NCBI RefSeq assembly: GCF_037975245.1
Contig: NC_092578.1
Coordinates: forward strand, 14,676,321-14,740,320
Direction of reading: 5' to 3'
DNA length: 64,000 bases
From: Apostichopus japonicus
Lineage: Eukaryota > Echinodermata > Holothuroidea > Aspidochirotida > Stichopodidae
Shown here in pieces: positions 1-64,000 of this stretch; position 1 is the first letter of the stretch, and the number at the start of each line of letters is the position of its first letter. Below the pieces are notes generated by a model. It was not told the DNA's origin. It saw only the letters and a list, made by a program, of their open reading frames with translations, and ran no database searches. A program made the position numbers and the translations under genes.

Positions 1-476
1 AAACATACTTTGAACTTTTTGATCTCCCACCTAAAATATATTTTCGGTACAAAAAATTAGAGAAGAGGGTATAAATTGCAACGAATTTTTGCCCAAGTTG
101 AAATTCTTTTCCAAGTGTAAAATACAATTTCCAGCTCTAAAGTTATGGACGATTAAAATCAGCATCAAGTTCTTGCTTGTTCTTAGTCAACTTATGCCTT
201 TCATTCGGGTTCCTTGCAAGTTTGACAATAATTTACTTATATGTACAAATGATATATACGTAAAAAATGATTTAATAAATTATGCATTGATAATGGTCCC
301 ATTCATTTTTTCAGACAAATTCTTACATACCTATAAACGTCCAAAAAGTCACTCGGGAATGAAATGTTTGTACATAACTAGTGCGGAGCTGTTTCTACGC
401 GTATAGTCATATATTATATCATGCAAACACCATGCACAGTCATGGAGCAACATGGCTTCTTGCAAAGGTATATAGT

Positions 477-752
477 CCCAGCAAACACAAAAACGTTTTT
501 AAAACGTTATTAAAACGTTTCGTCTTTTGTTTTGATAACGTTATTTGTGGTGTAATAAATATGTAACGAAAACGTTTTCAGGCTATTATTTCAAAACATT
601 TTTTCAATAAACCATTAATATAACATTAATATAACATTAACATCTCATAAAAACGTTTTGCCGACGTTTTTATAACACCACATTTAACGTTATAAAAACA
701 TATTTTAGAGGCTCTTTTAAAAATGTTATGATAACGTTTTGTGTTTGCTGGG
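477..752 (+). mobile_element. Palindromic MITE with CCCAGCAAACAC ends
   Basis: Starts CCCAGCAAACACAAAAACG and ends CGTTTTGTGTTTGCTGGG, with the AACGTT motif repeated throughout, so the whole 276 bp can fold on itself. TATAG occurs just outside both ends (471-475 and 754-758), a possible short target duplication. It lies left of the last SLC23 exon seen, probably in that gene's next intron. Confidence 0.75.
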
Positions 753-1520
753 GTATAGGCCTACTGTAACACACTGAATGACTCAAATCATCAGTTTCTG
801 CTCAGTTATATTTCTATTAGTGTGCAGCAGCAACAACGACGGAAGAAGGATCAATACAAAACAGTTGAGGAGAGCTGAAATAAGCCAGATGCTTATTTAG
901 TACAGGCAGCTCTCCCATATATATATATAATTGGTAGCAAAATATAAAGAAAACTGGAGGAGAAAAACAACAAGATGAATAGAAAAGTTAGAACAGAAGA
1001 CCAAATAAACGAAAAAACAGTTGACAAAAGATGACGGAGAGGCAAAGAAATGTACTTTGTGAATGTAATTGTACCGAAGTACAATTATTCCTTTCATTTT
1101 TTATTTATTTTATTATTATTTTTCTTTTTTCTTTTGCAGAATTTAGTTACCCTCTCACTAAATTTAATATGATTTCCGATGCCATTCCATAAGTTTACGT
1201 CAGATGAACAAATCGAGCGACTGAAAGCTTAAGTGTGAACGTTATCTTGATGAATATTGCCCGAATTCCTACATAGTGCAGTAATTGTGATAATCACATG
1301 TGTTAAAGTTGAAACAGTTGTCAAAGATGACAGACGTAAGCCTATTTACGTATTTGTAACATGAAGGTGCCAGTGCGGCCAAAGAAGAAGGAATCGCATA
1401 TCTAAAACTCAATGGACTTTGGAATAATCAGTGCTTTGTTAATATACTACAGCATTAGATTAAGTTGACTTCGATCAAATGAGACATAAAGAGGGCGTTT
1501 TCCCTTGTGACGTCACTCAC

Positions 1521-5260
<3,740 letters not shown>

Positions 5261-5599
5261 ATTATCTGTAATATATACATATTGAACTTTAATGAGGGTT
5301 AGGAGGGAAGGTGTGACTTAAACAAATGACTAGAAGGTCAAACAAATTCGTTCCATCAGCTATAGGAGCGAAAATCGGAAACATGCATGTAGTTTTCCAC
5401 ACACACAAAAAAAAAAAAACAATCAAGAGAAAGAAACCTCTAAGGCACCCCTACACCTTTCCCGTATATGAATTGTTACTTATACATTGAGAGAGAACAG
5501 GATAGGGGTATGTGGTGAGCCAGACAATCCACAAGGACAAATACAGACTATATGTAATTGTAACCATACCTCCGTCATATACCGTCATGTGGACTCTGC

Positions 5600-6100
5600 T
5601 TCAAGTGCGAGACAAGGATACACCGTTTTCGAGATGATTCCAAGCCTCCTATAAAAAGCAAGTCCAAGTCCGAATCCACAATTACAAATGCATTGTTATT
5701 ACTTACTTTTCCATAATGTTTGATCTGTTTTATTAATTGATTAAAACTGATACAAAGTTTGGAGAGGTCGAGTGTGAAAAAAAAAATGTTTAAACAGGTT
5801 CAGTAAGACCTGACATTATCCGCTACGCGTCAGTCATTGAGGCATTAATAGACGAATCCAGGCTTCTTAGTAGGTAACTTTATGCTCCTCAAACTCAATT
5901 GGATATTCTGTTGGCGGTTTCAAGACAACCCTGCAGCTATCCGTCCAAGAATTTTTTTTTTGTTGAACTGAACTATAGTGTTTTCAAAATCTGTTATATT
6001 TGTTAATACTAAGGCAAGAGTACGTAATCTCTCTCTATATATGTATATACTATATATATACTTTTAAGTTTATTCAAATCACTTCAAAGCATTAATGATC
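5600..6100. other. No gene seen
   Basis: AT-rich sequence upstream of the SLC23 gene. A candidate 5'UTR exon of that gene could end near 5571 (GACGGAG/gtatgg on the minus strand). Otherwise nothing recognisable. Confidence 0.5.
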
Positions 6101-6102
6101 TC

Positions 6103-6395
6103 GATTGGGTTAGCATCATGATTGATCTCTGGAATAAGGCAAAGTATGTCACCAAAACAGAACTGGCATTGTTCGATCAGGGAGTTGTTATAACAACGCC
6201 TACAGTGTTGTTATAACAACGCCTACAGTGGATTGACGACCTTCCAGGCTTACTGGTTTCGAACCTCTGGACATACAATCAGCGTCCATGGCCTAGTTGG
6301 TTAGGGTGACCGCGTATAAAGCGGAAAGCCCGGGTTCGAATCCCTGTGGCGGCTGGGAGTTGTTATAACAACTCCCTGGTTCGATACAGGTGGCA
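6103..6395 (+). mobile_element. tRNA-derived SINE-like repeat, copy 1 (with internal duplication)
   Basis: Contains a tRNA-like segment: ATGGCCTAGTTGGTTAGGG (A-box), anticodon arm TCCGC-like stem with loop GTATAAA, and GGGTTCGAATCCC (B-box). It is preceded by a body containing ACGCCTACAGTGGATTGACG. The heptad GTTGTTATAACAAC is duplicated near 6183-6225 and again at 6359. The acceptor stem does not pair, so it is not a tRNA gene. Confidence 0.7.
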
Positions 6396-6469
6396 ATATC
6401 CTAATGACGACCTTCCTTAGTGGTTTCGAACCTCTGGACATACAATCAGTGTCTATAGCATCAAAGCAT

Positions 6470-6715
6470 CAATGATTTCGATTGGGTTAGCATCATGGTT
6501 GATCTCTGGAGTAAGGCAAAATATGTCACCAAAACAGAACTAGCATTGATGGATACAGCTGACAAACGCCTACAGTGGATTGACGACCTTCCTTACTGGT
6601 TTCGAACCTCTGGACATACAATCAGCGTCCATGGCCTAGTGGTTAGGGTGTCCGCGTATAAAGCGGAAAGCCCGGGTTCGAATCCCTGTGGCGGCTGGGA
6701 GTTTTTTCAATGTTA
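6470..6715 (+). mobile_element. tRNA-derived SINE-like repeat, copy 2
   Basis: Same order as the copy at 6103-6395 but cleaner: body, then TGGCCTAGTGGTTAGGGTG, anticodon stem TCCGC/GCGGA around loop GTATAAA, then GGTTCGAATCCC. It lies 75 bp from copy 1, a direct repeat. Confidence 0.75.
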
Positions 6716-7042
6716 TGTATTCTAACTCTTACCGTTTCAGGTAAATATATATATATTTATTATTATTATTATTAGAGAAAACCAGAGAAATATGACTCAT
6801 ACTTGACAAATAAGGAGTAAAATTTTAGAAAAAATATTGGAATTTCTTCAGCAATGCTTTGCAGTCGAATGAAAAGTGCCAAATGTAACACAACGAGAGT
6901 ATGACGCTACATAAGTGTAAATTGCATTGATGGAATTAGAACCAAATAAACCATGACTATACAGGAAGCGGATCAAGGAGCAAAGGACGGATTACATATG
7001 CTTGTAGAACTAATAGTTCTAAAGTCCCAAGTCTTTGTTGAG

Positions 7043-7970
7043 GCCGGTGAGCGAATTTCTTTTTCCTGAACCTTTCGGGCAGTGTACGTGGAGTTTAGCC
7101 AATCAGAGCGAGGCTGTGTTGATGACGTACTACTCAGTAAAGATGGCGGCGTGCTTACCAAATGTTGAAGTGGGGAAATCACATTCGATAAGTCAACATA
7201 ATTGTTGTACTACAGCAGAAAGTATTAAGGTATATAGGCCTTGCAATAATAACATTATACTGAATCATTGTGCACAACTTACGTGACGTTTGCATCGGTT
7301 TCTTTGCTGAAAAACGGCGATGTATGATCGCTGTCTGTTATACAAATTTACAATGTCTTCAGATTGACATGACACTGTACTCAGTACTGTAGTACTGGTA
7401 CAGTAGTATGTTACGTACTTACAGTTAACCGTTACATCTACACAGCAATATTTGTACACAGTGACAGTAGGCCTACAGCTTTAGGAAATTTTTATGATCT
7501 ATCTATAAACTAGAGGCCACGGTAGCTATTACTAATAAAAATTGGACACCTAACGGAGGTCCGATTGCAATCAAATAACTTTTCCTATAGAACCTCCTTG
7601 AGAGAGACGAGGTCCAGTAATTAACGGTTTATTGTGGAAACTGCCAAATATCTGTTGTAAACTGATGAGCGAATTAGGTAAATAAGAGTACAAGTACTGC
7701 CCTTGTTTTATTATGCAATAAATCCTCTCTTTTAATTGTTCCAGAGTGAATATCTGTTTCCCTTGGCTTTTCTTCTAGCCAGTCATCTGCCTTTAATTTA
7801 GGATAAACTTTCCTAAAACGTCTTTCGTTTTCCACCTTATGTTATTGAAGCGACGCATTTACCCGACTGACCATTATACTGAGTAGTACGTCATCAACAC
7901 AGCCTCGCTCCGATTAGCTAAATTCCACGTACACTGCCCGAAAGGTTCAGGGAAAAAAATTCGCGGCCGG
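7043..7970. repeat. Element or rearrangement bounded by a ~100-bp inverted repeat
   Basis: The arm at 7043-7146 (ccggtgagcgaattt ... cagtaaagatgg) is repeated in reverse at 7871-7970 with a few mismatches. Shared internal phrases are CCTGAACCTTTCGGGCAG and GATGACGTACTACTCAG. About 720 bp separates the arms and contains no recognised gene. It could be a TIR transposon or an inverted duplication of a promoter. Confidence 0.75.
7095..7228 (+). promoter_or_regulatory. Promoter-like cluster and possible first exon
   Basis: In the left arm of the inverted repeat: AGCCAATCAGAGCG (CCAAT box), TGATGACGTACT (CRE-like) and AAGATGGCGGCG (YY1-type start context). From the ATG at 7144 the frame reads MAACLPNVEVGKSHS... 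for 28-29 codons to a possible donor (AAG/gtatat) near 7228. No matching second exon was found, so a gene is not called. Confidence 0.3.
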
Positions 7971-8671
7971 GCGATGATGTGAGACTTAATACGAAAGATT
8001 CAATCGATTTCTTTACGTTTGCGTTTAGTGGCGGATTTGAAGTTCGAGGCAATTTGAGAGAATGACTATGAAGATTGAAATGTTCGGAAACGGGGAATCC
8101 TACACAATTATCATGAATACATTTTTTGGTGATTACCTACATTATGTTTCACCTACATAATTGCCCTCTTTGCAAAGTACAATACACAGTAGAAAATGTA
8201 AATAACATTAATAGAATCACAAGAGAGGGGAGGGGGGGGGGTCTTGGACTATAGAATAGAATCACAAGAGAGGGGAGGGAGGGTCTTAGACTATAGTCAA
8301 CATTGGAATTTTTACCTCGGGCCTGGGGTAATATGGGGGCTTATATGGCGTCGAGGTTTTCAGCAACGGAAATTGCCTGCGGAAGGGGAAAATGAGTAAG
8401 GAAGTCTGGAGGAAGTGAGTAGAAATCTAAGGTTGGGGGGGGGGGTGTTTGACGAAATGGTAGCATGGGGGTGCCCTTAAAAGATTCCCCTACAGACTGA
8501 TTGTCGGCCCTGGAAATACCCTGTGTAATTAAGTAAAGGGGATATCCGACGTTCAAGAAATAACCAGTTAAAATGGCCGGTGTTCAAAATCACGTGGGTG
8601 GGAGCAAATGCGTTTAAATCTTAGGCATTGGCTGTAAGCAATAGAACTCTTGAGATTATGTGGGTGAAAAA

Positions 8672-9031
8672 CAGTGGCGTAGGAAGGTACTTTTGAGTGG
8701 GGGGGCTGAAGACTGATGGCCGGCCTGGGGGAGGGGTCTAAGGGGAGGGGGTGTCCCCCTCCCCTTTGGAATTTTTTTGCATTTCCAGGTGGCCTCAGAT
8801 GCAATTTGGTGCAATATAGCACACTTCAACTCTCACTCCATTTTGTAAAGAATTTTGCATTTTCACCTGGCCTTAAATGCAATTTGGTGCTCCAAATGAG
8901 TTTTTTCTCATTTGGAAATGAAAAAGGGGTTTCTGACTTGCGGAGCGGGGGGCGGAATGATACTTCCGCCCCCCCCACATTTTTCACTGGGGGGCTGGCG
9001 CCCCCCAGCCCCCCCGGTTCCTACGCCCTTG
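8672..9031 (+). mobile_element. hAT-like MITE (family A, copy 2)
   Basis: 360 bp, intact termini as in the other family A copies, with the 8-bp duplication GTGAAAAA (8664-8671 and 9032-9039). This is the shortest complete copy; it lies in a gene-free region. Confidence 0.92.
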
Positions 9032-9069
9032 GTGAAAAAACTATTAAAGTGTAAATACATATGAATATC

Positions 9070-9485
9070 AGTGGGTTTATAATAGACCGAAGTGGTTAAG
9101 GAATTGCCATCTAATTTGACCAGAACATCTAGGAATGATATTTGGTGTTTAGAGACTTCGACAGAAAATTTAATGCCGTCATGAAAGAAGTAACATGATC
9201 AAAGAAAGACTCAAGAGATTCACCATATGGTCAGACAAAACATATATCTTCAATGTATCTTTAATAATGATGGCTTTAGAAGAGAAGTGCATGGATAGCA
9301 TTTCCTGTTCCAATTCGTGCATAACTATGTTGGCGTAACATGGTGCCATCATAGTGCCCATAGCGGTACCATTGATTTGGAGATAATATATTCCAGTACA
9401 AGAGAAATAATTATTACTTAATATGAAACGTAACATAGGACCACGATCGTCAGCTAAAGTGGGGTTGGTGGTATACTGGTGCTTT
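9070..9485 (-). pseudogene. Penelope-like retroelement reverse transcriptase fragment, broken
   Basis: The minus strand encodes YYLQINGTAMGTMMAPCYAN, the conserved PLE reverse transcriptase block, followed by NIVMHELEQEML. A frameshift follows, and in another frame comes SKHQISFLDVLV then SVYYKPT, the usual downstream PLE blocks. The expected catalytic Asp-Asp region reads KDTLKIYV, so the active site is lost. No GIY-YIG domain follows; this is a dead fragment. Confidence 0.8.
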
Positions 9486-10099
9486 CACTTACCTGAAGAC
9501 AAACGTCGCCCTATAAATAAAAACCCTCTATAAAATTTAATGTGCTTACCTCTCTTTTACCACGACGGCTTTTGAAGTTCTCAGTAAGAATGTTAAAAAT
9601 CACAAGCTCTTTTACTCCAATACTGTATAGCAAATCAGGGTGTTAATTACCTGACACGTTCGCAACTCAATACAACAAACAGGTGTATGCTTTGTCAGCT
9701 TGAGAAACTAAATTTTAAGAACTGGTCTAATAGCTAAAAATTTGTTTTTGTACTAGTTGATCCTAGTTGACATTGATCAGAATCACTGACCTGGAAAATA
9801 GTAAGGCATAATAAAAAAAATGCATATTCATCGGCAACCTTTAAGAATTCTTGAATTCTTGTAGGTCTAATCCCAGCCTTACAAAAAGATACCACCCATG
9901 TACATCTCGAAAGTCACTAGTTGCTAGTTTCATGGCGACTTTAAATTAAACCCAGCGCCCTCTTTTCGTGTTTTACAAAGTGAAGTAGCTCAATTGAGTG
10001 GTTTGTATGTTGAGTGAATGCTCTTTACTTTAGTCTTCGTATGTGATAGTGCAAGGATTTTAAAACACTATTCCTATTGATGTTTCTGTTTCAAGGTAT

Positions 10100-10445
10100 T
10101 TTTACTTGGGGTGATGGGGGGGGGCCGCTAATCCGTGAAGAAGTCCATGGGAGGGGGTCTAAGGAGAGGGTACTTTATGGCGCAAAAAGGTGCTGCATTT
10201 TGCAACTTTTAAAACTACTTCGAAAAATTTCAGACTGATTAAATTGTATCGTTCGCAAATACATGTATGTTTATGTACTATGTACACTAGGAATATTCTT
10301 TAGGAATATTCTTCTAGGGAATTATTACATTTGTAATATTATGTCTACCAAAAGGTGCTTTAGTCCCCCCCCCCCATACTATTCTGCCGGGAATAAAGCC
10401 TCTGCTCCCCCCCCCCCCCCACAGAAATATACGTAGTTGCGCCCT
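10100..10445 (+). mobile_element. Degenerate MITE-like sequence related to family A
   Basis: Contains GGGAGGGGGTCTAAGGAGAG and gcaaaaaggtgctgcattttgc-type interior like family A, plus matching C-run and TACGTAGTTGCGCCCTTG end. Clear inverted termini and target duplication were not found. A shorter relative without a clear end lies at about 17390-17630. Confidence 0.5.
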
Positions 10446-10584
10446 TGATATGAGTTAGTGAGTTAGACTAAGCAGTTCAGCCACTTTAATTGATGAACCT
10501 GAGGTGATTAATTCATGGGTAACAGTCCTAGAAGTGCAAATTCTTAAGAGTTACATATGGTATAAAAACAGAAAATGGATTGTT

Positions 10585-11146
10585 AGCAGTGATTTGTAAA
10601 GGTTAACAAACTCTCAAAACCAATGTTGTGCCTACACATGATAGCAGTGATTTGTAAAGGTACCAAAACTCTCAAAACCAATGTTGTGCCTACATTAGAA
10701 CAGTGATTTGTAAAGGTATACAAACTCTCAAAACTAATGTTGTGCCTACACATGATAGCAGTGATTTGAAAAGGTACAAAAACTCTCGAAACCAAAATTG
10801 TGCCTACATGATAGCAGTGATTTGTAAAGGAATACAAACTCTCAAAACTAATGTTGTGCCTACATGATAGCAGTGATTTGTAAAGGTATCAAAACTCTCA
10901 AAACCAACGTTGAGGCTACATAGCAATGATTTGTAAAGCTATACAAACTACTAAAACCAATGTTGTGCCTACATGAGAACAGTGATTTGTAAAAGTATAC
11001 AAACTCTCAAAACCAATGTTGTGCATACATGAGAACAGTGATTTGTAAAAGTATACAAACTCTCAAAACCAATGTTGTGCATACATGATAGCAGTGATTT
11101 GTTAAGGTATATATACAAACTCTCAAAACCAATGTTGTGCCTACAG
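10585..11146 (-). repeat. ~58-bp tandem satellite, about ten copies
   Basis: The unit (plus strand) begins AGCAGTGATTTGTAAAGG and continues to CAATGTTGTGCCTACATGAT. Ten repeats of the phrase CAGTGATTTG or close variants occur between 10585 and 11095, with moderate divergence. The open frames through it on the minus strand are a by-product of the repeat. Confidence 0.9.
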
Positions 11147-11721
11147 TCATACTTTAAGTTTCCTTGCAATTATTGTCGTCAATTTATTCTCATTTGAATT
11201 GGTAACGAATACTGATTAACAATATCACAACATGAAAAACATTTTCAAAATTCATTCATGACTTTATTAATTAAATGAAAATGAGTAATTTATTAATTAT
11301 ACATGCTGTCAAACAGGGACGTTGCTAGGGTCTTGTGATTGGGAGTGTTGTGTGGAATCATAATATTCCAACTGGAATCATAATTTTCCAAAAGGGTGGA
11401 TTCGTAAGGCCATGTAAGCCTTAAATGAAAATAATTAGAAATAGCCTAATATTATTGACTCAGAAATCAGAATTTTCCTGACAAGGTTGCGATCAGGATC
11501 TTTCTATTACGACCAACTTGCAACAAAACTTTAACATTCTCATATTGTGTGTAATTATTATTATTTTTTTTTAATAATTCGGGTCAACTATCACCCCGAA
11601 CCCCGGGGCCGCTCCATCACTACCACTTCCCTTTCCAAATATCCCTTACAGTCCCTCCTCCCTTCCCATTCTCCTCATTCCCACCCCTATCACCTGACGT
11701 AACGTATATCGCTAGCCGTGA

Positions 11722-11956
<235 letters not shown>

Positions 11957-11978
11957 AGATCGTGAACTAAAAAAATGA

Positions 11979-14480
11979 TATTAGTATCTGAAAACGACGA
12001 GCAATTCTTAGCCCTGAGCCTTTAGGACCTGTACAGACCTCTCTGAAGATCTCTACCTATACCGTCTCGACTGCGTTGCATAGGAATCAACTATCTTTAT
12101 AGCTGTACATTTATGAGTATAGAATCCTAGATCCCGTACATAGTACGGTCGTATGGAATATGGTACTACTTAGATAGTAGTACTATACTATATATAGAAT
12201 CATGGTAAAAGTCATGGTGTGTAATTGCTTTAATAATTCTTGAAATGAATAGCGACCAGCTCCTTTAATGCGTTAAACGCAGGATAAATGTTTAAATGAT
12301 TAGATTTATACAAGAAATGATGAGCTCGAAATTAACTTACCTCGGCAGTTGACCCGATATGTGCATGTGGTATCATGCAGATGTATATTTTCAAATTTGA
12401 AAAAAGGATATGCGTATTGTATATACCTATGTCAAATTATATAGCAATGATTTTGGCCCGTTGAGTTTGTTAGCAAACAGGGTGTATATTCAAGGGTTAC
12501 ATGCCTTTTGCTGAAAATAAGGCTCCTTTATTACTTTCCAAGCTCACTTGAAGCATTTTTATGGTATGCAGACAAGTGGTGTGTATATGTACTGAAATTG
12601 TATTAGTTATAAAGGTCGTGTCTATATGTCACTTGTTTAAAAGTCCATTTCTTATATTGTTCCTCTAAAATAACATAGAAATGAATATAATAACTTAATG
12701 AAAGAATGACACAAAACCAAACATTCGACAAAGCACAAACTTATGGAACGTCTGCAACTGTAAACAACCATACATGAGTATATTTGTATACTAAGCCCAC
12801 GTACATGATGATCTGTGCAATAGTAGTAGAAACTCAAACAATGGTTTTGAGAGCTTGAGAAGTATACTGTGTAAAATATATCTACAATCTCGTTTGCCAC
12901 TGTTTGAAGCGTATATTAAATTTTGTGTTTTGTTAGCAAACAGGGTGTATATTCAATGATTTGTCTTTTGCGGAAAATAAATAGAATGACTATTCATGGT
13001 AACATTTAAAGATATCGACAAACATTTTCACAAGGAACAAAACACGGAACATCTGTATAATACGCATTCTTGAATGATAAATTACATTTCGGTGGGTGCA
13101 TATAATTCATTACGGTAATTGAGAGTATATAGTGAGATTACATAATACAGTATGGAAAGTATGAAAACATACCCTGAGAGTATCATGATATATACTTATA
13201 TAGGCTTAAACGTCATGATTTTGACGTCATCATTTAAGTGCTCGAACTGAAAGATCGTATATCTGCAATTGGAAATACTAATAAACAAACCACACACACT
13301 GAAAGGTATAGCCTGAGACTTCAGTCGAGAGGCTGAAGGAGGAGTGGTGGAGGGGGGGGGGGGGGGTATAGTACCGAACTTGATTTTGGGTCCTCTGTTT
13401 CTCAACAAAAGGGCACTTTTTAAATAAAATGAAAGCAATAAATTCAATTAAAAATAAAATAAAATATGAATCCTGGTGAAATTAGCATCCATTTCCTATG
13501 TATCATTATTTGAGATCATGAACCGTTGAACATTTGGAGATGTCATGTTTTGTACCAAAACAACTATATATTGCTGTAATGTTATACTTGCGCACTGACA
13601 GCAAAATGCATTGTTTTTATTTAATATTTCAATTTCTTTGGATTAGATATAATTATATGGGGTTCCTATATACATGCATTAGGGGTCAAGCCATCAATAC
13701 TACATTAACTGCAGTGTATTCATATGTTAATAATTAATGCAACACACTTGCAAGACAAAATAAGGTGTATATGTAAACAAAACATGAAACAATTATGTCT
13801 GTTTGCATCTATTTTGACATCACAGCTATTTGCTTCAAGTTCACTCTACATTGCAACTATATCAATAAATCGAAAACGCAATGTAAGAATTCCATGTGAC
13901 TTTCACCCTCAGAATGGATCAGAATGGATCAGAATGAACCAGAATGGTTAGTATTTTTTTCTTCTTTCATCAGTCAAAAACAGATTTTCCAAAGGTCTAT
14001 ATATCCTTCCAATGCAACTTACCCATTAAACAACCACCAAAGTGTTATGTCTTCACCAGTTTAGGCATACAGCATGAACTAAAATAATTCGCCATAGGCC
14101 TATAGTCAATTTTACTGTTTTATCTCATGCATATTCATTACATTCCTCTCTACATGACGAATTCAACGAGGACATACGTAGAATACCTTATTTTTTCAAA
14201 AACCCTATCACCGTACAACCCCCCGCCTCCAGCCGACTATTGTATAAATGAAACGAAATTTCGTCTTCATTATTCCCATTCGCTCCATGACGTCACAACG
14301 TCACAGTGGCGATACCCTTGGCGGATCCCAGCTAGAAGCCTATGCTAATTGGAAGGATCCTGTTTTTTTTATGTTCCAAATTGTGTGATGTGAGAATTGT
14401 TATTGCAGGTTAGTTAAAAAGGATCACGTCCAAGTAATTACCATACCTTACGCCACATGTTTCCGGACGGTTGTTATACT
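11979..14480. other. No gene seen
   Basis: AT-rich intergenic DNA with the short direct repeats at 12466 and 12929, a G run at 13352-13366 and a tandem AGAATGGATC block at 13912-13940. No frame matches a known protein. Confidence 0.6.
12466..12985 (+). repeat. Short direct repeats 460 bp apart
   Basis: TTTGTTAGCAAACAGGGTGT plus ATATTCAA and a following CTTTTGC(T/G)GAAAATAA occur at about 12466-12522 and 12929-12984. No gene lies between them. They may be two ends or two copies of one small element. Confidence 0.6.
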
Positions 14481-14491
14481 CTGTGTCCTCG

Positions 14492-14494
<3 letters not shown>

Positions 14495-14568
<74 letters not shown>

Positions 14569-14572
14569 TATA
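14495..14572 (+). repeat. (TA)n(CA)n microsatellite
   Basis: TA repeats followed by a short CA run, next to SINE-like copy 3. A similar 25-bp TA tract occurs at 40077-40103. Confidence 0.95.
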
Positions 14573-14574
14573 AT

Positions 14575-14830
14575 TGAAATCGTAGTGAGTTGAAAAATCC
14601 AGAATAATGAAAAATCTTCCAGCCTTCAACATGATTCGAACCCAGTCCTCCCGCTTTATTTGCGGACACCCTAACCACTACGCTATGAACGCTGATTGTG
14701 TGCCCAGAGGTTCGAAACCGGTAAGGACGGTCGTAATTCCACTGTAGGCGTTTGTCACCTGTATCGAACAATACTACTTCTGTTTTGGTGACAAAGTTTG
14801 CCTTACTCTAGACATCAAACATGATGCTAA
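14575..14830 (-). mobile_element. tRNA-derived SINE-like repeat, copy 3
   Basis: Reverse-strand relative of the pair at 6.1-6.7 kb, more diverged; the tRNA-like part (CTAACCACTACGC on the plus strand is its A-box complement) and the ACGCCTACAGTGGAATTACG body are recognisable. It abuts a TA/CA array at 14495-14575. Confidence 0.7.
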
Positions 14831-14839
14831 CCAACTCGA

Positions 14840-17655
14840 AATCATGTATATGCATACGTGTGTATGCGTGAGTGTGTGTTTGTGTACATTATATAATTTG
14901 TAAAACTCTTGCAATATGTTAAGCTCGTAAACGACAGCAATAATAATTTATAAACGAAATGAAATTTGTACACACCTCTTCTTCAGTTGATATGAATCCA
15001 CGATGGTCATAAACTTCGCACCTGGTAAATCTCCTCTACCGTCTGCTACTGAACTTGAGATAAACGCTGTTGATTTGTATGTTTGATATACTGTTTGGCT
15101 ACCAGCAAAATTTCATCGAATATGTAATCACAGAAAAGACTATGACAGCGTCATAAATAGTATATGGGCACGCAGAGTAAATGTTTTACTTCAATTAAGT
15201 TTTTTATTATCCGAGATGTAGCTGTAACCCGATCGTTGAACCGTATCTGTTCTATAAACATTCCCAGTAAAGCACACGACCACATTTGACAAATGGTTAT
15301 GACTGAACTTCTGACAGCAGTAGTTCGAAAACTGCATTTATATGAAAGACCAGTATGTATTGGCACTGACCATAAGAATTTGAAGAACGTCCAAAAACCT
15401 TGTGTGACAAACAGATAGGTCTATTACTTGTCGTAACCATCTGTATATTATTTCGGTGGATATATCTGTTCTGTTCCCCCCTTCTTTATCTAAATATAGG
15501 ATAGAAATCTCCGTGTACTGTGCAAGCCTGATTCATCGACTGTCCGGGGTGTCTCCGCTTAACATGCGCTCGAACCAGATTGCTCTCTGATATTCACCGA
15601 TGTTACTAAATGTAAGGGCCGATATGAATTTTAAGCACTTGTTGTTCAGATTCACTAGAAATTTGTCGATATATTTTAAGACGGCAACAATGTATGTTGT
15701 ACCGCTGTACAAACCATATGTATATAGTAAAATGTCACTCTTTGGCTTAGAGCAGTTCGCGTACATGTTATATAAAACATGGAGCTAAATGGCGATCTAT
15801 GCATATACATACATACAGAACAATTCACGTGACTCGCGCAATCACACTTTCAGTTCTTGGTGAGCAAAATTTAGAGCTCGTATTAAAAGTATGATTATAG
15901 GTAACATAAAGTTCCACACACATTGACTATACTTGAAGTAACAGTGCATACGAAATACGAAATCCCCACCCACCAATTATATTGAGCTTTGATGGTACAA
16001 TATTTATACGTGTTGGGTCGGTGTGCGGGTGGATATGAGTTACTGTTTTCTTGTATTGCTCTCTCTATTTCTTTATGGGAGCGCTCTACTAGACAAGCCC
16101 TCTGGATTTTTTGGAGTGCTTCCTTTCAAAATTTTCCCTGTTGTTAATATCTCTTGTCACTTAGTTAACTTCCTGTATTTATATTGTGAAAAAAAAATGA
16201 AATGAAATGAAATATTTGAAAATCTTGCGTCCTTTGATGTACTACATGATTTGTCTATCATATTTTCTTCATTAGATCCATAACTAATGATATTGTGGTT
16301 GACGGATGCAGTATATATAGTGTGAAAGCTCAACTTATTTCAATGAAAAGGATAATTTGTGAATCAGCATGGCACCATACGGTTGACCAAAAGCCATTGT
16401 TAACAGAGCAACTATAGAAGTACTGCATGAGGCCTGATGACGTCATCTTGCACAATGTCGTCCGTATGTCTTCTGTCATTGGTCTGAAAGGTCAAATGTC
16501 ATCGGAATATAACGTAATGGTCACTCATGTTTACGTCCAACAAGTACCACTTGGCATCCAGTGGTCAAACCTTATACTCTCATTAATATATGGCAATAAC
16601 TTGCTGAGTCCGAAAAAAAGAGAACCTTTTATTTCAGCATTGATTGATCTCAGATTTGACTTTTACATAGTAAAACACATACAAACTTTACACTATAGCT
16701 TCAATATTTAACACATAAGGAAAATTGAATAACACAAACCTAAGAAATCGCTCTAGCCTATTCAGAAACGGGCGCTTAATGAACTACATACATTCCCGGC
16801 TTTAATATGTGATCGTGTAATTAGGAGTCGCCTTCCGCTTTCCATGCACAAACGATATTTGTCTTGGGCTTTCCTAAGTGACTTTAAAAGATTAAAAGAA
16901 AAAACACTAACGGATCCAGGAGCTTAAAAATGAGAGGGGGCGGGGTTCGCCCTGATTGTGTTCAAGCCGACTCCAATCCAGGAGTATATGGGTAGTTGGT
17001 ACTATCCTACCCTCACACCCCCCCCCCCAAAAAACATTAATAATAATAAATAAATAACATTTATTTGTAGTCATCCAATGGTGCTTTTGGAGACTTTTGA
17101 GGTCTACACACAAGGTGGTGTTAATTTAGTATACCTTTGAATGTTCTGCGTGTTGAATAAAGGCTGAGGGTTGGATGAGCTTCGATCCGCATCTGACTAA
17201 TGTAATTTTTCACTTCTCCCTTACTCGATACTCTTTTCAAGTCACCCCATTTACTGCTCACTCGTACCCTTCCTTCTACATAATACTCCATGTTTATGCC
17301 ATTAGGGTCACCTTGCGAAGAGGATCGATGCGGCAAGAAAACCAGAAAGTTCCCTGAGTTCAGAACAGCAAATCTCTGAAATATGTTATGTCGGTCAGGG
17401 TAGGGGTCTAATCGGAGGGTACCCATCCTCTTAGAAATGCTGGTAAAATGGAGGGTGCTTAGATGCAAAATGGTGCTATATTTTACAACTTGTTGAAGAA
17501 TTTTCGACTGTTTAGGTTGTACCGCACATTTGCCTAAATGTTGTATAATTATGTACTGTATGCCTACACTAAAGGATTTTTGTTTTTAACCAGTGCAAGA
17601 GGGGGAGGGGAGCTTCCTGGTTTCTGTCTGGGTAACCCACTCCTTTATCGAATTA
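14840..17655. other. No convincing gene; two weak minus-strand exon candidates
   Basis: Minus strand 15090-14976 is open between an AG acceptor and a gtgtgt donor and reads TAFISSSVADGRGDLPGAKF in part. Minus 15600-15540 reads EYQRAIWFERMLSGDTPDSR then stop after a possible acceptor. Neither matches a family I recognise and they cannot be joined. The rest is AT-rich DNA with a diverged family A relative near 17390-17630. Confidence 0.3.
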
Positions 17656-17659
17656 TGCT

Positions 17660-17912
17660 ATAGGAGTGTTAGCTCAGTGGTTAACGCCGGTGCCTTTCAA
17701 TCATAAGGTCCCGAGTTCGAGTCACTCCAAGATTAATGTATGTCGTCCAGTTACAGAGTTGTTGACAATTGACAATTCATAATCATGGATGTTAAATATG
17801 AATCTAAGAGACTGACTTCGGTCAGCTTGCGGCTTTGATAAGCCAATGATCGGCTTCTTCGCAAGTTCCTCAGCTGCTTTCAGGAGGATCTATAATACAT
17901 ACATACATACAC
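17660..17912 (+). mobile_element. tRNA-derived SINE with (ATAC)n tail
   Basis: A tRNA-like head has A-box TTAGCTCAGTGGTTAACG, B-box GAGTTCGAGTCACTC and a largely paired acceptor stem (GGAGTG/CACTCC). A ~150-bp unrelated body and a tail of ATAC repeats follow. The head-body-tail layout is classical for a tRNA SINE, so no functional tRNA is called. It lies just upstream of ACBP copy 1. Confidence 0.75.
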
Positions 17913-18101
17913 ACATCATCAACAATGGAAGCAGGCCTACCTAGAGATACCTGGATAACACGGCAAGATTACGTCATCAAAAGTTACCTTGCTCACATGG
18001 TGTCTACATAACGGTAGATTAGTCATTACTGTCCGTACCGCCCAAGCTCCCGTGACTATACAGTGAACGCCTCACCCTGTTCTCCAGCCGTATCAGAAAT
18101 C

Positions 18102-21100
18102 ATGCCTTCGGTAAGAAGCTAATACCTATTGTTTAGCCCTTAGATTAAATCTAAGAACCTACTCCTTTTTTATTTAAAGTGATATTTTATTTTGATAATA
18201 CCTAACAAAGACGTAAGGTTTCAAACAACCACAGTGCATTTACATTTAATTAAATAGGCTACGTTAGATACAGTGTTACTGTACGTCGGTTCTATAGTAT
18301 CTGGACTGGTTGCGCGAAGTAGGCTTGGCAGGTCTTTGTTCGTTCACTAATTACTAGTAGTACAGTGCATTGGAGTAGATATATCCATGTTATGATGAAA
18401 TATTGAAGACGGTTTAACTGAAGGTTTGGGGTTCTAATTTAGAATCCGTACCATCCGACAGGCTAAAAGAGGGCGCTCCTTTTGATGGGGTGAGGGTTGT
18501 TAAATGGGGCGTGGATATTTTGGGGGACTAAAAGAGTTTGGCGGTTTTAATGAAAATAGTACAGTAGCTTCAGCGCTTATGTCCCTTCATTGTACCCATT
18601 TACCCCTATTCCGTATCTCTCTTCACGTACATAGATGGAGATGTCGTTCCAGTAAACCATCTCTGGCTTATATAACTATACCCCTTTAATTCATTCAAGC
18701 GAATCATTCACGCGACGCACCTATTCACTGACTGTTATTCTATTGAAGCAAGCCGATGCGAGCACACACATTCAGCCAGATTATACAGTTGTTATACAGT
18801 TGTTATTCTGCCGATTCGAAGTAAGCTTTCACATTCATATGGTACGGATTCTAAAGTCAGGCCAGGTTTGGTATAAACATGTTTACGACTGAAGCCATTG
18901 TATTTGCCTAGCAAATTGGTCTTCATTAGCCACATTGTATGTTACACTGACAGTACTTGTAGTAGCCCAATTTGCATCATGTATGAAGTTTATACAAAGA
19001 AGCTTTGGCACTTGCAGCAAATTGAAGATGAACAGCTCACCCAAAAGCGTCAATTTACACTGCTATTTTACGTAGAGTCTTACTCTTAACGTTAGGCAAT
19101 GAAGTGCCCAATAAAATTTTCCAGATTGTAAGAAATTCTTAAAATAACAAAAATACAAAGAATTGTGAGCCACTTCTAAGGGTATACGTATGTGGAATGG
19201 AAAATTAAATTAAATTGGTATCATGTTTCTACTTAAACATAACTAGGCTCCACGAAACAGTTTGTTACTGCTAGATCTGTGCTGCTGGGACGTAACAACA
19301 TGTAAAAGTGCCTATCTACTGAAGCATACTGCACGATTAACGACGTTTTCAAGCTTCTAATAAATTGAAATGCAGCTTTTAACTGAACAAATATACAACT
19401 CGTAGGATGTAACCCAATTTTTTCATTTATTAGCATACTCCAAGAATGTGTCAGGACTTCCTTTGGCATTTCACAGGCAGTGACACAGATGGGCATTAGC
19501 ATATATTGCTTGCCTAGCCTAGCTTCAAGTTAACTTGGCTAGTACTGACTACTACTACTAGTAGTATACTTATAAATTTATCGCTGTCTAAATGCAACAG
19601 CAGTAAATAGGCTATAACCAATTGGTAGGATTGGAAAGAATAATGGTGATAACAAACTTTGTTAGGACTGAGATGAAAGTCTGCTCTTGCTGTTTTGCCT
19701 ATATAGGCCTAATTGCTACTTAAGAAGCCAAAGATTGTTGTAGGCCTACCTTCCATGCAAAGAACGAGATTAAATGTTTGTGGTAAATGTATGCATCCTT
19801 TTTGAAGTGATGAAATGATTAATTGTATTTCATCACAACGTGAGTCACCATGCATAACTGAAGGCATCTGAGAGTTACAATATGGAGATTAAATTACAAA
19901 ATGATAACAATATAATATTTACACAGAAGAAAGACTTGTAAGTAGACAACAATGTGCTGTGGCAGACTGCTAAAAGTGCTGCAAATACATGTTTATAGGC
20001 CTACATCTATTATGGTACCTTGTTCCATCGAATCTTTAATATTTCTTCAATGAAAGCTTGGAAAAATTGTAAAAACTTAGAACAGAATATCAATCATTGT
20101 TAAACGACGTATATTGTTTTTTCAAATATCCAAACTTGTTTTGCGTGTTGACCGATCCTCCAATCACAGGGCTGCATCATGCATTAACTTATACACAGCA
20201 ATAATGGCTTCTTGGTTGTTTCACTACTGTGAGGTACCTATCATTTAAAAAATGCAGTATATAATTTCTCGATGATCTTTCACTGAAATCCAGCTTTTGT
20301 AGACATGAATTGTCATAAAAATGTTCAAGAAAATATTTTACCTCAACATGGCTTGCAGTGTTTATCAGTCTTTTTCATTCACTGAGCATTTGTGTCAGGT
20401 CACTAAGGTGGCTGTATGACTCTACTATGAACCCTCCCCAGCAGTCAGGTAGCCAGGCTCGGTGCAGGGGGGCATGTCCCTCCCCTTTCAGACTAGTGTT
20501 CTCCCACTCCCATCCCCTTAATTTATCCCACCATCATGTGAACAAAAACTTTATACTGAAGTAACAGCACATGAGTATTGTGCCCCTCTTTTCAATATTA
20601 CTGCCCCTCCATACTTTGTTGGTGCCCCTCCAATTCAGAGTACCTCCCCAGTGGCCCAAACATTTCTGTTAAGCTGTCTCGCCAAAATTTCAGTCTCAAT
20701 AAACTTAGCATGGTGAACAATATAGACAGTTGGGCTTTGTGCCCTATGTAATTAGTTACGAGCCTAAGTAAGATAGTACATTTGCAAACATGCTAGGACA
20801 GTGGCGTAGGAAGGTACTTTTGAGTGGGGGGGGGCTGAAGACTGATGGCCGGCCTGGGGGAGGGGTCTAAGGGGAGGGGGTGTCCCCCTCCCCTTTGGAT
20901 TTTTTTGCATTTCCAGGTGGCCTCAGATGCAATTTGGTGCAATATAGCACACTTCAACACCCACTCCATTTTGTAAACTTAATTTTGTATTTTCACCTGG
21001 CCTTAGATGCAATTTGGTGCTCCAAATGAGATTTTTTTTCTCATTTGGAAATGAAAAAGGGGTTTTCTGACTTGCGGAGCGGGGGGGCGGAATGATACTT

Positions 21101-24100
21101 CCGCCCAGTGTTCGATTTTTCCGGTATCGCATCGCAAAATGCGATCCAAAACGACAAACTTGCGAGACGTTTCCAAATCAGCATCGCACTTTCTGCCGAT
21201 TTGTGCGATACAAATTCTTAGTCAGATTTGGGAGCAAACACTCAAACCTTAACTTACGAACTGTCGATCACAATGTAAAAGTCATAATTTATTGAGTTTA
21301 TACTCAATGTACAACTTATCGACTTGACCGTATAGCGAAAAAAACCCTGAAAAAATAATATCCTACCATAGTTAAGTGTAAAGCAAATAGCCTAACCACC
21401 TCGGCGGTTACAGATCTCACGTAACTAAAAGGTTCCCTGGCAACGTGCCAAAAAATGTTAACAAACAGGTGTTATACAGGGGATGAGCTCACAGTTGTTG
21501 GGAAGGTACCTGGGCAAATTCGCAGCACATGTACCGTGGTACAGTAGTTGGGTAAAGGGTTAAACACTGCAGTTGTAAAAATGTACGCATAGTGCACGCT
21601 ATTCATTGTTAGGCAGTCTAGAAACGGGGCTTTGCTGAACGTTGTTTGTTTCATAATATTGAAGTTTTGTAAGTTGCACTTTTTAAAGATTGAAAGACAG
21701 ATTAAATCTCTTTTCATTTTATAACATAATACAGCTACTTTAACTTGTCATTTTAAAATTTTCATCAGTTTCGTGACAATTTAAATAAAAAAAGTTGTCA
21801 GTATTTTGCATCCTCAACTGCGAATTTTTTCATCGCCAGACATCGCAAAAAAAGACAACAATTTTCGGGGGCTTTCGCCCCAAGGATCCCCACGAGGGGT
21901 TCTACCCCGTGACCCCACCATAACCCTAAGATGGGCCCCTGGACACCACGCCTTTATGCTCGCACGTTACGCGTGCTAGGCAGGCGAACACCGGCGGGAA
22001 ATCGGCAGTGTGTTCGCGGGAAATTGAACAAGGTTTTCCAACACTGCTGAACTGTGCAGTTACTGTATGCATCATGTTCAAGGTTTTCACGGAGGCCTTT
22101 GAGGAAATGAATGGTTAGTACAGTGTATATATGCTGCACTAATGCTGTGTGTAGGCCAAGGTTCACGAAGGTCAATGGTTATATTCGCGCGCCATAGACG
22201 TGTTTTTAGATGTTACGGAGAGTCAGGTTTCCATGGATATTAATCGAAAATGAATCTGAGTTTAACTGACGCTAAAGAAATGGATCGTCTTGGGCAGATT
22301 AACAAATCATTGCATGTATAAATAAGTACAGGTAGCTCTGCTGTTCAAAAGAAAAGTTCAATATCGGTTTGCTGTTATCGGCAATTAGGCAAAATTTTAC
22401 CGATACCGATATGCTGCCGATATTGCAAATATCGGCCGATACCGATATTGAAAACGATTATCGTAGCCATGGGCGTCAACAGGTGGGGGACGGGGGGGAC
22501 ATGTCCCCCCCACTTTCAAAAGTGGAGGGGATATCATATCATTTGTCCCCCCCCCCACTTTTCAGAGCAGTTATTAAAAAAATCACATGCATATGCGCGA
22601 TTTTCTATCACAATTGCTGAGCTGATTCAAGTAGAATCTAACTTAAGAATCATTATCAATAAATTGCACTGGAAATTAGAACAGTGCTTGGCCCTTTATC
22701 CCCCTTCCTCCGATATTCACCCTCCCCGCTTCGTCCGAGACCTCTGATAAAAGTTTGTGCGATGTTTGAACGATGTTTTAGAGTGTTTTGTGGAAGCACC
22801 CCTTCTCGCCAGAAATGGAATTCCCCTTGCCCTACACTGTGAATCAGAGAAAACGACGCATTTCAACTTGAAAACAAGTCGAAGACCCCACCAGGAAGGT
22901 AATATCATATATTTTAGGCCCTACAGACAGTATTCTGCCTGTATGCAGGGTATTATATGATACCAAACTACCGAAAATATTTCGTTTGAGATGGACGCTG
23001 TGTAATTCGTTTCCCTTGGTGTCAGAACGGCATCTTTCTACCAGTACTTTCTGTCGGAATTTAGTTTTGTGAGACAAAATTTCTCCTCACAGATCTGGTT
23101 CTGATTTAACTAAAAACGACTCAGGAAGGCCGTCTCCTGCGATCTAGGGGGTCTTATGTACCCAAAATTTTCTGGTACGCTACGCGCCAACCAATGGTGG
23201 CGCTCCGCTTAGATAGTATAGTGTCCCCCCCACTTTCTGAAACCTGCTGACGCCCATGATCGTAGCAACACTAGTATAAATAATAATAATAATAAACAAA
23301 CATTTTCTAGTTAATACATTGATCCCCAACATTTGGTCAGTTTTGTGGTAATTTCAAAACTGCTATTCAATATTGGGGAACTGCTATGCAACAAAAATAT
23401 TGTACAGCAATTGTCAAAATTTGTTGCTATGCAATTTTTTGGCCATAAGTCGAACACTGCTTCCGCCCCTCCACATTTTTCACTGGGGGGGCTGGCGCCC
23501 CCCAGCCCCCCCCGGTTCCTACGCCCTTGTGCTAGGATATATTTTGCAAAAAGTAATCTGAACAACTGTTTAAGCAGTGGTTAAATACTTGTGTGTTCAA
23601 CAAGTATATCTTTTTTCCAAAAGCTTTGAGCTAATCTAGTGCATCAAGTGTTTCTATATGTGAAATTGAAAGATATTTTGACCATAAGATCAGGATTCCG
23701 TTGAAACCTTGTTACTATTAGGTAGGCACCCTTTGCACGAGTGATTGTTTGGCCCTTTTGGGTGTACCAAGGTGGCATGAGCGACCTTCAAATATAGCTC
23801 TGCAAAGAGTATTGTTGTCAGCAGGTGCGATGTGGCCTCTATGTCATGAATAATACCACCATACATCCTACTACCTACCAATCCTACTCTTTTACCTAGA
23901 TGGAAACTGGAAGCTTTAAGTTCTATTTGTTTTGCTGCATTATAATCAGTTTGTAACTTAAATGTTATGTGATTACCTTTTATATTTGTGGTTTTAAACT
24001 TGAAGCAGGCATTTACTCTGTTATTAAAGCACCGATCAATTATATATATCAGAGAAAATTACACACATTTCGATATAGGCTACGTAGGCCTATGTTGTCT

Positions 24101-27100
24101 CAGCACATATGAATTGTAAGAAGCCTTCTTTAGTATTAATTAAAACTTTTCAGACATAATGTATTCAGAATTGGGTAAATTGTTTCAGCTCCAGTGTATA
24201 CCGACCTGATTTTTATTTTCTTACACAAACTGATCTTGCAATTTGAACAACAAAGTTTCCCGCACACCCATAGTGAAATTCCCCTCACATATTTCATGTA
24301 CATGAAATTGCCAAGAAAACTTTTCACTGTTGTAAGTTTTATGTCAACCTGCAGTACGTTCCAAATATTTAAAATATATCAAGTTCGTCATAATGATATT
24401 TTTTTTTCTTCCCCCTTCCTCTCCAATTCTCTTTTCAAGGACGAATTTAACAAAGCTGCTGATGAGGTCAAACAGCTGACCACCAAACCATCTGATTCAG
24501 ATCTGTTAGAACTTTATGGTTACTTTAAACAAGTCACTGTCGGTGATTGCAACACAGGTACAGTACTAACTTTATACCTTAATACTGTAACTGGAAGTAT
24601 TAACAATCATTAGGGTTCATTGGTTCTCCATACATGGACAGTGAACATTGCTAACATGTGGTCAATATTACTGTAGGCATGCAAGTCCACTGTGGATTAA
24701 CATACATTCCCTACAAATGCCAGCAGGGTGCATGCATATGGTTCTCAGGTGCTCTTATTGTACCCCATTTGACCAGTCAATTTTCCCCCCTTGACCAATT
24801 GACCTAATCTGTTAAGTTCAATCGTGCCTACTGTCAAATATATATAGAATCACAAAGAAAGTACAGTTTTCATCTTTAGAGGCTTGGTCATATGTTTTAT
24901 TAGTCGGGTACTGAAGTCTTCAGTCACATTATTAATCAACTTATGCAATAAGTTCCTTATTTTCCTAAATGTTTGGACTTTTTTTTACAAAGAATTAATA
25001 GGTCCAAGCTCTGTAAACTATTAAGTCCACAAAAGAATTTTGCTTGTATACCCAAAATACCAACTGTGAGTCATAAGCTATTAACTTTTAACAACAGAGC
25101 AAAGTTTTGAACCCAAAAGGTTGGAGATCTTTTTAGCTTGATCAATTCCAAGTCATGTCCATTTCAGATCATGTATGGATCAGTCAAGGAACAGTCAAAA
25201 TATTAGCAAATATACTCAGTTCTATTTGTCCTTTTTGATATTTAATCCACAATTTCCCTGAAGTATTTTGTATTTTTGTCACTGTCTGAGGTGGACGTCT
25301 GCACTGAGTCCAACAGTGTAATAGATATCGTGTGTTTTTACTCATCAACACCCCTGATATAAGTTACTCATTAACCAAAACTATTTGTTTAACGATAGAT
25401 GTTTACCTCAAATTATAGCTACTCAAAAGATTTGCTGAACAGATTCAGCAGAGAAGTTTACTGCTGGAGATAAGAGTTTAATCTTTTTGACCCTTGAATG
25501 TTTGCCATCAGGTGCATTACCCAACTGAACAACTGAAGATCTCTATATTTATCAAGGCTCTCTTATAAAAGCCCCAATAAAACTGTAAATCTTTACTCTG
25601 AAAATAAACTTCATATCAGTACAAACTGATTTCTTAATTTCAATCAGTTGACCTTTTTTTATTACTTCTTTTCTGTTTGAATGATATTTCAAGTACATGG
25701 AAGTACAAGCCCTGGATGTTAGCTGTAGTATCGAACACCAGAAGTGACATAGCGAGTGGAGTTAATCCAGTTATTCATGAAATTTACAAAAGTTTAAGCC
25801 ATCCTGTAACATGTATTAAAGAAACTCAAGATTTTGGAACCTTAGTTTATATAAAGAGCCTTGTCCGGCCACAGTCCCAGGAAGAGTGCTAATATGGTAC
25901 TGCATTTAACATGGTAGTAAATTAGTAATATTGTACTTAAGTTCACTTGAGACTTTCATGTACTGTAGGCTACAGTAGGTGCCCATGATTGCTACCTCTT
26001 TTTGCATTCACCATTATCTGAGCACCAAATGGAAACAACCCACCCTCATAATCAGTATTGACCACTGGGGAGTTGAAATAAATTTGATATAAAATGACTT
26101 ACTAATTCTTAGACAAATCAATGTGAACTAACATGATTTTTAACTTTGTTGCCAATGAACCGAATAAATAATAGAAACTCCACAAGCCATTCAGACAATC
26201 AATCCTACCTAATTGTGTGGAAGCCTAATATCTTAGCCAAGCTGCCATGCCTATTTATATCATGAACACTGTTGTATATAAATTACAAATTCTGTTAAAT
26301 GAACTGTACTTTACTGTACAGTACCCTTGAGTACAGAGAAACATCTCAAGAGATAAGCGTTTGGCCGACTTACAATTTTCACCAACGCTCTGAAAAAACT
26401 GGATATTGAAAAGAAAAGAAAAACTTGGAGGGGGGGGGGGGGAGTTTGGGGTTCTTTCTGAAGTAGAAACTTCAAATATTTAATAATTAACAATTTAAGT
26501 GACAGTCAGCGTTGTGGTCAAGTTGTTAAGGCAGTGGACTTGTGATCTAAGGATTACAGGTTTGAGCCCTGGCCAGATCACTGAGTTGTGTCCTTGGGCA
26601 AGGCACTTTATCTCCATTGCCTCTCTTCACCCAGGTGTATAAATGGGGACTTGCGAGGTGACTTGTAAATATAGTTGCGAGCGCCGGTTTGTGGCTGCAC
26701 CCTATGGGAAGTCCCCCAGGGGACACATGGCTGTGGTGCACTGTGGTGCCCCAGGAGAGATTGTTTGAATTGTGCACACTTTGGTGTGTAGGCGTGACAA
26801 GTTACCAATGACCAGGGTTAAGTTACACATCAGGGACAGCAAGTTTGCTTATGAGGATGTTCATTAATCAAGAATCAGCATATATACAGCAGCTTTATTG
26901 TATAGTAAGCTCAATACAGAAATTTCATTTAATTTATTAATGCTGGTCAAAACTATTAATTTTACTTCTGCCTTTCTCTCCAACAGCAAGACCAGGCATG
27001 CTCGACATGAAAGGGAAGTACAAGTGGGATGCGTGGAATGCACACAAAGGTCAGAATAATCTACTTGTCCATTTTACTGGGGGTGTTTTGTGCGGGCTTG

Positions 27101-27865
27101 TACTTGTGGTAGCGTGGAGGTCGACTACAAAATCAGTTAACCCTCCATTCCTTTCCTTTTGCTAATCTTGCCATATACTGTATTGTGCTGATGAAAAGTA
27201 TGTCCGCCATAACTTACGTTGAATAAATGCTTTTCGGAGATTTTCCATTTCTCTGCTGCTACATTGAAGATGGCAAAATTTCGCGAGCCCACGAGCCCTG
27301 GATGTTAATAAAGGGTTCACGTTTGTATAAAAGTTCTCAAAAGTCGTATTTGTTGGCCTCATTGTTATGCCCCAGTTGCTACGAACATTTAACAGGTAAG
27401 ATTCGATTACCTTCGTTACCTGGATCGCGGATATCCTTGGACTTGAATCCAATATATGCGCCGTCACCCTACTCCACAGGCCACCCCATCTCTAATAGTC
27501 TTCATCTTATGTTATGCTAGCTGTTCCCATGACTCCTAAGTAGTTTGTAAATTTAATGTTTTTAGAGGTGTTTTACACATCTCGTGCTTCCTTTCCCAGC
27601 ATATCATCGAATTCAAATTTGACAAATGGCATGGGTTGATTGTCTTTTTGCCCTCCTCCCACCCCTCCCTGCCACCCTCAATTGTCCAGGTTTCATACCT
27701 GTATGCCATATGCTCCCCCCCCCCCATATCCTCTCTCACACTCCATTCTGCTACACCCATTCCTCTCTTCAATTGTTTTCTTCCTATTTTTATCTTTCAG
27801 GTATGAGCACCAAGGATGCAGAAGACAAATACATCGCAAAAGTGAATGAACTGAAAGCAAAATAG
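18102..27865 (+). CDS. DBI: Acyl-CoA-binding protein, copy 1 (four exons, 84 aa)
   Basis: Small cytosolic carrier that binds long-chain acyl-CoA esters and supplies them to lipid metabolism. Exons: 18102-18110 (Met-Pro-Ser), 24440-24557, 26987-27049 and 27801-27865, with donors gtaaga, gtacag, gtcaga and phases 0, 1, 1. The 84-aa product matches the usual ~86-aa length. Ligand residues of the family are present: Tyr29, Lys33 (in [11 protein letters not shown]), Lys55 (KYKWDAWN) and Tyr74 (DKYIAKV); the bovine Tyr31 equivalent is Phe32. The conserved [10 protein letters not shown] loop is intact, so binding is expected. Exon 1 supplies only three codons and was found because ATGCCTTCG+gtaag matches the start of copy 2. 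Intron 1 (6.3 kb) holds the nested transposons at 20799-23529; intron 2 holds a SINE. A tandem paralogue starts 4.3 kb downstream on the same strand. Confidence 0.92.
21106..23459 (+). mobile_element. hAT-like element (family B) inserted in family A MITE
   Basis: Begins CAGTGTTCGA and ends TCGAACACTG, a perfect 10-bp terminal inverted repeat of hAT type. It is bounded by the 8-bp target duplication CTTCCGCC (21098-21105 and 23460-23467), a sequence present once in intact family A copies. About 1.55 kb remains once the inner element at 22468-23258 is removed. No hAT transposase was recognised in its open frames, so it looks non-autonomous. An ATCGG/CCGAT-rich region lies around 22360-22460. 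Confidence 0.9.
22468..23258 (+). mobile_element. hAT-like MITE (family C, copy 1), innermost of the nest
   Basis: 791 bp, beginning CATGGGCGTCAACAGG and ending CCTGCTGACGCCCATG (one mismatch between the inverted ends). The 8-bp target duplication is ATCGTAGC (22460-22467 and 23259-23266). Runs of C/G near each end follow the termini. Its short open frames match no known protein. A nearly identical copy sits at 30463-31254. Confidence 0.92.
26505..26825 (+). mobile_element. tRNA-derived SINE in ACBP copy 1 intron 2
   Basis: The head has an A-box-like TTGTGGTCAAGTTGTTAAGG and B-box-like GGTTTGAGCCC. It is followed by TGTGTCCTTGGGCAAGGCAC and a GTGTATAAATGGGGAC block, phrases typical of animal tRNA SINE bodies. 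Sense orientation relative to the gene. Confidence 0.75.
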
Positions 27866-28939
27866 ATAAAAAAAAATAACGCTTTCAATTCCAGCCTGTC
27901 CGTTAATTTTAAATTGTAAAACAAAATACAGTGATCAAAATTTTAGGATTTTCTATCAGTTACACATGATTCCTTTTGTCTACTCTCTACCAATACACGG
28001 ACTACCGTGATGTCATCAGGACCCTAGTCCAATAAATTCAATTGTAGACGACTTTCAGGACCATGGATCATGTAAATTTGTTTTGATGATTATCTTCATT
28101 AATCTTTCTATTTTTTTATTTTATTTTATCGGAAAACGTTTTATTGATGATCTTTCGGAATGTTTAGATACCACAGAACTTGTTACCTTGTTGTCACTGG
28201 TTTTATTTTTTAGACGAGGTAAAGAAAACTGCTAGATTACGTTCAGAATGGTGACGTACAATCGAACTCTGTGCATTTCTTCTGCGACCCTTCATGCAGT
28301 GTATTTTTTTTACGAAAAGACTAAATCATTCAATCTGAAATTGTGCAATTTAAGGGTTTTTTTAAAATTGCTTATGATCAATGCAAACTCTTAAGGTAGC
28401 AGACCTACTCCCTTGGGTGCATGGTTTATAGGGCAGAAGACAGGGAGGGGGTGAGGGAGGGTGAAGGTGAATTAAATAGTATTAGTTCTATTATAAGTTG
28501 GCTCCTATGCATTATTTCAGGCATTATCCTTTTTACAGGGTACGATTTTAGTCACTAACTTGCCAGTGAATAAAGTTGGAAATTCTCATTGTAGCATTTC
28601 AGATAAAAAGCTGAACATGAATATCTTCCTTGTTTTTGTGACAGTAGTGTTTTTTTCCTTGCTATGCATCTGTAGCATTAACCCAATTTACATGATAATG
28701 CTGACATGGTATTTTATTATATTCTGATTATGCATTCATGTAACGGTAGTGTTTTATTTCCTTTGCTATGCACCTGTAGCATTTACCCAATTTACATAAA
28801 AATGCTGACATGGTATTTTATCGTATTCTGATTTTGCATGTTCTCAATGTTCTCAAACTCAGTTTGTGACATTGTGTACTTCTTTGATATCAATCGGAAT
28901 CCCTTAAAGTCAATGTGTAGCATTAATGTTCGCCTTCGA

Positions 28940-29080
28940 GGGGAATCATGATACACACCCTGACGATGATCACACAGTGACCAGTCTAGATGCAAGGGGA
29001 CTGGGGTTGAGAGCGGATTAGTTGGTTCGTTGTTTGGTTTTTCGTGCCCAGGTTCTCTCCTGGGTGACTTTTCTAACAAA
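28940..29080 (+). repeat. Dispersed repeat F, copy 1
   Basis: About 140 bp containing GATGCAAGGGGACTGGGGTT, GAGAGCGGAT and GTGCCCAGGTTCTCTCCTGG (a CCCAGG/CCTGGG hairpin). It lies downstream of ACBP copy 1. Other copies: 43389-43525 and 47802-47852. Confidence 0.8.
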
Positions 29081-30462
29081 GTATCCTTAAAAGTTAATGT
29101 TTAACAAGTAGACACAATAAATGGCTTACACAGACTGTTGTGTAGGTGTCTAATATACTGTAAAGACTACAGCTCAATAATGTAAAGACTAACAGACTAA
29201 CAATACAAATAAAAGAAACGTGGTACAAGATTTTGTTGTTCTTGTTTTGTTCCAAGTTTTCCTTTTTTCCTTCTCATTCTCGGCAATTTTTATAGACGTT
29301 TCTCTCAAGTTTGGGATCCCAGGAAAACCCAATTAAAAATTGCTAGACTTATTTTGACATGAATCTACGCTCATCTGAGCTTCAACAAATTAGGCAAAGG
29401 TATCCATTTGGAAGATATTAAGAATTGGTTACACAGTCTCCCCCTCCCCCCTCCCTGTCCCACCTCCCTTCCGTAACAACCCCCCTAAATAGTAATTAAA
29501 ACATGAAAATAGTTCTGCTCAGGGGACAGTGAGGTACTAAACGGGAGACGTGTGATGTCCCGCCCTGCTCTAACCAGATAGCATCTACCCGCTCCAACCA
29601 GGGAGCGATCCCTAGACCCTAAGTCCGAAAGCTCTTTAAGTGTTCGTCTTCTAGATATTAGAGAAGCACTATGGGAAAACACTTTTAAAGTGCCAGGCAA
29701 AATGCACCTGAATAAAAGTTATGGGGCAAGAGGGATCCACGTCTCCCCCCCCCCCTCCCTCACGCTTCATTGGTGAACCAACTTTTAACGTGTAATTGAT
29801 CATTTGTTGTTTCAAATTTGATTAATTTTGAAAAAATGTCAACGTCATATAACTTGGTAAGCGCAGCAACTGCTTGTATACCTGGATAGTAAGAGAGGTT
29901 AATACACACTACATTTCGTACAGAGGTTTAATACGGTGCGCGATTAAAGAAAGAAACTTAACAACGGTAACCTTCATTCTTCCGTATACATTAAGCGTGT
30001 TTTGTTTTACCGGCGCCGACTAGTGGAAGGGTCAACTGAGGGGGCCGACATCATTTGAGGGGGGGGGGACAAATACGCCCTCCCCATTTGCGTTGCCACT
30101 GAATATGACATGTTTTGTAACCCATGATTCTTTATTTCATTGCTGCTTTCGCCAATTAGATCTGCGGTAATGACTGAGGCTGGTTACGTGACAAATGCTG
30201 CCCATGTCGTGTCATACATAGGTTATATATAGCAAATATTGACTGAAACAAGTGTATGTTCTATACCATTGCCAATGTAAATTTACAGAGAGAACTACTT
30301 AAACACCCGCAATTTACTTTAATGTCTATGGCGTAAACCGCAACCGTTACGACAAACAGTTTTTACAAGGTGACTTTAAAACATACAGATCTAGTTACCG
30401 GTACTTGGTTGGAAGAAATGTACATGATTGTAGTGATCTTGTACTCGTACGTGCCCCCCTCC

Positions 30463-31254
30463 CATGGGCGTCAACAGGTGGGGGACGGGGGGACATGTCC
30501 CCCCCACTTTCAAAAGTGGAGGGGATATCATATCATTTGTCCCCCCCCCCCCACTTTTCAGAGCAGTTATTAAAAAAATCACATGCATATGCGCGATTTT
30601 CTATCACAATTGCTGAGCTGATTCAAGTAGAATCTAACTTAAGAATCATTATCAATAAATTGCACTGGAAATTAGAACAGTGCTTGGCCCTTTATCCCCC
30701 TTCCTCCGATATTCACCCTCCCCGCTTCGTCCGAGACCTCTGATAAAAGTTTGTGCGATGTTTGAACGATGTTTTAGAGTGTTTTGTGGAAGCACCCCTT
30801 CTCGCCAGAAATGGAATTCCCCTTGCCCTACACTGTGAATCAGAGAAAACGACGCATTTCAACTTGAAAACAAGTCGAAGACCCCACCAGGAAGGTAATA
30901 TCATATATTTTAGGCCCTACAGACAGTATTCTGCCTGTATGCAGGGTATTATATGATACCAAACTACCGAAAATATTTCGTTTGAGATGGACGCTGTGTA
31001 ATTCGTTTCCCTTGGTGTCAGAACGGCATCTTTCTACCAGTACTTTCTGTCGGAATTTAGTTTTGTGAGACAAAATTTCTCCTCACAGATCTGGTTCTGA
31101 TGTAACTAAAAACGACTCAGGAAGGCCGTCTCCTGCGATCTAGGGGGTCTTATGTACCCAAAATTTTCTGGTACGCTACGCGCCAACCAATGGTGGCGCT
31201 CCGCTTAGATAGTATAGTGTCCCCCCCACTTTCTGAAACCTGCTGACGCCCATG
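30463..31254 (+). mobile_element. hAT-like MITE (family C, copy 2)
   Basis: 792 bp, same termini as the copy at 22468-23258 and almost base-for-base identical (a single substitution, gatttaac versus gatgtaac, and one C-run length change were noticed by eye). The target duplication is CCCCCTCC (30455-30462 and 31255-31262). It lies between the two ACBP genes. Confidence 0.92.
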
Positions 31255-32192
31255 CCCCCTCCCCCAACCCTTGGCGACGCCACTGCTCTTTACTCGTACC
31301 CTTACATGCATGTTGTACTGTGAATGCTGGTTAGGTATCCCGTATAGTGTGACTAATCTACATATCATCAGTACTAGCAACAATCTGTGGCGATATGATA
31401 AATAGTCAAACAACTATTATTCAAATGCAGACAATCACTTTGCTGCGTGTTTGGTTTTTTAGACGCTTAAAATTGTCCTCATTATGAACATATCTCTTCA
31501 GAAACCTCCAGGAAAGTTTTAGAAATGCTAAAATGTTGATGCCAGTTTTGTTGACCTTTCCCTCTTATGGAAACGATAGCACATGTTAGACAACTATTCG
31601 GGTCTTACAATCCGTGGCGGCGGAGCCGGTGGGGAGGGTGGGGGGCAGTGGGGGCGAAGGTTGCCATAGTTAAAGATAATGAGTAATTATGAACATATTG
31701 GGTTGTGGGCAGTTCTTTTGTTGATTAATGTTGGGAATAAAAGATAAACGCTTGTTCAGTGTTCTCAATAAGACTTTCTTGTGAATTCAAATAATGTTTC
31801 CCCAGATATAATTAAAGCTAATGAGGTTGATTAGCATTCTGCTTAGTCAAACTTTGGGTTCATTATCGTTTTATTTCTATATTACTATCAGGTCATAACT
31901 CGGTTTATCGTCATAATATAGGTACTCAGTGATGTGGCGTCTCATTGTACAATGAGTGCGAAGTCCTTTCTGTTGATAAACTAAATTGATAAACATGTTA
32001 TCTTTATTAAATATATCGTTTGTTGTATGCGCTGTAGGTACATAATTGACGTTATCATGTATGCTCAATGTTGTCATATAAAGGTCATTAGCAAGAGAGT
32101 ATTCTATACATTGCTCAAGAACCGACAACCGAATCGACGCCACAACCATTGTTTCAAAAACCTGCCCAAAACTTTCCACAGAAACTGTCAAG

Positions 32193-35100
32193 ATGCCATC
32201 GGTAAGTACTGATATTGTTATCCTCGTCATTTGTTGTTGTTTTCTGCTACAGTATATAGGGGTACAACGCCTGCCTGTTGAAGGGGTCACAACGGTGCTT
32301 GGAGTCAAGAAAAACTCAAAAGGCTTTCATGAGACGAGAGGGTAGTTAAAAACTTGGTGGGGGGGGGGGGGGGTATGCTATAAGACAAGAGGGATGAGAT
32401 GAACTTCAGGTATTTATATCATAAACGTAGACCCGCACACAGAACATTCAAATGACGCAAAGCAATATATTTAGCGTTGTAGACCACAGAGTTTTCTTTA
32501 CAAGATTGAATATGTAATGACTCCCTCATCAGGAGCAACCTATGGATTATGACCACATATAACTGTGATCACGATAACTGTCTAATGAGCAAAGTGTGTT
32601 AAAGTGATATACGGCTTGGTCCATGAGTGGGGTGCGGTGGAGGGGGAGGGTAGCAAATGAGGGGGTAAAAGTTCGGTAATATCGTGAGATCGGTTCCTAT
32701 ATGTTTGTAACTAATTTTTAATGGCTTTCAGAAGTAGTTGGCGCCCTGGTCCCCCTTCCTGGTTACATAGTTAACTAAATTGAGTTTTGTTGTTGTTGTC
32801 ATTTTCACATATTCTAGGATGAATTCAACCAAGCAGCTGCCGCGGTTCGTACCCTGACTACGAAGCCATCTGACAGTGATATGCTGAAGCTGTATGGGTT
32901 ATACAAACAAGTTACTGTGGGTGCCTGCAACATAGGTATGTATCCTGGTCATGATATATAGATGACCACCACCAAGTGACGAGAAATTATATCATTTTGT
33001 ACATTTCTTTAGTTATCATGCATATAGCAGGAATCCATCGATTTCAAAGAAAAAAAGAAAAAAGAAAAAAAAGTTACTTATGATACTTCTTGGGAAAGAG
33101 GAGAAAAGTTAGTTAGTAGGAAATATGCTTTATGAACTTTTTTTCAGTGAATATATAGGCACCAGTTTATCATCATGAGGGAAGTTTATAAATACAGAAT
33201 TTTCTTAATACTACAAACTATAATTCACTTTAGAAGCAAATGGATTAGTTCACGATGTAATTAGATATTGCATGTTCTACAATGAAACACTGACTTTACA
33301 CCCTGCAGTGAAACAAAGCCTATATAGCGGTACGATGTTGTATACAGTAGTGGTCTGTAGATGTTTAGGCCCACAGCGCTAACTGAACCCCAAACCCCAG
33401 AATAGATGCTCCGGATGCAGGAAAGCTAGCTTGGAAGTTACATCACTCCTCACTTACCTGTTTCCTATACATGCGCACTCCGATCTACCCTAGTCTATAA
33501 GAACTGGTAACATTCTTGCACGGCGCCCCCAGTGACCCTCTCTACTGTCCCTATCCAGTCGCCGCCTTTTGAATCTCTATCATTGAGAAGTGTAATACAC
33601 GCGTGTTTATAACTTGGTATTTAACGTCTGTTTTCACGCCTGGTTTTCCGTTCTTGGTGGACTCTTTTCTCAAGTCAGGGAGACGGTTTTACTTCATCTA
33701 GTTTCATGGATAACGAACAAGCCCCGAAAACTGTTGGATTAATTTTCGGACATGTTGGAAAAATCCTGGGACCCACCGTATAGTTTTCTGGACACACTTT
33801 TGTGCTGTGCCGCGTAGTTTGCGGACCGTCGGCGTATTGTATATATATGTAATAATGCATGAACGGCGCACCGTACATTTTAGTATAAGTTAAAGGAAGC
33901 AATCTAAATGTTTTGAAGATGGTTCGATTCATTAACTTTCTGTTTCTTTTTCTAGTTTAATTGTTCATTTATTAATTGCCTTGTCTAGGGGTATTTCTAG
34001 CAATTCAAGTGAAGAAATATTGAAAGTATAATTGCACAGTGAAAACGCACATGGACAAAGAGGTCAGCTACAATGTATAATTAAGGATGTGTTTAATCTA
34101 TATCTAAACCTATGTACCGTAAAGTGACTAACTAGAAGAACAATTTAACAATCACGAAAGCATTATCGATTAATATGAAAGTAAAAACAAAACATGTTTA
34201 CATAACTATACAATGTACAATGTAGCTTGTTTAACTCATATCAACATTTCCTTCACGACTTGTTGAACATAACGTCAAGACTATATTGTAATTAAATCAG
34301 CCTTATGGTAACTATATATATAACTACATCATTATAGCCTGTAAGACAAAATATTCACTGAAGCAACAGGGATACGTCTTCAGGGTGTTCACTGTGGGAT
34401 CGTTTGTCTACCTCAGTGTATTACATAAGACAGTGGCGGCAGGTTGAAATATTGACTTGACCACGAAGGCGAAAGAGGTTGGGGTGGTGGGTGGGGAATG
34501 AATGAATGATGGTGAATTGGGTGGTGGACCGGTGGTACCGTATTTGACCGACAGGACTCCTTTAACAATAGCCAATAGGCTTGTAACTGATGCCACGTGC
34601 ACTATTTAGTTGTCTTAAACTCGCCCAACAATAACCAACTTCACCTCTACTGTTCTCGTCATCTACTGAATATTCTCTTCTAATACTAACAGTTATTGGC
34701 TTCCTTGGACTCGAAAAAAATAATTACTTAATAGTACACTAAATAGGCGACATCTGTCACCTTGCACTCAGAAAATCATTGGTATGTAAAATGACTCAAA
34801 AGGAGTCGTTAGCCTAGGACAAAACGTCTCATTTTGAGTCATTTCAACCCACCAAATGTCATGAGTTTTCTTTGCTTTGAATCATTCACCGCGGGGAAGG
34901 CCGATTCTGACGTCACTTACATCATACTTGTCTTGAACGTTCGGTAAACTGACCATTACACATGTCAGATAATGTACTTTGAAGCCGTCAGCTTGCCACA
35001 CTCTTCTTATACGTATATAGTAAGTTCCGATGAGGTTAGGTCATATAACTCAACTGTACAGCTACTTAATATAAAGAATCCGACTCCCAAATCAAAACAT

Positions 35101-38100
35101 AAATCAATATATGCCTGTCCTCACCTGAAATCACATAAGAAAAGTAAGTAGAAATCCGTATATAGGACTTCATAGAGTTGAGAATATCAAGTTAATAGAA
35201 ACTTGTACCAACCGAAATTAATGGAAAAGCAAATGCAGCAAATCAAATTATCAAATGGATTTAATCAATATCAATAACCACACATGTGATCAATATCATT
35301 TTATACATAAAAAAAAAACCAAGTGCATAATTTTAGTTTAATATATGCAAGCATGAGCGTCCTCATTTTTACCATTTCCTCTTTGTTCTCTAGTTACCGT
35401 ACTATCATAATAAGAACTATGAAAATGGTCATGTAAACAAAAGTTGAACATATTTTGACACCGAGAAGGAACCACTTTACGGTCCTCATCCATTCCGGGT
35501 TTTCTTGGTCTTTTGCGGCGAAGCGAGAACTAATTGCAACGTAGGATGATATGACCACGCCCTCCACTAACAGCCATACGACATAGCCACCTGTAGAAGG
35601 AAACAACAGCCAACACTCTTTTAGTGATTGGTAGTGCAAAAAAGAATGCAACAGTTACGTCAGTCACCTGCTTACGAAAATATAAAACGTGATGTGCATG
35701 AACTAGAAATTTCAGCCATCTTAAAGATCATTATTATTGCCCCCCCCCCCCCACACTCCCGCAACATGCTTAGAAGTCCCATAGTGATCCCACGTGTTGA
35801 CACATGAACAAGAATGTTACTACCATCCTCAGAACATTTTTTCATCAATTTGCCTTGGTGCACACTCCCCCGTGTCAGGACCTTCAGTGGAAATACTTTT
35901 TGGTTTCGATGATAATCGTAACCTATATGCATTCATGCTGGCGTGTGTGTGTGTATGTACGTGTGTTATGATCCCATATTTTGTGTCCCATAGTACATTA
36001 CTGAGTACAAGAAGTCTTGTTGTTTATAGTGGATGTCAAAGGTTATTTGGTGTCACCAGTGGTCAAATTGTGAAAACCTTGTAAACACGATATTTCAAGA
36101 AGAGAAGCTTGGACATTTTTTTATGTAGGAGAACCATATTAAGGACAATAAGCCTATTGGTTTTTGTGGAGGTCAAATGTCATTTGGGGTCTTCAGAGGT
36201 CAAATTGTGAAAACATTGTAAACAAACTATTGCAAGCAGGGAACCTTGGACAGATCTCATATTTGGATTGCAGATGGACCATATCAAATTTAAGGAGCCT
36301 GTCATTGCCTTAGATCGAGGTCAAAGGTCATCTGAAGTCAACAAACGCCAAAAATTTATTTCACAAGGGAAGCTTAAACAGATCGCATATTTGGTATATA
36401 ATTATACCACATTGAGTACAAGTAGCCTATAGTGTTGTGACCGAAGGTCAATGGTCGTTTGAGTTCACCAGGGATCAACTTGTGAAAACCATGTTTAACA
36501 CAATATTTCAACAATGTCAGATGTCATATTTAGTATGTTGATGTATCACATTTAGTACAAGAAGCCTGTTGTTGAGGTCAGTAGTCATTTCAGGACAGCC
36601 TGTGTCATACATTGTGAATTTATTGTTTGTCACATCACACTGCTTTTCAATGTTATTACTAAGATCAATTATGTTGTACACCCTCATTAAACATTACGTC
36701 TAATCCATGACGAAAAATGTTCATCATCGAAACCACAATGCATCTTGGCATTCTGGTTAATACTCCAAGCAATTTTGAGCTCGCTGAATTTAAGCTCAAT
36801 ATTGATGACCATTAACTTGATAGTTTCCCAACTGCTAATTTCACTTCCCATGAGGTTCACTTGAGTCACTATAATAAATGTTATGGTTAATGTTCTATAT
36901 GAACTATTTATAGAGATTTTCGTCTTCTACTCAAATTATTTGTACCTTTGCCCCGAATCTTATATGCAGACTAACCTATAGTATAGGAACTTCTGTTATG
37001 AAATTTGCAGCAAGTATAGCTGAAGTGTTCATATTTACTTTGATATGTAACATAGGCACCCAGACACAGGATTGGGATTACGCGGGGCTGGGTAGAGGGG
37101 GGGGGGGTGGTGGCAGAAGACAGACACATTTCTGTTAGGTTATGACCTTTACATGATGTATTGGCCTTATTTGTAAAAGGCATTGCTGTGAAAATTATTA
37201 AGGGAATCATCCCACCCTCGTACCCCACCCTCGTATTCCGCCTCCCCCCCCCCCCCCCCCCTTCGAGTTGTCCGACGCTCTGTAGCAGATTCTTCGAGAA
37301 GATCAAGCATCCATTGTGATATTAATGCTGCAAACAAAGAACATATTTTCCCTACTGTTCAATTGTATGATGAGAGAGATTAAGTTGCAGCCAACAAACA
37401 AATGACATACCAATGATGGCTTGCCCGGCAGATGGGAGTTTGTTAAATAAGAAACTAAGGAACACAAAGAGAAATGCCATACCAATGACGGGTTGCTCGG
37501 TATATTGGAACTTGTTAAATAAGAAACTAAGGAACACGAAGGAATATGACATACCAATGACGGGTTGCCCGGTAGATGGGAGTTTGTTAAATAAGAAACT
37601 AAGGAACACGAAGAAATATGACATACCAATGACGGGTTGCCCGGTAGATGGGAGCTTGTTAAAAAGGAAGCTAAGGAACACGAAGAGAGTCAAGATACAG
37701 CTCAAACTGAATGCCGCTGCTTTTGGATCTGGTGTCCGAGGGAGGCAAAGTGCCAACGTGGTCATCGCTGACATCACCAGACACGGAAGTATGAGAGCCA
37801 TGAAATGTAACGACCTTTGACCTCTTTTGAGCTTTAACACGTAATGGATGTAGGACTGTTCCTCGCCCTCGCAGCTTGCGCAGTCGTAGCTATTAGCGCC
37901 AACTTCAACTAGCTCGATATCCAGACTCCATAAGCCGTGTTTTAATGCATACTTCTTGTAAGCATTTTGATCAATGAGGTCTGTAATTTTCTCAAATTGT
38001 TGCTGTATTAAAGACGTAGAAAGTATGGTAGGCATTACAATGTAATGCATAACTGAGGGATCAATGACGCAGTATTGTAGGAAATCCAGAAGGTTTAGTT

Positions 38101-40078
38101 ACTATGATGTATAAGTTAGGTTCTGAAGAAGAGTAAAGTGATAACTTAATATTATACTTAATGATGAACGCTATACATTTCTAAGAAGAAGAAAAAACAC
38201 TTATACGTTATAACTAATATAAAGTATGGGACTGGACAAGAGTAAAGCGATAATTTCATTTTATTCTTATTCTCAAAAGAGATTTCTCATGCCAGACAGG
38301 AAGCAAGGGCGTAGGAACCGGGGGGCTGGGGGGCGCCAGCCCCCAGTGAAAAATATGGAGGGGCGGAAGTATCATTCCGCCCCCCCCCCCCGCTTCGCAA
38401 GTCAGAAAACCCCTTTTTCATTTCCAAATGAGAAAAAAAAATCTCATTTGGAGCACCAAATTGCATCTAAGGCCAGTTGAAAATGCAAAATTATATACAA
38501 AATGGAGTGGGTGGGTTGAAGTGTGCTATATTGCACCAAATTGCATCTGAGGCCACCTGGAAATGCAAAAGAATTCCAAAGGGGAGGGGGACACCCCCTC
38601 CCCTTAGACCCCTCCCCCAGGCCGGCCATCAGTCTTCAGCCCCCCCCCCCCCACACACACACAAAAGTACCTTCCTACGCCACTGACTGTACGTGTGAGC
38701 CTCCGCTCACGTATTGGTCACATAGGCTATTCAAGAAAACATGTCGGTTTTGGCGCGTAACTACAAACGTTTAAATTGTATACGCCTTAATGTCTAACAA
38801 ACTGCGTTAGTCTTTGTGTGGCGATACGCGAATCCCCACATAAGGACTTGTGAATATTGTCGGTATTTGGCGATCAATATGTGGCAATGTTAGGATCGCA
38901 TGATAAGTAAAATGTTCTTGTTCATTACGTGGAGATGCTATTAGTGCCACATAGGGACTTAAATTGTTCTTGGTCATTATGTGGATATAACTTTGTATTC
39001 ATATGAAGACCTAGGTTTACATAATTTTTCTGCATATTTGGCGGTTTTGGCGTCCCATGGTGATCGGCTCGTAGTAAATATACTTACTTCTCCAGTTTGG
39101 TAAAGCCATGTAGTAAACGTGAGATAGCAGATCTGTTCATCAAACGGATAATATCGTACGGATATTCTGCAAAAGGACTCAAAATTAGCAAGCGTATACC
39201 AGTACACCTGTCCTGTGTATTCCAAGGTGATTGATGTAGTCTCCGGTTGAAAGCTTCTCGGACCTGGTGCAATGCTGAATGGAAAGTTTGATATCAACAG
39301 GGGAAATGAATGTGAAATAAAGCATTGACTAAATCCGTTCGGCTATACTTTTCACCAATTAAGAACTGGATTTATTTTTTAAAGTAAATTTTAAATATTT
39401 GTTGGGTTCATAGGGTTTCCGTTGCGGAAAACTTCGATGCCAAATATGCCGCCATATTACCCCATAGGCTCAGTGATCAAATTTCCCAATGTTAACTATA
39501 TATGGTCTATCCCCTTCCCTCTCTTGTGATTCTAACAATGTCATTTACATGTTCTACTGTGTACTTCGCAAAGAAGGCAGTCATGTAGATGAAACAGGTT
39601 CTCGGTTCCGCTTACGTTTCAATGATCACAAAAAAATGTATTCGCGTGATAATTTTGTAAGATTTCCCGTTTCCGAACATTTCAATCTTCCGATAGACAT
39701 TCTCTCAAAAACCTTAATTGCCTCGAACTTCAAATCATCTTCTGAACGTAAACGTAAAGAAATCGATTGTATCTTTCGTATTAAGTCTCACATCACTGGC
39801 CTCAATAAAGACCTGAGACCCCTAAACCACCAGAAGTTACAAACATATGTAATCCGTTCTTCCTATTCTTTGCTCCTTGATCCGCTTCCTGTATAGTCAT
39901 GGTTTATTTGGTTCTATTTTCATCAATGCAACACATATATCTAGCATCATACTTTCATTGTGTTACATTTTGTACTTTTTCATTCCACTGCCAAGTATTG
40001 CTGACGAAGGTCCAATGGGGACCGAAAATTCCAATTATATTTTCTAAAACAATACTCCTTATTTGTCAAGTATGTATG

Positions 40079-40109
<31 letters not shown>

Positions 40110-43100
40110 ATACATGCTAAAATATCGTGCGGTCGAATTCACAGACAGAGATGTGCTATCACAATTCTGTTAAAATACAAACTGAAACATCAGGCAAATG
40201 AAAGCCACAATACGTCATATTTACGTCATATCACTCACCTCTCGTTAAGCACTAACTCTGGTTGCCAAAGAAGGCCTTCTCCACTTCCCGATGATAGAGG
40301 GAGTTTTGTCTTATTGATACCCTCGTAGTTTTCTGGTTGCCATGTCAACTGGGGGTCGCACCAAGTCTGTCAGTGAAACCAAGCTAAAATCGACAAGTCT
40401 GGCTTCATAATGATGTTCAAATATAGGCCTATGCTCTGAACGATTGATTAAATATAGGCTAATTTAAGGCTGGAAAGTATTTCTTATTTGGAACAATGAA
40501 ATAATGCAAAGTTCTTAATTGGTTATGAATACTACAATCTTAATGTAGTAATTAATAATAATTTGACATAGCTTCATTTTAATATTATAATGAGAACGTT
40601 ATTTATGACATTTCAATCAATAAGGAAGAATATCCAACGTCACTTACCAAAGCTACCATTCCTCGCAGTTGGAGATGTTGTTCGATTTCATTCTTCAAGA
40701 AAATTAAAACATAAATATTACGCAATTATTGCTCAATCACCCGCTGATCGTCAACCACCTCCCCAGCCCCAATCACAGTGCATTGTAAACGTCCACCTCT
40801 CGCACTTGATATCTTCAGCATGCGGTTCATCAATTTTTGTCAGAATTTGCCAACCATTCCTCCCCCCCCCCCCTCCCCTCAACATGTAACATGAGGGCAA
40901 TAAATTGAGTTGCAGATCTCATCTCCTCCATGACGGAAGTGAATGTAAGGTTACTTCTGAATGCATCTTCTTGTCATCTCAAAATGTAATATTTCCCATT
41001 TTCTCAACATATCTTTTGCTTTAATGCCTTTTCCATACTGACAAGCAGGTGATGGCTTAAGCAAAAGTTTTGAGGTATTTGACCTCTGACCGTTGACCTA
41101 TACGTCACCAATCACGCAGATAGAGTTTTCATGGTCAGGCACCTACCCGCCAAGTTTGAACTTGATCGGACTTAATTAACGCGGTCTAGAAGGAGTTCGC
41201 GACACACTTCTTTGCTCACGCACACACACGCGCGCACACACACATCCTCACTTTTCTGTGGGGGAAGTGGGGTGGGGTGGGGGAGTACATTACGTCATCT
41301 CCCCTAAACGTTACATTTAGGGATATGATATAATACAAAACAGGTAAATAATATAGAATCACACGCTGTAGGTGACGCCTGAAGCTGTGATTACAATTTA
41401 CAGAAATTATACTCGCGGTCATACATGGTCAGTCACTTATTTTTTAATTGATTTGTTTGTGCTATATACTATTCCCATGAAACAGTGGTCTTTACTTAAG
41501 TAACCATATACAAACTTGTTAGGAGGTGTTTGGGTGGTGGATGACATTTCGGACGTTCAAAATCACTTCCGAAGTAATAATAGATACGTAATATTAGAAA
41601 TAATATTGGACACCTTACGTGGCCCTCAGAACGTTCTTTCAGATGTGCGCGACGACCTGGTCTGACCAGGGGAGGGGGGGGGGGGGGTTGAGAGTGATGA
41701 GCGAGGGCGAGGGGGAAATGAAGCGTACCTAAAACAAGGGGACCTTGGTATACAATCGTACAATGGGCCCGACCTTTCTCTCGAGCGAGTGAGACAAGGG
41801 GAACATCAATTTTACCATACTATTCAACTATGCATGCATGTAAAATGCAATATTAAAAACTCAGATAAATACTGACCAGAACAGAAATAGTTGGCGTAAA
41901 ACGATAGCCAACGATGACTGGTTTCGATGTGTCATTTACAGGTCGTAAAGAAGGCTCGTAACCTGCCATCAGTGTTTTATGTAGCTCCCGAAGTACATCT
42001 CGACTTGCACACTCAGCTATTTGAAGACGAGTAAATACAACAAGATCATAGACGGGAATAAAACAAATTAAAGAGGCGGGGTGGCCCTGTGGAACCAATA
42101 TTGCCTCCGAATTACCCCCCTCCCCCCCCTCCTCACAGGGAACCACCATCGGTGTGAACGTCATTTTCAATTGTTATCACTGAGACATGTCAATCTCTAA
42201 TTGATCCACAGTCTGTGGCGTAACCAGCGTGGGTTTTTTTTTTTGGGGGGGGGGTGGGGGTCATATGACATCGGTTGGCAAAAACAGTATAAAATGGATT
42301 GAAAGGCTCAGTTAAAACCATTTCGCGGTTGACGTTAATCCTTAATTGACTGGAATTATCAAAGTAATACAAGCCAATTACGTCTTAAGTTAAATATTAT
42401 CCTATTTGCTTGTTTGCTTTCTGTCATTGTTACCAACCCCCTCCCCGATCCCACCCATCCTTTGGCAACACACGCTACCCAACAACTAACGAGATAACGT
42501 GTGGATCACAACGTATTTAGTAGTGGTGTCAGAGCTATAAATAAACTGCAAAAAGAACAACATGAAAACTACGTTTTATTAACGGCTTCAGGAATGAAAT
42601 TAATACGCAATATAGTAGTGAAGGTTAAATACGTTAATCAATATATCTGTATTGTCCTAAATCTAGATATATACATGTTATTTACATTATGAAATACTAG
42701 GTAAAGTGAAAATGGTACTTACCTTGATTTGGCAATATATGTAAAAGCACAAAACAATTAAAGAGGAAATTATAAGGCATGTTGAAGACTTTTAATCTGG
42801 TAAAAGTGTTATACTCGGTACGTACTGAGCGTAAAGCCAACACCCCGATATAGACATCAATTTTATATGTTCTTTCTAATTCAGACGTTAAACGTCAAAA
42901 CAAAGAGGGTTGAAGATAAAAGCTTTTAATTACAGTTTTCAAGTACATATAAATTCTTTCAGTATACACTTAACGTCAGGAAGCTATGTTTATTGATTAT
43001 TATGTATCACTTTCGTGGTAAGGAATCGTGTAAGAGCCGTTACAAATTCAGTTTACTGATCGGTTATTTCCATGCATCCAAGGTGATTCTTTGGTGGTCT

Positions 43101-43897
43101 AATTTTGCAGCACAGCCTTCTCTTTTGGTTTCTCGATAGGGAAAACTATGAATTCACTCTTACCGACCTTGCAAAATGGTTAGGGGGACGCCAGATTGCA
43201 AAGTCGGCAATGACTAGGCCTATAATACGAATAGCAAAGTCGATAAATTACTATTACGGTCAGATTCGTCCAACACGGAGCCCAAAGCGAATTAATTAAT
43301 CAGGTCAAACATCCGGGTTCTATTCATGCTCAGTTTTGCAATACCGCTCTTATTTTCTTTAGGGGAGGGGGGGAGGCATTTCGAACTGTTCGAGGGGTAT
43401 GGTGATGCACACCCGACAATGATCACACAGTCACGGTCCCGATGCAAGGGGACTGGGGTTGAGAGCGGATCAGTCGTTCGGTAGTTTGGTTTTCGTGCCC
43501 AGGTTCTTTCCTGGGCGACTTTTTCTTAAAAAGTATTTCGAACTGTAGTTTTCATTCTTCTTTTGATCCGTTCTCCAGCTGAACCACCTAGCAGTAACGT
43601 AGAAGGACGAGCTAAATGGAACGCCTGGAATGCAAACAAAGGTAGAGATCAAATCAGTGATACTATTTACCTCTTTTTCTTCTTACTATTTTTGCTAACA
43701 CTGCATGCCTCACAAGCACTTACACTTTGATTCTGCAGTTCTGTGCATAAAACAAACTATAATAATACAATCGGATTTTGTAAAATATTGACAGGTTTTT
43801 TACCCTGAGGCTCTCCTTTCCTTTCTTCGTTTCAGGGAAAGCAACAGACAAAGCTGAAAAGGAGTACGTCGCTTTAGTAAACCAGCTGAAGGCATAG
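32193..43897 (+). CDS. DBI: Acyl-CoA-binding protein, copy 2 (four exons, 83 aa, diverged central loop)
   Basis: Tandem paralogue of the ACBP gene at 18102-27865. Exons: 32193-32201 (Met-Pro-Ser), 32818-32935, 43579-43641 and 43836-43897; donors gtaagt, gtatgt, gtagag; phases 0, 1, 1 as in copy 1, and exons 2 and 3 have exactly the same lengths (118 and 63 bp). Tyr29, Lys33, Lys55 (RAKWNAWN) and Tyr74 are kept, so acyl-CoA binding is plausible. The loop that reads [11 protein letters not shown] in copy 1 is [11 protein letters not shown] here, and the Gly-Asp of TVGD is Gly-Ala, so ligand preference may differ. Intron 3 is 10.6 kb and contains a complete Cys-loop receptor gene on the opposite strand. 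The first intron is only 616 bp against 6.3 kb in copy 1. Intact splice sites and frame argue against a pseudogene. Confidence 0.88.
34786..34848. repeat. Small imperfect palindrome
   Basis: AAATGACTCAAAA near 34788 is mirrored by TTTTGAGTCATTT near 34832, giving a hairpin of about 60 bp. It lies in Cys-loop intron 6 / ACBP copy 2 intron 3. Function unknown. Confidence 0.5.
35394..42780 (-). CDS. Cys-loop ligand-gated ion channel subunit, nicotinic-receptor-like (seven exons, 376 aa)
   Basis: Pentameric ligand-gated channel subunit of the plasma membrane. Exons right to left: 42780-42723 (signal peptide, [12 protein letters not shown]), 42016-41877, 40692-40648 (15 codons, the size of the equivalent nAChR exon), 40366-40239, 39274-39088, 38002-37627 and 35590-35394. 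Lengths 58, 140, 45, 128, 187, 376 and 197 sum to 1131 bp in frame, with consensus splice sites. Landmarks: [23 protein letters not shown] (loop A region), a canonical Cys-loop with 13 residues between cysteines ([15 protein letters not shown]), TM1 [14 protein letters not shown]2 ending [14 protein letters not shown]3 [12 protein letters not shown] and TM4 [14 protein letters not shown]. Oddities: loop C has Cys-Ala-Ser-Cys rather than vicinal cysteines; the TM3-TM4 loop is very short; the Glu usually preceding the TM2 Lys is Pro; exon 6 ends in a fourfold repeated donor. The agonist is unknown. The gene sits wholly in intron 3 of ACBP copy 2, antisense. Confidence 0.87.
36000..36600 (+). repeat. 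~150-bp diverged tandem repeat in Cys-loop intron 6
   Basis: About four copies of a unit containing GAGTACAAGAAGCCTGTTG, a GGTCAAAGGTCAT block, GTCAAATTGTGAAAACC and GAAGCTTGGACAGATC. Copies are diverged and differ in length. The clearest AGGTCAAAGGTCA is at about 36307-36319. Confidence 0.8.
37400..37690 (-). repeat. 72-bp tandem repeat (4 copies) carrying exon end plus 5' splice site of the Cys-loop gene
   Basis: Four head-to-tail copies of a 72-bp unit encode the end of TM2 and the TM2-TM3 loop ([20 protein letters not shown] or close variants) followed on the minus strand by ATTG/gtatgt. Possible exon ends fall at 37627, 37555, 37483 and 37411, exactly 72 bp apart and all in phase 1. The sequence between them has no stop, so each more distal donor would add 24 residues in frame before joining TM3 at 35590. 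The first donor (37627) gives the normal family length. The copies differ at several positions, for example PSTGQ, QYTEQ and PSAGQ. Confidence 0.9.
38304..38685 (-). mobile_element. hAT-like MITE (family A, copy 4, reverse orientation)
   Basis: Inverted copy running from CAAGGGCGTAGGAA to CTTCCTACGCCACTG. The flanking octamers (acaggaag and actgtacg) do not match, so the target duplication has decayed or the copy moved by rearrangement. It contains a CA dinucleotide run next to the right terminus. It lies in intron 5 of the Cys-loop gene. Confidence 0.85.
39489..40035 (+). pseudogene. Penelope-like element 3' end: degraded GIY-YIG endonuclease plus terminal hairpin
   Basis: The 135-codon frame contains NNVIYMFYC, then [16 protein letters not shown] and PVSEHFN, in the spacing of PLE GIY-YIG domains. 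The expected Tyr-Ile/Val-Gly is replaced by His-Val-Asp, so the nuclease is probably inactive. Downstream (40002-40031) is CTGACGA, a hairpin GGTCC...GGACC and GAAAA. The reverse transcriptase part is absent (5' truncation, typical of PLEs). It lies in intron 4 of the Cys-loop gene. Confidence 0.7.
40002..40031 (+). ncRNA. Hairpin with hammerhead-like core at second Penelope-like 3' end
   Basis: CTGACGA, one unpaired A, stem GGTCC/GGACC, then GAAAA. Same layout as 47034-47066 with a completely different but still paired stem. No partner strand for a full ribozyme was found. Confidence 0.4.
41075..41235 (+). repeat. Interspersed-repeat-like block
   Basis: Contains TTTGACCTCTGACCGTTGAC, CAAGTTTGAACTTGATCGGA and an (AC)n/(GC) run at 41220-41242. 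The phrasing resembles dispersed invertebrate repeats. Only one copy in this window, so the call rests on general appearance. It lies in Cys-loop intron 2. Confidence 0.35.
43389..43525 (+). repeat. Dispersed repeat F, copy 2
   Basis: Same order of phrases as at 28940-29080. It ends about 50 bp upstream of ACBP copy 2 exon 3. A truncated reverse copy (GCCTGGGCACGAAAACC ... CAATGCAACCC) lies at 47802-47852. Confidence 0.8.
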
Positions 43898-44217
43898 GAT
43901 GGATGTTTAATGTTACATTTAAATGCTACTGTTGCAGATCTTTCATTTGCAGTCGATTGAATGGAGTACAGCACACTCATTACCGATATATTTATGACAA
44001 AATGAAAATGAAATTATTAAATTATGAAATTAATTATATTAATAAGCGCTGAAATATTGGGTTGGGGGGAGGCAAATCAAGGGCTCTCAAGAGCAAGAGG
44101 CCTTTTTGAACAGTTCCCATACCATCTTTGTTATTCAGGTTGTGCCTGAAAAAAAAGGAGTGATGTGGGGATGTTCTAGAGGGCCCTTAGGAGCATTTAG
44201 ACATTGCCTCATGTATC

Positions 44218-45558
44218 CAGGGGCGTATCCAGGATTTTCCAATAGGGGGGGGGGGGCGCCAGGCATGAATGATCGCCGTCCTGGGGGATGGGTCTAAGGG
44301 GAGGGGTGTACAATTTTTGCTTTCGAAGAAGGGCTGAAATGCAAAATGGTGTCATATGCATTGGCGGCGATCCGTACTTCCGAGTGGAGGGGGGGGGGGG
44401 GATATGACCTTGTTGACTATCTTAGCGTAGCGCCACCATGATTTGGCGCGAAGCGTACAAGAAAATTTTGGGATTAACAAACCCTCTAGATGGCCGGAAA
44501 CGGCACTTCCCGAGGTTTCCAAGCGGCATATACCCAACTTTAAAATAGGGATGTCATGTCCGAAATATCTCATAATCAGGATCCAAAATACTTTTTTTTT
44601 AATTTCGGGTGTTATTTTGGGAAAATTGCCCCTGTCAATCTTGTTTCAGGCGCAACGTTAGAATGTTCGAGAGCTCTTTTATATTATTCGATGAAGAAAA
44701 TGGCCTCATGCAGGCTATTATAGGCCTATACACATGCAATACACAATTACACATAGTTAGTTACATTCCTAGGTACCGATTGCTAGGGCATCCAGGTGAA
44801 ACGTGTATTAAGCATTACCCTGGTTACATGAGATTCTCAGCTGTTCGAGGGAACATGTACGTGTGTAGGCCTACTATAGGGCCTATATGAATACTATGAG
44901 GGTGCATATATGTACTATATCAATACCGTGGGCGCAATAATACATTTTGTTGTTATAGGGCCAATGAAGCCTACAGTCAACTATTTTTGCTTTATAAAGA
45001 CGCTTTATTTGAAAAGATCGCACTGCGTTTATGGTAGGCGAGAAATGAAGCTAAAAAAGAGCCGTACATTAACGAAGATGCATAAATGTAGGCATGAAAA
45101 TATTCTTATCCCTGGCATTTGGTGGGGGGGATATGGTGCATTACATCCCCTCCACCCATTTTCATGGGGGGATATATCCCCCCTCCACCCAGGATCGCCG
45201 CCCATGGCCATATGTGATCCATTTTTCGACCTTAATAATAAGCAACATTTCCAGTAAATATGGACACAAAATGCACAATTTAGTATGGCTGGCATGTCAC
45301 TTAGTGTTTATAGTGATAATACAAACACAATTACCATCTATGTTTCTAAAACTATTATGCCGCCGAACTTCGCCAGAACCTTTTTTTGGCAAACAAAAAA
45401 TAAAGCATATAGGAGGGGGGGGGGGGGGTTGAGCGATCACCGACATCTCACATAAAGGTCGTCATCAATTTTTTTTTTTTTTTTGCTAAACTTTTTTTTT
45501 TTTGGTGACGGCCAAAGGGGGGGCGCGCGCCTGTTGCGCCCCCCTGGATACGCCCCTG
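44218..45558 (+). mobile_element. TIR DNA transposon (family D), 1.34 kb, no transposase seen
   Basis: Starts CAGGGGCGTATCCAGG and ends with its exact reverse complement, a perfect 16-bp inverted repeat. TGTATC occurs immediately outside both ends (44212-44217 and 45559-45564), giving a 6-bp match instead of the 8 bp of family A. An internal phrase GGGTCTAAGGGGAGGGG is shared with family A, so the families are related. No open frame resembles a transposase. It starts about 320 bp downstream of the ACBP copy 2 stop. Confidence 0.82.
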
Positions 45559-46296
45559 TGTATCTGTTGGATATACCCCGCCACTATAAATCAATGTCAG
45601 AGGTAAGGATCGCTACCCAGACTGAGCGTAGGGGTAGGATAGAGGTATAAATTCCAAATAAATTGAAATTAAATAAAAGGTTGTTTATAAACTGTAGAAA
45701 TGTTTATTCGCAGTTTCATATGTCGAAAATAAAATGAAAGTAACGTATCTCTTGTGTTGTTTTTTTTTTCTTTTTTTTCTTTTGTTTCAAATAGCCTCAT
45801 TGTCATCGATAGAGTTTCGACAGGACCTTGATTTAAGTGGTGAAGATTGGGTTGAATCGAATGAAGTGGGTTGGAGTAGGATGAAAGTGAAAACAATAAG
45901 ACAATATGATTGTTTTTCATGGGTCAGTCGAAGTTGAAGCCGACTTCCTTTTACGGGTCCTGAAACACAACAAAGTAGAAAGTGAGAGAATGGACGCCAC
46001 GTAGTCTATATAGCTGCTTAAAATTTAAATTACAGCGACTTTATACTTATGGTGGGGGGGGGGTATTTCTGACACTAATATCCAAGAACAATGGTTATTA
46101 GCATCACCCGTAGTCAATATTTACTAAAGGTGATGCATATGATGTAGCTCAACGAATTGAGGGGTCTGATGAAGAAGGAGCTAGGGAGATAGGTAGGAGG
46201 AAAGACATGTGACATTTCAGAATAATAAGTACAAGAAAAAAATACCGCACAGGAGGACGACTAAATCAACGATACACTTCTAATTAATTGTTTCCT

Positions 46297-47075
46297 TAAT
46301 AGGGCATTTGTTGTGTGCAGCAATTGGTCCTTATTCCATACAGAGGTCTCCAAATTAAAAGAGATTTTATACCATAATGGTTATCCCAGCAGGATTTTGG
46401 AAGAGTGTGTATACAAATTCCTCAATAAGAAACTTAGTTCTGAAGTGGATAATCAGGATAAGGATGATGACAGTAAGTACATGATTACCATTCCATTCAT
46501 AGGTCACCCTTCACTAAATTTCAAGAGATCCTTAACTAAACATTTTAGAGGCGTTAACAAGAAGTGTATTATAGTTTTCAAAACGTTTAAAGTCAGTAAT
46601 TACTTTTCCTTGAAAGATAAGACCCCCATGGCCCTTAAAGCCAATGTCATCTATTCATTTGAAGGTTCCTGTGATAAGAACCAAACTTACATCGGTAAGA
46701 CTAAAAGACATCTGGCTACAAGGGTCAAGGAGCACTTATCTGACAAATCTGCAATCTATGAGCATATCACTCACTGTATAGACTGCCGATCAGCTAACAT
46801 CACCAACTTTAGTGTCATAGACAGCGGCTATACAGACTTTGAAATTAAAATTAAGGAGGCACTGTACATCAAGAAACTTAAACCCGTTTTAAACAATCAA
46901 CTATTTCAACATGGATCGTCATTTATTCTCAACTTATTTTAGAACCTCCTATATCTTTGAACATACATAGTCATCATTAATACTACAACTTTCGCATGCA
47001 CTATACATAAGAGATTATTTTATTATCTATTTCCTGACGAGGAAGATGTGAAATCTTCGAAAACGTTTGAATATA
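46297..47075 (+). mobile_element. Penelope-like element 3' end with intact GIY-YIG domain, 5' truncated
   Basis: An open frame entered near 46297 (RAFVVCSNWSLFHTEV) runs to the stop at 46942. It covers the PLE thumb/linker region and a GIY-YIG endonuclease: NVIYSFEGSCDKNQTYIGKT, RVKEH, and a putative catalytic Glu in KIKEALYIKKLKPVLNNQ. A hairpin bounded by CTGACGA and GAAAA follows at 47034-47066. No target duplication was identified. The element lies between ACBP copy 2 and the LDLa gene. Family recognition is from motif order; no reverse transcriptase catalytic core remains. Confidence 0.82.
47034..47066 (+). ncRNA. Hairpin with hammerhead-like core at Penelope-like 3' end
   Basis: CTGACGA, one unpaired G, stem GAAGAT/ATCTTC, then GAAAA. 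The CTGANGA and GAAA boxes flanking stem II are those of hammerhead ribozymes, which are known from Penelope-like elements. The upstream strand needed for stem III and the cleavage site was not found, and the extra unpaired base is not canonical, so activity is unproven. Confidence 0.4.
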
Positions 47076-48349
47076 CATTACTATGACTTTCATCAACTGT
47101 TTCGTTTTATTTTGTTCGTTTATCTGGTTCTACAAATGTAAAACTCTTCCTAAATTTTACACTTCTAATCCCTTTCAACTGCATGCCCCAGTCCGTTTAC
47201 ATTGACAACGATACAACATCATAGCACCCAATTGTGATCACACAGGTAGTACCTATTCCGCGAAACCCTGACGGCACAGAAGTTAATCGTATATACCGGT
47301 ATACTGGTCATACTCTCCCCAGGCCAACTATACATAAGGATTAATAGCAAGCGAATATAATCCATGTCTTTCAGTTACGTCACCCAAGGAATAACCTCGA
47401 GAGAAAACCAATCAGTGTGTCAATAGTGTTATAAACTGACTCCATCTTTAGCTCCAGTGCCTTTTAACATGACGACAGCGGCTATCTGATGATGTCTAAC
47501 CAGAGTTTTCCCTTTCGAGCAAATATCCAAATAAAATAAATAGCTAAATTCGAAATTAAATCTAGGTATTTCGACTTGTGTGAGTGGGCTTATGGACGAC
47601 GCAGGAAACATCCAACCAAAGGTGACCATGTTTCGTAACATCTATACCTAATCAGAAAGCAAGTTTAGTAATAATTGAGAATAATTGAGAATATTGAGAA
47701 TGTAAACATGTGATCATGGCGTTGTTAGTTCAAGTTAATTATCGGGGTAGTAATTAAGTGGTAAAAGGTCACTTTTGTGAAGAAAGTCCTATTAAGATAG
47801 AGCCTGGGCACGAAAACCGAAAAACTTGATCCACTCTCATTCCAATGCAACCCGCCACCAACCCCCCCCCCCCCCACAACCCCTTATATCGAGACTGTAA
47901 CAGTATTAAATGATTAAATGCTGAGAAGAGATCTGCACATGGCCCTAATTAAAATGTAGGGAAGAGATCTTACTGCTCAGAAAATAATGAAAGAAAGAGT
48001 AACTACAACAATTAGTCAACCGCGCAATCCCCCAATGTTATTACGTAACTTGAAAATTCTAGGCGCATTCTTTAAGTGCACTCAACCTGTTACACTTAAT
48101 AGTTTACAAGACAGAAACAGTCCATTCGTTTTTGACGTCTCCTAAACGTACTACGTCTTCAGCACGTGGCATTCTGGAACTCACTCCATTTCACCTTCGC
48201 CTTCTCGCATGTGCTCTTCTTCTTCTTCTTGTGAGAAGTTTTTCCGTATGTTTGGCGAGGAATTAATCAGTTACAGCAATAAATTGATATCATATATGTT
48301 TTAGAGGTGTTTCAGTCATTACCTATACGTCCTCATTTTTGAAAATAAA

Positions 48350-51300
48350 ATGAGGATCTTGGTATATTTCCTTTTCTATGTTCTATTAAGCGAGTGCCAT
48401 GGCTGGAAGGAGCCACGCCCGAGTGTGAGTCGTTTCTCCAGACGAATGGGAAATCTGGTAAGTGGTCAACTTAAGCCTAGGAAAAATAGTCATCATCTAT
48501 ATTTAACCTTTTCATAATGACGAAAGGTTTCCATGCTAAGTAAAGACGCCGTTTGGCAAACTTATTTGATAAGAAACGTGGTAATATAGATAGCATAAAT
48601 TACACTTTTATTGCTCTCTAGAGATACTCATTCATATAGCTTTTATGATCAGAAACTTGCTATCATGGTTCACTCCTTAAGATTACGATAAACGATGTAA
48701 TAACTTGGGCTATAAATCTGTCTGTCTGTTGTACTACAATTTCTGTGACGTTATGACTTTCAATTTCATGCTGTTATACTTATTTTGTTCGTGCATGTGT
48801 TCGACGGTGAATAGCATAAAGTGTGTAACTACTCAGAAAGCTATATGGTATATGCTGAGTGTACAGGTGGTCAGACATGCAATGCAAGTGAATGTTTTAG
48901 TCTGCTCACGTATTGGGGCTGGGTGGGTTGGGGGGGGGGTAATCATATTACTTGTTTTAGCACCAAAACGCATAAATCAAATTTTGGAAGAGAAATGAAA
49001 ATTGATATAGGTTTCTCGGTCATTTTTTTGCAAATGACTCTGCTCTAGGTAAAAGGAAAGCATTTGTTCATAACCTTAAAACTTTAAGAATAGCTAAAGA
49101 AGCACCAATGTTATACCAAATATGATAAACAGATCACAAAAGTTGCGTTAAATATTATTTTAGACTGCCACCATTAAAGCAGTATAATTCACCTGAAAAT
49201 GTTAAAGGTCTATTTGACCCTCCTGATCCTTCCCCAGCACCCCCTGCCCTCTCTCACATTGAGAGAACTCTCAAACTCTTCCTTCATAGGGTGGGTATAC
49301 ATGACCATAAGAATGAAACAAGCAATTCAAGTTACGAAACAGCTTCAGTACGTATTGGACCCTACATTTATTCCATTCGAACTCGGTATATCTTCTTAAT
49401 CAGCACAGATAGTAAAATTTAAATTCAATAAATACATACTCAGAGGCGTACTTTGTTTCGAATTTATCTTTCTCTTTGCAGGTACATTCACTTATCGGCA
49501 ACAGCGGAAAACTGTTTTTTGGTAATTCAAAAACAATTCAAGATGGAGGTAATATTCATAAGCTAACGCCCTCGCACTATCCCTTGCCCTCCCCGTTCCT
49601 TCTCCGTCTTCCCGACACACTATCTATATGCGTTAAACCAGAGAGCTGCTCCTTGGTTAAGAGGAATTTATTTTCATCTCTTTGAAGAACCAGGATATAT
49701 AATTAATATGTTGATAAATATGTATTGTTAAACACTAGGCTCAGCTTTACTGTCCAACCAAATCATCTCCTCATTTTGACGTCACATTAGCTGCATATTC
49801 ATAAAATAGTTGAAGTTGTAATGTATTGTGTTAACGCATAATGTTGAACAATGGCGGACAGGCTATAGAAATGTGTTTTGCATACTTTAGATTATGAACA
49901 TTTGAAAACTGTGGCTGCACGTTCAAGTAATACAGATACAACATTGCATCATAACTAAACATGTCTTTCTCATTGTCCAGGAAATTAACAAGATGTTTTT
50001 TATTTCTTTCTTCGTTCTCTTTGAGCGCCTTGCTTGACACCATATCCAACATCCTATCCTTGAATAAATTTCAAAGAATTTACTTTTCGTATATTATGCA
50101 TTACGACAGATTTATTTAACTACGTGACACTTTGTCATACGAGTTCTCCAACTAAATATCATGTTTTAATTGTTTTTATAGTTTGTAGTTTTAATACGTT
50201 CTCATAATTGGTTATTATATATTTCATCCTTCAGGTAATTGCATCTCCGGCTTTCGATGTTACAACGGTACTTGCCTAGATGTAGGTCTAACTTGTGATG
50301 GCGTCGGTGATTGTAGCGGAGCCGAAGACGAAGTTGCCAGTTACTGCGGCATTGAACCAGAGGAGAATTTCTTAAGGATAAGAAGATCTGTGGAAGATAA
50401 CAAAGTATTGAAGGTAAAATAATCCTGAATGATTTTATAATATATCTATACTTGAAATAGTCGTTTTACACACGTTATAGAAATGGATTTGTGTTGATTC
50501 CAGTGGAGGATATTTAGGTTGGGTATCGGGATGGCTTTGATGATGGGGTAGGGGAGGGGTGATTTTAAGGCTTGACCAGGACGGTGACAAATGGTTAAAT
50601 GGTAATCTGCATGGCTAGTAATATTGGTGAGATGGTGAAGATGAGTATGGTGAGTATGGGTCAAACGGGTGAGGTGCCTGGCAAGGATGGTGAGACATTT
50701 AGATAAGATGAAGAGGTCCAGGCCATGATGGAGAGGATTACGGATAGTGGGGTTCGTCTGGATGGTGAAAATGGGTCAAACTAGGAAAGTCAATTTTCAG
50801 GAGGGCGAGGATCTCAGACGGATAGAGGATCGGGGGGGGGGGATCAGGACGGTGGGGGTTGTGGAGATGGTTAATAATAGTTAGGATGGTGCGTTTGGGT
50901 GGAATGGTGTGGATTAGTGGGTTGGTCAGGGTTGTGAGAATAGTCAGATGGTAATATAGTAAGGATTGTTATATGATGACAATGTGCAGGGATGTCAGAA
51001 TCATTGTCTTGATGGTTAGATGTATGCTAAGGAGGGTGGGAATGGTGATGTCCATGATGGCATGCCGCTCAGACTTTGAGAATGTTGAGAAGAAACGTGG
51101 TCAGAATGTTGAGATGGTCGGATGGTGGGGATGACCAGATGGTGAAGATCGTTGCTAGCTAAACTGGTGAGGATAGTCAGAATTCTGGTGGAATGGTATA
51201 AGATGGTGATGCTAAGGAGGATGGTATAAGGATAAACAGGATGATGAGGCTGATTTTAATTGTTGGTTAAGTTGGGTAACAGAGCTGTTTAAGTGAACAA

Positions 51301-54300
51301 ATTGTTCAAAATAGAAGCGGAAGTATTGTCACATGGTTGACTAAGAGGTGACCGTTTTGCAACTGTGGAATCTCGTATCAGTGTGTCCAAGTATATAGAT
51401 GCACGCAATGGCTTAGTAAAATTGACATATAATCATATAAATATTTACATATATTTAATCTTATCTGCTTATATTCATTTTTTGGGTTGGATTGTTACGT
51501 AATTCTAACCATAAAGCATAAATCGGTTAGGACTACGACGTTAATAAATTGTTTGTGATTATTGGCTCTAATAACTAAAATAGTGTAAATGCTATCATTT
51601 ATCAGGAAACTTGGAACCGAATCGGCATGCACCCAGAATCAAGACAAGCCATCTGCAGTAACGTTCAGTTCTGGTGTCCTTCGAATTACAAATGTATTTC
51701 AATAACCAAGGTCTGTGACGGTCACAACGATTGTACACAAAGGGAGGTGAGAAAAAACTTTCACAACTAGTTTCCTTGTAAATTCTTTCACATTTTTACA
51801 TAATTTTGAGGCAGATGATATATGATAACTGTCGTAGATTTGCAGCACTTCATTGATTGCTCTACAACCAATATGGAGCTTTATAACAAGACTGGTGGCG
51901 TTCTCTAATTCCAAAAAGGGTGTAGTCTTATCCATTTTCCCTCCCTGTTCCCTTCACCCCATCCCACTCGCAAATTCCAAATATTACACTAGCATCTAAT
52001 CATGTCAAATTCCTTTAACCATCTCACGTTCCCATAAGTGCCATTTTCGTGATCATGTGAAATAGGACCTAGGAGAGCATGCAGGGTATTTGTACTTTCC
52101 GTCTGCAGTGCAAAGAAAATCATGTATAGTTATTGTAGTGCGCATGCTTTGGTCGCTTTGGTCTGCGTTAAGGGACCGAACTGGCTTCTTCCAAAAACTT
52201 CAAAAAGGGTTGCAGTAACAAAGACCCCTACATTGAATATGAACAACTAACTAACATTGACCTTCGCCACGCACTACAATGACATGTGTTTTTATACAAA
52301 TACAGTTCTAGATGTGAATACCTTGGGGTTGTTTGCAACGACTTCAACTGTCACGTGATCTAGTACAGCATTTACGATCGGTAGAAGATGACCGTTTTAG
52401 ATGCAACCTCTTTTGCGGTTTTGTGGAAGGTTTCTTCAAATAAACATATAAGAGTTGGCATTATAATTAGTCATATGATCTATATTGTTATCGATGTTGT
52501 TGTTGTTGTTGATGTGTTTGCAGGATGAAGAGAATTGTCCATTTGTTACGTGTCCAGACGGATATGAAAGATGCAGTGGCGGGAAATGCATTCCATTTTA
52601 CTGGATTTGTGACGAGATCCGTGACTGCCCGTCGGGTTTTGATGAAACCAATTTCGACTGTGCCACTCGAAGTTGCAAGGTCGGCCAATTTAGGTGTACC
52701 ACAGGTAAGAGATTACAAGTTCAGGATTTTTGTGTTGGATTTAGAAAGTTTTCGAATATTTTAAGATTGGAATTTCACAAGTTATACCTCGATTGTTAAA
52801 GTAACGCTACATTTCAAACTAAAGTGGGAGCAGGAGGAGGAGGGGGGGGGGGGGCGTTTGCATGTTTTTCAATGTGCTGTCTTGATATCAAAATTTCAGA
52901 ATCAAACAACATCTTTACGAATAAAAAGTGATAATAACTCTGGAAACTATTAGTCTGTTCACTTTGATCAAAAGTAATATTACAAGGTTACAATTGTATT
53001 TACAAGTTAGAGGGTTTGACGTATCGTTAGAGGACCTGACCTTATGCTCAAACAGCGAGTTAGTTTTCCGTTGTCCAGTATTTTTTTCAGTATCACAGTT
53101 ATGTAAAAATTACGTTAACAAAAAACCTACACATGATTGTTTTGCATCGTATTGTAAGGAACCGTGAAATTTGCAAAATGTGGGATTACTGTCACAAGAG
53201 GATGGGGGGGGGGGGGTCGGGAACCCCCCTCCGACCGCCTGGCTGCGTTGTTAGCTGTGTTTACTACATGAGCAATGTTTCAGTTACAAGCGTTCTAACC
53301 AGGGATTTCTACTAGTTTTATAACTTTTTATGTTAAAATAATTTAGTAAGCTATAGGGCGTTCCTTAGAAGTGAAGTAAGCTTAGCTCGAACGAAACAAT
53401 TTATTCACCTCAACACCCAGACGGAGGGTGCTCACACCAATTTTAAAATTACTTTTTTCTTGTATATTGGTGATGAATTGTATTACTTTCGATATTTTAA
53501 TAGTTGGCTTAGCACACATTATAACTGCAGTTAGGCATATATTTAAGAACAAATCCGAAAGAAAATACATTTCCATGAACAACGGACATTACGTATTTTT
53601 CACCGAAACATAACCTTAACAAACAGCAACATCTCCATATTGATATTTACAAGGATAGGTGTCGATTATTGGGTTCTTTGCATGTGAAGGTCTAGTCGAA
53701 GAAGCAGAAACGATCTGTGTGATAATGGTCACATCTACATGGGACCATATTCAAACGCTATAGTACAACTCGTATCACGTCATATACCACGTTTGGAAGC
53801 AGTCGTAGTGCTGTGAAGCGGGACTTGAATGTAAAGTATAGCATAAAATTATCCCTACCTATTAACAGATCAGTCCATTATATCTTTTCGTCATCTCATT
53901 ACAGGCGCCTGTCTTCCAGGACACTTCCGATGTGACGGACAGTTCGACTGTCAAAGTGGGGAGGATGAAAACATCTGTGATTTGGATGCCCAATGTGACG
54001 GAAATGGGTTTCTTTGTACAGACGGGTCGGCGTGCATTTCTGAGGTAAAGTTTTACAAATTAATTTACTATAGGGTGGCTATAGCGTTACGTGACGTCTG
54101 GTTGCCGCAGTAAACCATTTTACACCGTGGAAGGCGGGAAAGCGATGGTGGGAAACAGACGATGGAGGGGAAAGAGTGGGTATTGGGGCTGGGATGTGGG
54201 AAGGGTAATAAATGTGGTGGGAGAAGAGTGGGTGGGACGGGAAGAAGACAGCAGTTTATACTGAACATGATAAATCCGGGTATTATGGCAATTAACCACC

Positions 54301-57300
54301 GCTCGCCTGCAGGCTTAAATACAGAAGCATTACACCTCAGAGAAGCAGATGGGGTGGGGAAAGGAGTGAATGGATTGAATTGGAGATATGCAGATGTGAA
54401 AATTGTGTAGTATCGCTATCGTGTGACCAAATGTAAAGTTAGACCTCTTATTATAAGTTTATAAGATAATTTAATTGTTCGTGCAAGCCATTAGTCAGTG
54501 ATTCAGTCGTAGACAGTTTTTAATTTGTAGATGGAATAAGATATTACCTCTCTATATATATATTTTTTACATATTTTTTTTTTTCATTGCTTTCTTCATA
54601 AAGATGGGCATCTGCGACGGACTGTCCCAATGCACCGACGGTTCTGACGAATTTCATTGCGAAGTACCCTTAACAACAGCTGAAAGTTCATCCTGTCCAG
54701 TCCTCTGTAAGATTGGATCATATATGCATTGTTTACCGCAGAACAAAAAATGTGATAAAACAGTGAACTGTTGGGATGGCTCCGATGAAGAAGATTGTCC
54801 GACGACTGCAAATCTACCTACCACGACCACCACAACACCAACGACAACTACATTTTGTGATGATGGGTTTTTCATCTGTGTAATTGGAACATATTCATAT
54901 TGTTTATCGAACAGTAAATTATGTGATCAGGAACAGAATTGCGACAACGGTGACGACGAAAAAGGATGTACACCACCACCACAGTCGATCACAACCACCA
55001 CTCTACCAACCACCACTCTCCCAACCACCACTCTTCCATCCACTACGACTATACCACCAACAACATTCGTGTGCAGTGATGGTTTTTTTATTTGTGTAGT
55101 TGGTACATACACCTATTGTTTACCGAACAGTAAATTATGTGATCAGGAACAGAATTGCGACAACGGTGACGACGAAAAAGGATGTACACCACCTCCACAG
55201 TCGATCACAACCACCACTCTTCCAACCACCACTCTTCCAACCACCACTCTTCCAACCACTACTCTCCCAACCACTACTCTCCCAACCACTACTACGACTA
55301 TACCATCAACAACATCCGTGTGCAGTGATGGGTTTTTTATTTGTGTAATTGGTACATACACATATTGTTTACCGAACAGTAAATTATGTGATCAGGAACA
55401 GAATTGCGACAACGGTGACGACGAAAAAGGATGTACACCACCACCACAGTCGATCACAACCACCATTCTACCAACCACCACTCTTCCAACCACTACTCTG
55501 CCAACCACTACTACGACTATACCACCAACAACATCCGTGTGCAGTGATGGGTTTTTTATTTGTGTAATTGGTACATACACATATTGTTTACCGAACAGTA
55601 AATTATGTGATCAGGAACAGAATTGCGACAACGGTGACGACGAAAAAGGATGTACACCACCACCACAGTCGATCACAACCACCACTCTACCAACCACCAC
55701 TCTTCCAACCACTACTCTTCCAACCACTACTCTACCAACCACTACTACGACTATACCACCAACAACATCCGTGTGCAGTGATGGGTTTTTTATTTGTGTA
55801 ATTGGTACATACACCTATTGCTTACCGAACAGTAAATTATGTGATCAGGTACAGAATTGCGACAACGGTGACGACGAAAAAGGATGTACACCACCACCAC
55901 AGTCGATCACAACCACCACTCTACCAACCACCACTCTTCCAACCACTACTCTTCCAACCACTACTCTTCCAACCACTACTCTACCAACCACTACTCTACC
56001 AACCACTACTACGACTATACCACCAACAACATCCTTGTGCAGTGATGGGTTTTTTATTTGTGTAATTGGTACATACACATATTGTTTACCGAACAGTAAA
56101 TTATGTGATCAGGAACAGAATTGCGACAACGGTGACGACGAAAAAGGATGTACACCACCACCACAGTCGATCACAACCACCACTCTACCAACCACCACTC
56201 TTCCAACCACTACTCTTCCAACCACTACTCTACCAACCACTACTACGACTATACCACCAACAACATCCGTGTGCAGTGATGGGTTTTTTATTTGTGTAAT
56301 TGGTACATACACATATTGTTTACCGAACAGTAAATTATGTGATCAGGAACAGAATTGCGACAACGGTGACGACGAAAAAGGATGTACACCACCACCACAG
56401 TCGATACCACCCACAACGACCACTTTGCCAACCACCACTCTTCCAACCACTACTCTTCCAACCACCACTCTTCCATCCACTACGACTACACCACCAACAA
56501 CATCCGTGTGCAGTGATGGGTTTTTTATTTGTGTAATTGGAACATACACATATTGTTTACCGAACAGTAAACTATGTGATCAGGAACAGAATTGCGACAA
56601 CGGTGACGACGAAAAAGGATGTACACCACCACCACAGTCGATCACAACCACCACTCTACCAACCACTACTCTACCAACCACCACTCTTCCAACCACTACT
56701 CTTCCAACCACCACTCTTCCAACCACTACTACGACTTTATCACCAACAACATCTGTGTGTGATGATGGTTTTTTTATTTGTGTAATTGGAACATACACAT
56801 ATTGTTTACCGAACAGTAAATTATGTGATCAGGAACAGAATTGCGACAACGGTGACGACGAAAAAGGATGTACACCACCACCACAGTCGATTACCACCAC
56901 CACTCTACCAACCACCACTCTACCAACCACCACTCTGCCAACCACTACTCTTCCAACCACTACTCTTCCAACCACTACTACGACTATACCACCAACAACA
57001 TCCGTGTGTGATGATGGGTTTTTTATTTGTGTGATTGGAACATACACCTATTGTTTACCGAACAGTAAATTATGTGATCAGGAACAGAATTGCGACAACG
57101 GTGACGATGAGAGGGATTGTCCAACCACACTAACATCTATTCCACCCACAACAACCGTTTTGCCAACCACAACATTACACCCAACAACAACTGCAGTGTG
57201 TGGTGATGGGTTTTTCATTTGTCTAATTGGTACATACACATATTGTTTACCGAACAAAAAATTATGTGACCAGGAACAGGATTGCGACAACGGTGACGAC

Positions 57301-60237
57301 GAAAAAGATTGTCCAACCACACCAGCAACCAACCCTCCTGTGACAACCACGTTGCCACCCACAACTGTACTGCCTACAACTACATCAGTTTGTACAGATG
57401 GCTTTTTCATGTGTGTGATTAATACATTTAAATACTGCTTACCGAATAGTAAAAAATGTGACCTCGTACAGAATTGCGACAATGGTGAAGATGAAAAAGG
57501 ATGTGCAACAACATCTTTTCCTACCACGATGTTGACATCACCTTGCGGAGAAGATATCGTCTGTCGAGTAGAGAGCTTCCTTTACTGTTTACCACAAACT
57601 AAACGATGCAACGGGAAAATGGATTGTCCTGACAGATCCGACGAAGAGAACTGTGTAACAACGGCTCCTTCGAGATCCACCACGGTCACTACCGGATCCA
57701 TCTGCGACTTTTTCACATGCCAAGGGAATGGTCAATGTGTGGACATGGTAGATATATGTAATGGTGTTGAAGACTGTCCATCAGGAGAAGATGAGGATGG
57801 CTGTCCCACACCTGTGCCATGCGTCTTCGGACAATTTGAATGTAATGACGGCACGTGCATCCCTGTCTCACTTGCATGTGACGGAACCGCACACTGCCCT
57901 TTCTCGGAAGATGAGCTGAATTGCCCGCAAGAGAATTGTCCGAGTAAATTCCGTTGTAAGAGCAACGATGGTTGTCTTCAAGAGATTGCATGGTGCGATG
58001 GAGTCGATCAATGCGAAGATGGCTCTGATGAAGAGAACTGTGGTTCATGCGGTGCTGGCCAATTTGCTTGTTCCGCTTTTGGAATGTGTATAGAACGTTC
58101 GAAAGTTTGTGATGGTCGACCGGATTGTCCAGGACCCACTGACGAGGAGGACTGTACGGCAATTGAGCCGTGCGTTGGATTCTTCGATTGCCAGAATGGG
58201 TATTGCATTGATATATCGAGTGTCTGTGATGACGTCATGGATTGTCACAATGGTTTTGACGAGAATGATTGCGAGGGGAAGAGAGGAGAGTCTGTGGAGG
58301 ATGAGAAAGATACATGTCAACACTATTGGGTAAATTCATGTGTTTCGATGTTGATCTATGTTAATTCAAAAGGAATTTACTCCATTTTAATTATTCTTCT
58401 CCCATTGATATGCATGTGTTTTATTGTATATCTATGTTTGTGTCATTGCTTTAAATTTTTTCGACTAGTCAACGATAGACCCAAACGGAAGGTAAGGAAG
58501 CATTTTTACTAGAAAGGTCGGAAAAACACATTATGCTTGGATGTTAAGGGTTTCATTTTATCTCGTAGGTTTTTTATTTATTTTTATTTCTAAGAGTACC
58601 CGATAAAATTCTGATTTGCGAAATGTTATCATTCTGGAAATCGTATGTGACATTTTTTTAAGGATTAGACTGAAAAGACACCAGATCAAAAAACATCAAT
58701 GACATTTTTAGTTTAATATCGGCCTGTTCCATTTGAATGACGTCTATGAACTAATGGGTTTTCAGTTTTATCTTCGCTATCAGACGAACGTGAAAAGTAA
58801 GAAAAGATGCAAAACTTTTCAGTGATGACCTTTGACATTTGACCTTTTGACCTTACTTTGCATAATTTGTTTTGTTTTCAGTGTAACAATCGATGTCTAG
58901 GTTTAACCCAGATTTGCGAAGGTCGTCTGGATTGTGGTGTAGACTTATCAACTTCATGTGGCTTCCGCCAAAACGGTAAACCTATTTTCTCTTACTTTTA
59001 TACTTTTTTTCAGATGCAATTCGTCCGATTTTAGTCATAACAAAGAAATATAAAGCTATTCATTTGATCTTTTATCACTATAGGAACTTCAAAAACGGAT
59101 TTCCTTCTGCATCTGATTGATCTTGTTTAGGTTATTAACAAACATTCATTAATTCCTTTACCTTTCTTTAACTCTCATTCAATTGGTTATTGTAGTTGTT
59201 CTGTGCAAACACGTTACCATTTCTTTCCTTCCTTTTCTAATATCTTCTTGTCTTTTATGATTACAGAGGAAACTGACAAAGAAACACTGGACGAATTATT
59301 GCTTGAACTTTCAAACTCACTGGAATCTGTGAAGAGGCAGAAAAGTAAGGATGATATTATAAAAGGCAATTAGAATTAACCGGAAGTATAAACAGAATAA
59401 TGATCACCCATTTTTAAGCTTCCATCAAATAATTTGATCTCACGTACAAGTCATTTCTCTTTTCATTCTAATCTTAAAACTTCTGTGTTTTAAAATATCT
59501 CAATATCTAGAAATGCATCAAATCATAACGACGAAATTATTTCCATTACAAACATTTTGACGGTGAAATATGAGCAGATGTGACGTGTAATTTCTCGTGT
59601 TAATATAAATTCTTTCGTTTTGAAAATTTAATTCAATGACGCCTTAATAGTTAAATAAGATAAGTTAATTGAAGTCTTTACTTTACATCTACAAACTATA
59701 TTACAACAGAAGAGAAAATTAATTAGAATTGTGGTTTGCTTTGCAATTAATTTAAAATAGTTTGCAATTAGTGGCATTCCTAAACACATGGAGTTCTCTA
59801 CTAGCTCCCTGTGTAAAATATCTACGGATAAAAAAAATCGTTTCACATTCAATTTGCTGAATTTACGACGCCGTTCTTCTTTTCTTGTCTCTCTACAAAT
59901 GGGTGGATATTGTTTGATTCCTTAATAATTTTATGTGCAATATTTGGTCTATAAAGGTAACACTCAGAAGATGACGAAAAAGTTGGCAAAGCAAGTGGCC
60001 GATGAAGTTAGCATTCGACTTCAAACCCAAAGAGACGATGACGACCAGAAAGAGAAAGGGAACAATATTGAAAAGAAGGGTGACGAAGTTAGTGACGTAA
60101 GAGGGGAGACTCCCGGCCACCTGTCTGACGTAATCGCCAAGAAAATAGAGATGACGCAACCACGGGGGGATAAAGAGACACTAAGAAGACAACTGAATCT
60201 TAAAAACTTGTTGGAGAAACGTTTTGACGGAAAATGA
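48350..60237 (+). CDS. Multi-LDLa extracellular protein with mucin-like Thr/Pro linkers (ten exons)
   Basis: Secreted or cell-surface protein of about 25 LDL-receptor class A modules, Ca2+-binding Cys-rich folds that usually bind ligands. Exons: 48350-48457 (signal peptide RILVYFLFYVLL), 49482-49548, 50235-50413, 51606-51746, 52524-52704, 53905-54044, 54604-58329, 58882-58975, 59267-59344 and 59957-60237. All AG/GT junctions agree in phase, giving 1664 aa. Modules: five across exons 3-7, one more early in exon 7, twelve near-identical units with Thr/Pro linkers (54856-57504), six diverse units (from 57544) and a last one split by the 58329/58882 junction. Ca2+-site signatures such as CDNGDDE and CEDGSDEENC recur. 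The C-terminus is charged and Lys/Asp/Glu-rich with no transmembrane helix. If the 58330 donor is not used, the reading frame runs to a stop at 58512 and gains a membrane anchor (1574 aa). No named orthologue recognised; linker O-glycosylation is inferred from composition. Confidence 0.88.
50490..51260 (+). repeat. GATGGTGA-rich low-complexity region in LDLa gene intron 3
   Basis: Purine-rich, with many diverged copies of GATGGTGAGGATGG-like words and a GGGGGGGG run at 50833. It looks like an old, eroded minisatellite. No coding potential. Confidence 0.7.
54856..57504 (+). repeat. Coding array of twelve LDLa + Thr/Pro linker units
   Basis: Each unit starts with C(S/D/G/T)DGFF and ends with a GDDEKGC-type Ca2+ site, followed by a linker of repeated LPTTT. 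Units 1-10 are nearly identical at DNA level, including silent positions; units 11 and 12 are diverged. Successive units start 219 to 264 bp apart because the linker varies by steps of 15 bp (consensus CTTCCAACCACTACT), giving about 2 to 6 LPTTT blocks. Two repeat levels are therefore present: the ~230-bp unit and the 15-bp linker block. Unequal crossing-over or gene conversion is the likely cause, and length polymorphism is expected. Confidence 0.95.
58330..58512 (+). CDS. Read-through extension of LDLa exon 7 encoding a transmembrane anchor (alternative C-terminus)
   Basis: Past the 58329/58330 donor (TTGG/gtaaat) the frame stays open for 60 codons to TAG at 58510-58512. It encodes a strongly hydrophobic stretch (SILIILLPLICMCFIVYLCL) followed by a short basic tail RPKRKVRKHFY, the layout of a single-pass type I anchor with stop-transfer charges. 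The spliced alternative joins in phase to 58882 and completes an LDLa module. No AATAAA was seen between 58513 and 58880, so polyadenylation of a read-through mRNA is not evident. Both forms are inferred. Confidence 0.5.
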   Translation, partial: VNSCVSMLIYVNSKGIYSILIILLPLICMCFIVYLCLCHCFKFFRLVNDRPKRKVRKHFY

Positions 60238-63200
60238 AAATGGTGTCTTGTTCATAATTATAATACTTTAGAAGATGTTTCCATCTTTGCCGACAAATTG
60301 TTCTACGAAGGAGTGTTCCAGTTTGAAGGAATTCATTAATTTTTAATCTAAATTTAGCTATTGAAATTAGTTACTTGAATTCATTGAATTTTATTTAAAA
60401 TTTTATTTAAACTTTTAATTGATAGATTCATTTTTTAATACTGAAATAATTTGGATCGAAAAAAATTACTTTATATCGTAGGCTAGCTTGTCAAAAGTTT
60501 TGTTAAATTTAATAAGCATACCGTATATGTTGGTGGTGGGTGTGGGGGGGGGGAGTGGAGGGTTGTATCGGGGAATGAAACCCTGTTAGCTGGTTAGTCC
60601 TTCAATGAATTAATTTGACATAATTGGCACTCTAAAATTTTACAAATGACGGCGGTCTTTTCGGTAGTTGTTCATATGAACATGAGGAAAAGTGCCTATT
60701 TTAGTTTAAATAGCTCATTCACATTAAGAATGATATATGTTTCATGCACTATACTTTAAGGGTGGTCGCTCATCCTGAGGTATGAAGTCACAACGTATGA
60801 ACGTCACGAAGTTTCATTTTACGACATTGGAATCTTTAAAAATGTGTTTCTGCACAATCGATCGTTATATTGACCTGTAACGACAAAAAAAGGTCAACAC
60901 GGTTTGATGATGATGATATCAAGAAATCGTTCATGAATTAATATCTATTTTGATTGCCCGATACAATGCAGAAATATCTTTATCACTTCACACTCTCTTA
61001 GTCCCTTTCAATGAAGGGCAGGGGTTGGGAAAAGAAATACAGATAAGGGTGGCAGTTAATTGGGTTGGACAAGCAGTTGTTGACTTATGCGATGATCACG
61101 TTCCTTTCAAAAATTATGCAAATAAGTTAAAGCATCGTTTTATTTATGTAGTATCGCATAAATTGAAATAAATTTCGGAGTTAAATACATGATCCTCTGC
61201 AATATTTGTGATATCATTTGTTGAAAGTATCTCGATATGGAACGCCCTCTCACTCAAGTAATCCGTTCAAGCAAGACGTTCATGCATCAGTAGAATTGCG
61301 TACATTAGTTTTAATCCAGTGATCAAACCAATGTAGGCCTACGATTGTAAGTTTGGATAGCTCAGAGTGTTGACTGTTGATTTCTTATAACTTTAATGTG
61401 CATGTACTGCACACAACAATTCCTTCAATGGCAAGGAAACTTGTCTTATGACGTAATCCGAGGGAAGGAAAGAAGGCTATAGTTTAGGGGGTGGGAGGGG
61501 GGGGGCGACAAAATCTAGTTTTGAATAGAATGATCCCCAAATTAATTGGTGAACGGATCATATAGCCTAAGTATAATACTACATTGTGTAATTGTGCAGG
61601 CGGAAAAAGGTACCATTTTCGGTTCATCTTCAACTTTAAATGACCACATAGGATCCTATATAGGGAATTCCATCCGCAATGAAACAGTTTAGTCCCTTTT
61701 CATCCCCTATCTCTTTTAAACAGATCTTCCCAGACCCTGTGATATGCAAAACTGTGAGCTTACATTGTGCTTGGTAAGCACGCACCTGCAAGCGTGCAAA
61801 CAACACTTATAGTTCGATCAGTGTATCAGTCCGATCCCGGCATACGATCCATCAAAGCGTGCGTCCCACTATAGGCCGCCTACTTGTACCCCGTTCCGGT
61901 GTAGCAGACTAGCAATTCACACATGTCGCATATATCCCATATTCAGTACATACTGTCCTAGTCCCCCTGTTTATACTGGATTTACCACCAGTACATAATT
62001 GCCAAATCTTACCCACTATGTGTCGAGGAAATTTGGCTACAAAGAAGTTTGAACTCCATTAAGTTCGTAATCTTTTACCTCTGCAATTATTATTATTTTT
62101 TTTTTGTAGCTGCTGCCTGCCCTATCCCGTACCCGCCCTCCGTGAATTGGGGATTACGTTAGATCTCTCCAACTGTAAAGATGACTATGAACGCAATTGT
62201 AGTGGCCGAATACAACATGCAACATATACGGAGGATAAAATAGCAGCAATCACAACATAAACATTCTTTTTTTGTTCCTCCTATTTTTTCCTCCTATTTT
62301 TTTTTGTAGCATCGCACAACTTCTCATTTATTTCCTGTAACAACTAATAATGTATGCATCTGCTTTAATATTTGATAAAATGAACTTAGCTGCCTTTTGA
62401 ATGTCGAATTGCCAAAATTTTATGCGGGACAAAATATACTATGAAGTATTTGCGGACATTTTTTACCAGGACATTTCGTCCGGCCGTGCTATATTTGCCG
62501 TGAGGTGGGGACACAATTTTCAGCAGATAATGTCTGACCGGACTAAATGTGCTGGTACTGAGTGTTTCCCCCGGACACTTTGTACAGGGGACACTGTACT
62601 GTCCATCCTTATCAATTTCTATGGTACTGTCACATCGGCCCCGTGTGGCTAGACTTTGGGGTTTGGTTGCGTGTGCGCAAGTGCGTGTCTTTTTCTTCAA
62701 GTAAGAGTAAAACACGGCAACCATTGCAAAGTCAGTCAGATGATTTCACAATGATAGGATAGATAGGATAATATATTATCTATTGAATTCAGAAATATAT
62801 GGCTCTATAGGATTAACTATAAGTGATTAACTAACAGATATCGCTATCACTCATATACTTAAAACTCACTGCATTTATTTCTAATTAATTTACTTAGTGG
62901 AAAATTAAATAAAAGATAAGATCTTATAGCTTTAAAACTTAACTGAGAAATATGTGTCGATCATGCGCTCTGGATGCCTTGCAAGCTGATTGTCTGCCCC
63001 ATAAGGTCTACTTGTGGGTTAAGTGGATTACGATATCCCCAAAATTCGCCCTCCCAACCCCAGCTTCCAACCTCGTCCCCTAGTCCCCGGCCCTTCAAAT
63101 TTCGTCCAGGCTGCTGTCATCTCTGTGACTGTACGTTGAAGTCGATGGAGATATAGATTGACTGCGCCATGCCAACTTCATTCAAGAATAACTTGCCTCG

Positions 63201-64000
63201 ACAATCCCAGGGCCGTATATAGAGACAATCCCTGTCGCGAACGCTCTCTATCTCTGTTAATGAAAGTCTAGGCTGACCTAAAGAAAATGTTTTATCTACG
63301 ATAGAAAATGGAAGACAGGAGCACCTCTAGACCTACTGTATGTACCTCACTTTGCTGCACGTCTCTTGTTTCACACATTTAATAAACTAAGGTTGCTAGG
63401 CCTGACCCATGTTTTATCGGAAATTTCGCTGAATTGGTCGACTGTGATGACTTACATTGCAACCTCAAGACATTTTTCCAGCGTACGGTGAAAGTGTTAG
63501 TATAACTTACTAGGCCTATTGATAATCTAACTTTTACTTTTTACTATAGACAGAAGTCGTCTTAGCACTTATTAAAAGGAACAAGTCAGTTTCGAACAAA
63601 TCTAGATTGATCCTTTGATTAGAAATTGTCGTCGGCACTGCAGCAAACATTGGCTCCAATAGTAGTTACAGCTGAATCATGAAAAGCAAGAAAACTATGC
63701 ATATACTCTATTTTATGTTGTGCTTCACGTTTTCCAGTGCTTATAAAGCGATACTATTACCGGCTGACTCTGCAATTTCGTTACAACAAACCTAACTTTA
63801 GGGTATGATACAGTAAGTGCATGATATGACCTTTGGTATGTTTGGCCTTGGGTTGTAGTACTTGGTTTGTGTAAACATCTAACTGTTTACAAAGTGTTAT
63901 CACCAGGGTTCCCTTCATCATAAGATCCAGTTTCATTTAGTAGTGATTGGTTAATGGAGTCTAGCCTATCTCTATTTTATTACAGCTGCGATAAGATTTC
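60238..64000. other. Region downstream of the LDLa gene, no gene recognised
   Basis: The proximal part should include the LDLa 3'UTR (an AATAAA lies near 61169). The rest has scattered TAGGCCTA-type motifs and a G run at 61495-61505. A 38-codon frame at 63679-63795 starts with a signal-peptide-like segment (MHILYFMLCFTFSSAYKA) but has no evident donor and is not called. Confidence 0.5.

Follow-up and report, generated by a model that had tools for sequence, protein, structure and literature searches.

Four copies of a 72-bp segment stand in tandem across an exon-intron boundary in a Cys-loop receptor gene of the sea cucumber Apostichopus japonicus, each copy with its own 5' splice site and all of them in one reading frame. 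We believe this is probably an old boundary-spanning tandem duplication in which donor 1 makes the functional mRNA, while units 2-4 are passengers in the intron that give rise at most to minor ladder isoforms. The duplication is real and well defined, and its most likely state is neutral.

Our argument for how this state arose has three steps. The 3' end of the TM1-TM2 exon, together with the first 11 nt of the intron, was evidently duplicated in tandem and amplified to four copies, as the repeat itself records. The copies remain in frame, since their length of 72 bp is divisible by three and every one of them carries a donor. Functional mRNA would then come mainly from donor 1, which restores the join common to the paralogs, and units 2-4 would lie in the intron and drift there; both points are argued from the selection pattern and from homology. 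It is the conserved protein join and the pattern of constraint that lead us to donor 1 as the dominant site. The donors are nearly identical and all weak, so occasional use of donors 2-4 is probable. Such use would probably produce a minor ladder of mRNAs with 24, 48 or 72 additional residues, whose products are most likely non-functional.

The array and its four donors

The window, by which we mean the whole stretch of 64,000 nucleotides that was analysed, contains the array at 37400-37687 on the minus strand (288 bp in total). A preliminary description of this DNA had claimed four tandem units of 72 bp, and Tandem Repeats Finder (TRF) confirms them with a row at 37400-37688, period 72, 4.0 copies and 87% matches. 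Each unit is made of 61 nt of exon end and 11 nt of intron start, and the last exon bases of donors 1-4 are 37627, 37555, 37483 and 37411, exactly as had been claimed. Unit 1 (37616..37687, minus strand) is the native exon end of 61 nt followed by the 11 nt past donor 1 (GTATGTCATAT), and its donor yields a join without inserted residues. The other three follow on the same strand: unit 2 (37544..37615) has its donor past 37555 (GTATGT), unit 3 (37472..37543) past 37483 (GTATGG) and unit 4 (37400..37471) past 37411 (GTATGT), after which comes the native intron. Donors 1, 2 and 4 read TTG/GTATGTCA and are identical from -3 to +8. Donor 3 reads TTG/GTATGGCA, with a G at +6 that puts its gtatgg one base off gtatgt. 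The claim that every unit ends ATTG/gtatgt is therefore right for three of the four donors and wrong for donor 3.

From 38098 onward the frame meets no stop codon in any of the four units, and the first one lies at 37354-37352, so the units do share one phase with no stop between them, as first described. When spliced to the acceptor at 35590, all four donors join in frame and give products of 190, 214, 238 and 262 aa, counted from the TM1-TM2 exon onward. The inserts from donors 2, 3 and 4 are 24, 48 and 72 residues long, and the expectation that successive donors would add none to three in-frame inserts of 24 residues holds for every join. A DNA search of the genome (671.6 Mb; 671,581,487 bases in 35 contigs), which passes over simple repeats and very common words, found the array DNA at a single place, which is the array itself.

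Tandem arrays can be mis-assembled, and one could argue that this one is an artefact of assembly. However, the units differ from one another at 5-11 of their 61 exon positions, so 288 bp should resolve easily. The published A. japonicus assembly was also made from PacBio HiFi reads with a mean length of 14.7 kb and 64x coverage (PMC10344927). The paper gives that assembly as 671.60 Mb (671,643,915 bases) in 34 scaffolds, which is near but not equal to the genome searched here. We give the idea of an artefact almost no credence.

Other features were seen elsewhere in the window and the genome. An open frame of 1336 aa, measured stop to stop (54502-58512, plus strand), has many cysteine repeats resembling LDL-receptor class A, separated by threonine-rich repeats, and TRF reports a period of 249 over 54992-57107. 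An identical open frame of 80 aa lies at 22844-23086 and at 30840-31082 (minus strand), and the adjoining frames are common to both places, which suggests a dispersed repeat present twice in the window. On contig C29, a COX1-like run at 14745-16086 (minus strand) is in order but broken into several frames, and a second partial COX1-like piece lies at 30842-31219 (minus strand). These are perhaps a nuclear or mis-assembled copy of mitochondrial DNA. Contig C35 (16,099 bases) begins with COX1, followed by ND4L and COX2 by our reading of the translations. Its COX1 is open under tables 5 and 9, and table 9 (echinoderm) gives the usual COX1 residues.

The host gene and its paralogs

The host gene reads as a divergent nicotinic-type Cys-loop receptor on the minus strand. 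Its N-terminal exon region (41856..42068, which are open-frame bounds and not splice bounds) matches the paralog regions L045 and L047 in tblastn. A ligand-binding-domain exon ending in ELVLNE (40239..40366) lies between an acceptor ACTGACAG and a donor GTGAGT, joins in frame to the next exon and matches L045, L046 and L047 (tblastn). That next exon (39088..39274; acceptor CCATTCAG, donor GTAAGT) also belongs to the ligand-binding domain and contains the Cys loop, with two cysteines 13 residues apart; it joins in frame on both sides and again matches L045, L046 and L047 in tblastn, three of the four paralog regions. The exon that encodes the end of the ligand-binding domain, TM1 and TM2 (37627..38002) has an AG acceptor before 38002, ends at donor 1 in phase 1, and joins in frame on both sides. 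The last exon (35394..35590) encodes TM3, a very short cytoplasmic loop, TM4 and the stop. Its acceptor before 35590 is ...TTCTACAG, it joins in frame with all four donors, and it has homologues in three of the four paralog regions fetched. The exons at 40366-40239, 39274-39088, 38002-37627 and 35590-35394 have AG/GT inner borders, one frame and a single terminal stop, so the gene is not evidently dead.

Several comparisons bear on the family of the gene. The ligand-binding domain scores 93.2 bits against Pfam PF02931 (cut-off 26). The query for this score was joined by hand and, as a small error, included RSNFPF at an exon boundary, residues missing from the spliced product. The transmembrane part matches PF02932 with E 7.2e-5 and 23.6 bits, under the curated cut-off of 28.1. 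The donor-1 product shows four hydrophobic peaks. With the donor-1 join as the only phmmer query, the exon pair finds nAChR subunits among PDB entries (best E 4.5e-8, epsilon subunit), and the alignment spans TM2, the loop and the beginning of TM3 with no insertion. From the nAChR alignment each unit takes in the outer part of TM2 together with the TM2-TM3 loop, in agreement with the earlier placement of this exon end in a Cys-loop channel. We take the unit to start at about position 12' of TM2 in the prime numbering. The GEK motif found before TM2 in nAChR subunits is absent, and PDPKAAAF stands there instead. Its absence weakens an assignment as an acetylcholine or cation channel, but not membership in the wider family.

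Two further regions of the receptor were noted. In the loop C region (37855-37895, minus strand) there are two cysteines spaced by two residues; the alpha subunits of nAChR have an adjacent pair in loop C. These cysteines and the missing GEK may point to an unusual ligand and ion selectivity. The TM3-TM4 cytoplasmic loop (35394-35590, minus strand) is very short, with 22 residues between the hydrophobic windows, and the gene ends directly after TM4. The matching last exon of paralog regions L044 and L045 aligns across this loop without a gap.

Searching the genome at the protein level returned 38 matches, the window's own among them, and the best paralogs are 57-60% identical and belong to a cluster on contig C20. 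We fetched 29 paralog loci; 24 of these have an alignment that reaches the exon end, one of which (L025) is mis-registered. A GT donor motif follows the same phase-1 base in all 23 in-register paralog exons. Running TRF on 30 loci, the host gene and its 29 paralogs, gave 15 rows with a period of at least 20. Only the one in the host gene (L009) crosses the donor, and none of the 29 paralog loci has an array of period at least 20 across it. Within this genome a single donor is the usual state at this boundary, with the array seen in this gene alone. The family itself is large, with clustered Cys-loop-like genes on contigs C1, C8, C13, C14, C16 and C20 and 91 PF02932 exon matches in the genome. 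Those on C16 (15-17 Mb) and on C20 (11.75-11.85 Mb) appear only when this gene's own exon is the query.

Constraint on the units and competition between donors

Substitutions between units were counted by eye. At three exon positions (18, 22 and 24) unit 1 has a base found in none of the other units, and each of these differences is synonymous. Among units 2-4 there are 11 variable exon positions, 9 with replacements and 2 synonymous; the replacements in unit 3 include L-F, P-Q, S-Y and G-E. We fitted codon models to 20 codons with three C20 paralogs as outgroup, assuming equal codon frequencies and leaving gene conversion out of the model. A single class gives omega 0.17 (lnL -210.86). With two classes omega is 1.78 within the crown of units 2-4 and 0.029 on the branches outside it (lnL -200.76), for an LRT of 20.2. 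The other two unit topologies give 18.5 and 18.6. Of 222 parametric bootstrap replicates simulated with a single omega, none reaches 20.2 (95% point 3.8, maximum 10.0). Adding L016 and L017 makes the result weaker (omega 0.109 vs 1.50, LRT 10.6, p 0.001). Fixing the crown at omega 1 costs 0.56 and is not rejected. Placing the stem branch in the crown class fits nearly as well (LRT 19.9), so early synonymous changes on unit 1 and on the ancestor of units 2-4 are not separable. The low omega outside the crown comes mainly from the paralog branches, and the outgroup is saturated, with a stem of ~4 neutral-scaled substitutions per codon. The contrast between units 2-4 and the other branches is strong under these models, but its exact size is not. 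Units 2-4 appear to be under no protein-level constraint, with an omega of 1.5-1.8 that is not different from 1; a value above 1 would also be compatible with diversifying selection.

The shared phase of the four donors and the open frame between them could be taken as signs of a copy-number-dependent isoform generator, in which every donor is used and the resulting channels, bearing 0-3 inserts, have a role at the gate. The near-equal predicted U1 pairing of the donors fits this idea, and alternative splicing of the TM2-coding exon 8 in the insect nAChR alpha6 provides a precedent (PMC2064938). However, the open frame is expected by chance. The insert is a copy of coding sequence kept in its original frame, and freedom from stops is therefore the default. 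Of weighted point changes in the insert, 3.2% create a stop, and the probability of no stop is about 0.6 (0.57-0.65 for 17-13 changes, 0.57-0.72 for 17-10). The open frame across units 2-4 is no evidence for their use. Units 2-4 at omega ~1 or above argue against functional inserts, as does the lack of such an array across the donor in the 29 paralog loci. Each insert would also place a hydrophobic segment between TM2 and TM3, where it is expected to disturb the topology. The insert peaks are 1.47, 1.23 and 1.87, compared to 2.35 for TM2 and 1.81 for TM3 (19-residue Kyte-Doolittle). The added stretch would sit in the loop that couples binding to gating, and we infer that most insert-bearing subunits would not assemble or gate normally. 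We consider the generator very improbable. A bolder version holds that subunits with 0-3 extra copies of outer TM2 and the TM2-TM3 loop alter gating or act as dominant regulators, with a dose set by repeat number. If so, omega >1 in units 2-4 would be diversification of the inserts, but we find this version very improbable.

The preliminary description had left the isoform generator and a neutral duplication with only one donor in use side by side. We favour the second, with one main donor, over the first since units 2-4 show no sign of constraint on the protein, the in-register paralog exons have one donor motif where donor 1 lies, the 29 paralog loci have no array across it, and the inserts would bring extra hydrophobic segments into a conserved join.

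A more serious objection concerns which donor would be the main one. Predicted U1 pairing is -5.3, -5.3, -4.7 and -5.3 kcal/mol for donors 1-4, against -6.4 to -11.9 kcal/mol for the 23 in-register paralog donors. By this prediction all four donors are weak and alike, and the one that is used is not readable from sequence alone. With donors 1, 2 and 4 identical around the splice site, the core donor gives no preference for donor 1, and U1 duplex energy does not separate these three. Equal or better U1 scores are reached by intronic GT sites at 37229, 37216 and 37224 and by an exonic one at 37778, so the measure is a crude one. When duplicated donors compete the intron-proximal donor often wins, which would favour donor 4. 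This preference is the main argument against donor-1 dominance. It raises the scenario that donor 4, or several distal donors, dominates, so that most subunits made from the gene carry inserts and are probably inactive, leaving the gene in effect on the way to loss. Pairing weaker than at any of the 23 paralog donors would agree with such a loss. The four consecutive exons in frame with one terminal stop argue the other way. The synonymous differences specific to unit 1 also look as if unit 1 were the constrained copy, although the branch on which they occurred is ambiguous. We think dominance of donor 4 is unlikely, and donor 1 remains our preferred main site.

We also considered small introns spliced to cryptic acceptors in the array itself, CCTTAG motifs whose last bases are 37599, 37527 and 37455. 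These were rejected because donor 1 is only 28 nt from the next acceptor, too short for a usual animal intron, and the longer candidates (100 and 172 nt) would connect phase 1 with phase 2 and lose the frame.

The array amounts to a natural competition experiment between four donors, with nearly identical sites at a fixed spacing of 72 nt. Substitutions of their own distinguish the units, and RNA reads could therefore serve to measure how the spliceosome ranks tandem donors. The array also illustrates how a boundary-spanning duplication can persist, with no loss of frame, a protein restored by splicing from the first donor, and further copies left to decay in the intron. Regulated use of the later donors in RNA would be needed to give the finding further interest.

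Comparison with known systems

The insect nAChR alpha6 exon 8 is alike in that duplication has produced splice diversity at TM2 of a Cys-loop receptor (PMC2064938). Its variants are called mutually exclusive (PMC6393475), and they are whole alternative exons that keep length and topology, whereas the later sea-cucumber donors would add residues. In human segmental duplications, internal tandem repeats at exon-intron boundaries alter gene structure, and for 66% of the intron modifications of this sort a transcript retaining the repeat in the exon exists as well (PMC2812944). Intron gain by tandem duplication is also reported, as in the case of the potato RdRp (PMC4974935). These human and intron-gain cases create new introns; the sea-cucumber intron instead gained extra donors.

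Two duplications in the human CBS gene come closer. The 844ins68 variant resembles the array in having a duplicated splice junction, in two copies and not four. For this variant the splicing machinery shows a strong preference for one of the duplicated sites, and the mRNA made is normal (PMC2630376). The paper writes of 'splice donor sites', but by our reading the intron 7/exon 8 junction is the acceptor side. The second duplication is the 31-bp VNTR across exon 13 and intron 13, c.1444_1467+7(16_21) (PMC2630376, PMC1395315). As in the sea cucumber, its unit combines an exon end with the start of the intron (24 nt and 7 nt, respectively, in the nomenclature used), so that a donor is possible in each unit. 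The CBS unit is present in 16-21 copies and is polymorphic in people; the sea-cucumber unit is 72 bp, in four copies, in one assembly. The sea-cucumber unit has a length that preserves the frame, unlike the 31 bp of CBS, and the host gene is different as well. The downstream donors of the CBS repeat are reportedly used at a low level. Judged by its layout, with exon end and donor together as the repeat unit, the sea-cucumber array belongs with the architecture of the CBS 31-bp VNTR.
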